DNA of 64,000 bases, taken from Lentzea sp. NBRC 105346. Its GTDB lineage: Bacteria > Actinomycetota > Actinomycetes > Mycobacteriales > Pseudonocardiaceae. Positions 1 through 64,000 of this stretch are shown in pieces. The position numbers were made by a program, and so were the translations under genes. How positions within the stretch are numbered: position 1 is the first letter of the stretch; the number at the start of each line of letters is the position of its first letter. The notes below the pieces were generated by a model, which was given only the letters and a program-made list of their open reading frames with translations, did no database searches and was not told the origin of the DNA. The DNA is taken from NCBI RefSeq assembly GCF_030269605.1, contig NZ_BSTQ01000011.1, forward strand, positions 124,001 to 188,000, read 5' to 3'.

Positions 1-192
1 TGCGGCGGTCTGCTGGGTCCGCAGAGCGACGCTGGCGTAGACGGCCGAAATGTCCTCGTCGGCCAGGGCGTCGGCCAGCTCGCGGGCTTGCTTGTGGCCG
101 AGCTCGGTCAGCGGCGGGCCGGGGGGAACCGTGTCCAGGACCCGTGCGATGTTCGACGCCGTCTCACCGTGCCTGACCAGCAGCAACCTCAC
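1..192 (-). CDS. Histidine phosphatase family protein (N-terminal part, runs off window)
   Basis: The first 64 codons of a histidine phosphatase (phosphoglycerate mutase-like) are visible. The protein opens VRLLLVRHGET, where RHG is the family's catalytic motif with the phospho-accepting histidine, and continues with the typical LTELGHKQA segment. The GTG start at 192 overlaps the pheA stop (GTGA), so it is translationally coupled to prephenate dehydratase. This pair is a common actinobacterial arrangement. Substrate cannot be told from this fragment. The remainder lies outside the window. Confidence 0.88.
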   Translation of the reverse strand, partial: MRLLLVRHGETASNIARVLDTVPPGPPLTELGHKQARELADALADEDISAVYASVALRTQQTAA

Positions 193-1088
193 CCGGTTTC
201 GCCCTTTCTCACGGCCTCGACCCAGGTGGTCGCGGCGGTGAACTCGGCGTTGTGCATGGGTGCGGGCTCGTGGTCGGCCTTGGGGTAGGACCCGAGGAAC
301 CTGATCTCGCGGGAGTGCCGGTGCAGCGCCGCCAGCGCGTCGCCGACCTGCGGCTCCGCGACATGACCCTCCAGGTCGATGTAGAAGCGGTACTCCCCCA
401 GTTTGCCTTTCGTCGGGCGCGATTCGAGACCGGTGAGATTGATGCCACGCAGGCGGAGCTCGGTCAGCAGCTCCGCCAGGACGCCCATGCGGTCCGGGGT
501 GGTCACGCAGACGCTGGTGCGGTCGGCGCCCGTTGGCGCCGGCAGGAAACCTGGCTTGCGCAGCAGCAGGAATCGGGTGCGCGCGTCGGCGACGTCCGCG
601 ACCTCGGTGGCGAACTCCGAAAGCGGGTAGTGGCTGACCGCGACCGGGGCGCTCACGGCGGCGTCGAACTCGCCGTTCGCGACCGACTTGGCAGCGGACG
701 CGGTCGACGCGGTGGCGATCGGGGTGGCGTGCGGCAGGTGCTCGCCGAGCCATTCGCGCACCTGGGCCAGAGCATGCGGGTGGCTCGCGACGGTCTTGAT
801 CTCATTGGTGCCCGGCCGGACCAGGATGCTGAAGTGCACGGGTAGCACGGTTTCCGCCACGGCGACGAGTGGGTCGCCGGTGACCAGGGCGTCCATGGTC
901 GCGGGAACGGCGCCCTCGACGGAGTTCTCGACCGGGACGCAGCAGAAGTCGGTGTCGCCGCGGCGGGTGGCGGCGAGCGCTAGCGGGACGGTGTCCACCG
1001 GTACCAGCTCGGCGTCCTCCAGCGCGAAGGCCAGGGCGGCCTGCTCGGTGAACGTTCCCTGCGGTCCGAAGTAGGCGATGCGCGGCAC
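189..1088 (-). CDS. pheA: Prephenate dehydratase
   Basis: Converts prephenate to phenylpyruvate in phenylalanine biosynthesis. The 299-residue protein has the usual monofunctional layout: a periplasmic-binding-like catalytic domain (about residues 3-180) beginning RIAYFGPQGTFTEQAA, with the catalytic TRF signature at T171-R172-F173, then an ACT domain (about 189-265) containing the GLESRP phenylalanine-binding motif. There is no chorismate mutase domain, so that activity must be encoded elsewhere. It is the first gene of a pair with the histidine phosphatase. Feedback inhibition by phenylalanine through the ACT domain is expected from the family. Confidence 0.96.
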   Translation of the reverse strand: MPRIAYFGPQGTFTEQAALAFALEDAELVPVDTVPLALAATRRGDTDFCCVPVENSVEGAVPATMDALVTGDPLVAVAETVLPVHFSILVRPGTNEIKTVASHPHALAQVREWLGEHLPHATPIATASTASAAKSVANGEFDAAVSAPVAVSHYPLSEFATEVADVADARTRFLLLRKPGFLPAPTGADRTSVCVTTPDRMGVLAELLTELRLRGINLTGLESRPTKGKLGEYRFYIDLEGHVAEPQVGDALAALHRHSREIRFLGSYPKADHEPAPMHNAEFTAATTWVEAVRKGETG

Positions 1089-1176
1089 TTCACAACCTTA
1101 CTGAGGCAAGGATCACCCAGGTGGCCGGTATCAAACCCGGTTCCGAACACGGTGTCACTACTGGAATGCTGGGGGC

Positions 1177-1746
1177 GTGCCCGAACTAGCGCCTGAACTC
1201 GTGCTGTGCGCGGTCGAGGAACCACTCGCGAACGCCTGGATGACCGTCGCGGTCGGCCGGGCGGGCGTCCGGGTGCATCCGGGCTCCGTGCTGGACATCG
1301 AGGCGCAGGCCGTGGTCAGCCCGGCCAACTCGCAGGGGTGGATGCGCGGCGGCATCGACGCCGTCTACGCGCGGGCGTTTCCGCAGGTCGAGCAGCACGT
1401 GCGCAGCGCGGTGCTGGCCTATCACGGCGGCGAGCTGCCGGTCGGCGAGGCACAGATCGTGGCAACCGGCGAGGAGGAGCCCGCGTGGCTCATCAGCGCC
1501 CCGACCATGCGGCGGCCCGGCGAGTTGCTGCCATCGGACACCGTGCACCCCTACCTCGCGGCACGCGCGGTGCTGCGGCTCTGGCAGGAAGGGCGGCTCG
1601 AAGACGGCCGGCCGGTGCGCACGGTCGTCAAGACGATCGCGATGCCCGGCCTCGGCACCGGTGTCGGCGGCGTCGCACCGGAGACCTGTGCCCACCAGGT
1701 CGCGACGGCCTGGGACGAGGTCTTCTCATCGCTTCGGGTCGGATAA
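1177..1746 (+). CDS. Macro domain-containing protein
   Basis: A 189-residue single-domain protein. The segment AVVSPANSQGWMRGGIDAVYARAFP matches the macro-domain ligand loop (usually NAAN..GGG.D.A), and a later GLGTGVGG segment matches the second phosphate-binding loop. Macro domains bind or hydrolyse ADP-ribose derivatives; here SPANSQ replaces the more usual NAAN, so catalysis is uncertain and plain binding is possible. The GTG at 1177 is chosen because it opens the conserved sequence and the gap to divergent pheA is then 88 bp. It stands alone, ending 47 bp before the convergent acetyltransferase stop. Confidence 0.85.
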   Translation: MPELAPELVLCAVEEPLANAWMTVAVGRAGVRVHPGSVLDIEAQAVVSPANSQGWMRGGIDAVYARAFPQVEQHVRSAVLAYHGGELPVGEAQIVATGEEEPAWLISAPTMRRPGELLPSDTVHPYLAARAVLRLWQEGRLEDGRPVRTVVKTIAMPGLGTGVGGVAPETCAHQVATAWDEVFSSLRVG

Positions 1747-1752
1747 CCAGAG

Positions 1753-1796
1753 TTGTGCACAACCCTGTGGACAAGGATGTGGATGCCTGTGGACTA
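1753..1796. promoter_or_regulatory. Cluster of DnaA-box-like 9-mers
   Basis: The gap between two convergent genes holds a perfect actinobacterial-type DnaA box on the minus strand (TGTGGACAA, 1766-1774), a near match TTGTGCACA (1753-1761), TGTGGATGC (1778-1786, two mismatches to TTATCCACA) and TGTGGACTA (1788-1796, one mismatch). There is no dnaA/dnaN context, so this is not an origin. It could titrate DnaA or be chance in a region rich in TGTGG. Confidence 0.4.
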
Positions 1797-2288
1797 CTGC
1801 CGGGGCGCGACCCATCGTTCCAGGTCAAGCTCGTCTGTGATGGGGATGCCGTAATCCCCAACCGTGGGGATCTCCGGCTTCAGCTTGCGCGCCTCGCGCA
1901 CCGCGTCCGGTCGTAAGGCACAGAGTTTGAACCCCCGGCGCTGGTAGAACCGCAGCGCGTCGAGGTTGTCGTTCGTGGTGGTCAGCCGCACGCGGGTGCA
2001 GCCGATCTGGCGCGCCTTGCGCACGGTGGCGTCGACCAGCAACGTCCCGACGCCCCGGCCTCTTCGCAGCGCGTCGATCGTCACGATCTCCAGCATCGAC
2101 TCGGTCACCGTGTAGGTGAGCAGGCCCAGCACCTGTCCCTGCCGCTCCACGAGGAATCCGGGGAGGCTCGCCGGGAAGAAGACCTCTCCGTGCGCGACTG
2201 CGGTGTGCGCGCCCCACAATTCGAGCACCAGCCGGGCGACCACGATTCGATCCGCTTCCTCGATCGCGCGCACACTGCCGTCAGTCAT
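1794..2288 (-). CDS. GNAT family N-acetyltransferase
   Basis: A 164-residue GNAT protein. The acetyl-CoA pyrophosphate-binding motif A is visible as DALRRGRGVGTLLVD (R-G-x-G-V-G-T type), preceded by beta strands MLEIVTID and followed by the C-terminal ALRFYQRRGFKLCAL motif B typical of the fold. Substrate unknown. It is divergent from the response regulator at 2349, with 60 bp between the starts, and convergent with the macro-domain gene. Confidence 0.9.
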   Translation of the reverse strand: MTDGSVRAIEEADRIVVARLVLELWGAHTAVAHGEVFFPASLPGFLVERQGQVLGLLTYTVTESMLEIVTIDALRRGRGVGTLLVDATVRKARQIGCTRVRLTTTNDNLDALRFYQRRGFKLCALRPDAVREARKLKPEIPTVGDYGIPITDELDLERWVAPRQ

Positions 2289-2348
2289 GCATGCACTGTG
2301 CCAATACGAGACTCACTCGTGAACCGGCATTCGACGTACGGTGGATTC

Positions 2349-2969
2349 GTGCCAGTGCGCGTTTTGTTGGTGGACGACCACGAGGTCGTGCGCAGAGGTC
2401 TGCGCGAGATGCTCGACGACGAATCGGACATCACCGTTGTCGCGGAAGCGGGATCGGTGCACGAAGCGGTAACCCGCGCGGATGCGGAGTCGTGCGATGT
2501 CGCCGTCGTCGACGTGCAATTGCCCGACGGCAGCGGTGTGGATCTGTGCCGCACGTTGCGCGACAAAGGCCTGAGATGCCTCGTGCTGACCGCGTTCGAC
2601 GACGAGGAAGCGCTCGTCGGAGCGATCATGGCGGGCGCTTCGGGATACCTGTTGAAGCAGGTCAGAGGCCAGGACGTGGTGACCGCGGTGCGCGAGGTGG
2701 CGGCCGGGCGGTCACTGCTCGACCCGGCCACGACGGCACGTGTTCTGGAGCGGATGCGACGGCCCGCTCCGGTCGGGTTGACCGATCAGGAACAGCGCGT
2801 GCTCGACCTCATCGGTGAAGGTCTCACGAACCGTCAGATCGGTGAGCGCCTTTTCCTCGCGGAGAAGACCGTGAAGAACTACGTGACTTCCGTTCTGTCG
2901 AAGTTGGGCATGGAACGCCGAACGCAAGCCGCCGCTTGGGTGGCTAGGAGATCGGGGCCACCCAGGTGA
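2349..2969 (+). CDS. LuxR/NarL-family response regulator
   Basis: A 206-residue two-domain regulator. The receiver domain starts VRVLLVDDHEVVRRG with acidic pocket D9-D10 and phospho-acceptor D55 (VVDVQLPDGSG); the C-terminal LuxR-type helix-turn-helix reads LTDQEQRVLDLIGEGLTNRQIGERL with the usual VKNYVTSVLSKLG recognition region. The GTG at 2349 is chosen over upstream in-frame codons because it sits directly before the receiver strand. The likely partner is the sensor kinase on the opposite strand; the last 26 bases of the two genes overlap tail to tail. DosR/DevR-like proteins share this architecture. Confidence 0.93.
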   Translation: MPVRVLLVDDHEVVRRGLREMLDDESDITVVAEAGSVHEAVTRADAESCDVAVVDVQLPDGSGVDLCRTLRDKGLRCLVLTAFDDEEALVGAIMAGASGYLLKQVRGQDVVTAVREVAAGRSLLDPATTARVLERMRRPAPVGLTDQEQRVLDLIGEGLTNRQIGERLFLAEKTVKNYVTSVLSKLGMERRTQAAAWVARRSGPPR

Positions 2970-4047
2970 CGGTTGTACCGTTTGGGGACGTCTGGATGTC
3001 GCACTCGCCGTTGGCCGTCTCGGCACGTTCCTGAAGGTGCCGCAGACCGCGGTGAGTGACGCCCTCCGGGATTCCACAGCCGTTGTCCTCGATCCGGATC
3101 GACAGCCGTTTCTCGTCACGTTGGACGTCAACCGCCACCCGAGTGGCTCCGGAATGGCGAACCACATTGGAGAGGGCTTCGCGCAACGCCGCCCGCGAGT
3201 CGTCGGCCAGCTTCGCGGGAACGTCCGCGAGGTCGCCGCGCACGTGCAGCTTCGGCGGGAACCCGAGGAGCTCACCCGCCGTGCGCACCTCGGCGCGCAC
3301 GGAGCTGAGCAGGTCGGCGTGGTCGTCCGGGTCGGCACTGCGCAGCCGGCGCACGGTGCCTCGGACCTCGGCGATGGTCTGGTCGAGCTGGTCGACGGCC
3401 TCGCTGATGCGGGCCAGGTCCGGCGCGTCCAGCTTCTTGCCGACGCGGCGTTCCAGCAGGTCCAGCTGCACTCCGGCGGCGTAGAGGCGCTGGATGATCA
3501 CGTCGTGCAGGTCGCGCGCGATGCGGTCGCGTTCCTCGTAGACCGCGACCCGCTGCCGGGCCGTCACGCCCTCGGCGAGCACGACCGCGAGGCCCGCCTG
3601 CGCGGAGAACGCGGCCAGCACGTCGACCGTGGCCTCGGTGAACGGCTTCGCGCCGCGCTTGCGGTACACGGCGAGCGCGCCCAGCCTGCGGTCCTTGGTG
3701 CCGAACGGCGCCACCGCGAACGGGCCGTAGCCGCGCAACGCCTTCGGCACGAACGGCGCCGTGCGCGGGTCGCTCGTCACGTCGTCGGCCACCACGGGCA
3801 CGCCGGTGCGTGCGGCCTTCGCCGCGGCCGACCGGGACGACAGCACCGCGCCGATCGGCTCACCGCTGGACGCCTCGACGGAGAGCTTGCCGTCGTCGGC
3901 GGTGAGCATCGCGAGACCGAGGTCGGCCTCGGCGAGTTCGGCGGCACTGCGCACGACGAGGCCGAGCACCGCGTCCGGGTCCTCGAGCGCGGCGGAGGTG
4001 ATCTCGGTCGACGCGACGAGCACGCGGCGCGCCAGGCGGGGGTCCAT
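2944..4047 (-). CDS. GAF-domain sensor histidine kinase
   Basis: A 367-residue cytoplasmic sensor kinase: an N-terminal GAF domain (about residues 10-165), a HisKA_3 dimerisation helix with the phospho-histidine in ERDRIARDLHDVIIQRLY, and a HATPase domain ending in EDNGCGIPEG. This is the NarL-type kinase class that pairs with LuxR-type regulators such as the convergent gene at 2349. The ATG at 4047 is preferred; a TTG at 4056 would overlap the cydDC stop (TTGA) and add three residues. Position directly behind cydABDC suggests redox or oxygen sensing, but the sequence alone does not show a haem ligand. Confidence 0.9.
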   Translation of the reverse strand: MDPRLARRVLVASTEITSAALEDPDAVLGLVVRSAAELAEADLGLAMLTADDGKLSVEASSGEPIGAVLSSRSAAAKAARTGVPVVADDVTSDPRTAPFVPKALRGYGPFAVAPFGTKDRRLGALAVYRKRGAKPFTEATVDVLAAFSAQAGLAVVLAEGVTARQRVAVYEERDRIARDLHDVIIQRLYAAGVQLDLLERRVGKKLDAPDLARISEAVDQLDQTIAEVRGTVRRLRSADPDDHADLLSSVRAEVRTAGELLGFPPKLHVRGDLADVPAKLADDSRAALREALSNVVRHSGATRVAVDVQRDEKRLSIRIEDNGCGIPEGVTHRGLRHLQERAETANGECDIQTSPNGTTVTWVAPIS

Positions 4048-4052
4048 GGTGT

Positions 4053-7000
4053 TCAACGGTATGCGGGCTGTCCCGTGTCCAGCACGACATCCGCGCGAGC
4101 CGCCTCTTCGGGCCGGTGCGTGACGTGCACGATCGTCTTGTCGATCTTGCTGAGGTTGATCAGGATCTCGTACGCGGTGTCGTCGTCGAGGTGCGCCGTC
4201 GGCTCGTCCAGCAGCAGCACGTCGGCGTCGTGCAGCAAGGCCCTGGCCAGCGCGAGCCGCTGCGCCTCGCCGCCGCTGACCTGGTCCTGGCGGATCACCA
4301 CGTCAAGCCGGTCGGTCCAGTGCGGCAGCGCGGCCTGACGCAACGCCCAGCGCAAGCGCTCGTCGTCGTGCGGGCCGGACATGCGCAGGTTCTCGCGGAC
4401 CGTCGTCGAGATCAGCTGCGGGTCCTGCGGGCACCACGTCGCGCGCGGCAGCTCCACGATTCCCTTGCTGGGCTGGAGAAAACCGAGCAGCAACGCGACG
4501 AGCGTCGACTTGCCGGTACCCGACGGGCCGACGACCGCGAGGTGCGTGCCCGGCCTGACGTCCAGGTTCACGTCGGTCAGCACCGGGTCGCCGCCGGGCC
4601 AGCCGACGTCGACGTGGCTGAGCCGGATTCGCTTGCCGCGCAACGGTTCCGGCTGCTTCGACACGTCAATCGACAGCCTCTGGTGGGCCTGGACGAGCGT
4701 GCGTCGTTGCTGCGCGGCGAGCGGCAACGGGCTCAGCACCTCGGCCAGTGCCAACGGGACCAGGCCGAGCACCGGGCCCGTGAGGCCAGCGCCCAGCGCC
4801 GTGCAGACCAGCGCTGCGCCACCGGTCGTGAGGTGCAGGATCGCCGTCGCCGCGCCCGTGCCGAACGCCTGCCGGCGCGCCTGTTTCGCCAGCTCCGCGT
4901 CCTTGCGCTCCAGCTCGGCGAGCTTGCGTTCGTGCGCGCCGCCGGCAATCAGGTCGGGCGCGGCGGTGAGCACGGTCAGCACCTCGGCCGCGATCTCCCG
5001 CCTGCCCTGGGCCAGCACCAGGCTCGCCCGGCGTTCGGTCAGGGTCGCCACCAGCGGTGCCGCGATGCCGCCGATCAGCAACGCCACCGCCAGCGCGAGC
5101 GCGGCGCGCGGGTCGATGAACGCGAACAGCGCGACGGTTCCGGCGCCCACACCGGCCGCGACGATCGGCGGGAACAGCACGCGCGGCACCAGATCGCGCA
5201 CGGTGTCGGTGTCGTCGGCGAGTCGCTGCAGACCGTCCGGCCGGACGCGGGCCGGGCCGAGCCGGACCATCGCGTGCCACAGGTCGACGCGCAGGCGTTC
5301 GGCGAGCCGGAACGCCGCGTCGTGGGAGACCAGTCGCTCGGTGTACCGCAGCACGCCCTTGGCCAGCGCGAACGTCCGCACGCCCACGACGAGCACGGAC
5401 AGCGTGAAGATCGGCGGCTGTTCGGCGGCGCGCGCGATCAGGTACGCCGAGAGCGCCGTCAACGCCACGCCGCTGGCGCTCGCCGCGATGCCCAGCGCGG
5501 CGCCGGCCAGCGCGCGCCGGGTCAGCAGCCGTTTGGGTTTGGCCTGCTCAGGGAGTTCTTCGGACTGTCGCAGCAGTGCGGGCGTCTCGTCCTCGACCTG
5601 CTCGGCGGTGCGGTGCGTGGCCAGCACGACGATCGCGCCCAGGTCGGCAACTCGCTTGATCGCTTTGTCGACTTTGGCCGCGGTCGCGGCGTCGAGGTGC
5701 GCGGTGGGTTCGTCGGCGAGCAGCACGTTCGCGCCGCATTGCATCCGCAGCAACGCCCGCGCGACGGCGACGCGCTGCCGTTCACCTGTGGACAACTGGG
5801 TGATCGGCCGGTGCGCCAGGTGACCGGCGGCGACCTCCGCCAAAACCCGGTGCCGTTGCCGTTCGGTAGACCGAGGTTCGGCCAGCTCCAGCTCAGCGTC
5901 CACAGTGGACGCGGCGAACGCCGGCCGCTGCGGGATCCACGCGACCGTGCGCGAGTTGAGGTCGCCGTCGGCGTCGACCGTGCCGTCGTGCGGCGTGACG
6001 AACCCGAGCAGCACGCCGAGCGTCGTAGACTTGCCCGCCCCGCTGGCGCCGCCGAGGCGGTGGATCCGACCGGCGACGGCGTCGAACGACACGCCGTCCG
6101 GCGCGAACCCGCCGCGGCGCAGCACCCGCAGGTTCCGCACGCTGATGCGCTGCACCGGCCGCTCCCCCGAGTCGGCCGGTGCAGGCACGTCGCCGACGAC
6201 CTCGGCGACTCGGCGGACGGCTTCGAGGCCGTCCTCGCTGGCGTGATGGGCGGCCCCGGCCGCACGCAACGGCAGGTAGCACTCGGGCGCGAGGATCAGC
6301 ACGACCAGCGCGGTCGCCAGCGTCAGGTCGCCGGAAACGAGCCGCAGCCCGATACCGACCGCGATCAACGCGACCGACAGCGACGCGGCGATCTCCAGCA
6401 CCAGCGCGGACAGAAACGCCACCCGCAGCGTGCCCATCGTGGCGCGGCGGTGCTGCTCACCGGCCGCTCTGACGGCCTCGGCCTGGGCCTTCGCCCGGCC
6501 GAACACCGTGAGCACGGGCAGCGCGCGCAACAGTTCGAGCAGGTAGCCCGACAGCCGCTCGGTCACCTCGGCGGCCCGCGCCACCCGCTTCTCGGTGTAC
6601 CAGCCGATCAACGCGGCGAACACCGGGATCAGCGGCACGGTGACCACGATCAGCGCGGCCGAAGTCCAGTCGGTCCACAGGATCCACGCGCCCACGACCG
6701 GCGGCACGACCACGGCCGTGACCAGCGCGGGCAGGTACCGCGTGAAGTACGCGTCCAGCGCGTCCAGGCCCTTGGTCGCGAGCACGGCCAGTTCGGCCGG
6801 CCCACGGGCGGAGATCCACTCCGGGCCGCGGGCCATCGCGGAGGCGAGCAGCTTGGTCCGCAGCTCTTCCTTCGCGCCCGCCGCCGCACGGGCCGCGGCC
6901 GACTCCGTCGCCCAGGCGAGCCCGGCGCGAGCCACGACGGCGATCAGCAGGAGCGGTAGTCCGGTGTGCGCGGTCAACGCCGTGGCCAGCGCGACCGCCT

Positions 7001-7106
7001 GCGCGACGAGCGCCAGGGCGTTGAGGAACGCCAGTACGCCGACCAGCACCAGTGCTTTCCGGGCGCTTCGCGAGAGGGCGGGCAGTGCGCCCAGCGGGCC
7101 TCTCAT
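4053..7106 (-). CDS. cydDC: Fused CydDC-type ABC exporter for cytochrome bd assembly
   Basis: A single 1017-residue chain holding both halves of the CydDC thiol/haem-related exporter needed to mature cytochrome bd. The first half has a six-helix membrane domain and an ATPase with Walker A GGASGAGKST, signature LSTGERQR and Walker B LLADEPTAHLD. The second half repeats this with GPSGTGKST, VSGGEAQR and LLLDEPTAHLDDD, ending after the H-loop VTHR. Separate CydD and CydC subunits are the rule in E. coli; the fusion is usual in many actinobacteria. The ATG at 7106 overlaps the cydB stop by one base (TGATG). Inner membrane. Confidence 0.94.
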   Translation of the reverse strand: MRGPLGALPALSRSARKALVLVGVLAFLNALALVAQAVALATALTAHTGLPLLLIAVVARAGLAWATESAAARAAAGAKEELRTKLLASAMARGPEWISARGPAELAVLATKGLDALDAYFTRYLPALVTAVVVPPVVGAWILWTDWTSAALIVVTVPLIPVFAALIGWYTEKRVARAAEVTERLSGYLLELLRALPVLTVFGRAKAQAEAVRAAGEQHRRATMGTLRVAFLSALVLEIAASLSVALIAVGIGLRLVSGDLTLATALVVLILAPECYLPLRAAGAAHHASEDGLEAVRRVAEVVGDVPAPADSGERPVQRISVRNLRVLRRGGFAPDGVSFDAVAGRIHRLGGASGAGKSTTLGVLLGFVTPHDGTVDADGDLNSRTVAWIPQRPAFAASTVDAELELAEPRSTERQRHRVLAEVAAGHLAHRPITQLSTGERQRVAVARALLRMQCGANVLLADEPTAHLDAATAAKVDKAIKRVADLGAIVVLATHRTAEQVEDETPALLRQSEELPEQAKPKRLLTRRALAGAALGIAASASGVALTALSAYLIARAAEQPPIFTLSVLVVGVRTFALAKGVLRYTERLVSHDAAFRLAERLRVDLWHAMVRLGPARVRPDGLQRLADDTDTVRDLVPRVLFPPIVAAGVGAGTVALFAFIDPRAALALAVALLIGGIAAPLVATLTERRASLVLAQGRREIAAEVLTVLTAAPDLIAGGAHERKLAELERKDAELAKQARRQAFGTGAATAILHLTTGGAALVCTALGAGLTGPVLGLVPLALAEVLSPLPLAAQQRRTLVQAHQRLSIDVSKQPEPLRGKRIRLSHVDVGWPGGDPVLTDVNLDVRPGTHLAVVGPSGTGKSTLVALLLGFLQPSKGIVELPRATWCPQDPQLISTTVRENLRMSGPHDDERLRWALRQAALPHWTDRLDVVIRQDQVSGGEAQRLALARALLHDADVLLLDEPTAHLDDDTAYEILINLSKIDKTIVHVTHRPEEAARADVVLDTGQPAYR

Positions 7107-8074
7107 CAGTGGCTCGGGATGTGCTGGACGCCGATGCGCTTGCGGAACACCCAGTACGTCCAGCCCTGGTAGATCAGCACCGCCGGCGTGCCGAACGCGG
7201 CCACCCACGTCATCACGGTCAGCGTGTACGGCGACGAGGCCGCGCCGTGAACCGTGAGCGAGTACGCGCTGTCCAAAGTGGACGGCAGGACGTTCGGGTA
7301 GAGCGAGCCGAACAAGGTCACGACCGTCGCCGCGATCGTGAGCCCCAGCAACGCGAACGCCTGCCCCTCGCGACCGAGCGCAAGCCGCCACACGGCGGCC
7401 ACGGCCAGTACCGCCGCACCCACCGCCCACCAGCCCGCCACCAGGAACAGCAGCACTGCGACGGGCAGCAACGCGACCGGCGCGATCCGCAGTGCGAGCC
7501 GCCGGGCCCGCTCGCGGATGTCGCCCTCGGTCTTGAGCGCGACGAACACCGCGCCGTGCACCAGCGCGTACCCGGCGACCGCGAGCCCGCCGAGCACCGT
7601 GTCCCAGCGCACCGCGGCGAACACCGAGCCGACGCGATCGCCGTTGGCGTTCAACGGCAGGCCCAGCACGGTCGTCGAGACGATCAGCCCCACGCCCAGC
7701 GCGGCGACCCACGACCCGATGGTGATCACCGTGTCCCACGTCCGGCGCCAGCGGTCGGAGTCGACCTTGCCGCGGTACTCGAACGCCACGCCGCGCCCGA
7801 TCAGCGCCAGCAGGAACAGGGTTAGTGGCAGGTACGCGGCGCTGAAGAGCGCCGCATACCAGCCGGGGAACGCCGCGAACGTGGCACCGCCCGCGACGAG
7901 GAGCCACACCTCGTTGCCGTCCCAGACCGGCCCGATGGTGTTGATCATGACGCGTCGTTCGGTGTTGTCGCGACCGAGAATCGGCAGCAACATCCCGACG
8001 CCGAAGTCGAAGCCCTCCAGGAAGAGGTAGCCCAGCCACAGCAGGGCGATCACGCAGAACCAGAGCGTCTCCAC
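7106..8074 (-). CDS. cydB: Cytochrome bd ubiquinol/menaquinol oxidase subunit II
   Basis: A 322-residue polytopic membrane protein opening VETLWFCVIALLWLGYLFLEGFDFGVGM, the hallmark N terminus of CydB, followed by the conserved GPVWDGNEVWL motif and multiple hydrophobic helices. It pairs with CydA in the high-affinity terminal oxidase that reduces O2 to water. The GTG at 8074 is chosen because a purine-rich GGGAGAA ribosome-binding site lies just upstream and translation there gives the family start; longer in-frame extension would overlap cydA. It lies 10 bp after cydA and is coupled to cydDC. Confidence 0.96.
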   Translation of the reverse strand: METLWFCVIALLWLGYLFLEGFDFGVGMLLPILGRDNTERRVMINTIGPVWDGNEVWLLVAGGATFAAFPGWYAALFSAAYLPLTLFLLALIGRGVAFEYRGKVDSDRWRRTWDTVITIGSWVAALGVGLIVSTTVLGLPLNANGDRVGSVFAAVRWDTVLGGLAVAGYALVHGAVFVALKTEGDIRERARRLALRIAPVALLPVAVLLFLVAGWWAVGAAVLAVAAVWRLALGREGQAFALLGLTIAATVVTLFGSLYPNVLPSTLDSAYSLTVHGAASSPYTLTVMTWVAAFGTPAVLIYQGWTYWVFRKRIGVQHIPSH

Positions 8075-8084
8075 GGTTTCTCCC

Positions 8085-9542
8085 TCAGTACGCGAAGGCC
8101 AGCGTGCCGTCGGTGGTCTTCGCGGGCATGACGCCGGCGATGCCACCACGCACGTACTTGCGGATCAGGTAGACCTCGACGCACGCCAGCGCACCGTAGG
8201 TCAGGGTCAGCGCGATCAACGAGGTGAGGATCTCGCCGACCGTCGATGCCGAGACGGCCTGTGCCGTGTACATCCACACACCGTCCACTCCGGACGGATT
8301 GGGATTCGGCACCACCACGAACGGCTGCCTGCCCATCTCGGTGAAGATCCAGCCGAAGCTGTTGGCCAGGAACGGGGTCGCGATGCTCGCCAGTGCCGCG
8401 AGCGGGAACCAGCGACCTTGTGGGACGCGTTTGCGCGTCAGCCACAGCGCCAGCAGCCCGAAGCCCGCCGCGATCGCCCCGAACCCGATCATCAGCCGGA
8501 AGCCCCAGTACGTCACCGGCAGCACGGGCGTGTAGTCGATCGGTTTGCCCGACAGGTCGCCGAGCCGTTCGTCGACCGGGTAGTTGGTCCCGTACTTCTC
8601 CTGGTAGAGCGGCACGAGGTCCTCGATGCCCTTGACCTCGCTGGTGAGGTCGTTGTGCGCCAGGAAGCTCAGCAACGCGGGCACGGTGATGCTCTTGACG
8701 TTCTCGCAGTCCGGCCGGCGCACGTCACCGATCGCGAAGACCGAGAAGCTCGCCGGTTGTTCGGTGTGGCACAACGCCTCCGCGGCCGCCATCTTCATCG
8801 GCTGCTGCTCGAACATCAGCTTGCCCTGCACGTCCCCGGTGATCGCCAGCACGGCGAACGCGACGACGCCGACCCACGTGCCGAACTTCAGGCTGCCCTT
8901 CCAGACCTCTTCCCGGTCCGACTTCTTCCACAGGTGCCAGGCGCTGATGCCGACGAGGAACGTCCCGGCGACGGCGAACGCGCCCGCGATGGTGTGCGGG
9001 AACGCGGCGAGCGCGGTGTTGTTGGTCAGCACCGCCCAGATGCTGGTGAGCCGCGGCTTGCCGTCCTCGAAGACGATCCCGACCGGGTGCTGCATCCACG
9101 AGTTCGCGGCGATGATGAACAGCGCGGAGGCCTGCGTGGCCAACGAGAACGCCCACGCGCACGCCAGGTGCACCTTCTTCGGCAGCTTGTCCCAACCGAA
9201 GATCCACAACCCGAGGAACGTCGACTCGACGAAGAACGCGACGAGCCCCTCCATGGCCAGCGGCGCGCCGAACACGTCCCCGACGAAGCGCGAGTACTCG
9301 CTCCAGGCCATGCCGAACTGGAACTCCTGCACGATGCCGGTCACGACGCCCATGGCGAAGTTGATCAGCAGCAGCTTGCCCCAGAACTTCGTCATCGCGA
9401 GGTACTTGGGGTTGTCCGTCCGCACCCAGGCGGTCTGCATGATCGCCACGAGCAATGACAGACCGATGGTCAACGGCACCATGAGGAAGTGGTAGACGGT
9501 GGTGATGCCGAACTGCCACCGGGCCACATCGAGCACGTCCAC
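8085..9542 (-). CDS. cydA: Cytochrome bd oxidase subunit I
   Basis: A 485-residue CydA. The N terminus ARWQFGITTVYHFLMVP carries the haem b595 histidine, GEFQFG-like VQEFQFGMAWSEYSRFVGD and the quinol-loop region GDVQGKLMFEQQPMKMAAAE are conserved, and the WIFTEMGRQP motif near residue 390 is characteristic. The Q-loop is of the short type usual in Gram-positives. The GTG at 9542 is the only sensible start. First gene of cydA-cydB-cydDC-kinase; its promoter must lie in the 126 bp shared with the divergent transporter gene at 9669. Confidence 0.97.
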   Translation of the reverse strand: MDVLDVARWQFGITTVYHFLMVPLTIGLSLLVAIMQTAWVRTDNPKYLAMTKFWGKLLLINFAMGVVTGIVQEFQFGMAWSEYSRFVGDVFGAPLAMEGLVAFFVESTFLGLWIFGWDKLPKKVHLACAWAFSLATQASALFIIAANSWMQHPVGIVFEDGKPRLTSIWAVLTNNTALAAFPHTIAGAFAVAGTFLVGISAWHLWKKSDREEVWKGSLKFGTWVGVVAFAVLAITGDVQGKLMFEQQPMKMAAAEALCHTEQPASFSVFAIGDVRRPDCENVKSITVPALLSFLAHNDLTSEVKGIEDLVPLYQEKYGTNYPVDERLGDLSGKPIDYTPVLPVTYWGFRLMIGFGAIAAGFGLLALWLTRKRVPQGRWFPLAALASIATPFLANSFGWIFTEMGRQPFVVVPNPNPSGVDGVWMYTAQAVSASTVGEILTSLIALTLTYGALACVEVYLIRKYVRGGIAGVMPAKTTDGTLAFAY

Positions 9543-9668
9543 GTCATCGACGGTATTCGGTGATCACGGCGGTTATCAGGTACGACGGTCCCTCGTCCGG
9601 GTAGGACCTTGGTCCCGTGCGCGACATCACCCCCATCCGTGGCGGCGTGGCGGGTAGAACGGAGTCTC

Positions 9669-10256
9669 GTGGCCGCCCTGATCGCACTGCTCACCGCCTT
9701 CGCGGTGGTGTTCGTCGTCGAACTGCCCGACAAGACCATGGTCGCGACCCTGGTTCTGACCACGCGGTACCGCGCGCTGCCGGTGTTCGTCGGCGTGGTG
9801 CTCGCCTTCGCGGTGCAGTCGCTGATCGCGGTCGCGTTCGGTTCGGTCCTGACGTTGTTGCCGGACCGGCTGGTGTCGCTTGTGGTCGGCGTGCTGTTCG
9901 GTGTCGGCGCGTTTCTCTTGCTGCGCGAGGGGTTCTCTTCGGACTCCGCGGTCGACGCTTCCTCATCCGGGGTTGCGTCGGTCCCGTTCTGGCGGGCGGC
10001 TCTCGCGTCGTTCGGGGTGTTGTTCGCCGCCGAGTGGGGTGACGCCTCGCAGCTCGCCACGGCCGGGATCACCGCGCGGTACGGGACGCCGGTGGCGGTC
10101 GGTGTCGGCGCTTGGCTGGCATTGGTCGCCGTGGCCGGGTTGGCGGTGCTGGTGGGGCGCAAGCTCGCGGACCGGTTGCCGACGCACTGGATTCAGCGGG
10201 TGGCCGGCGTGGTGTTCGCGGTGTTCTCGGCGCTGGCGTTCTGGCAGGCGATCTAG
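9669..10256 (+). CDS. TMEM165/GDT1 family (UPF0016) cation transporter
   Basis: A 195-residue membrane protein with about six helices in two inverted halves. The two family motifs of the form E-x-G-D-(K/R)-(S/T) are seen as ELPDKT (first half, near residue 18) and EWGDAS (second half). Bacterial members export manganese or exchange Ca2+/Mn2+ for protons. The GTG at 9669 starts directly before the first helix; an upstream start would add a charged leader that the family lacks. Its stop is adjacent to the stop of the convergent marR-like gene. Confidence 0.88.
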   Translation: MAALIALLTAFAVVFVVELPDKTMVATLVLTTRYRALPVFVGVVLAFAVQSLIAVAFGSVLTLLPDRLVSLVVGVLFGVGAFLLLREGFSSDSAVDASSSGVASVPFWRAALASFGVLFAAEWGDASQLATAGITARYGTPVAVGVGAWLALVAVAGLAVLVGRKLADRLPTHWIQRVAGVVFAVFSALAFWQAI

Positions 10257-10697
10257 TCACCACACCGGGCGCAGGTGGTGCACGCCCACGTGGTCGAGGT
10301 ACTTCTTCAGGTTCCCCTTGAGCGCGTGTAGTTCCGCGGTGCCGATGACCGACGCCATCTCGGCTTCGAGATCGGCCCACATCCCGTCGGCGAACTTGAG
10401 GTAGTCCCGTCCCTTCGTGGTGAGCGTGACGTACTGCGCCCGCTTGTCCGTCGGATGCGGCTCTCGCTGCACGTACCGCCACTCCACGAGCTCGGAGACG
10501 ATCTTCGCCGCCGCCTGCTTGGTCACCCCGAGGTGCGCGGCCAGGTCCTGAGCGGTGGCGCGACGCTCCGCGAGGAACCGGAACACGTACCCGTGCGCGG
10601 GCCGCAGGGGCTCCAGCTCGACGGCGCGCAGGCGTTCGTGGAACTGGTCCCCCATCGCCCGGTAGGCCATGGCCAGCAGCATCGACACAGGTTCCAC
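10257..10697 (-). CDS. MarR-family transcriptional regulator
   Basis: A 146-residue winged helix-turn-helix protein: the DNA-binding segment is ATAQDLAAHLGVTKQAAAKIVSELVEWRYVQREPHPTDKRAQYVTLT, with the D-K-R wing typical of MarR. The GTG at 10697 is preceded by AGGAGG at a spacing of six, which settles the start. It is divergent from the cupin gene; the 74 bp between them contain two copies of a palindrome that probably serves as its operator. The inducer is not evident. Confidence 0.92.
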   Translation of the reverse strand: MEPVSMLLAMAYRAMGDQFHERLRAVELEPLRPAHGYVFRFLAERRATAQDLAAHLGVTKQAAAKIVSELVEWRYVQREPHPTDKRAQYVTLTTKGRDYLKFADGMWADLEAEMASVIGTAELHALKGNLKKYLDHVGVHHLRPVW

Positions 10698-10707
10698 GAA
10701 AACCTCC

Positions 10708-10754
10708 TAGACAACCTGGTTGACCATATTCTATGGTTAGACAACCAAGTTGAC
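10708..10754. promoter_or_regulatory. Tandem MarR operator palindromes in the marR/cupin promoter
   Basis: A 17-bp element TAGACAACC(T/A)(G/A)GTTGAC occurs twice, at 10708-10724 and 10738-10754, exactly 30 bp apart (about three helical turns, same face). Each core is a palindrome (CAACCTGGTTG perfect; CAACCAAGTTG nearly so). Between them sits another perfect palindrome, ACCATA-TTC-TATGGT (10723-10737), which probably overlaps a promoter -10 region. Binding here would control both divergent genes. Confidence 0.75.
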
Positions 10755-10771
10755 TACTTCAAGGAGACGCA

Positions 10772-11125
10772 ATGCCACTCGCCACCGCTGCCGCCGCCCC
10801 CGTGTTCGAGCGCCACGGGTTCGTGTTCCGCTCGCTGGCCGTGCCGTCGCGCGGCAGCGAGGAGATCGCCCTGTGGACGGTCGACGTGCCGGAGAACGCC
10901 GACTCCGAGTCGCATCAGGTGGACAAGGAAGAGGTTTTCTACGTGCTGGAGGGCCGGGTCCGCATCCAGGGCCACGAGGCCGGGCCAGGTGACGTCGTGA
11001 TCTGCAAGCCGTTCACCGACCTATCGATCAGCGGCGGGCCCGCTCGGCTCATCGTCGCCACGAGCGTCGGCATCACCGGGATCCTCGCCGACGGCCAGAA
11101 GATCACCGGCCCCTGGTCCCTCTGA
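10772..11125 (+). CDS. Cupin domain protein
   Basis: A 117-residue single cupin. The core runs SHQVDKEEVFYVLEGRVRIQGHEAGPGDVVICKP, matching the cupin motif 1 pattern (G-x5-H-x-H-x3,4-E-x6-G) with the first histidine pair reduced, and PGDVVI for the turn before motif 2. AAGGAG at 10761-10766 fixes the ATG start. Probably controlled by the divergent MarR protein. Ligand or reaction unknown; could be a small isomerase, dioxygenase or sensor. Confidence 0.85.
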   Translation: MPLATAAAAPVFERHGFVFRSLAVPSRGSEEIALWTVDVPENADSESHQVDKEEVFYVLEGRVRIQGHEAGPGDVVICKPFTDLSISGGPARLIVATSVGITGILADGQKITGPWSL

Positions 11126-11197
11126 GACCTCGGCGGCGAGCTTCTTCGCCTCGTCGATCAGCTGCTGGGTCTTCTCGAGCTCTTCGGAGTCCGGCAT
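11021..11197 (-). CDS. Possible small acidic protein
   Basis: A 58-codon reading frame, MPDSEELEKTQQLIDEAKKL at its start, highly acidic with a predicted N-terminal helix. The first 24 codons lie in the 100-bp gap between the cupin and iclR genes, but the rest overlaps the 3' end of the cupin gene antisense, where its Gly/Asp-rich composition looks like a frame shadow. Helical starts of this kind occur in small actinobacterial proteins, so it may be real or the 5' part of a shorter gene. Low confidence. Confidence 0.3.
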   Translation of the reverse strand: MPDSEELEKTQQLIDEAKKLAAEVSEGPGAGDLLAVGEDPGDADARGDDEPSGPAADR

Positions 11198-11225
11198 GAC
11201 CTGGGGATACCCGGAGAACAACGAA

Positions 11226-11858
11226 TCAACGCAAGGCGGCGGCGACGTCCTCGGCGGCACGTACGACGTGCGGCCCGACGACGTCGCCGTCGAGCTTTTC
11301 CAGAGCCACCACACCAACCGAGGCACGCAGGCCGGGCACGCCGCGGACGGGAGCGGCGACGCCGTAGGCACCGGGCTGCAGCTCCCCGGTCGACGTCACC
11401 CAGCCCTCGACGTGCAGCGAGATCGCCTTGCCCGCCGCGCCGCGGTGCACAGGATGCCGGGACCCGACGCGGTAGCCGACGTGGAACGCGGTCCACGACG
11501 GTTCGACGACCGCGACGGCCTGGGCCTCGGAGCCGTCCGCGACGGTGAGGTGCGCGGTGGCGCCGACCTTCTCGGCGAGCGCCCGCAGCGCCGGGTTCGC
11601 GGCCATCCGCAGCTGCGGCAGCACGTTGGACGCCAGGCGCAGCACGCCGAGGCCGAGCCGCACCTTCGAGCCCTCGCGGCGCACGAGTCCGCGGGCCTGC
11701 AGCGGCACGAGCAGCCGGTAGACCGCGGCTCTGGACGCGCCGATCGCCGCCGCCAGCTCCGAGATCGACGGCGCTTCGGACTCGGCTTCGGCGACCGCCT
11801 GGAGCAGGGCCAGGCCCCGCTCCAGCGTCAGCGAGCTCTCCTTGGTGGCTCCGACCAT
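11226..11858 (-). CDS. IclR-family transcriptional regulator of homogentisate catabolism (probable)
   Basis: A 210-residue IclR protein: N-terminal winged helix (LTLERGLALLQAVAEAESEAPSISELAAAIGASRAAVYRLLVPL) and a C-terminal effector domain ending APVRGVPGLRASVGVVALEKL, somewhat shorter than the usual 250 residues. The ATG at 11858 overlaps the fahA stop (TGATG); a GTG at 11861 is equally possible. Being last in the fahA operon and next to hmgA, it probably senses homogentisate or a related acid and acts at the 13.9-kb divergent promoter. Confidence 0.85.
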   Translation of the reverse strand: MVGATKESSLTLERGLALLQAVAEAESEAPSISELAAAIGASRAAVYRLLVPLQARGLVRREGSKVRLGLGVLRLASNVLPQLRMAANPALRALAEKVGATAHLTVADGSEAQAVAVVEPSWTAFHVGYRVGSRHPVHRGAAGKAISLHVEGWVTSTGELQPGAYGVAAPVRGVPGLRASVGVVALEKLDGDVVGPHVVRAAEDVAAALR

Positions 11859-13024
11859 CACGCGCTCCGAATCGTCCCGACCACCTCGGCCAGCCCGACA
11901 ACGGAGCCGCCCTCTCCGGGTGCGGTGGCGGTGAGCGTCACCGTGTCACCGTCCTCGAGGAACGACCGGGTGGAGCCGTCCTTCAGCAGGAAGGGTTCCT
12001 TGCCGCCCCACGAGAGCTCCAGGAACGACCCGCGCTCGTCCCTCAGCGGCCCCGAGACCGTGCCGGACGCGAACAGGTCTCCTGGACGAACCGTAGCGCC
12101 GTTCACGGTCATGTGCGCCAGTTGCTGCGCGAACGTCCACGACATCGTGCGGAACGGCGGTCGTGCGACGACCGTGTCGTTCAGCGTGACCTCGATGTTG
12201 ATGTCGAGGCCCCACGGCTGGTCGGCCTTCAGGTAGTCCTGCAGCTGGTGGTCGAACGGCGGCGGCGACACGCGTGCGACGGAGAACGCCTCCAGCGGCG
12301 TGATCCACGCGGCGATCGACGTCGCGAACGACTTCGCCAGGAACGGGCCCAGCGGCTGGTACTCCCACGCCTGGATGTCGCGCGCGGACCAGTCGTTCAC
12401 CAGCGCGACGCCGAACACGTGCTCGGGCGCGCGGGAGGTGGACAGTCGCGACGCGACTGGGCCGCCGCACACGAACCCGACCTCGGCCTCGATGTCGAGC
12501 CGTTCCGACGGGCCGAACACCGGACCGTCGGACGACCGGCGCTGGCCGGACGGCCTGGTGACGTCGGTGCCCGAGACGTACACCGTGCCCGCGCGGCCGT
12601 GGTAGCCGATCGGCAGGTGCGTCCAGTTCGGCGTCAGCGGGTCGCCGTCGGGACGGAACATCCGGCCGACGTTCTCCGCGTGGTGCCGCGACGAGTAGAA
12701 GTCCACGTAGTCGCCGACCTGGAACGGCAGGACGGCGGACGCGATCGGCACGAGCGACGCACCGCGGGGCGCGGACGCGGAGTTGACGATCTCGCGCAGC
12801 CGGGCGCGCAGCTCGCTCCACGCGGGCCGGCCGGCGGCCAGCAACGGGTTGAGCGAGTCGCCTTCCACCAACCCGGAGAGCCGGGGGCCGAGCGCGAGCC
12901 CGCGCAACGGCAGGGCCGAGTCACCGACCCGGACCGCCACGCCCTCGGCCACCACGCCGTAGGGCAGCGTCTGGGGGCCGAACGGCTGGTCTTCCGCGAA
13001 CGCGGCGTCACTGACCCAGCTCAC
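11858..13024 (-). CDS. fahA: Fumarylacetoacetase
   Basis: Hydrolyses fumarylacetoacetate to fumarate and acetoacetate, the last step of tyrosine/homogentisate degradation. The 388-residue length fits. The small N-terminal SH3-like domain is followed by the FAH catalytic domain with QVGDYVDFYSSRHHAENVGRMFRP (catalytic histidine and metal-site Asp region), LPIGYHGRAGTVYVSGT, the metal-binding ERLDIEAEVGFV and VNDWSARDIQAWEYQPLGPFLAKSF. The GTG start at 13024 overlaps the upstream gene's stop (GTGA). Second gene of a three-gene operon with iclR downstream. Confidence 0.96.
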   Translation of the reverse strand: MSWVSDAAFAEDQPFGPQTLPYGVVAEGVAVRVGDSALPLRGLALGPRLSGLVEGDSLNPLLAAGRPAWSELRARLREIVNSASAPRGASLVPIASAVLPFQVGDYVDFYSSRHHAENVGRMFRPDGDPLTPNWTHLPIGYHGRAGTVYVSGTDVTRPSGQRRSSDGPVFGPSERLDIEAEVGFVCGGPVASRLSTSRAPEHVFGVALVNDWSARDIQAWEYQPLGPFLAKSFATSIAAWITPLEAFSVARVSPPPFDHQLQDYLKADQPWGLDINIEVTLNDTVVARPPFRTMSWTFAQQLAHMTVNGATVRPGDLFASGTVSGPLRDERGSFLELSWGGKEPFLLKDGSTRSFLEDGDTVTLTATAPGEGGSVVGLAEVVGTIRSA

Positions 13025-13893
13025 AACAGCCCCAGTCCGGAGAGGTCCTCGACCGGCTCGGACAGCGAGCACGAGCCGTATGAGGCGAAGACGCCACGCA
13101 CGGCGTGCGCGGCCTGATCGGAGAGCGCCGCGGCCTCCTTGGTCAGCGCCTCGGCGTCCGTGCTGGCGAGCGCCTCGCGCACGTCCTTGCCGGACAGCGA
13201 CCGCGCGGTTGCGACGAGCAGGTTGAGGAACCCGTGGTGGGTGAACCCGTTCTCGTCCTCGTGCCGCACCGCCCGGTGCAGCCCCGCGGTCGCCTTGAAC
13301 GCCACCCCGCCGCCGCTGACCACGGACAGGAAGTCCGCGACCTCGTCGACGCTCGGGAAGTTCTCGGAGCTGAGCCCGCCGCAGCGGAGCTTCGGCCAGC
13401 TGCCGTGCTCGATGACGCGTCTCACGCCGTCGAGCCACTCGGGGCCACCGCGGCGCGGCTCGACGACGCGGATGACGTCCTCGGGCACGAACTCGGAGAC
13501 CCGCTCGAGCCACACCTCGTCCACATCGGACGGGGCGGGCATCTCGACCATGCGCAGCGCCAGCAGCTCGCTGCGCGACTCGACGATGGACACGGCCTTC
13601 GGCACGCCGCCGAGCCCGGTGTCGATCACGAGGGAGAGCGCGATCGGTTTGACCGGCTTAACCTTGATCAACTCAGTGATCAGCTCGGCGAGCCGGGATG
13701 CCGGGCAGAGGAAAAGACCCATGACGCCGGCCCACTCGCCGACCCGTCCGTCGAGGTGCCCGCGCACCGCGTCGGGCATGGCCGCGTTCCCCGGAGGGAA
13801 GAGTGCGGCGTCGTCAACAAGCCTTGCCAGCAGGGGTGGAGTACCGCGCGGACCGGGTGCTCGGAGTTCGACAGCGCTTGACACGGCTGACAC
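13021..13893 (-). CDS. Uncharacterised protein of the homogentisate operon
   Basis: A 290-residue soluble protein I cannot assign to a named enzyme. It begins with a conserved-looking LLARLVDDAALFPPGNAAMPDAVRGH segment, then alternates short hydrophobic strands and helices (IALSLVIDTG, LLALRMVEMP, IRVVEPRRGG, LRCGGLSS, VAFKATAGLHRAV), a pattern compatible with a TIM barrel. It is first in the operon with fahA and divergent from hmgA, so a role in homogentisate catabolism, maleylacetoacetate handling or repair is plausible. Start is GTG 13893 or GTG 13884; neither has a clear ribosome-binding site. Confidence 0.8.
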   Translation of the reverse strand: MSAVSSAVELRAPGPRGTPPLLARLVDDAALFPPGNAAMPDAVRGHLDGRVGEWAGVMGLFLCPASRLAELITELIKVKPVKPIALSLVIDTGLGGVPKAVSIVESRSELLALRMVEMPAPSDVDEVWLERVSEFVPEDVIRVVEPRRGGPEWLDGVRRVIEHGSWPKLRCGGLSSENFPSVDEVADFLSVVSGGGVAFKATAGLHRAVRHEDENGFTHHGFLNLLVATARSLSGKDVREALASTDAEALTKEAAALSDQAAHAVRGVFASYGSCSLSEPVEDLSGLGLL

Positions 13894-13924
13894 GCTAGCC
13901 GTGTACCGGCAACTGAACAAAGAT

Positions 13925-13939
13925 GTCCGACTATCGAAC
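13925..13939. promoter_or_regulatory. IclR-type palindrome upstream of hmgA
   Basis: GTCCGACTATCGAAC is an imperfect 15-bp palindrome (GT-C-CGA, 3-bp centre, TCG-A-AC) close to the operator form known for IclR-family regulators PobR and PcaU (GTTCG-N5-CGCAC type). It lies 15 bp before the hmgA start, between the divergent operons, next to an iclR gene. Operator function is inferred. Confidence 0.5.
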
Positions 13940-13953
13940 GCCCGGAGATAGCT

Positions 13954-15117
13954 ATGGCTTACTACCGCACGGTCGGGGAGATACCCCGAAAGCGCCACAC
14001 ACAGTTCCGCAAACCGGACGGTGGCCTCTACGCGGAAGAGCTGATGGGAGTCGAGGGCTTCTCCAACGATTCGGCCCTGCTCTACCACCGGTACCTGCCC
14101 ACCGCCATCGTCGCCGCGGAGGTCGTCAAGGACGAGCGCGGCACCGTGTCCCCGAACCTGCCGCTGAAGCCGCGGCACTTCAAGACGGGTGACCTGACCT
14201 GGGCTTCTGACGATGTCGATGCCATCACGGGTCGCCGCAAGCTGTTCGGCAACCCGGACGTGACGATTGGGTTTGTGCGCGCCACCGCGCCGTCGCCGCT
14301 GTACCGCAACGCGTTCGGCGACGAGCTGCTCTACGTGCAGACCGGCGCCGGTGTCGTCGAGACGATCTACGGCGCGCTGGACGTCGCCGAGGGCGACTAC
14401 CTGGTCATCCCGACGTCGTGCACCTATCGGGTGGTTCCGTCCCAGCCAATGAACATCCTGGTGCTGGAGGCCACAGGCCACATCGGGCCGCCGCGCCGCT
14501 ACCTGTCCGCCAAGGGCCAGTTCCTGGAGCACTCGCCGTACTGCGAACGCGACATCCGCGGCCCGTCCGAGCCGCTGCTGGTCGAGGGCACGGACGTGGA
14601 CGTGATCGTCCGGCACCGCAACGGCATCACCAAGATGACTTACGCCAACCACCCGTTCGACGTCGTCGGCTGGGACGGGTGCCTCTACCCGTGGGCGTTC
14701 AACATCCGCGACTTCGAGCCCATCACCGGCCGCGTGCACCAGCCGCCGCCCGTGCACCAGACGTTCGAGGGCCCGAACTTCGTCGTGTGCTCGTTCTGCC
14801 CGCGCAAGGTCGACTACCACCCGCTCGCGGTCCCGGTGCCCTACAACCATGCGAACGTCGACTCCGACGAGCTGATGTTCTACGTGGGCGGCAACTACGA
14901 GGCCCGCAAGGGATCGGGCATCGGCATCGGTTCGATGTCGCTGCATCCGTCCGGCTGCACGCACGGCCCCCAGCCGGGCGCGGTCGAGGCGTCGCTGGGT
15001 GTGGACTACTTCGACGAGACCGCGGTCATGGTCGACACGTTCCGCCCGCTGGAGCTCGGCGAGGCCGCCGACGCGTGTGAGGACCCGAATTACGCGTGGA
15101 CTTGGGCCCGCCGCTGA
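13954..15117 (+). CDS. hmgA: Homogentisate 1,2-dioxygenase
   Basis: Opens the ring of homogentisate to maleylacetoacetate. The 387-residue protein starts MAYYRTVGEIPRKRHTQFR, typical of the actinobacterial HmgA branch, and keeps the iron-site region: NHANVDSDELMFYVGGNYEARKG (His and Glu ligands) and the downstream HPSGCTHGPQPG histidine motif. It ends 3 bp before a strong hairpin. GGAG at a spacing of six supports the ATG. Divergent from the fahA operon, so the two together complete the pathway apart from a recognisable maleylacetoacetate isomerase, which is not in this window. Confidence 0.95.
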   Translation: MAYYRTVGEIPRKRHTQFRKPDGGLYAEELMGVEGFSNDSALLYHRYLPTAIVAAEVVKDERGTVSPNLPLKPRHFKTGDLTWASDDVDAITGRRKLFGNPDVTIGFVRATAPSPLYRNAFGDELLYVQTGAGVVETIYGALDVAEGDYLVIPTSCTYRVVPSQPMNILVLEATGHIGPPRRYLSAKGQFLEHSPYCERDIRGPSEPLLVEGTDVDVIVRHRNGITKMTYANHPFDVVGWDGCLYPWAFNIRDFEPITGRVHQPPPVHQTFEGPNFVVCSFCPRKVDYHPLAVPVPYNHANVDSDELMFYVGGNYEARKGSGIGIGSMSLHPSGCTHGPQPGAVEASLGVDYFDETAVMVDTFRPLELGEAADACEDPNYAWTWARR

Positions 15118-15119
15118 AA

Positions 15120-15174
15120 TGCCCTGAAGGGCACCCTCAGGACATCTGACGCCCTGAGGGTGCCCTTCAGGGCA
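15120..15174 (+). terminator. Strong hairpin after hmgA
   Basis: A perfect 22-bp inverted repeat (15120-15141 and 15153-15174) around an 11-base loop, beginning 3 bases after the hmgA stop. The arm contains TGAAGGGCACCCTC and there is no T-run, so this may be a hairpin-only terminator or a repeated palindromic element. A related hairpin stands at 37242-37279. Confidence 0.7.
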
Positions 15175-15217
15175 CATGCGCCCGAAATTGTCAGGGGCGC
15201 GTAATAGCGTTCGGGTT

Positions 15218-16390
15218 GTGAGAACACGTGCGGTCGCGGGGCGCTGGCAGGGCCTGGGCAAGGCCCTGCCGGTGCTCTGGGGCGTGTACTCGGGCAGCGG
15301 CAAGTCGCCGTACCTGGTCTGCGTCGACCTCGCCGCGGGCACGGCGAAGTGCACCTGCCCGTCCCGGCAGTTCCCGTGCAAGCACGCCCGCGGCCTGCAG
15401 GAGCTGGACCTGCCGGACGCGCTGCCGCCGCCCTGGGTCGAGGAATGGACCACGCGTCGACGCCGTGAGCCGCTGGACGAGTCGCCCGAGGCCGTCGAAC
15501 GCCGGGCAAAGGCTCGCGCGTCCCGGGCCGAGGCGCGCTCGGAGGCGATGGCGGGCGGTGTAGCCGGCCTGTCGGACTGGCTGGTGGACGTCGCGGCCGC
15601 GGGCACGGCGTCGCTGCCCGGCCACAGCGCGGCGTGGTGGCAGAACATCGCCGCACGCATGATCGACGCGCAGGTGCCGGGCCTGGCGTCCGCGGTGACG
15701 GCACTGCAGGAGACGGTCATGCGGGCCGAGCCGCACTGGACGGTCGAGGCCGCGGACCGGCTGGGCGCCCTGCACCTGATGACGCGCGTGCAGCCGCCGT
15801 GGCGGCTCGGGGTCACGGTCACCGAGGAGAGCGTGAAGTCCGGCGAGGGCTGGTCGGACCGCTGGATCCCGCTGATGCGCGCCGAGTCCGACGACGGACG
15901 GGTGCGCACGGTCCGGCAGTGGGCGTGGGGCAGACAGCGCCGCGAGTGGGTCGTCGGCGTGCGGCACTCGGCGGTGGGCGCGCCGGTGCCGCTGCTGCCG
16001 CACGGCCAGGAGAGCTCGGCGGAGCTGTTCCCGTATCCGGGCGCCGCCCCGTTCCGAGTGGCCTTGGGTGAGCTGGCCGGGAGCCGTGCGCCGGATCCGA
16101 TCCCGGTGGCGGAGTCGTGGCGGCTGGCGATCGCCGCGCTGGAGCCGTTGATCGCGGGCGACCCGTGGACCAGGCTGCTGCCGGTGTCGTGCGCGTCGGT
16201 CCGCTTCGCCGGCGGTCACCTGGTGGACGTCGACCAGCGCGGCGTACCCGTACGTGACGACAGCGCGCTGGACCTGGCGCTGGCGATCACCGGCGGTGCG
16301 GCATTCGACGCGTGGGGCCTGTGGGACGGCCGCACGTTCCGGCTGGGCGCCGTCGCGACGCCCGGTGGCCCGCCGGAGGTGGTCGGGTGA
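15218..16390 (+). CDS. SWIM zinc-finger protein
   Basis: A 390-residue protein with a SWIM zinc finger near the N terminus: C45-x-C47-x6-C54-x-H56 (CTCPSRQFPCKH). The preceding ALPVLWGVYSGSGKSPYLVCVDLA segment is typical of SWIM proteins found beside DUF5691 genes. The rest is mostly helical without a recognised enzyme motif. Relatives I recall have a longer leader before the finger; here an in-frame stop and the hmgA hairpin lie just upstream, so the N terminus is short. It heads the five-gene block and overlaps the next gene by four bases (GTGA). SWIM fingers bind DNA or proteins. Confidence 0.88.
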   Translation: MRTRAVAGRWQGLGKALPVLWGVYSGSGKSPYLVCVDLAAGTAKCTCPSRQFPCKHARGLQELDLPDALPPPWVEEWTTRRRREPLDESPEAVERRAKARASRAEARSEAMAGGVAGLSDWLVDVAAAGTASLPGHSAAWWQNIAARMIDAQVPGLASAVTALQETVMRAEPHWTVEAADRLGALHLMTRVQPPWRLGVTVTEESVKSGEGWSDRWIPLMRAESDDGRVRTVRQWAWGRQRREWVVGVRHSAVGAPVPLLPHGQESSAELFPYPGAAPFRVALGELAGSRAPDPIPVAESWRLAIAALEPLIAGDPWTRLLPVSCASVRFAGGHLVDVDQRGVPVRDDSALDLALAITGGAAFDAWGLWDGRTFRLGAVATPGGPPEVVG

Positions 16391-17802
16391 GGCAGCAGTG
16401 GCACGACACGGTCCAGGCACTCCTGGTCGGCACGAACCGCGGCGGTGGCGACCCTCGTCAGCTCCTGGACGACTGCGCAGCCTTCGGTGTGGCCGCCTAT
16501 GGCGCGACGGTGCCTCCCGTCGTGCGCGAGGCACCGATCCGCGAGGCCCCCGCGTCGGACGACCGGTTGCCCGGCGAGGCCGCCCGGCTCGTGCTGGAGG
16601 CGATCCTCGGCCTGGACGACGAGGTGCTGCTCACGGAGTGGTGCGCGCTGGCCAAGGCGCATGGCGTCGTCGCCGAACACCGGCGCCTGCCCGCGTTGCT
16701 CGCACTGGGCACCGCCCGGCCGGGCCTGCGCTCGGCGATCGTCGAGGTACTCGGCTCGCGCGGCCGGTGGCTGGCCGCGACGCGCCCAGGCTGGGCGTGG
16801 GCGCTAGGCGCTGCCCCGCAGATCACCGAGGTGGCGCTGGCGGACGTCCTGGACCTCCCGAGCGCGCAACGGGTCCGTGCCCTGCGGCGCAAGCGCTTGT
16901 CCTCCCCGGAGGAGACCACGGCCTTCATCGTCGAGCAGTTCGCGGTGCAGAAGCGGGCCACGGACCGGCAGGTGCTGATCAGCTCGTTGGAGACCGGCCT
17001 AGGCGCGGCGGACGAGCCCCTGCTGGAGTCCGCGCTGGACGACCGGTCGAGCGCGGTGCACGACGAGGCGTTGCGGCTGCTGCGGAAGCTGCCTGGCAGC
17101 GCGTTGTCGGCGCGCGCCGCCGAACGGCTCTTCGCGGGCCTGTGGCTGACGCAGGACGGGTTCGAGGTGCAGTCGGACGAGGTGTGGTCGCGCCGGGTTG
17201 ATCCGATCGAGGAGCGGGACCTGATGCGCGACGGCACGGAAGGCGGTGTCGCCGGTCGCATCCGTGGCGCGGCAGCCAGCGTGCCGCCGTCGTACTGGAC
17301 GTCCCGTCTGGACACCGATGATGCCGGCGCGGCCGCCTTCCTCCGCCGGGGCGCCTGGGCGGCGGCTTTGCTGCGGGGTGTCGCGGATCGGCTGTCGCAG
17401 GCGGTGGACGCGCGGCCATGGGCTGTGGCTGCGGCCGAGACGTTGACCGGCATGGAGCAGCTGGAGATGCTCGCCGGGCTGCCGGACGACATCGCCGAGC
17501 AGGCCGTGGTCGCGGTGTCGCTGAACTGGAACTACGACCTGCTGGATCACGCCTGCGCTCAGTTGCCCGCGCCGTGGTCCGCCGAGACCACCAGGGCACT
17601 GCTGAACCGCTACGCGGCCCTGCCCGATCCCCGTTGGCGTCGTGGGCGCCCGCCGTCCGTGGTGCTGGCACGCGGCGATGCGGACCTGTTGGGCGCGAAC
17701 TGGGACGCGCTGACCAAGCGGTGGCCGGAGAGCACGCTGGAACTGGAAGTGCTGCGCCTGCGAATCAAACTCCGCGAGTCGTTCAACCAGGAGGACTCGT
17801 GA
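16387..17802 (+). CDS. DUF5691 family protein
   Basis: A 471-residue largely helical protein opening VRQQWHDTVQALLVGTNR, which fits DUF5691. From about residue 200 it contains repeated helix pairs (LISSLETGLGAADEPLLESALDDRSSAVHDEALRLLRKLPG) resembling HEAT-type repeats, so it is probably a scaffold or adaptor. No catalytic motif is visible. The GTG start overlaps the SWIM stop. Its own 3' end, with an embedded AGGAGG at 17789-17794, is copied 335 bp downstream in front of the AAA+ gene, suggesting these two genes were once directly coupled. Confidence 0.85.
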   Translation: MRQQWHDTVQALLVGTNRGGGDPRQLLDDCAAFGVAAYGATVPPVVREAPIREAPASDDRLPGEAARLVLEAILGLDDEVLLTEWCALAKAHGVVAEHRRLPALLALGTARPGLRSAIVEVLGSRGRWLAATRPGWAWALGAAPQITEVALADVLDLPSAQRVRALRRKRLSSPEETTAFIVEQFAVQKRATDRQVLISSLETGLGAADEPLLESALDDRSSAVHDEALRLLRKLPGSALSARAAERLFAGLWLTQDGFEVQSDEVWSRRVDPIEERDLMRDGTEGGVAGRIRGAAASVPPSYWTSRLDTDDAGAAAFLRRGAWAAALLRGVADRLSQAVDARPWAVAAAETLTGMEQLEMLAGLPDDIAEQAVVAVSLNWNYDLLDHACAQLPAPWSAETTRALLNRYAALPDPRWRRGRPPSVVLARGDADLLGANWDALTKRWPESTLELEVLRLRIKLRESFNQEDS

Positions 17803-18138
17803 CGAGGGGCGACCAACGAACGCAACCACGCACCCAGAGTGGGGCGCGTCTGGTGACCACGTACGGAACGCGATTGGGGCTTGACTTGGGGTGCGGCGTG
17901 GTAGCCCTTGTTGGGCCGGCAGATCTTGAATCTGCCGGCGGAGCCGGCCCACCACGCCGCGAGGGGCCCCAAGTCAAGCCCCAATCGCACGCGCGAAGCG
18001 CGTCCCGGAAGACGCAGCGCCCCACGACACCGGCAGCCAACAAAAGGGCGACCACGCACACAACCGGCAGCCAAAGACCACGCACGAAACCGGCAGCCAC
18101 AACCACCAAGCTGTCGCTCAACCAGGAGGACATGTGAC
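17778..18138 (+). repeat. Direct repeat of an RBS/start region bracketing a non-coding insert
   Basis: A 26-bp sequence at 17778-17803, covering the end of the DUF5691 gene (TCAACCAGGAGGAC then GTGAC), recurs at 18113-18138 directly before the AAA+ gene with 23 of 26 bases identical, 335 bp apart. The right copy supplies the ribosome-binding site and GTG start of the AAA+ gene. The 331 bp between the genes hold no plausible ORF, but a large palindrome and, at 18029-18100, three copies of ACCGGCAGCCA with spaced ACCACGCAC motifs. Confidence 0.8.
17870..17988. repeat. 119-bp nested palindrome
   Basis: Perfect outer arms of 22 bp at 17870-17891 and 17967-17988 (sharing GGGGCTTGACTTGGGG and its complement), second arms GCGGCGTGGT (17893-17902) with ACCACGCCGC (17951-17960), and an inner perfect 10-bp hairpin GCCGGCAGAT/ATCTGCCGGC (17915-17924, 17930-17939). 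The transcript could fold into one long stem. It looks like a MITE- or REP-like element, or a structured RNA inside the operon. Confidence 0.8.
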
Positions 18139-19207
18139 TGCCGTACTCAGGCCGACGGCCGAACAGGAGTACGCCGTTGAGCTCGAGGCGCTTCGCGTCG
18201 CCGATGACCGGCAGCGGCCGCCGAACTGGCGGATGTCCCCGCAGGCCGTCGTGAAGTACGTGCTCGGCGGCACCCTGCCGGACGGAACCGTGATCACGCC
18301 CAAGTACGTGGGTGACCGGCGGCTCGTCGAGGTGGCCGTCGGCACGCTGGTGACGGACCGGGCTCTGCTGCTCGTGGGCGTGCCTGGCACAGCGAAGTCG
18401 TGGCTGTCCGAACACCTGGCGGCGGCGATCAGCGGCGACTCGACGCTCGTCGTGCAAGGCACGGCGGGCACGTCCGAGGACCAGGTCCGCTACGGCTGGA
18501 ACTACGCCCGCCTGATCGCCGAAGGTCCAAGCGACCAGGCACTTGTCCCGTCGCCCGTCCTAAGGGGCATGCGCACGGGAGCAGTCGTGCGCGTGGAGGA
18601 GCTCACGCGCATGCCGTCGGAGGTGCAGGACTCGTTCATCACGGTGCTGTCGGAAAAATCCCTGCCGGTCCCGGAACTGAACACGTCCGTCCAGGCCGTA
18701 CCGGGCTTCACGGTGATCGCCACGGCGAACGACCGCGACCGCGGCGTGAACCAGATGTCGTCGGCGCTCGCGCGACGGTTCAACACCGTGGTCCTGCCGC
18801 CGCCGGCCACGGAGGACGACGAGGTGCAGATCGTCGTGACCCGCGCCGCGCAGCTCGGCAAGGCGCTGGAGTTGCCCGCCGAGCCGCCCGCGCTGGACGA
18901 GGTGCGCCGCGTCGTGCGGATCTTCCGCGAGCTGCGCAACGGGTCCACTGTGGACGGGCGCACGCAGCTGAAGTCGCCCAGCGGCAGCCTGTCGACGGCC
19001 GAGGCGATCTCGGTGATCGCGTCCGGGATGGCTTTGGCCGGGCACTTCGGCGACGGGACGCTCGGCGCGGACGAGTTGGCGTCCGGGTTGCTCGGCGCGG
19101 TGGTGAAGGACCGGGTGTCGGACGCTGCGGTTTGGGAGGAGTACCTGGAGACCGTGGTGAAGGAGCGGGCCGAGTGGCGCGACCTGTACCGGGCGTGCCG
19201 TGACTGA
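18134..19207 (+). CDS. MoxR-type AAA+ ATPase
   Basis: A 357-residue AAA+ protein. Walker A is G82-VPGTAK-S89, Walker B is AVVRVEE (E155-E156), sensor 1 is TVIATAND and the arginine-finger region ALARRFNTVVLPPP; the order and spacing match MoxR/RavA ATPases. Such proteins act as ring ATPases remodelling a partner, usually together with a vWA protein as at 21323. The GTG at 18134 is fixed by AGGAGG at 18124-18129 in the duplicated leader. It overlaps the next gene by eight bases. Cytoplasmic. Confidence 0.92.
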   Translation: MTAVLRPTAEQEYAVELEALRVADDRQRPPNWRMSPQAVVKYVLGGTLPDGTVITPKYVGDRRLVEVAVGTLVTDRALLLVGVPGTAKSWLSEHLAAAISGDSTLVVQGTAGTSEDQVRYGWNYARLIAEGPSDQALVPSPVLRGMRTGAVVRVEELTRMPSEVQDSFITVLSEKSLPVPELNTSVQAVPGFTVIATANDRDRGVNQMSSALARRFNTVVLPPPATEDDEVQIVVTRAAQLGKALELPAEPPALDEVRRVVRIFRELRNGSTVDGRTQLKSPSGSLSTAEAISVIASGMALAGHFGDGTLGADELASGLLGAVVKDRVSDAAVWEEYLETVVKERAEWRDLYRACRD

Positions 19208-21326
19208 TCGCGTCACGCTGCTCGGGATCCGCCACCACGGGCCGGGCTCGTCGCGCATGGTCGCCGCGGCGCTGGAACGCGTGCGGCCCGAGGTGGTCCT
19301 GATCGAGGGACCGCCGGAGGCGGACGCACTGACAAGACACGTGCCGGACCTGACGCCGCCCGTGGCGTTGCTGCTGCACGACGAGTCGGATCCGTCGACG
19401 GCGGCGTTCTGGCCGTTCGCGTCGTTCTCGCCGGAGTGGCAGGCGATGACGTGGGCGGCGCGCAACGGCGTGCCGGTGCGGTTCTTCGATCTGCCGGCGG
19501 CGGCGTCACTCGACTCGGAAGGGCATGGCTCGGTCGACCCGATCGGGCTGCTCGCCGAGGCCGCCGGGTTCGACGATCCGGAACGCTGGTGGGAGGACGT
19601 GGTCGAGCACAGCGCCAGCGACCCGATCGACCTCGCGAAGGCCGTGGCGGAGGCGATGGCGTCGGTGCGGGCCGAGGTGTCCACGGATGTGCTCGGCGAG
19701 CACACGTTGTTGCGCGAGGCGTACATGCGCAGGTCGCTGCGCCAGTCGCTCAAGGACTTCGACGGTGAAGTCGCCGTGGTGTGCGGCGCGTGGCACGTGC
19801 CCGCGCTGATGCCGCCGCTGCCCACCGCGACGTCGGACAACGCGCTGCTGAAAGGCCTGCGGCGCCGGAAGATCTCCGGGACGTGGGTGCCGTGGAGTCA
19901 CGGCCAGCTGGCGGCTTCGTCCGGCTACGGCGCCGGCGTCGACTCGCCCGGCTGGTACGCGCACCTGTGGGAACACCACGACGACGTGGTGCCGCGCTGG
20001 TTCGCGAAGGCGTGCTCGGTGCTGCGGGCCGAGGATCTGCCGGCCTCGACCGCGTCGGCCGTCGAGGCGGTGCGGCTCGCCGACACGCTGGCGGCGTTGC
20101 GGGAACGGCCGTCGCCCGGCCTGTCCGAGGTGACCGAGGCGGCGCTCGCCGTGCTGTGCGGCGGAGACCGGGTTCCGTTGCAGCTGGTGCACCGCAAGCT
20201 CGTCGTCGGCGAGCGGCTCGGGTCGGTCGGCGCCGAGGTGCCGCGCTCGCCCCTGGCGGCGGACCTGGCGCGGTTGCGGAAACGGCTGCGGCTCCCCGCT
20301 TCGCTGGAACCGCGGCAGCTGCGGCTCGACCTGCGCAAGGACACCGACCGCGAGCGCTCGAAGCTGTTGCAACACCTGGAGGTTCTCGGCGTGCCTTGGG
20401 GCAAGCCCGATCGGACCAGCTCGCTCGGCACGTTCGCCGAGATGTGGCAGCTGGAGTGGAACCCGGCGTTCGAGGTGGCGGTGGCGGTCGCGGCACGCCA
20501 TGGCACGACCGTCGAACAAGCCGCGTCTACGGTCCTGTGCACGGACGCCGAGGAGGCCGACCGGGTCGCCGTCGCGTCCGGGATCCTCTCGCGGGCCGTC
20601 GGATGTGAGCTGCCCGCGGCGGTGGAGGCGGGCCGCAAGGCGCTCGACCGGTGCGCCGCCAAGGCGACCGACGCGTTGGAACTGCTCGGCGCGGTGCCGT
20701 CGCTGGCGCGCACGGTCCGCTACGGATCGGTGCGCGGAACGGATCCCGAACTGCTGCGGGTCGCGCTGCACGGCCTGTTGGCGCGCGGCGCGGTCGGCCT
20801 GCCGCTGGCGTGCCGCGGCGTGGACGACGAGACCGGCGAACAGGCACTGTCCGTTGTGGACGATGCACACGAGGCCGTTCGCCTGGCCGCCGACGAGCCG
20901 CATCAGCAGACGTGGTGGCGGGCGCTGACGAAGCTGGCGGCCGAGCCGGACGCGCACGGCCTGCCCGCGGGCCGGGCGACCCGCCTGCTGTGGGAGGCCG
21001 GATCGCTGGACACCGACGCGGTCGCCGTGCGGCTGCACCGGTCGGTCGCCTCGGCTTTCGTCGCGGGCTTCCTGCGCGGGTCGGCCACCCTGCTGGCCGC
21101 GGACCCGCGCCTGTTCGGCCTGATCGACGAGTGGCTGACCGCGTTGCACACGCCCGACTTCGACGACGCGCTGCCGTTGCTGCGCCGGGCGATCAGCGAG
21201 TTCAGCCCGGCAGAACGCCGGCTGCTCGGCGAGCGGGTGACGTCCGGCGCGGTCGAGCGGGTGGACGACGAGTGGGACGACGCCATCGCCGCACGGCTGG
21301 TGGCCCGGATTCGGGAGCTGCTGTGA
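19200..21326 (+). CDS. DUF5682 family protein
   Basis: A 708-residue protein, the largest of the block. The N terminus LLGIRHHGPGSS (R11, H12, H13), VVLIEGPPEAD (E36) and a later VVCGAWHVPAL (C195, H199) recall the His/Glu pattern of the TraB/ChaN/EreA superfamily, so a hydrolase or metal/haem-binding site is possible; that link is my inference. The remaining 500 residues are helical, rich in Leu/Arg/Glu and without clear motifs. Coupled on both sides: eight-base overlap with the AAA+ gene and GTGA overlap with the vWA gene. Confidence 0.85.
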   Translation: MTDRVTLLGIRHHGPGSSRMVAAALERVRPEVVLIEGPPEADALTRHVPDLTPPVALLLHDESDPSTAAFWPFASFSPEWQAMTWAARNGVPVRFFDLPAAASLDSEGHGSVDPIGLLAEAAGFDDPERWWEDVVEHSASDPIDLAKAVAEAMASVRAEVSTDVLGEHTLLREAYMRRSLRQSLKDFDGEVAVVCGAWHVPALMPPLPTATSDNALLKGLRRRKISGTWVPWSHGQLAASSGYGAGVDSPGWYAHLWEHHDDVVPRWFAKACSVLRAEDLPASTASAVEAVRLADTLAALRERPSPGLSEVTEAALAVLCGGDRVPLQLVHRKLVVGERLGSVGAEVPRSPLAADLARLRKRLRLPASLEPRQLRLDLRKDTDRERSKLLQHLEVLGVPWGKPDRTSSLGTFAEMWQLEWNPAFEVAVAVAARHGTTVEQAASTVLCTDAEEADRVAVASGILSRAVGCELPAAVEAGRKALDRCAAKATDALELLGAVPSLARTVRYGSVRGTDPELLRVALHGLLARGAVGLPLACRGVDDETGEQALSVVDDAHEAVRLAADEPHQQTWWRALTKLAAEPDAHGLPAGRATRLLWEAGSLDTDAVAVRLHRSVASAFVAGFLRGSATLLAADPRLFGLIDEWLTALHTPDFDDALPLLRRAISEFSPAERRLLGERVTSGAVERVDDEWDDAIAARLVARIRELL

Positions 21327-22465
21327 CCGAACGGTTGCGCCGATGGCGGTTGCTGCTGGGCCCGTCCGCCGAGGACGTGGCGGCCCTCAACGAGGACGAC
21401 CAGCACCGTGACGCGGCGCTGACCGGCCTGTATGGCGGCGGCGAACGCGGTGAACGCGGCGAGCGCGGGGCCGGTCTGGGCGGCAGCACGCCGCAGCTGC
21501 ACCGGTGGCTGGGCGACGTGCGCAAGTACTTCCCGACGAGCGTCGTGCAGGTGATGCAACGCGACGCCGTGGAACGCCTGGGCCTCAAGCAGCTGCTGCT
21601 GGAACCGGAGCTGCTCTCGACGATCGAGCCGGACGTGAACCTCGTCGGCACGCTGCTCTCGCTCTCCCAGGCGATCCCGGCGCGCACGCGCGAAACCGCG
21701 AAGGCCGTGGTGCGCCAGGTCGTCGAGGACATCGAACGCCGGATCGCGGACCGGCTGGTCGAGGCCGTGCGCGGCGCCGTCGACCGCTCGCAGCGGACCC
21801 ACCGGCCCCAGCTGCCCGACGTCGACTGGAACGCCACGATCCGGGCGAACCTCAAGCACTACCAGCCGGAACACGCCACGGTCGTCGTGCACGACCTGGT
21901 CGGCCACAAGCGCCGCAGCCGGCAGGCGTCACTGCGGGACGTGGTGCTGCTCGTCGACCAGTCGGGCTCGATGGCGGAGTCTGTGGTGCACGCCGCGGTG
22001 CTGGGTTCGGCGATGGCGTCGATCCGGAGCCTGAGCACGAAGCTCGTCGTGTTCGACACCGAGGTCGTCGACCTGACCGACCAGCTGACCGAGCCGGTCG
22101 ACCTGCTGTTCTCCACCCAGCTCGGCGGCGGCACGGACATCAACCGGGCCGTCGCGTACGGCCAGACCCTGGTCAGCCGGCCGACCGACACGACCGTCGT
22201 GTTGATCACGGACCTCTACGAGGGTGGCAACGAGCACGAGCTGCGCAGGCGCGTCCGGGAGCTGGTCGCGAGCGGCGTGACCGTCGTGGTGCTGCTGGCG
22301 CTGTCGGACAGCGGCACGCCGTCGTTCAACCACGAACTGGCCGCCCGCATCGAGGCGCCGGCGTTCGCGTGCACCCCGGATCGGTTCCCCGAGCTCATGG
22401 CGGCGGCCCTGCGGCGTGACGACCTCACGGCGTGGGCGGAGAGCGAGGGTATTGCCGCCCACTAG
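21323..22465 (+). CDS. vWA domain protein, partner of the MoxR-type ATPase
   Basis: A 380-residue protein. Residues 1-200 are helical, with a Gly/Glu/Arg-rich linker (GGGERGERGERGAGLGG); the C-terminal von Willebrand A domain has an intact MIDAS: D212-Q-S214-G-S216, T271 in GGGTDINRA and D297 in VLITDLYEGG. Metal-dependent binding is therefore expected. MoxR ATPases and vWA proteins form chaperone pairs in RavA-ViaA, NorQ-NorD and CbbQ-CbbO. The last gene of the block, it overlaps the convergent membrane gene by four bases. Start GTG overlaps the DUF5682 stop. Confidence 0.92.
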   Translation: MTERLRRWRLLLGPSAEDVAALNEDDQHRDAALTGLYGGGERGERGERGAGLGGSTPQLHRWLGDVRKYFPTSVVQVMQRDAVERLGLKQLLLEPELLSTIEPDVNLVGTLLSLSQAIPARTRETAKAVVRQVVEDIERRIADRLVEAVRGAVDRSQRTHRPQLPDVDWNATIRANLKHYQPEHATVVVHDLVGHKRRSRQASLRDVVLLVDQSGSMAESVVHAAVLGSAMASIRSLSTKLVVFDTEVVDLTDQLTEPVDLLFSTQLGGGTDINRAVAYGQTLVSRPTDTTVVLITDLYEGGNEHELRRRVRELVASGVTVVVLLALSDSGTPSFNHELAARIEAPAFACTPDRFPELMAAALRRDDLTAWAESEGIAAH

Positions 22466-22947
22466 CGGATGACCACGCGCCCGAGGGTCAGGAACGGCCG
22501 CCCCCTGGTGATCACGACGGACCGGCCGCGATCATCGGGTTCGGTGATCCACACGCGCCGCGAGTGCCGGACCAGCACCCGGACGCGCTCGGGCATGTCG
22601 GGCAGCCGCAGCAACGAGCGGTCGGATCCGGTCATCTCCAGATAGGCGGAGCGCCCGATCCGGCCGCGACCGGGCACGAACCGGACGGCGACGGGCCGCC
22701 AGCGGCCGTCCATCAGCCGGACGATCCGGCGCCGCGAGAACAGGTGCCGCAGACCGGGCGCGGCGAGCTCGATGACGAGCGGCACGGACAGGACCGCGAT
22801 CCACGGGATCCGGATGAACAGCACGACGAGCAGACACGCCGCGGCAAGCGCGAGGAACTTGGCCGCACGGACGTCCGCCTTCTCCAGACAGGTAACCGTC
22901 CATACCGACATGTCCACATTCTCTGAGGTATCCGTGGAGATGATCAA
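22462..22947 (-). CDS. Small membrane protein (paralogue of upstream gene)
   Basis: A 161-residue protein with two adjacent hydrophobic helices (AAKFLALAAACLLVVLFIRI and IAVLSVPLVIELA), then a basic cytoplasmic region ending RRVWITEPDDRGRSVVITRGRP. That C-terminal motif matches the neighbouring protein (RRVWLVPPDSRGHTFVTFRGVP), so the two arose by tandem duplication. Function unknown. The start overlaps the preceding stop by four bases; the 3' end overlaps the vWA gene. Confidence 0.75.
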   Translation of the reverse strand: MIISTDTSENVDMSVWTVTCLEKADVRAAKFLALAAACLLVVLFIRIPWIAVLSVPLVIELAAPGLRHLFSRRRIVRLMDGRWRPVAVRFVPGRGRIGRSAYLEMTGSDRSLLRLPDMPERVRVLVRHSRRVWITEPDDRGRSVVITRGRPFLTLGRVVIR

Positions 22948-23408
22948 CGAAACACCTTCGCCTCAAAAAGTCTTGGCACACCACGAAAAGTGACGAAGGT
23001 GTGGCCGCGGGAGTCCGGCGGGACGAGCCAGACGCGGCGGTGACGGGAAACACGACTACGGGTGAGCGGACCCAACCGCACGGTCAGCAGCAGTGGGGGC
23101 GAACCGAGGATCACCAGCCGGCCGCCCTCCCAGCGAGCCTCGGCGAAGTGCCACGGTTCACCCTCGGGTAAGCGCACCGGCTTGCGGCGCAGCAGGAGGT
23201 AGAGCACGACCGCGGCGAAGATCAACAGCACGAAAGCCAGCGCGGACGACCATTCCAGGACGAACACCAGGAAGAACTGCAGCACAAAGGCGCCGATCGC
23301 GGCGAGCGTCCACCACAGCGCGCGTCGACTTGCGCGGTCCAGACAATGCTGGGTCCACTGGTCACTCGCAGCCGCCCTGTCGGTGGACGGCTTGTTCGGC
23401 ACGACCAC
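22944..23408 (-). CDS. Small membrane protein (paralogue of downstream gene)
   Basis: A 154-residue protein with two hydrophobic helices (LWWTLAAIGAFVLQFFLVFVL, ALAFVLLIFAAVVLYLLL) and a basic C-terminal domain carrying R-V-W-L-x2-PD-x-RG-x-T-F-V-x2-RG-x-P. GTG at 23408 is chosen because GGAGG lies at 23414-23418, five bases upstream on this strand. Divergent from the DUF2470 gene; the shared gap contains an iron box, so this pair might also respond to iron. Function unknown. Confidence 0.75.
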   Translation of the reverse strand: MVVPNKPSTDRAAASDQWTQHCLDRASRRALWWTLAAIGAFVLQFFLVFVLEWSSALAFVLLIFAAVVLYLLLRRKPVRLPEGEPWHFAEARWEGGRLVILGSPPLLLTVRLGPLTRSRVSRHRRVWLVPPDSRGHTFVTFRGVPRLFEAKVFR

Positions 23409-23458
23409 GGCTACCTCCACCGACACGGTACAGCGGAGGCTTCCGTCGAGGAACGAAG

Positions 23459-23477
23459 CTAAGTTAGGCTTACCTAA
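23459..23477. promoter_or_regulatory. Iron box (IdeR/DtxR-type site)
   Basis: TTAGGCTTACCTAA at 23464-23477 matches all 14 right-hand positions of the 19-bp IdeR consensus TWAGGTWAGSCTWACCTWA; the left five positions are degenerate. It ends two bases before the DUF2470 ATG, so repressor binding would block transcription or initiation there. It is 51 bp upstream of the divergent membrane-protein gene. Confidence 0.7.
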
Positions 23478-23479
23478 CC

Positions 23480-24244
23480 ATGAGCGACACGGAGACCCGG
23501 CGGCCACCGGCGCCGCACCCGGCGGAACGCGCGCGCACCATCGCGGCGCGCAGCGGTCCCGCAGCACTGCTTCCGCAGTCGGGCACGCGTACGAGCCCGC
23601 TGCTGCACCACGTGCACCCGTGCGGCACGACGTTGCTGCTGCTGCCCGACGAGCACCCGCTGGTCGCCGCGTTGTGGCAGGAGCCACACGCCGAGGCGAC
23701 CGCCATGCTGGAGATCGCCGACCAGGCACCCGTGCCGCTCAGAGAGCCGACCCGCGGGTTGCTGTGGATCACCGGTTGGATCCAGGCACTGGACGGCGAC
23801 GAGGCGCGGCGGGCCGCACTCGCGGTCGCGGACGTCCGGCCCGACCCGCGGCTGCTCGACGTCGGCCACGGCGCGACGGCGTTGCGGTTGAACCCGGCGT
23901 CGCTGGTCGTCGCGGACGCCGAGGGCACGTGCTCGCTGCGGCCGGAGCAGTTCGCCGAGGCGGCGCCGGATCCGTTCTGCCGCAACGAGGACCACTGGCT
24001 GCGGCACCTGGAGATCGCGCATTCGGACGTCGTCGGACTGCTCGCGCGGCACCTGCCGGAGGAGCTCAGGGGCGGGAACGTCCGGCCGCTGGGGCTCGAC
24101 CGGTTCGGTCTGCGGCTACGGGTCGAGACGCTGGATCAGGATCACGACGTGCGCATCGCGTTCTCCCGCCCGGTCGGCACCCCGCAGGAACTCGCGGGTG
24201 AACTGCGCAGGTTGATGGGCTGCCCCTTCCTGACCCAGAGGTAA
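23480..24244 (+). CDS. DUF2470 domain protein, probably iron-regulated
   Basis: A 254-residue soluble protein. The N-terminal 150 residues resemble the FMN-binding split-barrel of haem-utilisation and pyridoxamine-oxidase-like proteins (THPCGTTLLLLPDEHPLV, MLEIADQAPVPLREPTRGLLWITGW), and the C-terminal part from FCRNEDHWLRHLEIAHSDVVGLLARHL fits DUF2470, which accompanies haem-related (HugZ-like) proteins. The iron box overlaps its leader; GCTTACCTAACC leaves little space for a ribosome-binding site, so the message may be leaderless. A role in haem or iron metabolism is inferred. Confidence 0.75.
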   Translation: MSDTETRRPPAPHPAERARTIAARSGPAALLPQSGTRTSPLLHHVHPCGTTLLLLPDEHPLVAALWQEPHAEATAMLEIADQAPVPLREPTRGLLWITGWIQALDGDEARRAALAVADVRPDPRLLDVGHGATALRLNPASLVVADAEGTCSLRPEQFAEAAPDPFCRNEDHWLRHLEIAHSDVVGLLARHLPEELRGGNVRPLGLDRFGLRLRVETLDQDHDVRIAFSRPVGTPQELAGELRRLMGCPFLTQR

Positions 24245-24254
24245 CGTCGCGCGA

Positions 24255-25040
24255 GTGACTTGGCTGGCACCCGAACGCCCCCGCGAGCCCGACCTGCTGC
24301 CGGAGCCGCAACGCCGCGGTTACGTGCTCGAGCTGGTGATCGTCTTCAGCATGACGCTGGGGCTGTCCGGTATGCGCAGCCTGGTGCGGCTGCTGGACAG
24401 CCTGCTCAAGCCGGTGCCGCTGGACCAGCAGCAGGTCGCGATCAACGTGCCGCAGGCGCGGTTCGACCTGCTGGACCTGATCGCACAGCTGCTCAGCGTC
24501 GTGCAGCTCGCGGCGTGGGGCGCGCTCGGCGTGTACTTCCTGTGGCGGGCCGGCGTGCGCATCGGACTGGACCGTGCGCGAAAGGGCCGGGATGCGCTGG
24601 CCGGCCTCGGGCTGGCCGCGGTGATCGGCATTCCCGGACTGGTCTTCTACTTCGCCGCGTGGCGCCTGGGCCTCAACCTCGCGGTGCAACCGTCCACTCT
24701 GGACGAGTCGTGGTGGCGCAGCATCGTGCTGGTCCTCTACGCGGCGGGCAACGCGTGGGCCGAGGAGGTGCTGGTCGTCGGGTACCTGATCACCCGCCTG
24801 CGCCAGCTCGGGATGCGCGAGAACGGCTCGCTGCTGCTGGCCGCCGTGCTGCGCGGCAGCTACCACCTCTACCAGGGCTTCGGCGGGTTCGTCGGCAACC
24901 TGATCATGGGGTTGGTGTTCGGCCGGTACTGGCAGCGCACGAACCGGCTGTGGCCGCTCGTGGTGGCGCACACGGCGCTCGACGTGGTCGCGTTCGTGGG
25001 CTACACGCTGTTGCGCGGCAAAGTCACCTGGCTTCCGTAA
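24255..25040 (+). CDS. CPBP family intramembrane metalloprotease
   Basis: A 261-residue polytopic protein with about seven helices. The CPBP/Abi (Rce1-like) motifs are present: [17 protein letters not shown] (the EE pair), then [20 protein letters not shown] and [12 protein letters not shown] (His ligand motif). The arginine usual in EExxxR is replaced, as often seen in actinobacterial members. These proteases cleave within the membrane; substrate unknown. GTG at 24255 follows the DUF2470 stop by 10 bp, so probably co-transcribed with it. Confidence 0.88.
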
Positions 25041-25167
25041 CGATCAGGGCCATTCGAGTACCTTCTGGTTAACGATTCGCCACATCTGGCCCAAACGAGC
25101 AGCGATATCGGTCAAATTCGGGTCGCACAGGCGACGATTTGTGCTGCGCGGGTCTACCCTCAATCTC

Positions 25168-26409
25168 GTGACTGCGCACTCGATCACCGAGACCGAAGCA
25201 CGCCCCTCCGCGGCCCCCCGCGTGGACAGCGAGGTGGGCCCCCTGCGCACGGTGCTCCTGCACCGCCCCGGCGCCGAGCTCAAGCGCCTGACGCCGCGCA
25301 ACAACGACCAGCTCCTGTTCGACGGTGTGCCGTGGGTCGACCGCGCGCAGGAGGAGCACGACGCGTTCGCCGGGGTGCTCGCCTCGCGCGGCGTCGAGGT
25401 GTTGCTCCTGGCGGACGTGCTGGTCCAGGCGCTCGAGGACAACCGCGCGCGCATCGCGGGCATCCACAGCGCGGTGAACGAGCGCCGGCTCGGCATCGAC
25501 CTGGCGGACGCGCTGCGCAGCCACCTCAACTCGCTACCGGCCAACCAGCTGGCGAACGTGCTGATGGCGGGCATGACGTTCGAGGAGCTGCCGGCCGCCG
25601 AGGGCGCCTCGCTGGTGCGCAAGATGCACCACCCGATCGACTTCGCCGTCGACCCGCTGCCGAACCTGCTGTTCACGCGCGACTCGTCGATCTGGGTCGG
25701 CGACCGCGTGGCGATCACCTCGCTGGCGCTGCCCGCGCGTGACCGCGAGACGACGCTGACGGACCTGATCTACGCCTACCACCCGCGCTTCCGGCAGACG
25801 GCCCGCGCGTACGGCGCGCACTCGGCGCCGCTGGAGGGCGGCGACGTGCTGCTGCTCGCGCCGGGCGTCATCGCGATCGGTGTCGGCGAGCGCACCACGC
25901 CGGCGGGCGCCGAGTCGTTCGCGCGCTCCGCGCTGTCCGACGGCCTCGCGCACACCGTGCTGGCGGTGCCGATCGCGCAGGAGCGGGCCACCATGCACCT
26001 GGACACCGTGTGCACGATGGTCGACCGCGACGCGGTGGTCATGTACCCGGCGATCCGGCACACCCTGTCCGCGTACCCGATGAAGTCCGACGGCAACGGC
26101 GGCGTGCTGGTCGACGGCCCGGTGCCGTTCCTGGAGGCCGCGGCCGAGGCCATGGGCATCGAGCGCCTGCGCGTGATCGACACGGGCCTGGACCCGGTGA
26201 CCGCGGAACGCGAGCAGTGGGACGACGGCAACAACACCCTCGCGGTCGGCCCCGGCCTCGTCGTGGCCTACGAGCGCAACGTCGAGACGAACGAACGTCT
26301 CGAGGCCGCGGGCGTCGAGGTGTTGCGCATCAGCGGTTCCGAACTCGGTTCCGGTCGCGGCGGACCGCGTTGCATGTCGTGCCCAATTGACCGCGCACCG
26401 CTCGTATGA
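25168..26409 (+). CDS. arcA: Arginine deiminase
   Basis: Hydrolyses arginine to citrulline and ammonia. The 413-residue protein has the full motif set: [34 protein letters not shown], the catalytic [10 protein letters not shown] histidine/Asp region and the nucleophile in the C-terminal MSCPIDR (C405). No ornithine transcarbamylase or carbamate kinase follows, so this is a stand-alone deiminase. GTG 25168 gives the normal N terminus; no ribosome-binding site is seen and a TACCCT lies just upstream, so a leaderless message is likely. Confidence 0.95.
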
Positions 26410-26411
26410 GG

Positions 26412-26465
26412 AATGCCTAACCTGTGTTTGGATTACCTTTCCAAACACTCGTTAGGCTTACCTCA
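26412..26465. promoter_or_regulatory. Tandem iron boxes upstream of ferritin
   Basis: TTAGGCTTACCTCA (26452-26465) matches 13 of 14 right-half positions of the IdeR consensus, and a weaker copy AATGCCTAACCTGT (26412-26425) matches 10 of 14. They lie about 40-90 bp before the ferritin start, the arrangement expected for IdeR activation of bfrB in mycobacteria rather than repression. TACGGT at 26490-26495, six bases before the ATG, is a likely -10 element of a leaderless message. Confidence 0.65.
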
Positions 26466-26501
26466 AATGCGATTGTTTTGAATTTGGGTTACGGTACACC
26501 C

Positions 26502-27062
26502 ATGGCCTCAAACGTGAAGAAGATTTCGCCCAAGAAGAGCAAGTTCCACGACATGCTGCAGGCTCAGGTCGCGAACGAGTTCGCCGCGTCCCAGCAGTAC
26601 ATCGCGCTCGCCGTGTGGTTCGACAACCAGGACCTGCCGCGCCTGGCGTCGCACTTCTACAAGCAGTCCCTGGAAGAGCGCAACCACGCGATGATGATCG
26701 TGCAGTACCTCATGGACAACGACCTGCCGGTCACCATTCCCGGCGTCGGTTCGGTGCGCAACGAGTTCAAGGAGCCGAAGGAGCTCGTCGAACTCGCGCT
26801 GGCCCAGGAGAAGGAAGTCACCGACCAGATCGTCGCGCTGGCCAAGGCCGCGCGCGAGGAGGGCGACTACCTCGGCGAGCAGTTCCTCCAGTGGTTCCTC
26901 AAGGAACAGGTGGAGGAGGTGTCGTCGATGAGCACGCTGCTGACCGTCATGGAGCGTGCCGACGGCAACATGTTCTACGTGGAGAACTTCCTCGTCCGCG
27001 AATCCGTGGGCGACGACGGCGCGGACGCCGGCGCCCCTCGCGCCGCGGGCGGCGCACTGTAG
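26502..27062 (+). CDS. bfrB: Ferritin (bacterial non-haem ferritin)
   Basis: Stores iron as a ferric mineral in a 24-subunit shell. The 186-residue four-helix bundle keeps ferroxidase residues in QVANEFAASQQYIALAVWF, YKQSLEERNHAMMIVQYL (ExxH) and QFLQWFLKEQVEEVSSM. The C-terminal tail after ENFLVRES is acidic/Ala-Gly-rich, as in mycobacterial BfrB, whose tail affects iron release. No methionine haem ligand of bacterioferritin is apparent. Preceded by iron boxes and followed by a strong terminator, so it forms a single-gene unit. Confidence 0.94.
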   Translation: MASNVKKISPKKSKFHDMLQAQVANEFAASQQYIALAVWFDNQDLPRLASHFYKQSLEERNHAMMIVQYLMDNDLPVTIPGVGSVRNEFKEPKELVELALAQEKEVTDQIVALAKAAREEGDYLGEQFLQWFLKEQVEEVSSMSTLLTVMERADGNMFYVENFLVRESVGDDGADAGAPRAAGGAL

Positions 27063-27093
27063 TTCCTTCGCACGCTTGAGCGCCGCTCGAAAT

Positions 27094-27132
27094 CGAAATG
27101 TCCGCCGCACCCCCCGCGCGGCGGACATTTCG
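27094..27132. terminator. Terminator between ferritin and the lipoprotein gene
   Basis: A perfect 15-bp stem (27094-27108 with 27118-27132; CGAAATGTCCGCCGC arms) and a 9-base loop lies 31 bp past the ferritin stop and 6 bp before the stop of the convergent lipoprotein gene. It can serve both strands. Confidence 0.85.
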
Positions 27133-27138
27133 CTGTAT

Positions 27139-27753
27139 TCACAGATAGGCGCCGACCTGGCAGTCACCCGGATTGGCGCTCGCGAGCCCGATCCCTTGCA
27201 CCACGCCGGTGTCGAAGACCTTGAGATCGACGGTCACACCGCCTTCGATCTCCGCCCGGTAGCCGATGCGGTAAGGCATCGCGTTCGGGTACGCCTGTTT
27301 GAGATCCGCGACGCTCGACCCGGTGCCGATGCCCTTGGACGTCTTGGTTCCGGCGGGCAGGCGGATCTTCACGACGCCGGACTTCTCGGCGATCGCCACG
27401 CTCGGCCCGAACGCCGGGTTCTCCGCGAGCCGGTAGAGGCGGCAGCCGTCCTGCTCCTGGTCCAACTGGCCGAGCAGGCCCGTCGCCTCCGCCTCCTGCC
27501 GGGTCATGCCCAGCTTCAGCTTGCCGTAGCCGAGGCGGGTGTCCGCCTGCTCCTTGGCCGGCACCACCACCGTCTCCGTGCGGGTCTCGACGATCGTCCT
27601 GACCGGCGGAGTGACCTTCGTGACGGACGCGCTGGTGGTGGCCGGGGCCATCGTCGTGCCGACGGCCCCGGCGCCGTTCTCACCGGGGCCGCACGCCACC
27701 AGGGCGAGGCCGGCCGTGCCGACGACGAGCAGAGTCTTGATCGTGTTCTTCAT
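27139..27753 (-). CDS. Lipoprotein with KLKLGM-type repeat domain (copy 1)
   Basis: A 204-residue secreted lipoprotein: signal peptide MKNTIKTLLVVGTAGLALVAC with the lipobox ending at C21, a Thr/Val-rich linker, then a domain with LGYGKLKLGMTRQEAEATGLLG, paired cysteines (DGCRLYRL ... GDCQVGAYL) and KGIGTGSSVADLKQAYPNA. The same motifs recur in the next two upstream genes. Its leader (GGGGGAGAAAGAA before ATG) is almost identical to that of the neighbouring gene, pointing to recent duplication. Function unknown; acts outside the membrane. Confidence 0.82.
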   Translation of the reverse strand: MKNTIKTLLVVGTAGLALVACGPGENGAGAVGTTMAPATTSASVTKVTPPVRTIVETRTETVVVPAKEQADTRLGYGKLKLGMTRQEAEATGLLGQLDQEQDGCRLYRLAENPAFGPSVAIAEKSGVVKIRLPAGTKTSKGIGTGSSVADLKQAYPNAMPYRIGYRAEIEGGVTVDLKVFDTGVVQGIGLASANPGDCQVGAYL

Positions 27754-27789
27754 TTCTTTCTCCCCCCGGATTTGCGGTTCGAACGAGTA

Positions 27790-28383
27790 TCAGCTGTGAC
27801 AGTCCTGCCCGGCCGCGTTGATCTGCGCCAGGTTGACCTTCCCGTCCCCCGCGGAGAACCGGTAGCTCGCCTTGGGCTGCGCCACCTTGACGAACCACGT
27901 GTTCCACGCCTCGACCTTCTCGGCGTCCGGGTAGGCTGCGGTCAGCTGATCGACGGTCGAGCCGATCGAAATTCCCTTGGCCGTCCGCATCGCCGCGGAA
28001 ATGGTGATCGTGGAAACTCCGATCCGCTTCGAGATGTAGACCCAGGCGCCCTGACCGCCGCTGATGTCGTGCAGGCTGCAGACCTTGTCGTCCGGCGACT
28101 TGTTCGGCCCGAGCAGCCCTGTATTCATCGCCTCGTCGTAGCTCATTCCCAGCTTGAGCTTGCCGAGGCCCGTGTCGTCCAGGACCGGACGCGGGTCGAC
28201 GACCTTGGTCTGCGTCTCCGTGACGTGCACGGTCTCGGTGACCGGCTGCACCGGAGCTGCCTGCGCAGAAGTAGTGGTCGTGGTCGTCGGCGCGGAAACC
28301 GGCTCCTGCTTTTCCGCGGTGCACGCGGTCAGCGCGATTGCCGCAACAGCGATGGCGATCAACGACTTGACAGTGTTCTTCAT
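27790..28383 (-). CDS. Lipoprotein with KLKLGM-type repeat domain (copy 2)
   Basis: A 197-residue lipoprotein paralogous to the gene downstream: signal peptide MKNTVKSLIAIAVAAIALTAC with C21 as lipidation site, Thr/Val linker (VTETVHVTETQTKVV), GLGKLKLGMSYDEAMNTGLLG, KGISIGSTVDQLTAAYPDA and two conserved cysteines (KVCSLHD, QDCHS). The ATG at 28383 is chosen because it begins the signal peptide and follows GGGGGA; in-frame sequence upstream is not signal-like. Separated from the membrane protein gene at 28536 by a terminator, so it has its own promoter. Confidence 0.82.
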   Translation of the reverse strand: MKNTVKSLIAIAVAAIALTACTAEKQEPVSAPTTTTTTSAQAAPVQPVTETVHVTETQTKVVDPRPVLDDTGLGKLKLGMSYDEAMNTGLLGPNKSPDDKVCSLHDISGGQGAWVYISKRIGVSTITISAAMRTAKGISIGSTVDQLTAAYPDAEKVEAWNTWFVKVAQPKASYRFSAGDGKVNLAQINAAGQDCHS

Positions 28384-28496
28384 TTCTTTGTCCCCCAGTT
28401 TGAACTTGACACTCATAGGACGCCGACACACCACAACGGTTGCCAGCGAGTTCATCACGAAAAAGTCACGCCAGAACCAAAGAAAATGCGCAGCAC

Positions 28497-28524
28497 AAAG
28501 CACCCGCCCGAAAGCGGGTGCTTT
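28497..28524 (-). terminator. Intrinsic terminator downstream of the sigma operon
   Basis: An 11-bp stem AAAGCACCCGC/GCGGGTGCTTT around CCGAAA lies 12 bases after the stop of the membrane-protein gene at 28536 (minus strand). With A/T-rich arms it functions as a terminator on either strand. Confidence 0.8.
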
Positions 28525-28535
28525 TCAGCCAAAAA

Positions 28536-29267
28536 TCAGCTGAGCGGGCAGTCGGAAGTCGTGAGCTCCATGCGTACGACCGACACCTTCTGTGCATTGT
28601 CGAACAGGAAAACGAAGCGCCACGACAACTGTCCCTGCATCGCGACGGTGATCTTCTTTTCCTGCTGGACGGCGTTCGGGTATTTCGCCTTCACGTCCGA
28701 CGCCGAGGATCCGGCACCCACGCCCGTGGACGTCTTGGCGAAGCCCGGCAGCGTGATCCGGCTGACGCCGGCCTTGGGCGAGATCACCACGGCGGCCTTG
28801 TCGGACGGCACGCTCTGCGACGCGAACGCGGGGCACGCGGCCCCGTCCGACGGCTCGACGAGCACACCGGTCGCCTGCGCCTCCTGCTGCGACATGCCGA
28901 GCTTGAGCTTGCCGTAGCCGACCGGGCCGCCGATGACCTCGGGCACGGTCGCCGGCGCATCGACGGTGACGGTGACGATGTGCGTCTCGATCACGGTGCT
29001 CGGCGTGACCGTCGTGGTGGACACCGACGGCGTCGGGCTGACGTTCGACAGCGAGTTGGCCGGTGGCAACGTCTGCGCGGCACCGAAGTTCGAGATCGCG
29101 ATGCCCGTCGCGGCGATCGCGACCACGGCCGCGGCACTGGCGATCGCGTGCCTGCGGCGGCGGATGCGCCGCGCGCCGGTCACGATCTCGGCGTCCGTGC
29201 CCGGCCGTACGGCCAGGTCGAGCCGGTCGTCGGAGAAGAGCCTCCGCAGCTCGTCGTCGAGGTCCAC
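28536..29267 (-). CDS. Single-pass membrane protein with KLKLGM-type domain, probable anti-sigma partner
   Basis: A 243-residue protein coded two bases after the sigma gene. Residues 1-38 are cytoplasmic (VDLDDELRRLFSDDRLDLAVRPGTDAEIVTGARRIRRRR), then one transmembrane helix (IASAAAVVAIAATGIAISNFG), a Thr/Val-rich linker, and an external domain with GYGKLKLGMSQQEAQATGVL, two cysteines (AACPAF, SDCPLS) and GVGAGSSASDVKAKYPNA. Gene order and topology are those of anti-sigma factors, though the short N terminus has no ZAS motif. The GTG at 29267 follows GGAGG at a spacing of eight. Confidence 0.82.
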   Translation of the reverse strand: MDLDDELRRLFSDDRLDLAVRPGTDAEIVTGARRIRRRRHAIASAAAVVAIAATGIAISNFGAAQTLPPANSLSNVSPTPSVSTTTVTPSTVIETHIVTVTVDAPATVPEVIGGPVGYGKLKLGMSQQEAQATGVLVEPSDGAACPAFASQSVPSDKAAVVISPKAGVSRITLPGFAKTSTGVGAGSSASDVKAKYPNAVQQEKKITVAMQGQLSWRFVFLFDNAQKVSVVRMELTTSDCPLS

Positions 29268-29269
29268 GG

Positions 29270-29797
29270 TCAGTCCCTCCCCAACTTTGTTCGCAGTGTT
29301 GCCATGGCCTTGCTGTTCTGGCTCTTCACCGTCCCGCGCGAGATGCCCAGCGCGTCGGCGATCTCCGCCTCCGACAGGCCCTCGTAGAACCGCAGCACGA
29401 CGACCGCGCGCTGGCGCGGCGGCAGGTCGCGCAGCGCCTGCCAGAGCGGCTCGTGCTCGAGCTTGCCGGCGTCGTGCACGGCGGTCTCCGGAAACTCGGA
29501 GACCAGGTTCTCGCGGCGCCGGCGGCGCCAGATGCTGATGTGCGTGTTCGCCATGGCCCGCCGGACGTAGGCGAGCGGCTCGTCGCCCTTGCCGAGCACC
29601 GACTGCCACCGCGAGCCGACCTTTTCGAGCACGGCTTGCACCAGGTCCGCAGCGTCGTGCGGGTTGCCGGTCAGCGCATGGCCGTACCGGAGCAGCCCAG
29701 GCAACGACATCTGGACGAACTCAGCGAAGTCCCCCACGATCTCCGCTCTTCCCCCGCCGCGGTCGGCGGTCAATCCCACCTGCAGCACCGCCGTCAC
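29270..29797 (-). CDS. SigE-family ECF RNA polymerase sigma factor
   Basis: A 175-residue sigma-70 family protein of the actinobacterial SigE-like class: region 2 covers FAEFVQMSLPGLLRYGHALTGNPHDAADLVQAVLEKV, region 4 is LPPRQRAVVVLRFYEGLSEAEIADALGISRGTVKSQNSKAMATLR. The GTG at 29797 is chosen because GGAGGAGG ends six bases upstream; GTG 29737 would give a 155-residue protein also compatible with the family. It is co-transcribed with the membrane protein that follows, which may hold it inactive until an external signal is sensed. Confidence 0.9.
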   Translation of the reverse strand: MTAVLQVGLTADRGGGRAEIVGDFAEFVQMSLPGLLRYGHALTGNPHDAADLVQAVLEKVGSRWQSVLGKGDEPLAYVRRAMANTHISIWRRRRRENLVSEFPETAVHDAGKLEHEPLWQALRDLPPRQRAVVVLRFYEGLSEAEIADALGISRGTVKSQNSKAMATLRTKLGRD

Positions 29798-29869
29798 GGC
29801 CGGCCTCCTCCCCCAATGGTGCGACGGGAAGGTCACGCTCGAACCGTGACGGCGGTTGCCGCCGATTTA

Positions 29870-30208
29870 TCACAGATTGGCAACGGCCTCAGGCAGCCGG
29901 AAAACACCGTCCGCGCCGGGCGGGAAGTCGTGCACCGCCACGACCGCGTCGACCGGGATGGTGCCGTAGACGTGCGGGAACCACACGCCGGCGGGGTGCT
30001 CTGGCACACCCGCCTCCCACTTCACCGGCGCGCCGACGCGGGCCGGGTCGATCACCAGCAGGAGCAGGTCCGTGCGTCCGGCGAAGACCGCGTTGGCGGG
30101 CAGGTGCGCGGTGCCGAAGTCCGAGCAGTGCACGAAGCCGTCAGCGCTGACTCCCACGCCCGACCGGGCGTTGGCCCAGTCGTCGCGGGAGATGATGTGC
30201 AGAATCAC
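29870..30208 (-). CDS. DUF952 domain protein
   Basis: A 112-residue protein with the DUF952 pattern: ILHIISRDDWANA at the start, GFVHCSDFGTAHLPANAVFAG in the middle and KWEAGVPEHPAGVWFPHVYGTIPVDAV near the end. The conserved FHCS-type histidine and the FPHVYG motif suggest a small enzyme or ligand-binding fold; no reaction is established as far as I know. GTG start at 30208. It is followed upstream by a DnaA-box cluster and then the DUF5926 gene on the same strand. Confidence 0.78.
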   Translation of the reverse strand: MILHIISRDDWANARSGVGVSADGFVHCSDFGTAHLPANAVFAGRTDLLLLVIDPARVGAPVKWEAGVPEHPAGVWFPHVYGTIPVDAVVAVHDFPPGADGVFRLPEAVANL

Positions 30209-30243
30209 TTATCCACACCCCCTGTGGACAACCCTGTGGATCA
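30209..30243. promoter_or_regulatory. Three DnaA-box-like 9-mers
   Basis: TTATCCACA (30209-30217, perfect on the plus strand), TGTGGACAA (30223-30231, perfect on the minus strand) and TGTGGATCA (30235-30243, one mismatch) fill the 32-bp gap between two same-strand genes. The arrangement resembles the cluster at 1753-1796. Confidence 0.45.
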
Positions 30244-31176
30244 GCGGATGGTGATCTGGCGGCCGCGCAGGCCCTCGCGGGCCCGCCGCTCGGCGTCGTT
30301 CAGCTGATCGTCGCTGCTCAACGCGTCGAGCAAACGCTTGCCGAGCGCCTCGGCGGGCGACGCCCACTCGCGGGCGTGCATCTCGCGGTCGAGGTCCCAC
30401 ACGGGCACCAGCAGGCCGTGGGCACGGAACGAGCCCGCGTACCGCGAGCCCTCGCCCAGGTCGAGCTCACCGCGGGCGGCGAGCCGCGCCATGCCGTTGA
30501 GCAGCTTCTCCTCGGGCTCCGGACGAACCCAGCGCAGGTGCGCCTTGTCGCCCGCGTCGACCCAGTAGGCCGCCCGCACACCGGGCGCGTCGAGGCGCTC
30601 GGTCGGCAGGATCGCCGCGTTGGCGCGCTCCAGCGACAGCGCGACCTCTCCGGTCGGCTCGCTGTCCTCGGGCAGCCACCACGCGAAGTCGGGGTGCAGC
30701 TCGGGCGTGATCTCGGCGTCGGCGACCAGCAGGTCCTGCAGGCGACCGGGGTTGTCCCCGTTGTCCGGGCCGACCACGGGCAGCACGTCGCCGGTCTTGG
30801 CCTCCTTGGCCCACTGGACCGCACGCGCGAGGTCGCGGCTCACGTCACCGGAGCGCGTCTGCACCTGCAACCCGACGAACGGCACGCCGTCGCCGCGGAC
30901 CAGGCCGGCGGCCGCCATCGGCAGCACCGTGGCGAGCGTGACCTCGCCGTCCTTGAGCGGCAGCTTGGCGGTCGCCGACGGCACGAACTCGCGCAGCGCG
31001 ATGAGCTCGCACTCGGCGGCCAGTCCTTCGAACGGCCGGGCGACGATCACGTCCGCGGCGCCACCGGCGGCCCCGTGGCACGCCTTGTACCGCTTGCCCG
31101 AACCGCACGGGCAGGGCTGGCGCGGGTTGATCCCGTCAGCCGTCGGTGCGTTCTTCACGGCCGTCCGCTTGGCCAC
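30241..31176 (-). CDS. SEC-C zinc motif protein, DUF5926 family
   Basis: A 311-residue actinobacterial protein with an N-terminal SEC-C motif (CPCGSGKRYKACHG, the zinc-binding tail also found in SecA) followed by a DUF5926 domain. The SEC-C motif suggests contact with ribosomes or SecB-like partners. The GTG at 31176 is preferred over an ATG at 31191 because AAGGAGG lies just before it. Its 5' end overlaps the GDPD gene by 41 bases, so the two are co-translated. Cellular role unknown. Confidence 0.85.
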   Translation of the reverse strand: MAKRTAVKNAPTADGINPRQPCPCGSGKRYKACHGAAGGAADVIVARPFEGLAAECELIALREFVPSATAKLPLKDGEVTLATVLPMAAAGLVRGDGVPFVGLQVQTRSGDVSRDLARAVQWAKEAKTGDVLPVVGPDNGDNPGRLQDLLVADAEITPELHPDFAWWLPEDSEPTGEVALSLERANAAILPTERLDAPGVRAAYWVDAGDKAHLRWVRPEPEEKLLNGMARLAARGELDLGEGSRYAGSFRAHGLLVPVWDLDREMHAREWASPAEALGKRLLDALSSDDQLNDAERRAREGLRGRQITIR

Positions 31177-31954
31177 CGGGTCCTCCTTCATCGGGTTCGG
31201 GGGTCAAGTTATCCCCGAGGAGCCGCCGCGTGTTCGCCGGGGCGTTGGTCGCGAGGTACCGAACCCCCAGGTCGCGGCACAGTTCGACATCCGCCTGGTC
31301 GTCGACGGTCCACACATACGTGTCATGCCCGCGCTCCCGGCTGCGGGCGACGTACTCGCGGTCGTCGCGCAGCAAGTGGACACCGGGCCCGGTGTAGTCG
31401 GCGTACGGCGGCAGCGCGCCGGTGCGCAGCCGCGGGCGGAAGCGGTCGAGCAGCAACACGGTCCTGATCTCCGGCCGGCTGTCCTTGAACACCCGCACCG
31501 CGGTCGGTGAGAAGGACATCATGATGATCTGGTCGGCGACCCGATGACGTTTCAGCGTTTCCGCCAGCTTCCGCTCGACCTCGTTGCGGTAGCGGACCGG
31601 GTGCTTCGTCTCCACGAACAGCTCGGTGCTGCGGCCCTTGACGAGCTCGAGGAGCGTGTCGAGGGTGAGCAGCTCCGCGGGCTCGTCCGCGGTGCCGTAG
31701 TTGAACTTCCGCAACTCGTCGAGCGTCAGCGCGCTGACCGTGCCCCGGCCGTTGGACGTGCGGGTCAGCGTCCGGTCGTGGACGCAGAGGATGTGGCCGT
31801 CGCGCGACAGCCGGATGTCGCACTCGAGCCCGTCGGCCCCCTGTTCCAGGGCGAGCTCATAGGCGGCCAATGTGTGTTCCGCACGGTGAGCGGAGGCTCC
31901 ACGATGAGCGACGATTGATGGCTGCACGGTCCTGGAGAGTAGTTTGTCGGTCAC
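31136..31954 (-). CDS. Glycerophosphodiester phosphodiesterase
   Basis: A 272-residue GDPD enzyme (TIM barrel) that would hydrolyse glycerophosphodiesters to glycerol 3-phosphate and an alcohol. Visible motifs: VAHRGASAHRAEHTLAAYELAL with catalytic HRG and the E of the metal site, GLECDIRLSRDGHILCVHDRTLTRTSNG (E-x-D and HD), ELFVETKHP and TVDDQADVELCRDLGVRYLATNAP. No signal peptide, so cytoplasmic. GTG 31954 is preferred; a TTG at 31969 would add five residues. Confidence 0.92.
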   Translation of the reverse strand: MTDKLLSRTVQPSIVAHRGASAHRAEHTLAAYELALEQGADGLECDIRLSRDGHILCVHDRTLTRTSNGRGTVSALTLDELRKFNYGTADEPAELLTLDTLLELVKGRSTELFVETKHPVRYRNEVERKLAETLKRHRVADQIIMMSFSPTAVRVFKDSRPEIRTVLLLDRFRPRLRTGALPPYADYTGPGVHLLRDDREYVARSRERGHDTYVWTVDDQADVELCRDLGVRYLATNAPANTRRLLGDNLTPEPDEGGPGGQADGREERTDG

Positions 31955-32016
31955 AGTTTGACGGTTCAATCAACTTTGCATGGACGTGAGGACCGCTCTC
32001 ACTTAACGTCCGCGAG

Positions 32017-33216
32017 GTGACGTTCGACCAACGCGACGCGGAATTCATCGCCGACCCGTACCCCGCGTTCGCCGAGCTGCGCTCCGCGGGCGAGGTGCAC
32101 CTCCACGAGGGCCTCGGGGTCGCGGTCGCCGTCTCGCACGCCGCGTGCTCGGCGGTGCTGCGGCACCGCTCGCTCGGCCGCATCTGGTCCGACGTCGCGC
32201 CGGTCGAGGCGTTCCAGTCGTTCAACCTCCTGCACCGCAACTCGCTGCTGGAGAACGAACCGCCGGTGCACGGCCGGCTGCGCCGGCTGGTCGCAGCCGC
32301 CTTCGGCCGCGGCCACGTGGAACGGCTGCGCCCGTGGGTCGCCGAGCTCGCCGACCGGCTGGCCGACGAGCTGGTCGCGAAGATCAGCGACCAGGGCTCC
32401 GCGGACCTGCTCGCCCACGTCGCAGGTCCACTGCCGGTCGAGGTGATCGCGGAACTGCTGGGTGTGCCCGCGTCGGACCGGTTCCTGCTGCAGCCGTGGT
32501 CCAACGCGATCGTGAAGATGTACGAGTACGGGCTTCCGGACGATCGGCGCGCGCTCGCCGAACGCGCGGCCACCGAGTTCGTCGCGTATCTGCGCGACCT
32601 GATCGCGTTGCGCCGCAAGAACCCCGGCGACGACCTCGTCTCCGACCTCGTCGCGGTGACCGACACCGACGGCGCCCGGCTGACCGAGGACGAGCTGGTC
32701 GCCACCGCGGTCCTGCTGCTGATGGCGGGCCACGAGGCGACGGTCAACGTGATCGGCAACGGCGTGCTCGCGTTGCTGCGCAACCGGTCGCAGTGGGAAC
32801 TGCTGCTGTCCGACCCTTCGCTGATGTCCTCCGCGGTCGAGGAGCTGATCCGGTTCGACTCGCCGCTGCAGCTGTTCCAACGCACTGCCACCGCACCCGT
32901 GGAGATCGCCGGTTTCACCGTCGAGCCGGGTCAGAAGATCGCCGCTCTGCTCGGCGCCGCGGCCCGTGATCCGCTGGTCTTCGAGGCCCCGGACACTTTG
33001 GACATCACACGATCCCCCAATCCCCACCTGGGTTTCGGGGCGGGCATCCACTACTGCCTCGGCGCGCCGCTGGCCCGCATCGAGGTCGAGGCGGCGCTGT
33101 CGGCGTTGACCCGCAAGCTGCCCGGCGCCGTGCTGGCGGCCGAACCCCGCCGCCGCGCGGAGTTCGTCATCCGCGGTCTGCACGAGCTGCCGCTCAGTAC
33201 CTCCGGGGCAGGCTGA
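32017..33216 (+). CDS. Cytochrome P450
   Basis: A 399-residue bacterial class I P450 without a membrane anchor. The I-helix oxygen-binding motif is LLMAGHEATVNVIG, the ExxR motif is EELIRF, and the haem-binding loop FGAGIHYCLGAPLARIE places the iron-ligating cysteine at C347. The substrate is not predictable and no ferredoxin gene is adjacent. It lies between two GDPD genes on the opposite strand and its 3' end overlaps the second by 23 bases. Start GTG 32017 opens the expected N-terminal region. Confidence 0.94.
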   Translation: MTFDQRDAEFIADPYPAFAELRSAGEVHLHEGLGVAVAVSHAACSAVLRHRSLGRIWSDVAPVEAFQSFNLLHRNSLLENEPPVHGRLRRLVAAAFGRGHVERLRPWVAELADRLADELVAKISDQGSADLLAHVAGPLPVEVIAELLGVPASDRFLLQPWSNAIVKMYEYGLPDDRRALAERAATEFVAYLRDLIALRRKNPGDDLVSDLVAVTDTDGARLTEDELVATAVLLLMAGHEATVNVIGNGVLALLRNRSQWELLLSDPSLMSSAVEELIRFDSPLQLFQRTATAPVEIAGFTVEPGQKIAALLGAAARDPLVFEAPDTLDITRSPNPHLGFGAGIHYCLGAPLARIEVEAALSALTRKLPGAVLAAEPRRRAEFVIRGLHELPLSTSGAG

Positions 33217-34045
33217 ACCCCCGCTCCGCCAACACCTTCCGGAGCCGGTCCGGGTAGTCGGTGATCAACCCGTCGATCCCCAGGCCGATGAGCTCGTGCA
33301 TCCGCGCGGGATCGTCGACGGTCCACGGGATCACCTTCAGGCCTTCCTCGTGCGCCTGGTCGACGAGCTCCTGCGTGACCATCGTGTGCACCGGTGACAA
33401 CGCGGAAGCCCCGAAGCTCCGCACGGCACGGGCGATGTTGTCCCCGACGTCGATCCCACCGGTCCACGGTTCGCACAGAAAGTCCGGCTGCGTCAACGCC
33501 ACCAACGGGATGCGCGGCTCGACCTCGCGGACCCGGATGAGCGTGCCCCAGTCGAACGACTGGATGGTCACGTTGGGCAGGAAGCCCGAACGCCGGATCT
33601 CCCGCACGGCCACCTGCACGAACTGCTCGCGCGGCGCGGTCTCGTGCGGCGCGGCGGCCTCGACCTTGGTCTCGATGTTGAACCGGATGGTCCACGCCTG
33701 CCGGGAGCGCACGAGCTCGAAGAGTTCGGCGAGCGTGGGCATGCGAGCTCCCGGCGAGAGCTCCTGGTCGGGGTACTGGTCCCAGCGGCGCGAGCCGCAG
33801 TCGAGGGTGCGGACCTCGGCGAAGGTCAGGTCCTTCACGTACTTGCCCGCATGTGGGCCGATGCACTTGGCGGGGTTGGTCTTCCGGTCGTGCGTGATGA
33901 CCTCGCGGCCGTCCTTGGTGATCTGGAGGTCCAGCTCCAGCGTGGTGACGCCGACCTCCAGCGCCTTGCCGAACGACGCCAGCGTGCTCTCGACCATGAG
34001 GCCGATACCGCCGCGGTGTGCCTGGAGGTCGAACGGTGCGCGCAT
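33194..34045 (-). CDS. Glycerophosphodiester phosphodiesterase (second copy)
   Basis: A 283-residue GDPD protein with DLQAHRGGIGLMVESTLASFGKAL, TLELDLQITKDGREVITHDRKTNPAKC, FNIETKVE and VIPWTVDDPARMHELIGLGIDGLITDYPDRL. It is only distantly similar to the GDPD gene at 31136, so not a recent duplicate. ATG 34045 starts right before the first barrel strand; an upstream frame to 34072 is unlikely. Cytoplasmic, no signal peptide. Confidence 0.92.
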   Translation of the reverse strand: MRAPFDLQAHRGGIGLMVESTLASFGKALEVGVTTLELDLQITKDGREVITHDRKTNPAKCIGPHAGKYVKDLTFAEVRTLDCGSRRWDQYPDQELSPGARMPTLAELFELVRSRQAWTIRFNIETKVEAAAPHETAPREQFVQVAVREIRRSGFLPNVTIQSFDWGTLIRVREVEPRIPLVALTQPDFLCEPWTGGIDVGDNIARAVRSFGASALSPVHTMVTQELVDQAHEEGLKVIPWTVDDPARMHELIGLGIDGLITDYPDRLRKVLAERGFSLPRRY

Positions 34046-34271
34046 GATCCGAACCTGGCACAGCCGCCGCAAGAGTCCAAGGCACCTGAGGAATAACAGT
34101 GAGTGACGGTCCGTTCTAGGACGTTCGGCTCGCTGAACGGCCTTGATGCTGGCAGAGGCACCGCAGTTCGTCCACGAGCGTGCCTACACTCCGTGAATTC
34201 GGCATTCAGCACGACGCGACGACACCGGTCTCGGGGGTCGTCTGCCGCCGCGTCCCAACGCGGGAGAAACC

Positions 34272-35963
34272 ATGCGCAGACGTTTGACGATCGCGGCTGC
34301 CGCGATATCCGCACTTGTACTCGGAGTTATGGGCCCCGCAGGTGTAGCCATCGCCGGGCCCGTCGGCACCGCGGCAGGGTTCGAGGACGACGACGCCAAC
34401 CTCGCTCCGCAGGCCCCGATCAACTTCGACTGGAACAGCTTCACCCCGGCCACCTGGACGGGGACCGCACCCACCCGCACCGCGCAGAAGGTGACGAACG
34501 GCTGGTCGTTCACCGGCCTGGAGGACTGGCAGGCCACGGGCTCCGACAGCGGCTTCGCGGGCGGCACCAAGCAGGACAACACCTGTCCGAGCGTCATCAC
34601 GCAGAAGGCGTCCAACAAGGACGACCTCAAGCGGTACTACGTGGCCAGCAAGACGGTCGGCAGCAACGTGTACCTGACGCTCGCGTGGATTCGCATCGAG
34701 CAGAACACCACGTCACCGTCGGCGCACGTGGCGTTCGAGTTCAACAAGGGCACCACGCCGTGCCCCGCCGGGTCCGGCGGGCTCGTGCAGCGGACGGCGG
34801 GCGACATGCTGATCGTCTTCGACTTCGAGGGCGGCGGCACCCCGGTGCTGAAGCTGTCCCGCTGGATCACGAGCGGGGCGTGTGAGGTCGGCAGCAACTC
34901 GGCACCGTGCTGGGGTGTCGCGACGACCCTCACCTCCGGCGTGGCCGAGGCCGCGGTGAACACCGCCTCGAGCGCGCAGGACACCGTCGGCCCGACGACG
35001 GAAACGCTGGGGCTGCACGAGTTCGGTGAGGCCGGGATCAACCTGACCGCCGCCGGCGTGTTCACGCCCGGCGTGTGCGAGGGCTTCGGCAAGACCTACG
35101 CGGTCAGCCGCAGCTCCGGCCAGTCCTCGACCGCCCAGATGAAGGACCTGGTCGGACCGGGGAACATCAGCATCAACAACTGCGGCACGGTCACCGTGAG
35201 CAAGGTCGGCAGTGACGGTGGCAGCCAGGCGGGTGCGGTCTTCACGCTGTACTCGGGCGCGAACACCAGCGGCACCGTCGTCGGCACCTGCACCGTGCAG
35301 GCCAACGGCTCGTGCACGCCTTCGTTCACCAGCCTGCCGGTCGGCACCTACACGATCGACGAGACCACGGTCCCGGCCGGATACAACAAGGATCCGAACC
35401 TGCCGTCCACGTTCAGCCTGGCGGCCGGTGAGACCAAGCAGCTCACCTTCACCGACCCGGCGAAGCCCGCGACCGTGAACGTCCAGAAGAAGGACGACGC
35501 CGGCAACGCGGTTCCGGGTGCCACCTTCACGCTGTACCAGGGCACCGGTACGGGTGGCACCGTCGTCGGCACCTGCACCACGGACGCGACGGGCGTCTGC
35601 CAGCCGCCGTTCACCAACCTGCCCGCGGGCACGTACACGATCGACGAGACAACGACGCCGACGGGTTACGTGAAGGACTCCACGCTGCCGGTGACGTTCA
35701 CGGTGGCGCGCGGTGACACGAAGAATCTGTCGTTCACGAACCCGAGGACGTTCAAGGTGATCGTGCTCGTCTGCCGCGAGGCCGACGGCAAGCTCTACCC
35801 GAGCCCGGTCACGATCGACGGAACGGCCGCGGGCAACACGCTGTCCAGCGCGCAGGCGTCGGCAGCGGGCCTGAGTGAAGCGGCGTTGTGCGGCATCAGC
35901 ACCGGCCAGCGCGGTGGCCTCACCACCGGCAACCACAAGGCCGACCCGATCGGCATCTCGTAG
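34272..35963 (+). CDS. Secreted protein with two SpaA/prealbumin-like repeats
   Basis: A 563-residue exported protein: signal peptide with cleavage near AGVAIA, a 270-residue N-terminal domain (cysteine-containing, Thr/Ser-rich), then two tandem SpaA-type Cna-B-like repeats at nucleotides about 35185-35455 and 35482-35750. Each runs V-x-V-x-K to GAxFTLY to GTYTIDETT; the Lys and the Glu of IDETT fit an intramolecular isopeptide bond. There is no C-terminal LPxTG or membrane anchor, so it is released or held non-covalently. GGGAGAAACC precedes the ATG. Function unknown; adhesin- or matrix-like by fold. Confidence 0.82.
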   Translation: MRRRLTIAAAAISALVLGVMGPAGVAIAGPVGTAAGFEDDDANLAPQAPINFDWNSFTPATWTGTAPTRTAQKVTNGWSFTGLEDWQATGSDSGFAGGTKQDNTCPSVITQKASNKDDLKRYYVASKTVGSNVYLTLAWIRIEQNTTSPSAHVAFEFNKGTTPCPAGSGGLVQRTAGDMLIVFDFEGGGTPVLKLSRWITSGACEVGSNSAPCWGVATTLTSGVAEAAVNTASSAQDTVGPTTETLGLHEFGEAGINLTAAGVFTPGVCEGFGKTYAVSRSSGQSSTAQMKDLVGPGNISINNCGTVTVSKVGSDGGSQAGAVFTLYSGANTSGTVVGTCTVQANGSCTPSFTSLPVGTYTIDETTVPAGYNKDPNLPSTFSLAAGETKQLTFTDPAKPATVNVQKKDDAGNAVPGATFTLYQGTGTGGTVVGTCTTDATGVCQPPFTNLPAGTYTIDETTTPTGYVKDSTLPVTFTVARGDTKNLSFTNPRTFKVIVLVCREADGKLYPSPVTIDGTAAGNTLSSAQASAAGLSEAALCGISTGQRGGLTTGNHKADPIGIS

Positions 35964-35966
35964 TAG

Positions 35967-36869
35967 TTAGCGAAGAGAACCGGACGCCCGGACCGCACGC
36001 AGTGGCGGTTCGGGCGCGTCCCTCACCTCGACCACGCGCATCAGCCGGACGGAATCGGCGTCCACCGGCAGCAGCAGGGTGGTGATCCGCCGGACCACCA
36101 GTGCGGTCGCGACCGCGACGCCGGCGACCGCCAGATCCGACAGGGCGTGCAGCACGATCCCGTCCGCCTGCGCCTGCACCGAGGACCGGAACGACCACGC
36201 CACGGTGATCACGAACAACAGGGCCGACGCCACCCACGTGCCCCACCACCACAGCACCAGGCGGGACGGCGCGGGACGGACCGATGCGGGCCGGAGCAGA
36301 GCGGCGTGTTCCAGTTCCGCCACCGTCGAGCCGGGGATCACGAGGTTGACGCCGGGCACGATCATGCCGATGAGTACCTCGCGGTCCGACCGCGAAGGGC
36401 CGTAGCCGACGGCTTCGGCGGAGACGTTGCGCGCGCGGCGCACCCACAGCAGCGTCAGCGCGAGCGCGACGAACGAGACGATCGACGTGACCACCGACGC
36501 CGAGACGACCAACGCGTCGGACGTGCCGACCACGCCGGACGACAGGGCGCCGAAGCGGGACAGCAGCACCAGGACGTAGCGCCACACCTCGCTGCCGAAC
36601 GCCCACACCGCCACGACCGCCAGGAGCCACAGGGCGTTCGACGCCGTGCGCGCCAACCGGCGAACGCCGTCGACGGAGTCCGCCGGGGAGTCGAGCGAGC
36701 CGGGGACGGCCGTCGGCCAGCGCCACGCCAGCAGCGGGAAACCCCACTTGGGCGGCACCGGGTACTTCGGCGGGCCGTCGTACGGCGGGCGCTGCCCGGC
36801 CGGTTCACGCTGCGCGTAGGCACCGGGTGGCGGGGACGCCACCCAGTCGACGCGCAGCGGACGCAGCAT
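35967..36869 (-). CDS. DUF4328 membrane protein
   Basis: A 300-residue protein. A Pro/Gly-rich cytoplasmic N terminus (YAQREPAGQRPPYDGPPKYPVPP) precedes about six helices with LTLLWVRRARNVSAEAVG and GMIVPGVNLVIPGSTVAELEHAAL, the W-x-R-R-A-x-x-N and P-x-x-N-L-x-x-P features of DUF4328. Role unknown. The ATG at 36869 overlaps the rhodanese stop by one base (TGATG). It ends 3 bp from the stop of the convergent SpaA-repeat gene. Confidence 0.85.
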   Translation of the reverse strand: MLRPLRVDWVASPPPGAYAQREPAGQRPPYDGPPKYPVPPKWGFPLLAWRWPTAVPGSLDSPADSVDGVRRLARTASNALWLLAVVAVWAFGSEVWRYVLVLLSRFGALSSGVVGTSDALVVSASVVTSIVSFVALALTLLWVRRARNVSAEAVGYGPSRSDREVLIGMIVPGVNLVIPGSTVAELEHAALLRPASVRPAPSRLVLWWWGTWVASALLFVITVAWSFRSSVQAQADGIVLHALSDLAVAGVAVATALVVRRITTLLLPVDADSVRLMRVVEVRDAPEPPLRAVRASGSLR

Positions 36870-37207
36870 CAGATGACCTCGGGCTCCGCGCCGTCGGAGC
36901 CGCCCTCGAGCGGACGGCCCGCGGCCGCCCAGTGCGACATGCCGCCGTCGACGTTCACCGCGTCCCAGCCGTTCTGGTTCAGGTACTGGGTGACGCGCGC
37001 GGACCGGCCGCCCACGCGGCAGATCACGTAGAGGGAGACGTCGTTGGGCACCTCGTCGAGGCGGGCGCCGATCTCGCTCATCGGGATGTGCAGCGCGCCG
37101 GGCGCGTGGCCGGCCTCCCACTCGTCCTTCTCGCGCACGTCCAGCAGGACCGTGCCCTCGGGCAGCTCGGCCGGGATGTCGGCGACCTCAACGCTCGGAA
37201 CCGTCAC
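36869..37207 (-). CDS. Rhodanese-like domain protein
   Basis: A 112-residue single rhodanese domain: LLDVREKDEWEAGHAPGALHIP, then the active-site loop VICRVGGRS with catalytic C63, and a C-terminal tail. The CRVGGRS loop is the common small-rhodanese form for sulfur transfer. GTG start at 37207. The first gene of a pair with the DUF4328 membrane protein. Confidence 0.92.
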   Translation of the reverse strand: MTVPSVEVADIPAELPEGTVLLDVREKDEWEAGHAPGALHIPMSEIGARLDEVPNDVSLYVICRVGGRSARVTQYLNQNGWDAVNVDGGMSHWAAAGRPLEGGSDGAEPEVI

Positions 37208-37241
37208 GCGCTGATGTTCGCACGAATACCGGTCAGAACGC

Positions 37242-37279
37242 CGTGAAGGGCACCCTCCCGCGGGAGAGTGCCCTTCACG
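37242..37279 (-). terminator. Hairpin downstream of the actP-1 gene
   Basis: A 19-bp stem with one mismatch and essentially no loop (CGTGAAGGGCACCCTCCCG meeting its complement) lies 12 bp after the symporter stop on the minus strand and 34 bp before the rhodanese gene. Its arm shares GAAGGGCACCCT with the hairpin at 15120-15174. Confidence 0.75.
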
Positions 37280-37291
37280 TCCAACGACGAA

Positions 37292-38881
37292 CTAGTGAGC
37301 GATCGCCTTCTCGGCACCCGCACCGGTCAGCGAACGGACCTCCATTTCGGCCTGCTTCACGGAGTCGGACGATTCCTTCGAGAGGATCGTGCCGAGGTAA
37401 CCGAGCAGGAACGAGACCGGAATGGAGACGATTCCCGGGTTGGACAACGGGAAGATGTCGAAGTCCAGGCTCGGGAACATCGACTTCTTCGTTCCGGAAA
37501 CCGCGGGCGACAACACGATCAGGCCGATCGTGACGATCAGACCGCCGTAGATGCTCCACAACGCGCCGGCGGTGTTGAAGCGCTTCCAGAACAGCGAGTA
37601 AAGGATCGTCGGCAGGTTCGCGGACGCGGCGACCGCGAACGCGAGTGCCACGAGGAACGCGATGTTCTGACCGTTCGCCGCGATTCCGCCGAGGATCGCG
37701 ACGGCGCCGATGACGATCGCCGTGCGACGGGCGACCTTCACCTCGGCGTCCTTGTCGTCGGCCTCACCGTGCTTGATGATGTTGGCGTAGATGTCGTGTG
37801 CGAACGACGCCGACGCCGTGATCGTCAGACCGGCGACCACCGCGAGGATCGTCGCGAACGCGACGGCCGCGATGAGGCCGAGCAGCAGCGGACCACCGAG
37901 CGCCTCGGCGAGCAGCGGAGCCGCCGAGTTCACGCCACCGGGCGCCTTGCTGATCTTGTCCGAGCCGACGAGCGCCGCGGCGCCGTAGCCCAGGACCAGC
38001 GTGAACAGGTAGAAGATGCCGATCAGCCAGATCGCCCAGACGACCGAGCGACGGGCTTCCTTCGCGGTCGGGACCGTGTAGAAGCGCATCAGGATGTGCG
38101 GCAGACCGGCCGTGCCGAGCACCAGCGCGAGGGCCAGCGACAGGAAGTCGAGCCTCGACGTGGCGGACGCGCCGTATTGCAGGCCGGGGCTGAGGATCTT
38201 CTCGCCCGCCTTGGGGGCGTTGTCGACCGCGGCACCGAGCACGCTGGACAGGTTCAGGCCGTACTTGCCGAGCACCCAGAGGGTCATCACGCCGGCACCC
38301 ACGATGAGCAGGACCGCCTTGATGATCTGGACCCAGGTCGTGCCCTTCATGCCGCCGATGAGCACGTAGGCGATCATCAGGCCGCCGACCACGGCGATCA
38401 CGATCGCCTGGCCGCCCTTGCCGGTGATGCCGAGCAGCAGCGCGACGAGGCCGCCGGCGCCCGCCATCTGCGCGAGCAGGTAGAAGAACGACACCGCCAT
38501 CGTCGACGTCGCGGCGGCCGCTCGGACCGGACGCTGGCGCATCCGGAAGCTGAGCACGTCGCCCATCGTGTACTTGCCGGTGTTGCGCAGCAGCTCCGCG
38601 ACCAGCAGCAACGCGACGAGCCACGCCACGAGGAAGCCGATGGAGTAGAGGAAGCCGTCGTAGCCGTTGACCGCGATGGCGCCCGCGATGCCGAGGAAGG
38701 ACGCCGCGGACAGGTAGTCACCCGCGATCGCGATGCCGTTCTGCGGACCCGTGAACGCGCGGCCCGCGGCGAGGTAGTCGGCCGCGGTCTTCGTGTTGCG
38801 GCTGGCGCGCAGCACCACGACGAGCGTGATGATGACGAAGACGCCGAAGATGCTGATGTTCAGCAGCGCGTTGTTGCTCAC
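37292..38881 (-). CDS. actP: Cation/acetate symporter (SSS family)
   Basis: A 529-residue sodium:solute symporter with about 13 helices. The N terminus NTKTAADYLAAGRAFTGPQNGIAIAGDYLSAASFLGI is the ActP/MctC signature; TAGLPHILMRFYTVPTAKEARRS and the conserved GYGAAALVG helix follow. The family moves acetate, propionate or pyruvate with Na+ or H+. Its start overlaps the DUF485 stop (four bases); the pair is the usual DUF485-actP operon. A CRP/GlxR-type site lies upstream of the operon. Confidence 0.94.
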   Translation of the reverse strand: MSNNALLNISIFGVFVIITLVVVLRASRNTKTAADYLAAGRAFTGPQNGIAIAGDYLSAASFLGIAGAIAVNGYDGFLYSIGFLVAWLVALLLVAELLRNTGKYTMGDVLSFRMRQRPVRAAAATSTMAVSFFYLLAQMAGAGGLVALLLGITGKGGQAIVIAVVGGLMIAYVLIGGMKGTTWVQIIKAVLLIVGAGVMTLWVLGKYGLNLSSVLGAAVDNAPKAGEKILSPGLQYGASATSRLDFLSLALALVLGTAGLPHILMRFYTVPTAKEARRSVVWAIWLIGIFYLFTLVLGYGAAALVGSDKISKAPGGVNSAAPLLAEALGGPLLLGLIAAVAFATILAVVAGLTITASASFAHDIYANIIKHGEADDKDAEVKVARRTAIVIGAVAILGGIAANGQNIAFLVALAFAVAASANLPTILYSLFWKRFNTAGALWSIYGGLIVTIGLIVLSPAVSGTKKSMFPSLDFDIFPLSNPGIVSIPVSFLLGYLGTILSKESSDSVKQAEMEVRSLTGAGAEKAIAH

Positions 38882-39228
38882 TTGGCTTCTCCCTCGATCT
38901 CGTGCCGCAGCTTCTCGGCCAGCGGGTCGAGGTTCTTGTTGGCGTGCCGCACGTAAAGCGTCGTGATGACGAACGTGGACACGAACTGGAGAAGCCCGAG
39001 AATCAGGCCCACGTTGATGTTGCCCACGACCTTCGTGGCCATGAACCCGTGCGCGTAGTCCGCCAGCAGGACGTAGACCAGGTACCAGGCCAGGAACAGG
39101 CCGGAAACCGGGAAAACGAAGCTGCGCAGCCGGTGCTTCAGCTGCGCGAAGTCAGGACTGTTCTGGACCTCGACCCACTTCTGCGCATCTGGGGCCGAGT
39201 CGGTTGGGGTGTGTTCAGTGGTGCTCAC
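38878..39228 (-). CDS. DUF485 membrane protein, ActP partner
   Basis: A 116-residue protein with two transmembrane helices (SFVFPVSGLFLAWYLVYVLLADY and INVGLILGLLQFVSTFVITTLYV) and the DUF485 hallmark NSPDFAQLKHRLRSFVFP plus the C-terminal RHANKNLDPLAEKLR. It is normally co-encoded with ActP-type symporters, where its role is not settled. The GTG at 39228 is preferred over GTG 39267 because GGAGG lies at a suitable distance upstream. Confidence 0.9.
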   Translation of the reverse strand: MSTTEHTPTDSAPDAQKWVEVQNSPDFAQLKHRLRSFVFPVSGLFLAWYLVYVLLADYAHGFMATKVVGNINVGLILGLLQFVSTFVITTLYVRHANKNLDPLAEKLRHEIEGEAK

Positions 39229-39421
39229 AGTCCCCTCCTCGCGATCCTCGTCGTAGTTATCAGCCACGTGACGGGCACGTAATGCCTCCTGCTCCCGGTC
39301 GATCTATGCGGTGAACCGTAAGGAGACTTTGGTCACGGTCGTAAGACCCCGTTCGTGCCCATGCGCCAAGCAGTCGGGTGATGCGACGAACGGTCGGTAT
39401 GCAAAGACGAGCTGCACGGAG

Positions 39422-39437
39422 CGTGATCAAGATCACC
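39422..39437. promoter_or_regulatory. CRP/GlxR-type palindrome upstream of the DUF485-actP operon
   Basis: CGTGATCAAGATCACC contains GTGA-N6-TCAC with perfect inner arms (GTGATC/GATCAC), matching the core of the CRP/GlxR consensus TGTGA-N6-TCACA. It lies about 195 bp upstream of the DUF485 start and just beyond the 3' end of the second symporter gene. GlxR/CRP control of acetate uptake is known in corynebacteria; here it is inferred. Confidence 0.5.
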
Positions 39438-39486
39438 GTTCACCGGAACGGGTTCCCCCTTTTCACCCGTTTGAACAGTCTGCTAC

Positions 39487-41286
39487 TCAGAGCGACCGAG
39501 CTGTCCCGCTACGTTTCGTGTCCGCCAGCCGGGCTTTCTCCTCGGCCGTGCCGAAGCGGGCGATGTCGCGATCGCGAATGAAGCCGAGCGGATCCGGAGC
39601 GTGCAGCCGGAGCAGAATCTGATTCACGTCCTGCGGCCGCCGTCGCCTGCTCGCCTTACTGATGATGATCATGGTGAGAAAAGCCGTTGGGACAGTGATC
39701 AACGCCGGTTGAGTGAAGATGCTCGGCGCCCAACGCCCTGTGTAACTGCTCACTACGCTGAGTACTTGCGCGCTGATGACCATGCCCCCACCGACCAACA
39801 TCCCGCACACGGCGCCGATCCAGGTCAGGCCCCGCCACCAGATGCCGAGCACCAGCAGCGGGCAGAACGTCGAGGCGGCCAGCGCGAACGACATCGCCAC
39901 GGTCAACGACGCGTCGCTGCGCGGCAGCAGCAACGCCAGACCGATCGCGGCGGCGCCGGTGAACACAGTCGCCCACCGGAAGTCGCGCACCTTGCCCGGC
40001 ATGATGTCCGTCGACACGACGCCGGCCACGCTCACGACCAGGCCGGACGACGTGGACAGGAACGCGGCGAACGCGCCCGCGGCGACGATCGCGCCGAGGA
40101 TCTGGCCGGCCAGGTTCGGCACCATCGCGTTCGGGAGCATCAGTACCGCGGCGTCGGTCTTGCCGTTGACCAGCAGCCTCGGCAGGTAGAGCCGGGACAG
40201 CACGCCCAGCACGGTCGGGAAGATGTAGAAGAGGCCGAGCAGGTACAGCACGTGCAACGCCGTGCGCCGGGCCGCCTTGCCGTCCGGGTTCGTGTAGAAG
40301 CGGACGAGCACGTGCGGCAGGCCCATGGTGCCGAGGAACGTCGCGAAGATCAGCGAGTACGTCTCGAACAGGTTCCAGATGCCGCCCGACTGCGGTCGCA
40401 TCCAGCCGTCGTTCGTGGTCGGCGAGCCGTCCACGACCGGCACCGGGTTGCCCGCCTGGAACCACAGCTTCGTGTTCGGCCCGATCTCGTACAGGCCCTT
40501 GCCCCAGTAGACGCTGCCGTGGGCGGGGCGGTCGTCGATCGTGCCCTCGGCGCGCAGGTTCATCGCCTCCGGGACCTGCAGCCGCACCGGGCGTTCCTTG
40601 ATCTCGACCAGCTCGGCCTTCGGGAACCGCATCACGCCGTGGTCGTTGAGCGGCTGCGTGCCCTGGCTGGGGCTAGCGAGGAAGACGACGAACAGGACGA
40701 ACGTGGGCGCGGCGATCGCGAAGAGCTTGCCCCAGTACTGGAACGCCTGCACGAGCGTGATCGCGCGCATGCCGCCACCGAGCACGTTCACCACGACGAT
40801 CACCGTCACGGCGAACGCGCCGATCCACGACGGCAGGCCGGTGATCGTGGTGAGCGTCAGGCCCGCGCTCTGCAGCTGCGGCACCAGGTACAGCACACCG
40901 ATGCACACGACGAAGAACGTGCAGAAGTGCCGCAGGTTCGGGCTGCCGAGCCGGGCCTCGGCGAAGTCCGGCAGCGTGTAGGCGCCGGACCGCCGCAGCG
41001 GCGCGGCGACGAACAGCAGCAGCGCGAGGTACCCGGCGGTGAAGCCGATGGGGTACCAGAGGGCGTCGATGCCGTCCTTGAGCACGAGGCCGGCCACGCC
41101 GAGGAACGACGCGGCGGACAGGTACTCACCGGAGATCGCGGCCGCGTTGCGGGTGGCCGGGATGGCCCGGCGCGCGACCAGGAAGTCCGGCGTGGTGTTG
41201 GCCTTGCGGGACCCGACATAGCCGAGGAGGAAGGTCACCAGCGCTACTGCGCCGATCCCGGCCAGGCTCCATGCGGTGGCGTTCAC
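39487..41286 (-). CDS. Cation/acetate symporter-like protein (second SSS transporter)
   Basis: A 599-residue SSS transporter related to ActP (RKANTTPDFLVARRAIPATRNAAAISGEYLSAASFLGVAGL; GLPHVLVRFYTNPDGKAARRT). It differs from the 37292 gene by a 90-residue soluble insert after the fifth or sixth helix (MRFPKAELVEIKERP ... GPNTKLWFQAGNPVPVV) and a longer basic C-terminal tail. Subfamily members with this insert move monocarboxylates; substrate not certain. Start GTG 41286, two bases after the stop of the small membrane gene, so in one operon with it and the LytTR regulator. Confidence 0.9.
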   Translation of the reverse strand: MNATAWSLAGIGAVALVTFLLGYVGSRKANTTPDFLVARRAIPATRNAAAISGEYLSAASFLGVAGLVLKDGIDALWYPIGFTAGYLALLLFVAAPLRRSGAYTLPDFAEARLGSPNLRHFCTFFVVCIGVLYLVPQLQSAGLTLTTITGLPSWIGAFAVTVIVVVNVLGGGMRAITLVQAFQYWGKLFAIAAPTFVLFVVFLASPSQGTQPLNDHGVMRFPKAELVEIKERPVRLQVPEAMNLRAEGTIDDRPAHGSVYWGKGLYEIGPNTKLWFQAGNPVPVVDGSPTTNDGWMRPQSGGIWNLFETYSLIFATFLGTMGLPHVLVRFYTNPDGKAARRTALHVLYLLGLFYIFPTVLGVLSRLYLPRLLVNGKTDAAVLMLPNAMVPNLAGQILGAIVAAGAFAAFLSTSSGLVVSVAGVVSTDIMPGKVRDFRWATVFTGAAAIGLALLLPRSDASLTVAMSFALAASTFCPLLVLGIWWRGLTWIGAVCGMLVGGGMVISAQVLSVVSSYTGRWAPSIFTQPALITVPTAFLTMIIISKASRRRRPQDVNQILLRLHAPDPLGFIRDRDIARFGTAEEKARLADTKRSGTARSL

Positions 41287-41287
41287 G

Positions 41288-41716
41288 TCAGCGGTCGACC
41301 ATGTTCACGAAGTCGCGCTCGTGCCGCTCCGCCTGCCTGCGGTAGACCCAGCCGACGGCGTAGAGGATCGGGAACGGCGCGAGCCCCAGCACGAGCCAGG
41401 GCAGGTGGATGTTGAGCACGTGGATGTCGGCGAGCGAGGGCACCAGATAGAAGAGCAACGGCAGGCCGCACAGTCCGAGCAGGACCAGGCCGCCGAGGCC
41501 GAACGCCGAGCGGAGCTGTTGCTTGATCAGGTCGCGGACCAGCTTCTCGCCGACGCTCGTCTGCTCCTCGAGCTCGATGAGCGTCCGCATGGCCTTGCCG
41601 CGGGACTTCGTGGTGTCGGCGAGCACGACGCGGCGGCGACGGGGCTTCCGGGCGGTTTCGCCCAGCCACTGGTCCCGCGCGGCCGGCTCGGGTGCGCCGG
41701 CGTCGTGCCTGCTCAC
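41288..41716 (-). CDS. Small membrane protein accompanying the second symporter
   Basis: A 142-residue protein with a basic, Arg-rich N terminus (ETARKPRRRRVVLADTTKSRGKA), an ELEEQTSVGEKLVRDLIKQQLRSA helix, and two transmembrane helices (LVLLGLCGLPLLFYLVPSL; PWLVLGLAPFPILYAVGWVY) ending RRQAERHERDFVNMVDR. It occupies the position that DUF485 has in the other operon and has the same two-helix shape, so it probably serves as the partner of the second symporter. Its start overlaps the regulator's stop by four bases. Confidence 0.85.
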   Translation of the reverse strand: MSRHDAGAPEPAARDQWLGETARKPRRRRVVLADTTKSRGKAMRTLIELEEQTSVGEKLVRDLIKQQLRSAFGLGGLVLLGLCGLPLLFYLVPSLADIHVLNIHLPWLVLGLAPFPILYAVGWVYRRQAERHERDFVNMVDR

Positions 41717-42573
41717 CAGCCGCTCTTGGGCGGACGGACGATCCGTTCCTTGAGCTCCTTGGTGTGCCTGCGGCTCACCGGGAGCTCCTTGGCGTCCGGA
41801 CCGGTGCCGATCACGACGGCGTAGCCGTTCGCGGTCATGCGGAGCTCGCTCACCAGCGGCAGCGCGACGAGGTACGACCGGTGGATGCGCACGAACCCGG
41901 CGTTCGCCCAGCGCTCCTCGAGTTGTGCCAACGGGATCCGCACCAGGTGACTGCCGTCGGAGGTGTGCAGCCGGGCGTAGTCGCCCTGCGCCTCGACGTA
42001 ACGCACCGAGGCGCGGGGCACGAGCTTGATGGTGCCGCCGAGCTCGACCGGGATGACCTCGTCGTCCGACGGCTCGGCCGCCGCGGCCGCGGCGTGCACC
42101 GGCGTCTGCGGCGTGGTGGCGTGCGTGCGCGCGACCCGTTCGGCGACGCGCTTCACGGCCTTGAGCACGCGCTCGTCGTTGATCGGCTTGTTGATGAAGT
42201 CGAGCGCGCCGACGTCGAACGCCGCGACGAGCGCGTCCCGCTCCTCGACCCCGGTGACGAACACGAGGGCAGGCGGGTGGCGGAACGCGCTGAGCACGCG
42301 CGCCAGGTCCATGCCAGTGAGTCCGGGCATGTTGATGTCGGCGAAGACGGCGTCGACGGGCGGCAGACCGGCGTTGGTCCGCTCGATGACCTCGTCGTCA
42401 TCCCCACCGCGAAGAATCCGCAGCGCCTCGGCCGCGTCGAACGCCGTCAGGACGCGCTTGACGTGCGGACTGCTCTCCAGCGTGAACTTGATCAGGCTCA
42501 GGCCCGGTGCCTCGTCGTCCACGGCGAGAACGAGGAGACCGGCGTTGTCTTGGGTACTCACTGTGTCGGGCAT
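41713..42573 (-). CDS. LytTR-family response regulator
   Basis: A 286-residue regulator: receiver domain with D19-D20 and phospho-acceptor D79 (VFADINMPGLTGMDLA), an Ala/Pro linker, then a LytTR DNA-binding domain (VPRASVRYVEAQGDYARLHTSDGSHLVRIPLAQLEERW, then GFVRIHRSYLVAL). ATG 42573 is used; GTG 42561 is possible. It is coupled to the symporter genes and most likely pairs with the LytS-type kinase at 44054. LytS/LytTR systems often control carboxylate uptake (for example the pyruvate-sensing BtsSR of E. coli), which fits. Confidence 0.92.
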   Translation of the reverse strand: MPDTVSTQDNAGLLVLAVDDEAPGLSLIKFTLESSPHVKRVLTAFDAAEALRILRGGDDDEVIERTNAGLPPVDAVFADINMPGLTGMDLARVLSAFRHPPALVFVTGVEERDALVAAFDVGALDFINKPINDERVLKAVKRVAERVARTHATTPQTPVHAAAAAAEPSDDEVIPVELGGTIKLVPRASVRYVEAQGDYARLHTSDGSHLVRIPLAQLEERWANAGFVRIHRSYLVALPLVSELRMTANGYAVVIGTGPDAKELPVSRRHTKELKERIVRPPKSGW

Positions 42574-42636
42574 CTTGCCTACCAACAGGGGGTTGTGTCT
42601 ACGTTCCACACCCTGTCGATCACCTGCCCGTGATGA

Positions 42637-43503
42637 TCACAAGCCGAATCGCGACCAGCGAGCACGTTCTTCCACAGCGGCCAGGACATCAGTCACGATG
42701 TCCCCCGATCGTGTGGCGGCAGCGCTCAGTCCAAGGCGCTGGAGGAGGTTCTTGCGGGGCTCGGCGATGGAGATCTCGGCGTCCGGGAACCGTTTCGCGA
42801 GAATGCCTCGCATCGTGCCGAGGCCGTCGACGAGGCCGAGCTCCAACGCCTTGGCGCCGGTCCACACCTCGCCCTCGAAGAGCTCGTTGTCCTTCGCCTT
42901 GAGCTTGGCGCCGCGGCGCTCCTTGACCCACGCGACGAACTGCTCGTGCAGCTCGGCGTGCAACCCCTTGAGCCACTCGACGTCGTCCGCCTTCTCCGGC
43001 TGGAACGGGTCGAGCCGCACCTTGTTCTCGCCGGCCGTGTAGACGCGCCGCTCGACGCCATACTTCTCCAGCAGGCCGTTCAGGCCGAACCCGGCGCTCA
43101 CGACACCGATCGAGCCGACCATGGACGTGCCGTGGGCGTAGATCTCGTCGCCGGCGCACGCGAGCCAGTAGCCCCCGGACGCGGCGAGGTCCTCGCAGAA
43201 CGCGAGGACCGGGACGTGCTTCTTGGTCGCCAGCTCACGGATGCGCTCGGCGATCAGGGCGGACTGGGTGGGCGCGCCACCCGGTGAGTTGATGAGCAGC
43301 GCGACGGCGATCAGGCGCTCGTTGTCGAACGCCCGGTTCAGCGCGCTCTCGATCGACTGCATGCTGATCGTGTTGCGCGCCACCGGTGTCGGCGTCGGCG
43401 TGATCACCCCGTGCAGCCGCACGGCGGCGACCACCGGCGGCCGCTCCCCCCGGTCGGTGACCATCCTCGGCAGCCTTGCCGCGATCTTGTCCGTCACGCT
43501 CAT
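42637..43503 (-). CDS. sppA: S49 family signal peptide peptidase
   Basis: A 288-residue SppA-like protease. Motifs: VALLINSPGGAPTQSALIAERIREL, nucleophile S109 in EDLAASGGYWLACAGDEIYA, SMVGSIGVV and the general base K161 in GENKVRLDPF. The S-K spacing of 52 equals that of the B. subtilis SppA dyad. There is no strong N-terminal membrane helix, so it may be a cytoplasmic or peripheral short form. It lies between the LytTR regulator and its probable kinase, on the same strand. Confidence 0.9.
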   Translation of the reverse strand: MSVTDKIAARLPRMVTDRGERPPVVAAVRLHGVITPTPTPVARNTISMQSIESALNRAFDNERLIAVALLINSPGGAPTQSALIAERIRELATKKHVPVLAFCEDLAASGGYWLACAGDEIYAHGTSMVGSIGVVSAGFGLNGLLEKYGVERRVYTAGENKVRLDPFQPEKADDVEWLKGLHAELHEQFVAWVKERRGAKLKAKDNELFEGEVWTGAKALELGLVDGLGTMRGILAKRFPDAEISIAEPRKNLLQRLGLSAAATRSGDIVTDVLAAVEERARWSRFGL

Positions 43504-43534
43504 ACGACTCACAGTACGTGCGTTCTGACGTCGT

Positions 43535-43570
43535 GCGGGAGCCCTCCGACGCGTGACAGAGGGCTCCCGC
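43535..43570. other. Hairpin in the sppA/small-gene divergent region
   Basis: A perfect 12-bp stem GCGGGAGCCCTC/GAGGGCTCCCGC (43535-43546, 43559-43570) with a 12-base loop. It lies upstream of both flanking genes, so it is not an ordinary terminator; it may be an operator, a 5' leader structure or a repeated palindrome. Confidence 0.5.
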
Positions 43571-43608
43571 GTGACCTGGAACACGTCCGGCGGAGTTAGC
43601 ATCGGCCG

Positions 43609-43776
43609 GTGACGTTCAACCCGATCCGGTGGCTCGAGCGGTACGTCGAGTGGTGGGACGACCGCGGCAGGCAGAACGCCGCCGGTCCCACTCCGATGCA
43701 CATCTACTGGATGTGGGTCACCTGGAGTGTGTGCGCGGTCGTCCTGATCACCACCTTGGCGGTCGCCGCCCGCTGA
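43609..43776 (+). CDS. Small single-pass membrane protein (55 aa)
   Basis: A short frame starting GTG at 43609 and ending TGA at 43776. The product has an aromatic N terminus (VTFNPIRWLERYVEWWDDRG) and a C-terminal hydrophobic segment (IYWMWVTWSVCAVVLITTLAVAAR) that would form one transmembrane helix with a very short end. Third positions are GC-rich as expected for coding sequence. Its stop touches the stop of the small cysteine-rich gene on the other strand. Function unknown. Confidence 0.6.
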   Translation: MTFNPIRWLERYVEWWDDRGRQNAAGPTPMHIYWMWVTWSVCAVVLITTLAVAAR

Positions 43777-43920
43777 TCAGCAACGGCAGCCGGACAGCCC
43801 CTTGGCCGTGCACTTGATGCAGACGCGGACGCGTTCGGGTGCTTGTTGTTCTTGCACTGTGTGGAACCCCTGGAAATTCAGGCCGAGCGGGCGGCTCACG
43901 CGCGGCTTCTCGTTGGTCAC
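43777..43920 (-). CDS. Small cysteine-rich protein (47 aa)
   Basis: A 47-codon frame from GTG 43920 (or GTG 43899, 40 codons) to TGA at 43777. The product ends ERVRVCIKCTAKGLSGCRC, four cysteines in the last 13 residues (C-x2-C and C-x-C), with a conserved-looking PLGLNFQGFHTVQ segment before it. This would suit a zinc-binding microprotein; a peptide natural-product precursor is less likely because no modification genes are near. No ribosome-binding site is obvious. Confidence 0.5.
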   Translation of the reverse strand: MTNEKPRVSRPLGLNFQGFHTVQEQQAPERVRVCIKCTAKGLSGCRC

Positions 43921-44053
43921 CGGGGTAATCGGACCCGAACGGTCGCGGGTTGAGGCCGTGTTCCGGCGGAACGATCAACGGTCGCCGAGGCGCGCCGACC
44001 GGTCTGCGCGCATAGCCGAGCTGAAGCCTTTGGACCCTGATTTACCGGATCCC

Positions 44054-45313
44054 TTAGGCCCTGATCACCGGCTGCTCGTTCGTCATGGGTTCGTCGGTCA
44101 CGCCACCGAAGTTGAGGTTCGGCAGCACACCCCTCCGTCCCTTCGGGACCTTGAGGATGACCTTGGTCCCGGCGTTCGGCGCGGTCTCCACCACGAGCGC
44201 GTACTCGGCGCCGAACACGGTCCGCATGCGGTCGTTGATGTTGCCGATGCCGACGTGCGCGCCGGTCTGGTGGGCGTCCTTGATGTCGTCGAGCCGGTCC
44301 GGGTCCATGCCGACGCCGTCGTCCTCGACGCTGATCAGGGCCTCGTTGCCGTTGTCCTCGGCGGTGATGGTCAGCATGCCGCCGCCGGGCTTCTTCGCGA
44401 GGCCGTGGCGGACGGCGTTCTCGACCAGCGGCTGCAGCACGAGGAACGGCAGGACGACCTGCAGCACCTCGGGTGCGATCCGCAGCCGGACGTTCAGGCG
44501 GCTGCCGTACCGGGCCTGCTCGATGGTCAGGTAGCGGTGGATGTTGGTCAGCTCGTCGGCCAGCGTCGTGAAGAGGCCGTCCGTGCGGAACGAGTACCGC
44601 GTGAACTCGGCGAACTCCTGCAGCAACTCGCGGGCGTGCGCGGGGTCGGTGCGGATCAGCGACGAGATGGTGTTCAGCGCGTTGTAGACGAAGTGCGGCG
44701 AGATCTGGGCGCGCAGCGCGCGGACCTCGGCCTGGGCCAGCGCCTGGCGGGACTTCTGCAGCACCTCGAGCTCGAGCTGCGTCGAGACGAACCTGGCGGT
44801 CTCCTCGGCCATGCGGATCTGGCGCTTCGAAGCCACGCCGCTGACCACGATCAACGTGCCGGTGACGTCGCCCTCGACGCGCAGTGGGACGACCACCGCG
44901 CTGTGCAGCGAGCACGGGCCCTGCAGCTCGCAGCCGAGCTTGCGGTGCTCGATGTGCTCCTTGCGGTTGTTGGTCACCGCGTGGGCGATGGTGTCGCGCA
45001 GGTACTCGTAGTGGTCCGCGGCCCCGCCGTCCCAGGACAGGACCGTGCCGTCGGAGTCGGTGATGGCGACCGCGACGCACCGCAGCATCTCGCGCAGGTG
45101 GGGTGTGGCCTTGTCGGCGGCCTCCTGGGTGAGCCCTTCTCTGAGGTCGGCGGACGCCTTCGACATGCGGTGCAACATGTCCATCACGGCATCCTCGACC
45201 GAGGTGCTCACGCGCCTCGCCCGACACAGCATCACGAACAGGCCGAGCACGGCCAGGGTCGCGATGACACCGAGCACAGCGCGCTCGGTCAACAGGTCAC
45301 CCACGGGCACCAT
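44054..45313 (-). CDS. LytS-type sensor histidine kinase
   Basis: A 419-residue kinase: one N-terminal transmembrane helix (AVLGVIATLAVLGLFVMLC), a GAF-like sensor region with cysteines (AVAITDSDGTVLSWDGGAADHYEYL, RKLGCELQGPCSLHSAVVVPL), the His_kinase signature ALRAQISPHFVYNALNTISSLIR with the phospho-histidine, and a HATPase with LVENAVRHGL and VEDDGVGMD. This is the kinase class that pairs with LytTR regulators, so its partner is probably at 41713 despite the intervening sppA. The GCEL and GPCSL cysteines could bind a cofactor. Confidence 0.92.
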   Translation of the reverse strand: MVPVGDLLTERAVLGVIATLAVLGLFVMLCRARRVSTSVEDAVMDMLHRMSKASADLREGLTQEAADKATPHLREMLRCVAVAITDSDGTVLSWDGGAADHYEYLRDTIAHAVTNNRKEHIEHRKLGCELQGPCSLHSAVVVPLRVEGDVTGTLIVVSGVASKRQIRMAEETARFVSTQLELEVLQKSRQALAQAEVRALRAQISPHFVYNALNTISSLIRTDPAHARELLQEFAEFTRYSFRTDGLFTTLADELTNIHRYLTIEQARYGSRLNVRLRIAPEVLQVVLPFLVLQPLVENAVRHGLAKKPGGGMLTITAEDNGNEALISVEDDGVGMDPDRLDDIKDAHQTGAHVGIGNINDRMRTVFGAEYALVVETAPNAGTKVILKVPKGRRGVLPNLNFGGVTDEPMTNEQPVIRA

Positions 45314-45418
45314 GCTGTGCTGCTGACACCCGTGTAGGCAAGAGGCGCGGCCGGTGACGACCCGGTCGGTCCACCGATCCGGGTAGACATCCGATGAATT
45401 TCAGTGGAGTGTGTGTCC

Positions 45419-46135
45419 GTGAAAGTGGCTCTGCTTGCTACGTGCCTCACGGACACGTTCTTCCCGTCGACCGCACGCGCCGTGGTCCGCCTGCTGGAAC
45501 GACTCGGTTGCGAGGTCGCCTTCCCCCTCGACCAGACGTGCTGCGGGCAGATGCACTTCAACACCGGCTACCGGAACGACGCGGAGTCGTTGGCGCGCAA
45601 GTACACCGAGGTCTTCTCCGGCTACGACCACGTCGTTGCTCCATCCGGCTCATGCGCCGGAATGGTCCGCGAGATCTACCCGGAGATGGGCGTCTCGGCG
45701 GGCCCGATGTACGAGCTGTCGGAGTTCGTGGTGGACGTGCTGGGCGTGACGGACGTCGGCGCGTGGTTCCCCCACCGGGTCACCTACCACCCCACCTGTC
45801 ACTCGTTGCGCATGCTGGGCGTCGGCGACAAGCCGTTGCGGCTGCTCAGGGCGGTGCGCGGGCTCGAACTGGTCGAGCTGCCGGCCGCCACGAGCTGCTG
45901 CGGGTTCGGCGGCACGTTCGCGATCAAGAACGCGGAGACGTCGACCGCGATGCTCACGGACAAGATGAAGTGCGTGCTCGACACTGGCGCCGAGGTGCTG
46001 TCCGCCGGCGACAACTCGTGCCTGATGCACATCGGCGGCGGCCTGTCCCGGCTGCGTGCGGGCGTGCGGCCCGTGCACCTCGCCGAGATCCTGGCCTCGA
46101 CGGAGGAGGAGCCGTGGGCACACGCAACCCCGTGA
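45419..46135 (+). CDS. lutA: L-lactate utilisation protein LutA/LldE ((Fe-S)-binding)
   Basis: A 238-residue CCG-domain protein of the three-part iron-sulfur L-lactate dehydrogenase. Two cysteine-rich CCG repeats are visible: DQTCCGQMHFNTGY and later ATSCCGFGGTFAIKN, with supporting cysteines in SGSCAGM and HPTCHS. GTG 45419 is chosen because GGAG lies upstream and the product then starts VKVALLATCLTD as in the family; GTG 45404 is possible. Its end overlaps lutB by 22 bases. Confidence 0.93.
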   Translation: MKVALLATCLTDTFFPSTARAVVRLLERLGCEVAFPLDQTCCGQMHFNTGYRNDAESLARKYTEVFSGYDHVVAPSGSCAGMVREIYPEMGVSAGPMYELSEFVVDVLGVTDVGAWFPHRVTYHPTCHSLRMLGVGDKPLRLLRAVRGLELVELPAATSCCGFGGTFAIKNAETSTAMLTDKMKCVLDTGAEVLSAGDNSCLMHIGGGLSRLRAGVRPVHLAEILASTEEEPWAHATP

Positions 46136-47538
46136 CGTGGCTGGGCAGCCCGACGTTCCCGAAGGCCGCCCGAGAGGCGCTCGCCGACACCCAGCTCCGG
46201 CAGAACCTGCGCAAGGCGACCGGCACCATCCGCGGCCGGCGCGCCGCCGCCGTCGCCGAGATGACCGACTGGGAGAACCTGCGACTCGCCGGTGAGGCGA
46301 TCAAGAACGACGTGCTGTCGCGCCTGGACACGTTGCTGGTCCAGCTCGAGGAGGCGGTGACGGCCCGCGGCGGCGTCGTCCATTGGGCGCGCGACGCGGC
46401 CGAGGCCAACGAGATCGTGCTGCGACTCGCCCGCGAGGCCGGCACCGACGAGGTCGTCAAGGTCAAGTCGATGGCCACCGCCGAGATCGGCCTCAACGAG
46501 GCGCTGGAGGCGGGCGGGGTCAAGGCGATCGAGACCGACCTGGCCGAGCTGATCGTGCAGCTCGGCGACGACCGGCCGTCGCACATCCTCGTTCCCGCGA
46601 TCCACCGCAACCGCTCGGAGATCCGCGACATCTTCCAGCGCCGCATGGGCATCTCCGTGTCCGACGAACCGGCCGAGCTCGCCGAGGCCGCGCGGCGCTA
46701 CCTGCGGCAGAAGTTCCTCACGACGCGGGTCGCGGTGTCCGGCGCGAACTTCGCGGTGGCCGACACGGGGTCGATCGTCGTGCTGGAGTCCGAGGGCAAC
46801 GGCCGCATGTGCCTGACGCTGCCGGAGACGCTGATCACCGTGATGGGCATCGAGAAGCTCGTGCCCACGTGGCAGGACCTCGAGGTGTTCCTGCAGCTGC
46901 TGCCGCGTTCGTCGACCGCGGAGCGGATGAACCCCTACACGTCGGTGTGGACCGGCGTGACGCCCGGCGACGGCCCTTCTTCGTTCCACCTGATCTTGCT
47001 GGACAACGGCCGGACCGCGACGCTCGCCGACTCCGTCGGGCGGCAGGCCTTGCGGTGCATCCGGTGTTCGGCGTGCCTGAACGTGTGCCCGGTGTACGAG
47101 CGGACCGGCGGCAAGTCGTACGGCTCGGTCTACCCCGGACCGATCGGCGCGATCCTCACGCCCCAGCTGGTCGGCGACATGCACGACCCGCTGTCGGCCT
47201 CGCTGCCGTACGCGTCTTCGTTGTGCGGCGCGTGCTTCGAGGTGTGCCCGGTGCGGATCGACATCCCGCAGGTGCTGACGCATCTGCGGGCGGAAGCCGT
47301 TGAGGCGAAAGGACGTACGGCCGAGTCGATCGCGATGGCCGCGGCCGCTTGGGTGTTCGCCTCGGCTTCGCGGTACGAGCGTGCGCAGAAGCTCGGCTCG
47401 CTGGCGCGGTTCATCGCGCGCGACGGGCGGATCACGTCGCTGCCGTGGCCGGGCTCGAAGTGGACGTCCTCGCGGGACGTGCCCGCGCCGCCCGCCGAGT
47501 CGTTCCGGAGCTGGTGGAGGAAGAACCGTGGCTCGTGA
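46114..47538 (+). CDS. lutB: L-lactate utilisation protein LutB/LldF (4Fe-4S)
   Basis: A 474-residue protein with an N-terminal LUD domain (SMATAEIGLNEALEAGGVKAIETDLAELIVQL; VADTGSIVVLESEGNGRM) and two C-terminal 4Fe-4S motifs, CIRCSACLNVCPVYE and CGACFEVCPVRID. It carries electrons in lactate oxidation to pyruvate. The GTG at 46114 follows GGAGGAG and is inside the end of lutA. Overlaps lutC by 11 bases, so the three are translationally coupled. Confidence 0.95.
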   Translation: MGTRNPVTWLGSPTFPKAAREALADTQLRQNLRKATGTIRGRRAAAVAEMTDWENLRLAGEAIKNDVLSRLDTLLVQLEEAVTARGGVVHWARDAAEANEIVLRLAREAGTDEVVKVKSMATAEIGLNEALEAGGVKAIETDLAELIVQLGDDRPSHILVPAIHRNRSEIRDIFQRRMGISVSDEPAELAEAARRYLRQKFLTTRVAVSGANFAVADTGSIVVLESEGNGRMCLTLPETLITVMGIEKLVPTWQDLEVFLQLLPRSSTAERMNPYTSVWTGVTPGDGPSSFHLILLDNGRTATLADSVGRQALRCIRCSACLNVCPVYERTGGKSYGSVYPGPIGAILTPQLVGDMHDPLSASLPYASSLCGACFEVCPVRIDIPQVLTHLRAEAVEAKGRTAESIAMAAAAWVFASASRYERAQKLGSLARFIARDGRITSLPWPGSKWTSSRDVPAPPAESFRSWWRKNRGS

Positions 47539-48100
47539 CGAGATCCTGCGGCGGATTCGGGCCGCACGGGTGCCTGCCGCCGCGCCGGCCATCCGGAACT
47601 ACAACCGCACCGGACCCGGTGGTGTCGAGCTGTTCGCCGAACGGGTCGCCGACTACCGCGCGATCGTCCACGTGGTGACGGACGTGCCCGCGAAGCTGCG
47701 GGAGTTGTTGCCGGGCAAGCGGATCGTGGCGCCGGATGTTCCTTCGTCGTGGTTGATCGACGGGGTCGAGTGGCTGCGCGACCCGTTGACCATCGACGAG
47801 CTCGATGGCGCGGACGGCGTGCTGACCGGGTGCGCGGTGGCGATCGCCGACACCGGGACCATCGTGCTGGACGGCGGTGAGGCGCAGGGGCGGCGGGCGT
47901 TGACGCTGCTGCCCGACTACCACGTGTGCGTGGTGCGGGCGGACCAGGTGGCGGCGTCGGTGCCGGAGGCGTTGGCGCGGCTGGAACCCACGCGGCCGCT
48001 GACGTTCATCAGCGGCCCGTCGGCTACCAGCGACATCGAGCTCAACCGGGTGGAGGGCGTCCACGGCCCGCGCACGCTCGAGGTCCTGATCGTCACTTGA
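47528..48100 (+). CDS. lutC: L-lactate utilisation protein LutC/LldG
   Basis: A 190-residue LUD-domain protein, the third LutABC component. It has VARDEILRRIRAA at the start, AVAIADTGTIVLDGG and the final FISGPSATSDIELNRVEGVHGPRTLEVLI motif, all typical. The GTG at 47528 lies inside lutB. The gene ends with an eight-base overlap of the convergent glycosylase gene. With symporters and a LytS/LytTR pair just upstream, a locus for short-chain carboxylate uptake and oxidation is likely. Confidence 0.94.
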   Translation: MARDEILRRIRAARVPAAAPAIRNYNRTGPGGVELFAERVADYRAIVHVVTDVPAKLRELLPGKRIVAPDVPSSWLIDGVEWLRDPLTIDELDGADGVLTGCAVAIADTGTIVLDGGEAQGRRALTLLPDYHVCVVRADQVAASVPEALARLEPTRPLTFISGPSATSDIELNRVEGVHGPRTLEVLIVT

Positions 48101-48956
48101 GCAGGCGGGACAGCCTCCGGTCGGCCAGCGGTTTCCCGCCGGTCTGACAGGTCGGGCAGTACTGGAAGGCCTTGTCGGCGAACGACACCTCGCGCACGGT
48201 GTCGCCGCACACCGGGCAGGGCAGGCCGGTCCGCGCGTGCACCCGCAGGCCGGACCGCTTCTCCCCCTTGAGCCGCGCGGCGTCCTGCCCGACCGAGCGG
48301 TCGACCGCGTCGGTCAGCACGGAGATCATCGCGGCGTGCAGGCCGTCGAGCGATTCCTTGTTGAGCTTCCCGGCGGTCGCATAGGGCGAGAGCTTCGCGG
48401 TGTGCATGATCTCGTCGGAGTAGGCGTTGCCGATGCCCGCGATCAGGCCCTGGTCGGTCAACGCCGTCTTCAGCCGCTCGGTGCGGCCGGACAGCAGGTC
48501 CTCCAGCTCGCCCCGGCTGAGGGAGAGCGCGTCCGGCCCGAGCCTGGCGATGCTCGAGACCTCGGACGGGGACTTCACGATCCACGCCGCGAGGCCCTTC
48601 TTCGTCCCGGCCTCGGTGAGGTCGAAGCCGGGGCCCTGGCCGGGCGGGCCGAGGTGCACGCGCAACGCGAGGGGGCCGCGCCCCTGCTTGGGTGGTGGGG
48701 CGGAGAGAGTGTCCGACCAGCGCAGCCAGCCGGCGCGCGCCAGGTGGACGACCAGGTGCAGGCCGTCGCAGTCCAGGTCGAGGTGCTTGCCGAACCGGCC
48801 CGCACCCGTCACGGTGCGGCCGTGCAGCGCGGTCCATGGTGGGTCGAAGGTCTTCAGGACCTGCAGTGAGGCGACGTCGACGCGGTGCACGGTGCGGCCG
48901 ACCGCGTGTTCACGCAGGTGGTGGGCTAGGGCTTCTACCTCGGGTAGCTCCGGCAC
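48093..48956 (-). CDS. Fpg/Nei family DNA glycosylase
   Basis: A 287-residue base-excision repair glycosylase/AP lyase. The catalytic N terminus MPELPEVEAL gives P2 (Schiff-base nucleophile) and E3; the helix-two-turn-helix region is TALTDQGLIAGIGNAYSDEIMH, and the C-terminal zinc finger is CPVCGDTVREVSFADKAFQYCPTC. Sequence details (the KSPSEVSSIARLGPDAL region) place it in the actinobacterial Fpg/Nei-like group rather than clearly MutM or Nei. Confidence 0.93.
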   Translation of the reverse strand: MPELPEVEALAHHLREHAVGRTVHRVDVASLQVLKTFDPPWTALHGRTVTGAGRFGKHLDLDCDGLHLVVHLARAGWLRWSDTLSAPPPKQGRGPLALRVHLGPPGQGPGFDLTEAGTKKGLAAWIVKSPSEVSSIARLGPDALSLSRGELEDLLSGRTERLKTALTDQGLIAGIGNAYSDEIMHTAKLSPYATAGKLNKESLDGLHAAMISVLTDAVDRSVGQDAARLKGEKRSGLRVHARTGLPCPVCGDTVREVSFADKAFQYCPTCQTGGKPLADRRLSRLLK

Positions 48957-48999
48957 CCCACCAGTGTCACATCAGTTCGCCAGACTTGTAGAACACAGC

Positions 49000-49073
49000 G
49001 CTGCAGCACGCCATCGATGGCCTGCAGCGAGTGTGTGAACTCCATCAATCGACCGGCTGCAGCACGCCATCGA
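49000..49073 (-). repeat. Direct repeat duplicating the 3' end of the 49045 gene
   Basis: GCTGCAGCACGCCATCGA occurs at 49000-49017 and 49056-49073, 56 bp apart, each followed by a matching AGCGAGTG. Read on the minus strand, the first copy is the coding end (HSLPDVDGVLQPVD) and the second, beyond the stop, still reads HSLQAIDGVLQ. This is a local tandem duplication of the gene end. Confidence 0.75.
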
Positions 49074-49482
49074 CGTCGGGAAGCGAGTGCATCTCGATCG
49101 TGCGCGCCACGCGGGCGGCCTCCTGGCGGACGGCCAGCGGGCCGCGCACCGAGCCGACCCAGCGCTCCGGCGGCAGGTCGTCGGGCGTCGCCTTGCTCTC
49201 CGCGACGAGCGTGTGCGGGCGGCGGATCAGCCAGCGGACCGGGAAGAACCCGGCCAGGAAGATCAGCGCCAGGATGAGCCAGCCGGGGATCACGACCTGC
49301 GACGGCGTCCACGCCACCAGGACCACCGCCATGATCAGCAGCAGGCCGGCCATCATCACGCCCGGCAGCACGCCACCGCTCACATCGTGCTCGAAGTCGT
49401 CCGAGGCCACCGGGTTCCGCCACTCGACCCGGCTGTGAACCGTCCACATCCGTCCGTCGGCACCGCGCACCAGCCGCGTCAT
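49045..49482 (-). CDS. Actinobacterial two-helix membrane protein, unknown function
   Basis: A 145-residue protein: N terminus MTRLVRGADGRMWTVHSRVEWRNP, then an acidic DDFEHDVSGG segment, two adjacent hydrophobic helices (VMMAGLLLIMAVVLVAW; PGWLILALIFLAGFFPVRWL), and a cytoplasmic tail with RWVGSVRGPLAVRQEAARVARTIEMHSLPDVDGVLQPVD. The first and last parts look conserved but I know no function. ATG 49482 is preceded by GGGAG. The end of the gene is partially duplicated downstream. Confidence 0.78.
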   Translation of the reverse strand: MTRLVRGADGRMWTVHSRVEWRNPVASDDFEHDVSGGVLPGVMMAGLLLIMAVVLVAWTPSQVVIPGWLILALIFLAGFFPVRWLIRRPHTLVAESKATPDDLPPERWVGSVRGPLAVRQEAARVARTIEMHSLPDVDGVLQPVD

Positions 49483-49553
49483 AACCCGTCTCCCACGCTC
49501 GTCACACTGGGTGCGACAACCGTACCGCCTGTCCGATGAGCCCTGTGGGTGAA

Positions 49554-50837
49554 CTACGTCGGGGTCTGCTTCGGCGTCGGGTACAGGGTGAACGTCGTCG
49601 GCGTGGCCGTTGAGGGAGCCGGGGAACTGGTCGTCGACGCGGGCGTGTCGAGCGCCCGGAGCTGCGTCGTCGTGGTCGTGGTCGTCGACAACGACCGCTC
49701 GGTCGGCCCGGCGGAACCGGACTGCGAACGCGTCGGCGTGGACGTCGAGGTGACCACGGGCTGTGACAGCTGGGTCCGGGCCGGCTTCACCACCTGGGGT
49801 GGTCCGACCGGGTTCTGCACCGGCACGACGTGGTCGGCGACCTCCTCGTTGTGCCCGCTGCTGACCGTGCCGATCGGCGCCTGGCCGGTCGGCGACGAGC
49901 CGCTCGACGACGAGATCGCGAGCACGGCGTTCTGGTCGGGGTGCACGACCCCCGGACCGGCCGACCCGCTGAACGCGCTCGCCATCACGCCGAACAGGCC
50001 GATCGTGGCCACGCCCGCCGCGGCGAACGCGAGCTTCACGCGGCCGAGCACGATCGAGCCCTTCGCGACCAGCGCGGTGCCGACCCCGAGCGTCGCCGGC
50101 ACCACCAGCAGCTCGGCGTGCGACCGCAACGTCGCGCAGACGTCGTTCAGCTCGGCCTGCAGCGCGGTGCACGACGCGCACGACCGCAGGTGCTGGTCGA
50201 TCCGCCGCGCCTCGACGCCCTGGACGCCGCCGGCGGTGTACGTGCCGAGCTTCGCGCGCACGGACGCGCATGTCGAACGACCGGCGTCGTCGGCCAGGTG
50301 GGCCTGCAGGTACGCCGCGCGCAGGCCTTCGCGGGCCCGGCGGGCCAGCGCGGACATGGCATTCGGCGAAAGACCGAAGTGCGGCGCGACGGTCGCGGGC
50401 CGTTCACCCTCGACCTCGACGCGCCACAGCACCACGCGCCACCGTTCCGGCAGGCTGGTGAACGCACGGGTGATCAGGCTGTGCTCGGCGCGCCGCAACG
50501 CGTTGTCGGCCACCGGCTCCACGCGCCGCGAGAGCTCCTCGTCCTCGACCGGCACGTCCCGCCTGCGACCGCTCCACTCCCACGCCACGCGCCGCGCGAC
50601 CGTCAGCAGGTACGTGCGCACGTGGTCCGTGGGACCGCTACCACGGCGGATCGCCTGCAGCATCCGGAAGAACGACTCGGCGGTGAGGTCGTCCGCCTCG
50701 GCCGGCTCACGGACGTGGCGAAGCGAGAATCTGCGGACCGCGTCCGCGTGCCGGGAGAACAGCTCGCCGTATGCGGAGTCGTCGCCCTCGCGCACCCTGA
50801 CCAGCAGCTCCCGGTCGACCTCGTTCTCGTCGACCAT
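49554..50837 (-). CDS. ECF sigma factor fused to a C-terminal anti-sigma-like membrane domain
   Basis: A 427-residue fusion. Residues 8-90 are sigma region 2 (LLVRVREGDDSAYGELFSRH ... ADDLTAESFFRMLQAIRR), 115-180 region 4 (LTSLPERWRVVLWRVE, GLSPNAMSALARRAREGLRAAYLQ). Then a putative zinc anti-sigma motif H216-x3-C220-x2-C223, a transmembrane helix at about 268-289, and a Ser/Thr/Pro-rich external tail. The sigma and its inhibitor are thus one chain, so release would require proteolysis or conformational change; sigma-anti-sigma fusions of this shape are known in some actinobacterial ECF groups. ATG 50837, or GTG 50840. Confidence 0.88.
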   Translation of the reverse strand: MVDENEVDRELLVRVREGDDSAYGELFSRHADAVRRFSLRHVREPAEADDLTAESFFRMLQAIRRGSGPTDHVRTYLLTVARRVAWEWSGRRRDVPVEDEELSRRVEPVADNALRRAEHSLITRAFTSLPERWRVVLWRVEVEGERPATVAPHFGLSPNAMSALARRAREGLRAAYLQAHLADDAGRSTCASVRAKLGTYTAGGVQGVEARRIDQHLRSCASCTALQAELNDVCATLRSHAELLVVPATLGVGTALVAKGSIVLGRVKLAFAAAGVATIGLFGVMASAFSGSAGPGVVHPDQNAVLAISSSSGSSPTGQAPIGTVSSGHNEEVADHVVPVQNPVGPPQVVKPARTQLSQPVVTSTSTPTRSQSGSAGPTERSLSTTTTTTTQLRALDTPASTTSSPAPSTATPTTFTLYPTPKQTPT

Positions 50838-51011
50838 CACGCGCTTCAACTTGCCAGAACCCGGCTGACCTGCCCAGTCCGCGCACACACCTCGATAACC
50901 AAGACCATCCTTTCGTCGTGAGCTGATCAGCGGAACGCATCCGGTGACGAGACGATTACAGGTGGGCGTCAAGGGTGAGTTGAAGGCGTGCGCACGGGCT
51001 ATCTTCAGCCT

Positions 51012-51410
51012 GTGGTCGACTGGCGGGAACGGGCTCTGGCACTCGTGCCGGAGCTTCGTGGTGCCGCCGAACACGAGTCGTGGTCGTGCCATGTCTTCTT
51101 CTCCGAGCTCTACCAGCTGGTGATGGAAGCGCACCGCGCCGGCGACGACGACGTCCTGCGCCGCGCGTACGGGTTCGCGCACTGGTGCTTCCAGCAGTCG
51201 GAGCAGTTCCTGGAGAACGCCGCTCTGGTGAGCTTCTACGAGCACGTGTTCGACGACTGGGACCTGCGCGACGAGGTCGCCCCCTGGTTGCCGATCGACG
51301 TGCTGCCGAAGGTGCGGGCGCTGTGGGAGTGGCGCTGGCCTGCGGAGAGGTTGACCGAGGTAGATCGACTTCTGGCCGGACTGCAGCCCCCCGGTCGAGA
51401 CGCGGTTTGA
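51012..51410 (+). CDS. Conserved hypothetical protein (DUF7674-like)
   Basis: A 132-residue soluble, Trp- and acidic-rich helical protein: VVDWRERALALVPELRGAAEHE, FFSELYQLVMEAHRAGDDDVLRRAYGFAHWCFQQSEQ, NAALVSFYEHVFDDW. The pattern suggests the DUF7674 group, but I am not certain. GTG 51012 is used; GTG 50988 would add eight residues. It is divergent from the fused sigma gene and 37 bp upstream of tRNA-Gly. Function unknown. Confidence 0.65.
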   Translation: MVDWRERALALVPELRGAAEHESWSCHVFFSELYQLVMEAHRAGDDDVLRRAYGFAHWCFQQSEQFLENAALVSFYEHVFDDWDLRDEVAPWLPIDVLPKVRALWEWRWPAERLTEVDRLLAGLQPPGRDAV

Positions 51411-51447
51411 GGGTTGGTATAGTTCTCGGCGTACCGATGAGGTGCAC

Positions 51448-51520
51448 GCGGATGTAGCGCAGTTGGTAGCGCATCACCTTGCCAAGGTGAGGGTCGCGAG
51501 TTCGAGTCTCGTCATCCGCT
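51448..51520 (+). tRNA. tRNA-Gly (anticodon GCC)
   Basis: Complete cloverleaf of 73 bases. Acceptor stem GCGGATG/CATCCGC with discriminator T, D-loop AGTTGGTA, anticodon loop TTGCCAA with anticodon GCC inside the CACCT/AGGTG stem, and T-arm containing GTTCGAGTC. CCA is not encoded. A terminator follows 11 bases later. Confidence 0.96.
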
Positions 51521-51531
51521 CTCGAATGGAA

Positions 51532-51563
51532 GGCTCACGCTCACGGAGAGCGTGAGCCTTTTT
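51532..51563 (+). terminator. Terminator of tRNA-Gly
   Basis: An 11-bp perfect stem GGCTCACGCTC/GAGCGTGAGCC with loop ACGGA, followed directly by TTTTT (51559-51563); a classic intrinsic terminator. Confidence 0.93.
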
Positions 51564-51577
51564 CGTTCGCCATCACA

Positions 51578-51621
51578 TTGGGGGCCGAGCCCCCAAACCC
51601 CCGCCGGGGGCAAGCCCCCGG
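51578..51621. repeat. Paired G/C palindromes
   Basis: Two adjacent perfect 8-bp hairpins, TTGGGGGC-cga-GCCCCCAA (51578-51596) and CCGGGGGC-aa-GCCCCCGG (51604-51621), joined by ACCCCCG-type sequence that can pair alternatively. Compact GGGGGC/GCCCCC palindromes like this look like a repeated extragenic element. Confidence 0.65.
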
Positions 51622-51639
51622 ACCCCCAGAAGGCTCCTC

Positions 51640-51662
51640 AGCCCACAGCGTGGGCTTTTTTC
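51640..51662 (+). terminator. Second terminator after tRNA-Gly
   Basis: AGCCCAC/GTGGGCT (51640-51646, 51650-51656) with a 3-base loop and a run of T to 51662: a second intrinsic terminator before the osmC gene, guarding against read-through from the tRNA. Confidence 0.85.
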
Positions 51663-51729
51663 GTGCGTCCGGCCGAATCGTGCCAAGGTGGATCCGTCTG
51701 TTCGAGCTGAGCCGATAGGACTGGAGACC

Positions 51730-52155
51730 ATGGCCACCACCCGCAAGGCAACCACGCACTGGGAAGGCTCCCTCTTCGAAGGCCAGGGAGAGGTGACGCT
51801 GGAGTCGTCCGGCATCGGGACCTACGCCGTCAGCTGGCCCTCCCGCGCCGAACAGGCGAACGGCAAGACCAGCCCCGAGGAGCTGATCGCGGCCGCGCAC
51901 TCGTCGTGCTTCTCGATGGCGTTCTCCAACGGCCTGACCAAGGCGGGCACGCCGCCGCAGTCGCTGGACACCTCCGCCGAGGTGACGTTCGTGCCCGGCA
52001 CCGGCATCACCGGCATCCACCTGACCGTGCGCGGCGTCGTGCCCGGCATCGACAACACCGCGTTCGTCGAGGCCGCCGAGAACGCCAAGGAGAACTGCCC
52101 GGTCAGCCAGGCGCTCGCCGGCACGAAGATCACGCTGGACGCGGCGCTCGCCTGA
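51730..52155 (+). CDS. OsmC/Ohr family peroxiredoxin
   Basis: A 141-residue OsmC-type protein that reduces organic hydroperoxides with two cysteines: C60 in ELIAAAHSSCFSMAFS (nucleophile) and C123 in AKENCPVSQAL (resolving). The N-terminal ATTRKATTHWEGSLFEGQGEV is typical of the OsmC rather than Ohr branch. GGAG just upstream supports ATG 51730. It follows the tRNA terminators and stands alone. Confidence 0.93.
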   Translation: MATTRKATTHWEGSLFEGQGEVTLESSGIGTYAVSWPSRAEQANGKTSPEELIAAAHSSCFSMAFSNGLTKAGTPPQSLDTSAEVTFVPGTGITGIHLTVRGVVPGIDNTAFVEAAENAKENCPVSQALAGTKITLDAALA

Positions 52156-52247
52156 ACCAGCCATTCGGCGCACAGAATTCTGTCAACGTCAACGCGTAAA
52201 TTGGCGCCGACCCAAGTCGTCGGGGGCTGACGACAGGATTCGAAACG

Positions 52248-55049
52248 TTGATCATCCGGTTACTCGGGCCGGTCGAACTGACCGGCCCGCACGGAGTTGT
52301 ACCTCTCAAAGGCGCAGGACAACGCACGCTCGTCGCCCGGATGGCCGTCCGGCCGGGCGAAACCGTCCAGCGCACCGCGCTCGTCGACGCGCTCTGGTCG
52401 GACAACGCACCGGTCACGGCCACGAAGACGCTGCACAGCCTCCTTGCGCACCTGCGCAAGGAGCTGCGCGACGCCGGGCTCGACGAGGTGATCGCCACGC
52501 GCGACCCCGGCTACGCGCTGCACGTCCCGGTCGACAGCGTCGATGTGATCAAGTTCCAGACACTCGCCGCGGAAGGCCGCGCGCTGACCGAGCAGGATCC
52601 GTGCGGGGGCGCGGAGAAACTGCGGGACGCGCTCGCGTTGTGGACCGGCGACCCGCTCGCCGACTGCCGCCCCAGCGAGTGGGCGCGGCACGAGGCGACG
52701 CGGCTCGGCGAGCTACGGCTGGACGTGACCGAGGACCTGATGTTCGCGGACCTCACGCTGGCGCGGCACGCGGCCGTCGTCGGTGAGCTGGCCGCGCTCG
52801 TCGAACGACATCCGTTCCGCGAACGGCTCTGGGAGCTGTTCATGCTCGCGCTCTACCGGTGCGGGCGGCAGGCGGACGCGCTGGCCGCGTTCCAGCGGGC
52901 GCGCACGACCATGATCGAACAGCTCGGCATCGAGCCGGGTTCGGGACTGCGCGCGCTGGAAGCCGCCGTGCTGCGCAACGATCCCGCGCTGGACCCCGCG
53001 GGCGCGTCGGTGCGGATCACGCGGCAGGGCAACCTGCCCGCGGAGGTCACCGGCTTCGTCGACCGGCCGGAGACCGACGACGTGGCGAAGCTGCTGGCGG
53101 AGCACCGGATGGTGACGCTCACCGGCGTGGGCGGCGTCGGCAAGACCCGCCTCGCCGTGCACATCGCACGGCAGCTGCAGGCCCAGTTCGCCGACGGCGT
53201 GTGGGTGGTCGAGCTGGCCGCGTTGCGCGACCGGGCGCTGGTGCCGCACACGGTGGCGGAGACGCTGCGGATCGTCGACCAGACCGGACGTGGCCTGCTC
53301 GCGGTGCTCACCGAGCACCTGCGTGACCGGGAGACGTTGCTCGTGCTGGACAACTGCGAGCACGTCGTCGACCACAGCGCGATCCTCGCGGACACGTTGC
53401 TGCGCGCCGCTCCCGGACTGCGGATCATCGCGACCAGCCGCCGGCCCCTGCGCGTGTACGGCGAGCAGGTGCTGGCGGTGGCGCCGATGTCCGTGCCGCA
53501 TCCGGCGTCCACGCTGTTCGCGCAACGGGCGGACGCCGCCGTGCCCGGCAGGTTCCGGATCACCGCGGACAACGAGGTGGCGGTCGCGGACCTGTGCCGC
53601 CGGCTCGACGGGATCCCGCTCGCGATCGAGCTCGCGGCACTGCGCGTGCGCACCCTGTCCCCCGCGCAGCTGCTGTCCAGATTGGACGATCGGTTCAAGG
53701 TCCTCAACGAGGGCGGGCGCAACGCGTTGCCGCAGCACCAGACCCTGCTCGCGACCATGGACTGGAGCTACGACCTGTGCTCGCCGCGCGAACAACTGCT
53801 GTGGCACCGGGCGTCGGTGTTCGCGGGCGGCTTCGATCTGGAGGCCGCGGAGGCCGTCTGCTCGGACGGTCAGCTCGAGATGGACGTCGTCTTCGACGCC
53901 GTGGACGGTTTGGTGGACAAGTCCGTGCTGCTGCGCGAGGAACGCGACGGCGTGGCGCGCTACCGGCTGCTGGAGACCGTGCGCCAGTACGGCCAGGCGA
54001 AGCTGCGTGCCGAGGGTGACGAACGACAGCTGCGCCGACGACATCGCGACTGGTACCTCGACATCGCCGAGGAGGGCGAACGCGCCTGGTTCTCCGGAGA
54101 GCAGCCGGGGACGGTCGGCCGGATGACCGCCGAGCGCGGCAACCTCCGCGCGGCGCTGGAGTTCTCGCTGACCACACCGGGCGAGGCCGATCTGGGCCTG
54201 CGGCTCGCGGGAACGCTGTGGTTCTACTGGGTCGGCTGCGGCCGGCTCGCCGAGGGACGGCACTGGCTGAACTGGGCGCTGTCGCTGGACACCGAGCCGA
54301 GCGAGGCACGCTGCAAGGCGATGTGGGTCAGCGCGTACGTGGCGACGTTGCAGGGCAACACGTCCGCGGTGCCGAGCCTGGTGCGGCAATGCAACACCGA
54401 CGCCGCCCTCCTGGGTGACGAGCACTCCGTGGCCTACGCCCGGTACGTCATGGGTGCCGCGGCCGTCTTCGAGGACGACCTGGAGCAGGGCGCGGAGCTG
54501 TTGCAGCAGGCGTACCGGCGGCACGTGGAGCTCGGGCACCTGGACAGCAACGTGATCATGTCGCGGGTCGCGCTCGCGATGACCGTGGCGTTCCGGGGCC
54601 GGCTCGACGAGGCAGAGCAGCTGTGCGCGGACGCGCGGCGCGAGTGCGAGGAGTACGGCGAGCAGTGGGCGCTGGCGTACGCGTTGTACGTGCTCGCGTT
54701 CGTCGCGACCGCCCGCGGTGACGTCGAGGGCGCCCGGACCCTGGCGCTGGAGTCGTTGCGCATCAAGGAACGGTTCGACGACCTGCTGGGCATCGCGCTG
54801 GCCGTCGAACTGCTGGCGTTGCTCGCGGTCCTCACCGGCAAGGCCGACCTCGCTGCGCTGCTGCTGGGCGGCGCGGACCGGGTGTGGCGGTCGGTCGGTC
54901 TGCCGCTCTTCGGTTCGGCGAACTTCGCGTCGGCGCACGAGCAGTGCGTCGCGCTCGCCCGCCACGCCCTCGGCGACGGCTACGAGGCGGCGTTCGCGCG
55001 GGGCAGCGGCATGACGACCGCGCAGGTGGTAGCGCGTGCGCAGTCGTGA
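52248..55049 (+). CDS. SARP/AfsR-type regulator with BTAD, NB-ARC and TPR region
   Basis: A 933-residue STAND regulator. An OmpR-type winged helix (IIRLLGPVELTG ... RTLVARMAVRPGETVQRTALVDALW) is followed by a BTAD domain (residues about 95-245, LGIEPGSGLRALEAAVL), an NB-ARC ATPase with Walker A GVGGVGKT near 298 and ETLLVLDNCEHV Walker B, GLPLAIEL-type IPLAIELAALRVR, a winged-helix linker and C-terminal TPR-like helices. This is the AfsR/BTAD family; it usually activates a nearby gene or pathway in response to an unknown ligand. A TTG start at 52248 with AGGAT upstream is the only in-frame choice. Confidence 0.9.
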   Translation: MIIRLLGPVELTGPHGVVPLKGAGQRTLVARMAVRPGETVQRTALVDALWSDNAPVTATKTLHSLLAHLRKELRDAGLDEVIATRDPGYALHVPVDSVDVIKFQTLAAEGRALTEQDPCGGAEKLRDALALWTGDPLADCRPSEWARHEATRLGELRLDVTEDLMFADLTLARHAAVVGELAALVERHPFRERLWELFMLALYRCGRQADALAAFQRARTTMIEQLGIEPGSGLRALEAAVLRNDPALDPAGASVRITRQGNLPAEVTGFVDRPETDDVAKLLAEHRMVTLTGVGGVGKTRLAVHIARQLQAQFADGVWVVELAALRDRALVPHTVAETLRIVDQTGRGLLAVLTEHLRDRETLLVLDNCEHVVDHSAILADTLLRAAPGLRIIATSRRPLRVYGEQVLAVAPMSVPHPASTLFAQRADAAVPGRFRITADNEVAVADLCRRLDGIPLAIELAALRVRTLSPAQLLSRLDDRFKVLNEGGRNALPQHQTLLATMDWSYDLCSPREQLLWHRASVFAGGFDLEAAEAVCSDGQLEMDVVFDAVDGLVDKSVLLREERDGVARYRLLETVRQYGQAKLRAEGDERQLRRRHRDWYLDIAEEGERAWFSGEQPGTVGRMTAERGNLRAALEFSLTTPGEADLGLRLAGTLWFYWVGCGRLAEGRHWLNWALSLDTEPSEARCKAMWVSAYVATLQGNTSAVPSLVRQCNTDAALLGDEHSVAYARYVMGAAAVFEDDLEQGAELLQQAYRRHVELGHLDSNVIMSRVALAMTVAFRGRLDEAEQLCADARRECEEYGEQWALAYALYVLAFVATARGDVEGARTLALESLRIKERFDDLLGIALAVELLALLAVLTGKADLAALLLGGADRVWRSVGLPLFGSANFASAHEQCVALARHALGDGYEAAFARGSGMTTAQVVARAQS

Positions 55050-55089
55050 CGCAACCTGCGCGCAGCCACGCTGGGCGACGATGCGAACC

Positions 55090-55734
55090 ATGACAGCGAC
55101 GAGTGTGCGAATGCCCGACGCGGCGACGGTCGAGGAGGTGCTCAAGCTCGCGTCGAGGGCCCCTGCGCTCGACCTGGTGCCGCCGACCCGCTGGCGCATC
55201 GGTGTCGACCGGGTCGAGCTGATCACCACCAGGACCGACGACGCCGCGCTGATCGCATGCGGAGCGGCGCTGCACCACGTCCGGATCGGGTTCTCGGCGC
55301 TGGGTTGGTCGACCCGCGTGCACCGCAAGACCGAGGGCGACCGGCTCGCGACCGTGTTCCCGCGCTGGGACCTCGACCCGGCCATGTCTGATCCGATGGT
55401 GTCCGAGGTGGCCTCCGCGGCGGCGATCTCGATCCGCCGGGCCGATCCGCGGCCGTTCGCCGACCAGGAGGTGCCGGTCTCGGCGTTGACGTGGCTGCTG
55501 CAGGCCGCCCAGGCGGAGGAGGCGTCGCTGGTGCCGGTGTCGAAGGACCGCGGCGTGGTGATGTCGCTGGTGATGAAGGACCCGCTGCGCGCCGGTGAGG
55601 CGTTGAGCTCGGTACTGCTCGCCGCCACGGTGTGGGGCCTGGCCAGTCACGCCCGGATGGTGCACGGAAACGTGCTGGTCAGAGTGGGTTGGCCGGTACC
55701 GAACTCCGAACCTCTGCCGCATTCCGCGCGCTGA
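55090..55734 (+). CDS. Acg-like nitroreductase-family protein, shortened
   Basis: A 214-residue protein related to the Acg/Rv3131-type nitroreductase-like family: ASRAPALDLVPPTRWRIGVDRVELITTRT corresponds to the region that is APSxHNxQPWRW in complete members, followed by IACGAALHHVRIGFSALGW and VHRK. The HNxQPW flavin-binding signature is lost here and the protein is about 110 residues shorter, so it is probably not an active oxidoreductase. C-terminal half is GRADPRPFADQEVP-like. It lies 40 bp after the SARP regulator; ATG 55081 is an alternative start. Confidence 0.72.
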   Translation: MTATSVRMPDAATVEEVLKLASRAPALDLVPPTRWRIGVDRVELITTRTDDAALIACGAALHHVRIGFSALGWSTRVHRKTEGDRLATVFPRWDLDPAMSDPMVSEVASAAAISIRRADPRPFADQEVPVSALTWLLQAAQAEEASLVPVSKDRGVVMSLVMKDPLRAGEALSSVLLAATVWGLASHARMVHGNVLVRVGWPVPNSEPLPHSAR

Positions 55735-55762
55735 GCTTGCGTCCGTCGGGGACGATGTCCCT

Positions 55763-56164
55763 GTGGCAACGGACTTCGACCGGCAGCTCACGCTCGCGCA
55801 GCTCGCGGGCGACCGCTGGAGTAAGCCGGGGCCCGAGTCCACCTGGGTGTACCGCGAGCTGCACAAGCTCCGGCGCCGGCCGGTGCGCCAGCTGTGCCCG
55901 ATGGATCTCCGCGAGCTGGTCACGCACCACGTCGCGCTGGAGTTCACGGTGCCGCTCGCGCTCGAGGAGGTGGAGGAGGACCCGCTGGTGGAGGCGTACA
56001 TGTACAGCGGTGATCTGCTGGCCAGCATCCTGTACGTGGACCACTCCTTCTGGGAGGACCACGCGTGCCTGCGCGACCGCGTGTCGGCGGTACTCGACCA
56101 GCTGCGCGACCGGCCGTACCTGGAGGACGGCCTGATCGCCGCGGCGGAGTCGTTCCCCGGCTAA
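55763..56164 (+). CDS. Contact-dependent growth inhibition immunity-like protein (CdiI_2 type)
   Basis: A 133-residue protein. The pattern DRWSKPGPESTWVYRELHKLRRRPVRQLCPMDLRELVTHHVALEFTVPLALEEVEEDPLVEAYMYSGDLLASIL matches the contact-dependent growth inhibition immunity family (LR-P-L, DLR-L, VPLAL-L-DPL, GDLL). No toxin-tip gene lies beside it, so it is an orphan immunity protein or has another role. GTG 55763 opens the family N terminus. It is 28 bp after the Acg-like gene. Confidence 0.72.
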   Translation: MATDFDRQLTLAQLAGDRWSKPGPESTWVYRELHKLRRRPVRQLCPMDLRELVTHHVALEFTVPLALEEVEEDPLVEAYMYSGDLLASILYVDHSFWEDHACLRDRVSAVLDQLRDRPYLEDGLIAAAESFPG

Positions 56165-56209
56165 CCGCGCATTAGGCACTCCTTTACCGCTTGCTGCGGG
56201 AATTGGTGC

Positions 56210-56572
56210 ATGTCCACCAAGAAGATCCTCACCGCGGCCGCCCTCGTGCTGACCTCGGTCGCCACCACCCAGGTCATCACCGCGCCGACCGCCTCGGCGG
56301 AGACGTGCAAGGCGTCGTACTACACCGGCGGCGGCACCACCGCGTCCGGCGAACCGTTCAACCCCAACGCTCTCACCGCCGCGCACAAGACGTTGCGCTT
56401 CAACACACGCGTGAAGGTCACGAACCGCAACAACGGCAAGTCCGTCATCGTACGAATCAACGACCGCGGTCCGTACATCCGCGGCCGCTGCATCGACCTG
56501 ACACCACGGGGTTTCAAGGCTCTGGCACCGCTCTCGGCGGGTGTCATCCCGGTTACTGTGACTGTTGTTTGA
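56210..56572 (+). CDS. Secreted RlpA-like double-psi beta-barrel protein
   Basis: A 120-residue exported protein: signal peptide ending ASA (about residue 30) and a compact DPBB domain with CKASYYTGGGTTASGEPFNPNALTAAHKTLRFNTRVKVTN and RINDRGPYIRGRCIDLTPRGFKAL. The DRGP and D-L-T motifs are those of the RlpA/expansin fold, which binds or cleaves peptidoglycan. Lacking a SPOR domain, it is a minimal secreted form. Substrate inferred from the family. Confidence 0.88.
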   Translation: MSTKKILTAAALVLTSVATTQVITAPTASAETCKASYYTGGGTTASGEPFNPNALTAAHKTLRFNTRVKVTNRNNGKSVIVRINDRGPYIRGRCIDLTPRGFKALAPLSAGVIPVTVTVV

Positions 56573-56640
56573 TGAACAATTAATGCGATCCGCTTGACCC
56601 GATCGAGTGAACAAGATAGGCAATCCGGGTGCTCGGCGGA

Positions 56641-57009
56641 ATGAGCGGACCAGGGCGCCTCGGCATGGGTGCGCTCATCGGGGCTGCCCTGGCCGCGGTA
56701 CTCACCATCGTCGGTCCCCAGTCGCCGCTAGCAGGTGGCGCGGCGCCCGTCGACGTCACGATGTCCAAGCAGTCGCCCAAGATGACCGTCTCACTGGTCA
56801 ACACGCCGACGTCGCTGCCGTCGGACTCGAGCTCCAGCTCGGCGCCGTCGTCCACCACCACCACGAAGCCGTCGTCCTCGTCGGCGGCACCGACGACGAC
56901 CACCACAACGGTCGCCGTCACGACGCCGCCCAAGCCGACGACCACCAAGCCCCCGCCACCGCCGACGACCACCACGACGACGAGGCCGTGCGGGCTGATC
57001 TTCTGCTAG
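56641..57009 (+). CDS. Secreted Ser/Thr/Pro-rich low-complexity protein
   Basis: A 122-residue protein: one N-terminal hydrophobic segment (LGMGALIGAALAAVLTIVG) as signal peptide or anchor, then an extracellular tail of Ser/Thr/Pro with Thr runs (TTTTTTVAVTTPPKP) and a final RPCGLIFC with two cysteines. The tail resembles O-glycosylated linkers. It may be a small surface protein. ATG 56641 follows GGCGGA; GTG 56629 is possible. It overlaps the stop of the next, convergent, gene by four bases. Confidence 0.6.
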   Translation: MSGPGRLGMGALIGAALAAVLTIVGPQSPLAGGAAPVDVTMSKQSPKMTVSLVNTPTSLPSDSSSSSAPSSTTTTKPSSSSAAPTTTTTTVAVTTPPKPTTTKPPPPPTTTTTTRPCGLIFC

Positions 57010-57290
57010 CCGGTGACCTTGAACGGGTCGTGGTCGGTCAGGATCTTGTCGAGCCGTGCTCGGTCAACCCGGCTGGCGATGTAGCCGTCCTCCTGGCGGT
57101 CACGGATGACCTTCGCCAGGGTGAACGCCGAGGTGACGGTGTAGAGCATCGCGATCCCCAGGAACGCGCGCACCCACCCGTCCACCGGCAGGAAGAAGAC
57201 CCCGAAGGCCACGGAGGTCAGTGAGAGCCCGAAGGAGACGACCGCCTGGGCGTAGAAGGCCGGCGTCGTCGAAACCGATGGTGCAGTCAT
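57006..57290 (-). CDS. YiaA/YiaB two-helix domain membrane protein
   Basis: A 94-residue membrane protein with two hairpin pairs of hydrophobic residues: AFYAQAVVSFGLSLTSVAFGVFFLPVDGWVRAFLGIAMLYTVTSAFTLAKVIRDRQED is the YiaAB two-helix pattern. The C-terminal tail SRVDRARLDKILTDHDPFKV is cytoplasmic. ATG 57290 is preferred over GTG 57296. Role unknown. Confidence 0.85.
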   Translation of the reverse strand: MTAPSVSTTPAFYAQAVVSFGLSLTSVAFGVFFLPVDGWVRAFLGIAMLYTVTSAFTLAKVIRDRQEDGYIASRVDRARLDKILTDHDPFKVTG

Positions 57291-57342
57291 GTTCACGAGA
57301 GTCCTGGCTCACACCCCGGGACGTCATGAGTACTGCTACTCA

Positions 57343-57371
57343 AAAGGGCCCGCCTGGCAGGCGGGCCCTTT
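57343..57371 (-). terminator. Intrinsic terminator
   Basis: A 12-bp perfect stem AAAGGGCCCGCC/GGCGGGCCCTTT with loop TGGCA, upstream of the YiaA-like gene and just downstream of the remnant at 57378 on the minus strand. Confidence 0.88.
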
Positions 57372-57377
57372 CGCGTT

Positions 57378-57462
57378 CTAGGCCTTGCGGCGCCTGGTGA
57401 GGAGCAACGCCCCGGCGCCGGCGATCAGTGCCAGCACGCCGGCGACCCGATCACGATCCGTG
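57378..57462 (-). pseudogene. Possible remnant of a C-terminal membrane anchor
   Basis: Between the msrA stop and the terminator, one minus-strand frame reads VAGVLALIAGAGALLLTRRRKA then TAG at 57380-57378: a hydrophobic stretch followed by basic residues, like the C-terminal anchor of a cell-surface protein. No start codon or intact upstream frame exists, so I read it as a fragment of a decayed gene. Low confidence. Confidence 0.3.
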
Positions 57463-58128
57463 CTAGTCGGCGATCTTGAGCCCCGCCGGGCACGAGACGC
57501 CGGTGCCGCCCAGCCCGCAGTAGCCGTACGGGTTCTTGGCCTCCGACAGGTACTGCTGGTGGTACTCCTCGGCGTAGTAGAACTCCCGCAGCTCGGCGAT
57601 CTCCGTGGTGATCTTCCCGTGCCCGGACGCGTCCAACGCCGCCTGATAGACGGCAGCCGAAGCCTCCGCCGTCACCCGCTGCCCCTCGTCCGCCCAGTAG
57701 ACGGCCGACCGGTACTGAGTTCCGACATCCGCGCCCTGCCGCATGCCCTGCGTGGGGTCGTGGCCCTCCCAGAAGATCCGCAGCAAAACCTGATAGGGCA
57801 GCTCGGCGGGATCGAACACGATCAGCACGGCCTCGGTGTGCCCGGTGAGACCGGAGCAGACCTCTTCATAGGTGGGGTTCGGCGTGTGGCCGCCCGCGTA
57901 GCCGACGGCCGTGCTCCACACACCAGGTGTCTGCCAGAACAGGCGCTCGGCGCCCCAGAAGCAGCCCATGCCGACGACGGCGGTCCGCAGACCGGATGGA
58001 AACGGCAGGCTGAGCGGGCGGTCGGTGAACACCGCGTGGGAAGGTGGCACCGGAATGGGGGTCGATCGGCCCGGCAGGGCCTCGGCAGCACTGATCACCC
58101 GGGTCTTGTCCCGGCCGAACCACACCAT
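57463..58128 (-). CDS. msrA: Peptide-methionine (S)-S-oxide reductase
   Basis: Reduces methionine-S-sulfoxide in proteins. The 221-residue protein has the catalytic G-C56-F-W-G motif and the resolving cysteines near the C terminus ([13 protein letters not shown]), and starts with a family-typical [21 protein letters not shown] extension, so ATG 58128 is chosen. It lacks an MsrB domain. Divergent from the first TQ-motif membrane protein with 118 bp between. Confidence 0.95.
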
Positions 58129-58246
58129 GGGTTGAATGTACTGGCCAGCAGGACAACCTGGGCATTCACACTGAGTGCAAAGGCCTGGTGGCATAGTCTC
58201 CCTCCGGCACGAGGCACGAGGGACTCCGCAGTGAGAGGGACGCCAG

Positions 58247-59257
58247 ATGGGGTGGCAGGAAGAGCTGAGGGCGCTCGACGAAGCGGTCGCGGCGGGGCGG
58301 ATTTCTCCTGACCAGCACCGCGCACGGCGCGATCAGCTGCTCGCGGCGGCGTCCAGCGGTGGAGCTCAGCCTCAGCGGTGGGTCGCGACGCCGCCCGCAC
58401 CGGGCGACGCGGACCGCACGCAGGTCGTCTCAAGTGGTGGACAGCAACCGGAAGCCGACCGGACTCAGGTCGTTCGCACGGACGCGGACAAGACCCAGTT
58501 CGTTCAGGTTCCCGCGTTCCAGCAGCCGGGGCCGCAGCAGACCGCCCCGCCGTGGGCCGCCGGTGACCAGAGCTTCGGCGTGCCCGGCTGGCAGTCGCAG
58601 GGCATGCACGGCCCGGAGGTGTTCGACGAGGGCGGCGGCAAGTCCAAGCTCGTCCCGATCCTGATCGGCGTGCTGGTGCTGGCGTTGATCGGCGGCGGCG
58701 TGTGGTTCTTCGCGTTCCGCGACTCGGGGACCGACGCGCAGCAGAACCCGCCGTCCAGCTCGGCTCAGCCGGTCGACGCACCCGCGTTCAACGCGATCCT
58801 GCCGGAGCCCAACGGCACGCCGAGCCCCAAGAACGGTGAGTACACCGTCGACAAGGCCAAGGCTGCCGGAGTCATCAGCGAGAAGGACGCCAAGGCGATG
58901 CAGGCCGCGGGCGTCGAGAAGGTGTTCGACAAGGTCGCGAGCAGCGCCGGGGTCGGCCAGGCCGTCGCCGCCTATGTCGCCAAGGACGAGCAGTCCGCCA
59001 AGGAACTCGCCAAGACCCTGGTCGACAACATGAAGACCGGTGGATGGTCCACTGTGGAGCAGGTGGACGTGCCGGAGAACGTGACGCTGATGAAGATCGC
59101 GGCCAACGACCAGTTCCTGTACCGCGGGGTCTACACGTCCGGCAAGGTCACGATCCGCGTCGCCACGGCCGGGCCGAGCACGATCCCGGACCAGGAGATC
59201 GGCAAGAAGTTCAACGAGTTCCTGATGCAGGTCCTCAAAGCCGTCAAGGTCGACTGA
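58247..59257 (+). CDS. Single-pass membrane protein with SHOCT-like start and three TQ motifs
   Basis: A 336-residue protein. Residues 1-35 form a SHOCT-like helix pair ([33 protein letters not shown]); the cytoplasmic linker carries three D-(A)-D-R/K-TQ-V/F-V motifs with T58, T73 and T83; then [10 protein letters not shown], one transmembrane helix (135-157) and a 180-residue external domain. Paralogous to the gene at 60960. The TQ motifs look like phospho-threonine/FHA docking sites for a PknA/B-type kinase; this is inference. Its last base is shared with the next gene (TGATG). Confidence 0.82.
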
Positions 59258-60897
59258 TGTCGGTCGCCGAGGCAGAGCAGACCGAAGAGCGGACGGAGGA
59301 CCCACAGCCCAGGAGACGCGTGTCGTCGCGCCTGCTGCTGTGGGCCGTCGTCCCGATCCCGGCCCTGCTGGCGATAGCGGAGGCGCTGCGGTCGCCGCGG
59401 ATGAACTTCAACGACTACTGGACGATCCTCGCCAAGGTGACGTGGCCGGACGGCTCGTTGCGGTCCGGGCAGCTCTTCGACCTGTACAACGAGCACCCGA
59501 TCACGCTCGTCGGGCCGTTGTTCTGGCTGGACGCCAAGTTCTTCCACGCCTACAACTACGTGCTCGGCCTGTTCAACGTCCTGCTGGTCGCCGTGATCTT
59601 CGTGGTGCTGGTCCGCATGCTCCCGGCGCGGCTCACCGGCACCGCCCGCGTCGCGGTCATCGCCGGACTCTCGCTGCTGCTGTTCTCGTCGGCCGCGCTC
59701 GAGTTCTTCGGCATGGGCATGAGCGGACTGCACTGGCTCGTCGGCCTCGTGCCCGCGGTCGTGGCCGTGTATTTCGCCCAACGTGGACAGACGGTCCTCG
59801 CGGCGGTGTTCGCGGCGATCGGCTGCTTCGGGCACGGCAGCGCCTTTCCGGTGTGGGTGGCGCTCGCGCTGATCGCGTGGCTGCGCCGCGACCGGTTGTG
59901 GCAGGTGCTGCTGCCGATCGGACTCGGTGTCGTGACGATCGTGTTGTGGCTGCTGCCCGCGCGCCCGCCGTCGTATCCGGCGCCCACGTTGCTCGGCGCG
60001 GACACGATCCTCGGCACCACGGTCGCGACGCTCGGCCAGGTGTTCGCGGCGCGCAGCACGGACCTCGCGTTCGTCGCCGGCACGATCATCGCCGCGTTCA
60101 TCGCGTTCGTTGTCGTCAAAGGACTGCGTGATCGGTCCACTGTGGACGACGCGGGCTGGGTCGGGCTAGCCGTGCTGGTCGTGCTCGTCGCGGTGATGGT
60201 CGGCATCAGCCGGGCGAAGTTCAACACCGGTGAGGGCCTGACCCCGCGCTACGCCATGATCGCGTTGCTGGGCGCGGCCGCGTTCCTCGTGCTGGTGACG
60301 CGGTTCCGGCGGCAGGTCGTGCCGCTCACGCTGCTCATGGGCGTGACGACCTACGCGGTCGGCAGCGCGCACGCGACCGACGTGCGCGCGAACTATCCGC
60401 AGCAGCCGATGCTGGCGGTGGCGATGCGCGTCGAGGCGCCGTCGGTCATCGAGAACATGAACTCCACCAAGGCGGTCCTGCCGATCCTGCGGTCGCTGAA
60501 GGCGTATCCCTTCACGGACGACTTCACGCTCGGCTGCGGCAAGTACGAGCTGGGCTCGCTCGTCGACATGAGCCAGGTGGCGGAACTTCCCGGCCCGGTC
60601 GGGTCTTCGAAGACGGCGGGCGCCGTCGAGACCGGACCGGTCACGGGCGACACGAAGATGTTCGGCTGGGCCGTGATCGACGGTCACGCGGCGGACTGCG
60701 TCATGGTGGTGGACGGCGGCAGCGTGGTCGTCGGAGGCGGCGCCGTCGGCGTGCCGCGCCCGGACGTGGCGGAGACGACGCACGGCACCGGCCGCGCCGG
60801 CTGGCACGCGGTCGCGAAACCCGGTGTCCAGGACGCCAAGGTTCTGGTCCGTTCGGGCGAGCGGTTGTATCGGATCAGCCTCGTCATCAAGGTCTGA
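59257..60897 (+). CDS. Polytopic membrane protein
   Basis: A 546-residue protein with about 11-12 helices and a C-terminal external domain of about 140 residues (ALKAYPFTDDFTLGCGKYELG, ATGDTKMFGWAVIDG-like, GWHAVAKPGVQDAKVLVRSGERLYRISL). The early NDYWTILAKVTWPDGSLRSGQLFDLYNEHPI loop on the outer face recalls GT-C-fold glycosyltransferases, but no certain catalytic motif is visible. It lies between and is coupled to the two TQ-motif proteins, suggesting a cell-envelope complex. Confidence 0.8.
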   Translation: MSVAEAEQTEERTEDPQPRRRVSSRLLLWAVVPIPALLAIAEALRSPRMNFNDYWTILAKVTWPDGSLRSGQLFDLYNEHPITLVGPLFWLDAKFFHAYNYVLGLFNVLLVAVIFVVLVRMLPARLTGTARVAVIAGLSLLLFSSAALEFFGMGMSGLHWLVGLVPAVVAVYFAQRGQTVLAAVFAAIGCFGHGSAFPVWVALALIAWLRRDRLWQVLLPIGLGVVTIVLWLLPARPPSYPAPTLLGADTILGTTVATLGQVFAARSTDLAFVAGTIIAAFIAFVVVKGLRDRSTVDDAGWVGLAVLVVLVAVMVGISRAKFNTGEGLTPRYAMIALLGAAAFLVLVTRFRRQVVPLTLLMGVTTYAVGSAHATDVRANYPQQPMLAVAMRVEAPSVIENMNSTKAVLPILRSLKAYPFTDDFTLGCGKYELGSLVDMSQVAELPGPVGSSKTAGAVETGPVTGDTKMFGWAVIDGHAADCVMVVDGGSVVVGGGAVGVPRPDVAETTHGTGRAGWHAVAKPGVQDAKVLVRSGERLYRISLVIKV

Positions 60898-60959
60898 GCA
60901 CGCGCACTGAACCGGGGCAGTCACAATGTGCCCGGTCAGGCAACACATGGAGGGGCCAG

Positions 60960-62123
60960 ATGTCCTGGCAAGAGGACTTGCAGGAGCTCGACAGCGCGTT
61001 GGCTGCCGGGCGCATCTCGGCGGACGACTACCGCCGTCGCCGGGACGAATTGCTCACCGCGGCGGCGGGGCAACCCGCCGCACCGCAACAACCACAGCAG
61101 CAACAGGGTCCGTTCCCGCCCCCGTTCAAATGGGGTCCCGGCCCGGCCCAGCCGCAGCAGGACAACCCCGATCGCACCCAGGTCGTGTCCCCGCAGCAGC
61201 AGCAACCCCCGCAACAACCACAGCAGCCCGCGCAGGACTCCGACCGCACGCAGTTCGTGCGCCCGGTCACGGGTCCACAGCCTCAGCAGCAGATGCCGGG
61301 GCCGGCCGACCGCACCCAGGTCGTGCCGGGACCGAACAGCGGCGGCTTCCCCGCGCAGTCGTGGGACCAGGGCGGCGGCTGGGGCCAGCAGGACGTGATC
61401 TCGCCGCCGCCGTGGGGCGCCGGAGCGTCCGGGGTCGATGCCTGGGGACAGAAGCAGGGTCCCGAGGTCTTCGACGACGAGTCGAAGGGCGGCAAGGGCA
61501 AGATCATCCTGATCGTGCTGATCGTCCTGCTCGTCGCCGGACTCGGTGTGGGCGCGTACTTCCTGTGGGGTCGCGGCGGTGGCGGCGGTCCCACGGACCA
61601 GACCACCGCGCAGCAGCAGTCGACCACGCAGGCGCCGACCACCACGACCAAGCCGAAGACCGTGCCCGAGGGGCCGTTCGTCGAGGTGCCGGGCAAGGTC
61701 TCGCAGTTCAAGACGCTGTCGATCGAGGAGGCGCTGGCCGCCAAGGTCCCGACGCTGGAGGAAGCGCAGATCCTGCAGGGCGCGGGCGTGTCCGAGGTGC
61801 GGTTCGCCGTGAGCACCGACGACGCGGCCGGTCTGTCGCAGGGCATCTGGGCGTTCAAGGCCGGTACCCCCGCGACGGCGCTGGACAAGATCGACGCGCT
61901 CTACCAGGCGGCCAGCTTCGAGCTCGTGCCCACCGCGCCGACCGGCGTGAAGGTCCGGCACCTGCCGCTGACGGCCGCGAACAAGGTCGCGACGTACCGG
62001 GCGCACTACATCAACGGCGACTTCGTCGTTCGCGTCGAGGCGTACGGCGCGGACGAGGCGACCGTGAAGGCCGCCTTCGACACGCTCCTCGAACGTCAGC
62101 TGGCGGAACACCCCGCCAAGTAG
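60960..62123 (+). CDS. Single-pass membrane protein with SHOCT-like start and three TQ motifs (second copy)
   Basis: A 387-residue paralogue of the 58247 gene. N terminus WQEDLQELDSALAAGRISADDYRRRRDELL, Gln/Pro-rich linker with three DRTQ(V/F)V motifs (T73, T97, T119), GPEVFDDES, one transmembrane helix (181-203), a Thr-rich external spacer and a C-terminal domain of about 150 residues. The first 35 residues and the motif order match the sister gene, while the external domains differ, so they may sense different signals. The ATG at 60960 is the only good start. Confidence 0.82.
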   Translation: MSWQEDLQELDSALAAGRISADDYRRRRDELLTAAAGQPAAPQQPQQQQGPFPPPFKWGPGPAQPQQDNPDRTQVVSPQQQQPPQQPQQPAQDSDRTQFVRPVTGPQPQQQMPGPADRTQVVPGPNSGGFPAQSWDQGGGWGQQDVISPPPWGAGASGVDAWGQKQGPEVFDDESKGGKGKIILIVLIVLLVAGLGVGAYFLWGRGGGGGPTDQTTAQQQSTTQAPTTTTKPKTVPEGPFVEVPGKVSQFKTLSIEEALAAKVPTLEEAQILQGAGVSEVRFAVSTDDAAGLSQGIWAFKAGTPATALDKIDALYQAASFELVPTAPTGVKVRHLPLTAANKVATYRAHYINGDFVVRVEAYGADEATVKAAFDTLLERQLAEHPAK

Positions 62124-62127
62124 GGGA

Positions 62128-64000
62128 CTACGGACGGGGTGAGACGCCGCACTCGGCCATCACCTCGTCCACCTCGGCGTCGAACGCCTTCCAGGAGAAC
62201 CAGGTGCGCGCGATGTCCAGCAGCTGACGCTGGACATCGCTCCACAGCTCGTCGTCGGACAGCAACGCGTGCACGCGTTCGACCATCTCCGCGGACGACT
62301 CGGCCACCAGGTGGCGCTCCAGCTCGGAACCGAGCCGAAGTCCTTCCGCGCCAACGGGAGTCGTCACGAACGGCAGGCCCGCGGCCATCGAGTCGAGGAA
62401 CTTCAGCTTCACGCCCGCGCCGAACCGCATCGGCACGACCTGCACGCGCGTCCGGCCCAGCCAGTAGGCCGGGCTCGGCACGCGGCCGACGACGTCGATG
62501 TACTCGGACGCCAGCGCACGCACCGCGGGCGTCGGGTCGGCGCCGATCACGGACATCGTGAGATCCGGGTGCTTCTCCCGCAGTGCCGGGAGAACGTCCG
62601 CGACGAGGTCGAGCACCGCGGTCTCGTTCGGCGTTCCCGGTCCGCCCATGAAGCCACCGAAGTACGAGATGCCACGGCGTTCTGACACGGTCGGCACCCG
62701 CGGTCCGATCTCGACCGGATACCCGACGACCTTGATCGCGGTGTCCGGCGCGATGCTCGTCGCCCACTCCGCCTCGATCTCGGTGACGCACACGCCGACG
62801 TCCGCCCAGCGGAACGCGGCCTCCTCGACCGCGCGCTGCTCTTCGAGTTCCTGCTGCAGCCGCGCCCGTTCGCTGTCACTCGAAGCGGCGCGCACGTACT
62901 GCTCGGCCCGGCGGTGGAACAACGCCTCGGCGTCGTAGACCTTCACTGCCTGCGGCTGGCTCTGCGCCACCGCGTCCGCGATCCACTGGAAGTTGTGCGG
63001 GCGCATGGCGATCACCACGTCGTACAGCCCGGCCCGCTCGGCGAGGATCTGGAACGGGCTGGAGTGCTGCCACACCACCTCGATGCCCAGCTCCTGCAAC
63101 GCGGGCGCGTACGCCTCGGCGCGCAGGATGTCCCTGGCGAGGAACGTGACCCGCCGGTTCGGCGAGGCGAGCGACTCCAGCAGCCGGTGCGTGCGCGGGT
63201 CGCCGCTGCCGCGGTCCGCGTTCGGCACACGGTCGTCCACGACGAGGATCCGCTCGTCCACGATCGCGTCGCGCGCGAGGTAGAACAGCGGCCGCTTCTC
63301 GAACTTCGGCGGCAGGGCGGGCCGGCCCGCGAGGTCGGAGCCCCAGCGCCGCAGGAACGTGCTGTGGTTGACCTCCATCAGCTCCTTGGCCGTCTTGCCG
63401 TCCGACGAACCGTGCCGCTGGTGCATCACCGTGGAGCGCGGGTCGACCCGGACCGACCACCCGGCCGCGCGCAGCGCGAAGGCCAGGTCGACGTCCTCGA
63501 AGTAGGCGGTGTCGTAGTCGGACGAGAAGCCGCCGACGTGGTTGAACGCCTTGCGGCGCACCAGGAGGCACGCGGCGGAGGCGTAGTCGACGTCGTGCGG
63601 GAACATCTGGTTCTCGGGGCCGAGCGGGGCGCCGTCGCCCCAGGCGCGGCACCAGCCGTCGCCGCCGACGACGGACCCGAACTCCTGCACCTCACCGGTC
63701 TGGTCGCGCATGATCGGCGCGACCGCGCCGACGCGTTCATCCGAGTCGAGCACGTCGACGAGCGGCTCCAGCCAGCCCGGCGCCACCTCGACGTCGGCGT
63801 TGAGGAACAACACGTACGGCGCCCGCGCGTCGAGGACACCGCGGTTCGAGCCCGCGCCGAACCCGACGTTGCGGCCGACGACGTGCCCGCGCGCGCCGCG
63901 CATGTGCTCACCGACGAAGCGATCGGTGCCGTCCGGCGAACCGCTGTCGACGACGATGATCTCGTGCGGAATGGTCGTGTGCTCGGAGACCAGGTACAGG
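62128..64000 (-). CDS. Two-domain glycosyltransferase (GT2 then GT4-like), 5' part outside window
   Basis: At least 624 residues, incomplete at the window edge (the upstream part reads EIIVVDSGSPDGTDRF, the GT2 start). The first domain is GT-A/GT2: ARAPYVLFLNADVEVAPGWLEPL (DxD region), FEDVDLAFALRAAGWSV. The second, after residue 250 of the visible part, is GT-B/GT4-like: PHNFQWIADAVAQ, YFGGFMGGPGTPNETAVLDLVADVLPAL, VVPMRFGAGVKLKFLDSMAAGLPFVTTPVGAEGL. Such fused enzymes make cell-wall or exopolysaccharide chains. It converges on the TQ-motif gene, with four bases between the stops. Confidence 0.88.
   Translation of the reverse strand, partial: LYLVSEHTTIPHEIIVVDSGSPDGTDRFVGEHMRGARGHVVGRNVGFGAGSNRGVLDARAPYVLFLNADVEVAPGWLEPLVDVLDSDERVGAVAPIMRDQTGEVQEFGSVVGGDGWCRAWGDGAPLGPENQMFPHDVDYASAACLLVRRKAFNHVGGFSSDYDTAYFEDVDLAFALRAAGWSVRVDPRSTVMHQRHGSSDGKTAKELMEVNHSTFLRRWGSDLAGRPALPPKFEKRPLFYLARDAIVDERILVVDDRVPNADRGSGDPRTHRLLESLASPNRRVTFLARDILRAEAYAPALQELGIEVVWQHSSPFQILAERAGLYDVVIAMRPHNFQWIADAVAQSQPQAVKVYDAEALFHRRAEQYVRAASSDSERARLQQELEEQRAVEEAAFRWADVGVCVTEIEAEWATSIAPDTAIKVVGYPVEIGPRVPTVSERRGISYFGGFMGGPGTPNETAVLDLVADVLPALREKHPDLTMSVIGADPTPAVRALASEYIDVVGRVPSPAYWLGRTRVQVVPMRFGAGVKLKFLDSMAAGLPFVTTPVGAEGLRLGSELERHLVAESSAEMVERVHALLSDDELWSDVQRQLLDIARTWFSWKAFDAEVDEVMAECGVSPRP

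Follow-up and report, generated by a model that had tools for sequence, protein, structure and literature searches.

A widespread five-gene MoxR-vWA block in Lentzea is related to yehLMPQ of Escherichia coli and might control a TIKI-like hydrolase

The closest described relatives of the locus examined here are found among the MoxR-type AAA+ ATPases, for which YehL has been named as one of seven subfamilies (Snider and Houry 2006, as cited in the accessible text of PMC3893208). In Escherichia coli, the genes yehL, yehM, and yehP lie in this order, and the yehLMPQ set also includes a SWIM gene whose product is YehQ. Of 5426 complete E. coli genomes, 5162 carry this set, and the median number of places per genome is one. 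A literature search, with subscription papers outside its reach, found no function for YehL-type ATPases. The NorQ-NorD, RavA-ViaA, and CoxD-CoxE pairs likewise combine a MoxR ring with a MIDAS-bearing vWA protein, and we know of no such pair that is accompanied by DUF5682, DUF5691, and SWIM proteins. For NorQ-NorD, the role given in the accessible parts of two reports is metal insertion (PMC13036017, PMC9976466).

The window analyzed here is a stretch of 64,000 nucleotides from Lentzea sp. NBRC 105346, and it carries five genes on the plus strand (positions 15218-22465) in the order SWIM, DUF5691, MoxR AAA+, DUF5682, and vWA. The SWIM zinc-finger protein (15218-16390; 390 aa) exceeds the Pfam SWIM cut-off with 22.3 bits. 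Its finger, C45-x-C47-x6-C54-x-H56 (approximately 15350-15385), precedes a long C-terminal region, and the protein has columns that are invariant across 20 sequences. An in-frame ATG at 15176 offers an alternative start that would lengthen this protein by 14 residues. The DUF5691 protein (16387-17802; 471 aa, Pfam 211 bits), the YehL-like AAA+ ATPase (18134-19207; 357 aa, AAA_5 124.6 bits), the DUF5682 protein (19200-21326; 708 aa, Pfam 748 bits), and the CoxE-type vWA protein (21323-22465; 380 aa, VWA_CoxE 161.9 bits) also score above their cut-offs. The ATPase has a Walker A motif (G82-VPGTAK-S89) and a Walker B motif that ends in Glu-Glu (E155 E156) rather than Asp-Glu, and the vWA protein has all three MIDAS elements (D212-Q-S-G-S216, GGGTD, and ITD). 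Among loci drawn from the best 80 of at least 580 matches, Walker A is present in 77 of 77, the MIDAS DxSGS in 75 of 76, and the CxCx6CxH finger in 72 of 74. Strict regular expressions matched only part of the 77 ATPases (22 for Walker B and 40 for the Arg-finger), and column conservation was used instead, by which each of the two Walker B glutamates is at least 97% conserved. The original prediction of five same-strand genes with overlaps of 4 nt (SWIM/DUF5691), 8 nt (AAA+/DUF5682), and 4 nt (DUF5682/vWA) agrees with these coordinates, and the Walker, MIDAS, and finger motifs that it described are present in the window and in nearly all loci compared.

Between DUF5691 and the AAA+ gene lies a gap of 331 nt, which is bordered by a 26-nt direct repeat on the plus strand, one copy at the end of DUF5691 (17778-17803) and the other at the start of the AAA+ gene (18113-18138). 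The copies are 88% identical and contain an RBS. The "copied RBS" described originally is this repeat, whose copies flank an inserted dispersed repeat (17803-18118, not assigned to a strand) that contains an inverted repeat (17870-17891/17967-17988). At least 109 pieces of the same genome match the gap sequence; 40 of 118 initial candidates were scored, and at least 32 pieces (itself counted) reach 200 bits or more. The corresponding gap in Lentzea flava is only about 55 nt. The inserted sequence is not part of the five-gene system.

Three of the five proteins have clear counterparts in E. coli. The AAA+ protein aligns with YehL at 42% identity over 359 columns (235 bits, E 2e-79), the vWA protein with YehP at 37% over 368 columns, and the DUF5682 protein with YehM at 29% over 501 columns, where the BLASTP alignment covers roughly the first two thirds and the Pfam match nearly the whole length. 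These genes follow the order of yehL-yehM-yehP, and a vWA partner is encoded close to the ATPase as in the YehL subfamily. However, the SWIM gene lies upstream in the window, whereas that for YehQ lies downstream of the vWA gene. BLASTP gave no alignment between the window SWIM protein and YehQ, and control profile searches gave no match to DUF5691 in E. coli. One genome of the same class as the window (G166, locus L141) carries a yehLMPQ-type set alongside the five-gene set. In a midpoint-rooted tree, the AAA+ proteins of five-gene loci cluster together (76 rows, 100/100), and E. coli YehL falls outside this group; one row of the tree is Rhodococcus (L062), and its automatic label of Cyanobacteriota was disregarded. 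Orthology with RavA-ViaA was rejected on BLASTP scores of 21.9 bits to RavA (E 0.034; YehL and RavA were the subfamilies compared) and 29.3 bits to ViaA, and a chelatase or GvpN identity was rejected on NCBIfam scores far under the cut-offs. A PDB sequence search with the AAA+ protein returned Midasin and NorQ. The original proposal of a MoxR-vWA machine is supported. However, the block is neither specific to actinobacteria nor without a name, because its core corresponds to yehLMP of E. coli and YehL figures among the named MoxR subfamilies.

A neighborhood survey established that the five families co-occur in other genomes. Loci were collected with the patterns G[IV]RHHGPGS or P[FL]AxFSPEW as the best 80 of at least 580 matches, giving 82 in the counts. 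Because the five-gene order is repeated in 64 of these 82, its occurrence is far above chance; this number reflects order and not distance, such that one counted locus (L093) has its vWA gene about 5 kb away. Among the matches listed, the phyla with this order include Actinomycetota, Bacteroidota, Cyanobacteriota, Planctomycetota, Chloroflexota, and Pseudomonadota. The expectation of conservation in actinobacteria was therefore correct regarding conservation and too narrow regarding range. DUF5691 and DUF5682 are associated with a Fisher p of 1.2e-22, a value that ignores shared ancestry. Within the window's phylum, a survey of the four families other than vWA found the markers all present or all missing in 197 of 198 genomes. 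The same 17 genomes hold 25 AAA+ genes (E<=1e-60) and 25 DUF5682 genes, with every pair no more than 1 kb apart, and 16 of these also hold SWIM and DUF5691 genes that score over the cut-off. The AAA+ and DUF5682 genes are inseparable in this phylum sample, and a vWA gene nearly always adjoins them. AAA+, DUF5682, and vWA form the core, and SWIM and DUF5691 constitute a second module that was gained in one large clade.

Departures from this arrangement, and gene fusions, are also seen. Six genomes with incomplete loci, two without a YehL-like AAA+ gene and four without SWIM, are all MAGs. Two cyanobacterial loci (L063 and L082) have no AAA+ gene in the flanks examined and have one elsewhere in each genome, and in five Lentzea the vWA gene has been separated from the block by an inversion. 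Given these displaced AAA+ and vWA genes, co-transcription is not essential. SWIM and DUF5691 are fused in a single frame in seven of the 82 loci from the best 80 of at least 580 matches, and also in L144, whereas a single-frame fusion of DUF5682 and vWA occurs at one paralogous locus (L139). The SWIM/DUF5691 arrangement is reversed in genomes of family f18, as it is in L090. A further operon gene was sought by clustering neighboring ORFs of 90 aa or more and was rejected, as none of the 25 largest clusters occurs in more than 13 of the 82 loci (again from the best 80 of at least 580 matches). The largest clusters, many of them wrong-frame ORFs, reflect synteny around hmgA from Lentzea to Kutzneria (Pseudonocardiales), and a few represent common families in varying places, such as an MFS transporter at nine loci.

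The putative N-terminal alpha/beta domain of the DUF5682 protein (19200-19850, plus strand; residues ~1-217) resembles the TraB/TIKI/erythromycin-esterase superfamily in having GxxH, Glu, R-[DEN]xxM/W, and GxxH elements in order. It carries H12 H13, E36, S77-x-E79, D97, E136, R172-E173-x-x-M176, and G196-x-x-H199. It differs from the superfamily by its additional S77-x-E79, D97, W131, E136, and R157, and by a large helical C-terminal region. Among 38 rows, in which the window was entered twice, 16 of the 20 sites examined do not vary, including every His, Glu, and Asp and two of three Arg, and the first-motif glycine (G9) is proline in three paralogues. Although the invariance of the two search patterns among listed loci is partly a product of selection, YehM and five paralogues were chosen without a motif filter and are exempt from this effect. 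A four-motif pattern (His, Glu, Arg-helix, second His), composed after viewing both families and with DUF5682 rows taken from the best 80 of at least 580 matches, is found in 82 of 82 DUF5682 proteins, 9 of 9 TraB proteins, and 0 of 7937 other ORFs.

An AlphaFold2 model of the DUF5682 protein (mean pLDDT 92.7) is about two thirds helical and predicts strands and helices at positions that match the motif placement. Residues 1-212 align modestly with chain E of 7w5z (Z 9.3, 177 residues, rmsd 5.0); the accessible text of PMC10060162 describes this complex as having a TraB-family subunit, which may or may not be chain E. No TraB, ChaN, or Ere chain is named among the listed fold-comparison matches, which does not count against such a fold, and neither the DUF5682 nor the DUF5691 model had a Foldseek match below E 0.001. 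The hhalign probabilities against TraB (0.4%) and Ere (2.6%) are low, but this comparison has no power, since the control of TraB with Ere also fails (0.2%). PDB sequence searches from DUF5682, SWIM, TraB, and vWA returned nothing or matches at the level of chance, whereas one with the Ere profile recovered EreC and its relatives, such that the method finds relatives where they exist. The superfamily includes a heme binder. It also includes peptidases and esterases, and a TIKI-fold protein that lacks the catalytic motif, according to the accessible text of PMC6254334. The invariance of the His/Glu/Arg set even in remote paralogues suggests that DUF5682 has an active hydrolase of the TraB/TIKI/erythromycin-esterase kind in its N-terminal domain. 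This is in keeping with the TraB/ChaN/EreA-like His/Glu pattern noted originally. Likewise, the natural fusion in L139 suggests that DUF5682 works in contact with the vWA protein. The DUF5691 protein is predicted to be a HEAT/ARM-like helical solenoid, much as the original prediction of a helical scaffold had it, from a model (mean pLDDT 86.1) to which both Foldseek (best E 0.002) and VIA-align matched HEAT/ARM structures; a PDB sequence search with it gave weak alphaREP matches only.

Overall, the five genes appear to encode an ancient, self-contained machine that occurs in many bacteria and is related to yehLMPQ. We tentatively favor, at somewhat less than even odds, a reading in which a MoxR-vWA motor remodels the TIKI-like hydrolase DUF5682 or activates it, with SWIM-DUF5691 as the recognition module. 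By analogy with NorQ-NorD, the vWA protein would sit in the pore of an AAA+ hexamer, its MIDAS would grip DUF5682, and ATP hydrolysis would remodel DUF5682, loading a metal or opening the active site and so turning on the hydrolase. SWIM and the HEAT-like DUF5691 would perhaps act as one unit that tells the machine when, or on which target, to act. It is more doubtful that ATP hydrolysis gates or metallates a TIKI/TraB-fold enzyme within a MoxR-vWA machine, possibly an AAA+ protease of a new class, for which the SWIM-HEAT module, fused or split, would be the substrate sensor. To our knowledge, no machine that couples a MoxR-vWA motor to a TIKI/TraB-fold hydrolase has been described.

It is unlikely, though in line with the invariant His/Glu set, that DUF5682 is instead a TIKI-type peptidase to which the AAA+/vWA ring unfolds and delivers substrates chosen by SWIM and DUF5691. 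Such a division of labor would accommodate a separate SWIM-DUF5691 module whose parts are fused in some loci, and there are peptidases in the superfamily. However, we know of no threading protease of the MoxR class. A superfamily that also holds esterases and a heme binder does not imply peptidase activity, and MoxR-vWA pairs in the accessible parts of PMC9976466 and PMC13036017 remodel partners or insert metal. We consider it about as unlikely that DUF5682 is a noncatalytic, structural adaptor for a machine that matures some other enzyme from a distant gene, comparable to the action of NorQ-NorD on nitric oxide reductase. The maturation of dedicated complexes is the role proposed for MoxR proteins (accessible text of PMC3893208), DUF5682 is modeled as mostly helical, and the TIKI-fold protein lacking a catalytic motif offers a precedent. 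Against this, the unvarying His, Glu, and Asp sites of the 38 rows would be unusual for a pseudo-enzyme, and no neighbor cluster is shared by more than 13 of the 82 loci, the largest ones being synteny within Pseudonocardiales.

A conflict or phage-defense role, as in the MoxR-vWA ternary systems that multicellular bacteria carry, is very unlikely and has little support. Many of the listed hosts are multicellular in habit. The MoxR-vWA pair is common to the window and the ternary systems, in which VMAP, iSTAND, FtsH, or a beta-propeller is the third member (accessible text of PMC7159879); at E<=0.01, Pfam found none of these in the five proteins. Similarity to bpMoxR is weak (24.2 bits, under the cut-off of 27), DUF5682 occurs on 36 of 72,556 plasmid records, vWA and DUF5682 match function-unassigned PHROG families at 249 and 123 bits, and one phage-labeled scaffold carries the core triad. 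However, this unverified fecal scaffold is the one match among 50,697 phage records, and a motif scan of viral contigs found no relative. Membership in PADLOC defense models was rejected, with 0 families for the five proteins at E<=0.01. Furthermore, the set is present at a median of one place in almost all of the E. coli genomes counted above, its surroundings are constant from Lentzea to Kutzneria, and the AAA+ tree is largely vertical. No recurrent effector appears among the 25 largest neighbor clusters, a comparison that rare or variable genes would escape.

If the reading of a MoxR-vWA motor coupled to a TIKI/TraB-fold hydrolase is true, Lentzea and E. coli would have the core of this machine in common, and yehLMPQ would be explained. 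The two kinds of natural fusion point to partner proteins, and the TIKI-type hydrolase reading of DUF5682 provides candidate catalytic residues. Because yehLMPQ is so widespread in E. coli, the question is open to testing in laboratory strains.

Five genes lie on the forward strand of the window, and Pfam names all of them above its cut-offs, encoding a SWIM protein (15218-16390), a DUF5691 protein (16387-17802), a MoxR-type AAA+ protein (18134-19207), a DUF5682 protein (19200-21326), and a CoxE-type vWA protein (21323-22465). The arrangement in the original prediction, with overlaps of 4, 8 and 4 nt, is confirmed by these coordinates. The AAA+ protein is 91% identical to that of Lentzea flava, and DUF5691 is present in the same genome and in all 23 of the other Lentzea genomes searched. 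Directly upstream is a homogentisate 1,2-dioxygenase-like (hmgA-like) gene (13954-15117) with weak HgmA matches over the cut-off, and alignments with Lentzea, Saccharothrix, and Umezawaea show this region keeping its place by the block. Between this gene and the SWIM gene, a perfect 22-nt inverted repeat read by eye (15120-15174, arms 15120-15141 and 15153-15174) has a terminator-like appearance.

The sole non-overlapping junction, between the DUF5691 and AAA+ genes, is occupied by a dispersed repeat, approximately 316 nt long (17803-18118), that contains a perfect 22-nt inverted repeat and has a 26-nt direct repeat with an RBS on both sides of it. The genome carries at least 109 pieces matching this element, at least 32 of them at 200 bits or more and several at contig ends, and these counts are lower bounds because scoring covered 40 of the 118 first-look candidates. 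The insert is absent from this gap in L. flava and Saccharothrix carnea. Thus, the copied RBS noted earlier does exist as a repeat, but it is an insertion or duplication footprint and does not belong to the system. Of six copies inspected, some reside within short-repeat arrays of the type ACCGGCAGCCAA...CGACCACGCAC.

The expectation that the block is conserved was borne out, well beyond actinobacteria. A motif scan of genome contigs revealed at least 580 DUF5682 relatives, and the best 80 were kept along with the E. coli and window loci. Among these 82 loci, 64 carry SWIM, DUF5691, AAA+, DUF5682, and vWA genes in this order on a single strand. The remaining 18 comprise five Lentzea loci with the vWA gene split off, three with DUF5682 alone, two ending at a contig end after DUF5682, two with only DUF5682 and vWA, and two in which SWIM and DUF5691 have swapped order. 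The last four are single cases: the E. coli locus, one whose DUF5691 is split, one on a truncated contig, and one with AAA+ and DUF5682. Full searches of six genomes whose loci are incomplete found AAA+ in four and SWIM in two, and those lacking either are MAGs. The genomes of loci L042, L063, and L082 (the latter two cyanobacterial) have the AAA+ gene, but outside the stretch taken as the locus.

A search of 198 genomes of the window's phylum with four markers (AAA+, DUF5682, DUF5691, and SWIM) found DUF5682 in 17 and AAA+ (E<=1e-60) in the same 17, where the 25 DUF5682 and 25 AAA+ genes form pairs, each spanning no more than 1 kb between partners. Sixteen of these 17 genomes, and no others, carry SWIM together with DUF5691 above its cut-off, and three additional DUF5691 matches fall below the cut-off. 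In a midpoint-rooted AAA+ tree, the five-gene group (76 rows, support 100/100) stands apart, with E. coli YehL and the paralogues outside it. Bacteroidota fall together in a single clade, and the phylum labels need six changes compared with a minimum of five. Separately, five Lentzea species (L021-L025, including L. flava) differ from the window by an inversion of approximately 10 kb (window 11236-21324) with a breakpoint at the DUF5682/vWA junction, which separates an intact vWA gene from the other four.

Genomes of the window's class, probably Streptomyces, contain further AAA+/DUF5682/vWA sets without the SWIM and DUF5691 families of the block. In one such paralogue set (L139), DUF5682 and vWA form a single reading frame. 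The AAA+ gene occupies the same DNA as its first 368 codons, in a different frame, and therefore the real fusion protein must be shorter. Judged by frame length alone, similarly long frames exist in four other genomes. Two paralogue sets (L140 and L143) have the order vWA-AAA+-DUF5682 with a very divergent DUF5682. Furthermore, SWIM and DUF5691 share one frame in 7 of the 82 loci and also in locus L144. These extra sets and fusions establish that AAA+, DUF5682, and vWA are the core and that SWIM and DUF5691 are a second unit.

E. coli K-12 carries the order yehL (AAA+), yehM (DUF5682), yehP (vWA), and yehQ (SWIM). Identities to the window proteins are 42% over 359 aligned columns for YehL, 37% over 368 for YehP, and 29% over 501 for YehM, which Pfam assigns to DUF5682 with 331 bits. 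YehQ is also a SWIM protein, yet BLASTP gave no alignment with the SWIM protein of the window. One genome has both a five-gene set and a yehLMPQ-type set that includes a YehQ homologue (L141).

The original prediction likened the His/Glu pattern of DUF5682 to TraB, ChaN, and EreA. In the AlphaFold2 model (mean pLDDT 92.7), an N-terminal alpha/beta domain precedes a long helical region. In this domain, strand 1 is followed by G9-x-R-H12-H13 and strand 2 by E36, while R172-E173-x-x-M176 belongs to the helix preceding strand 191-196, and G196-x-x-H199 lies at the end of that strand. TraB proteins (GTxH, Glu, RN, GxxH) and Ere proteins (GExxH, Glu, RD, HNxH) have their motifs in the same order. 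Of 20 sites checked over 38 rows (the window counted twice), including YehM and five divergent paralogues, 16 are invariant (H12, H13, P30, E36, P54, S77, E79, D97, W131, E136, R157, R172, E173, M176, G196, and H199), and the other four (G9, R11, P38, and P201) are changed in two or three of the paralogues. With patterns composed after the families had been inspected, the four-motif version matches 82/82 DUF5682 and 9/9 TraB proteins and 0/7937 other ORFs, and a looser version matches 12/15 Ere proteins and 1/7937 other ORFs. Profile comparison of DUF5682 with TraB and Ere was below significance, as was the positive control. VIA-align placed the first 212 residues on Tetrahymena complex IV chain E (Z 9.3, rmsd 5.0, 177 residues); by the tool's own yardstick, the top Z for a model that lacks a clear match is 7 to 8. 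A TraB-family subunit is described in this complex (PMC10060162), and it may be chain E. The TraB/TIKI/Ere superfamily has a 2His/2Glu site (PMC6254334).

For DUF5691, the model (pLDDT 86.1) is a helical solenoid, consistent with the proposed helical scaffold. Foldseek ranks designed armadillo proteins highest (E 0.002, with no hit below 0.001). VIA-align's top rows are proteins of the HEAT/ARM type with Z 10 to 11, although the tool cautions that helical repeats commonly score in this range. Of 74 loci, 72 retain the SWIM finger, and a PDB sequence search gave no relative of this protein beyond the finger.

How might these proteins work together? In the NorQ-NorD system (PMC13036017, PMC9976466), a vWA finger sits inside the MoxR hexamer pore, the MIDAS is proposed to contact the client, and ATP-driven remodelling makes metal insertion possible. 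By analogy, we propose DUF5682 as the target of the AAA+ and vWA proteins, whose action would activate the His/Glu centre of DUF5682. Of this picture, the core composition, the fusions, and the invariant residues are observed. The binding partners in such a complex, the metal, and the activation are drawn from this comparison, and we infer a recognition role for SWIM-DUF5691. A different arrangement, in which substrates are fed to DUF5682 and degraded by it, is a less likely possibility.

A function in phage defence is disfavoured because PADLOC gave no match for the block, a motif scan of viral contigs found no relative, and the yehLMPQ set is present in 5162 of 5426 E. coli genomes (median one place), with 5320 of 5322 places chromosomal. 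Among 50,697 phage records, the one match is an unverified faecal phage-labelled scaffold (L153) that encodes AAA+, DUF5682, and vWA consecutively and may be a bacterial contig. The vWA and DUF5682 proteins also match PHROG families, and so, given this triad, rare phage carriage of the set is possible. Of 72,556 plasmid records, 36 carry DUF5682, and the match covers most of the protein in 24; two plasmids inspected carry SWIM, DUF5691, AAA+, and DUF5682 in order, one of them with vWA too.

In the non-subscription literature searched, we found no mention of DUF5682 or DUF5691 and no function for YehL, which is named there as one of seven MoxR subfamilies (PMC3893208) or as a member of that subfamily. 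The yehLMPQ genes were found there in two gene lists. The set is missing from a genome-reduced E. coli strain (PMC10652928), and two Shigella sonnei lineages have lost yehL and yehM (PMC12795559). Therefore, the set is dispensable under some conditions. Taken with its distribution, a core cellular function seems a better fit for the set than a defence island.
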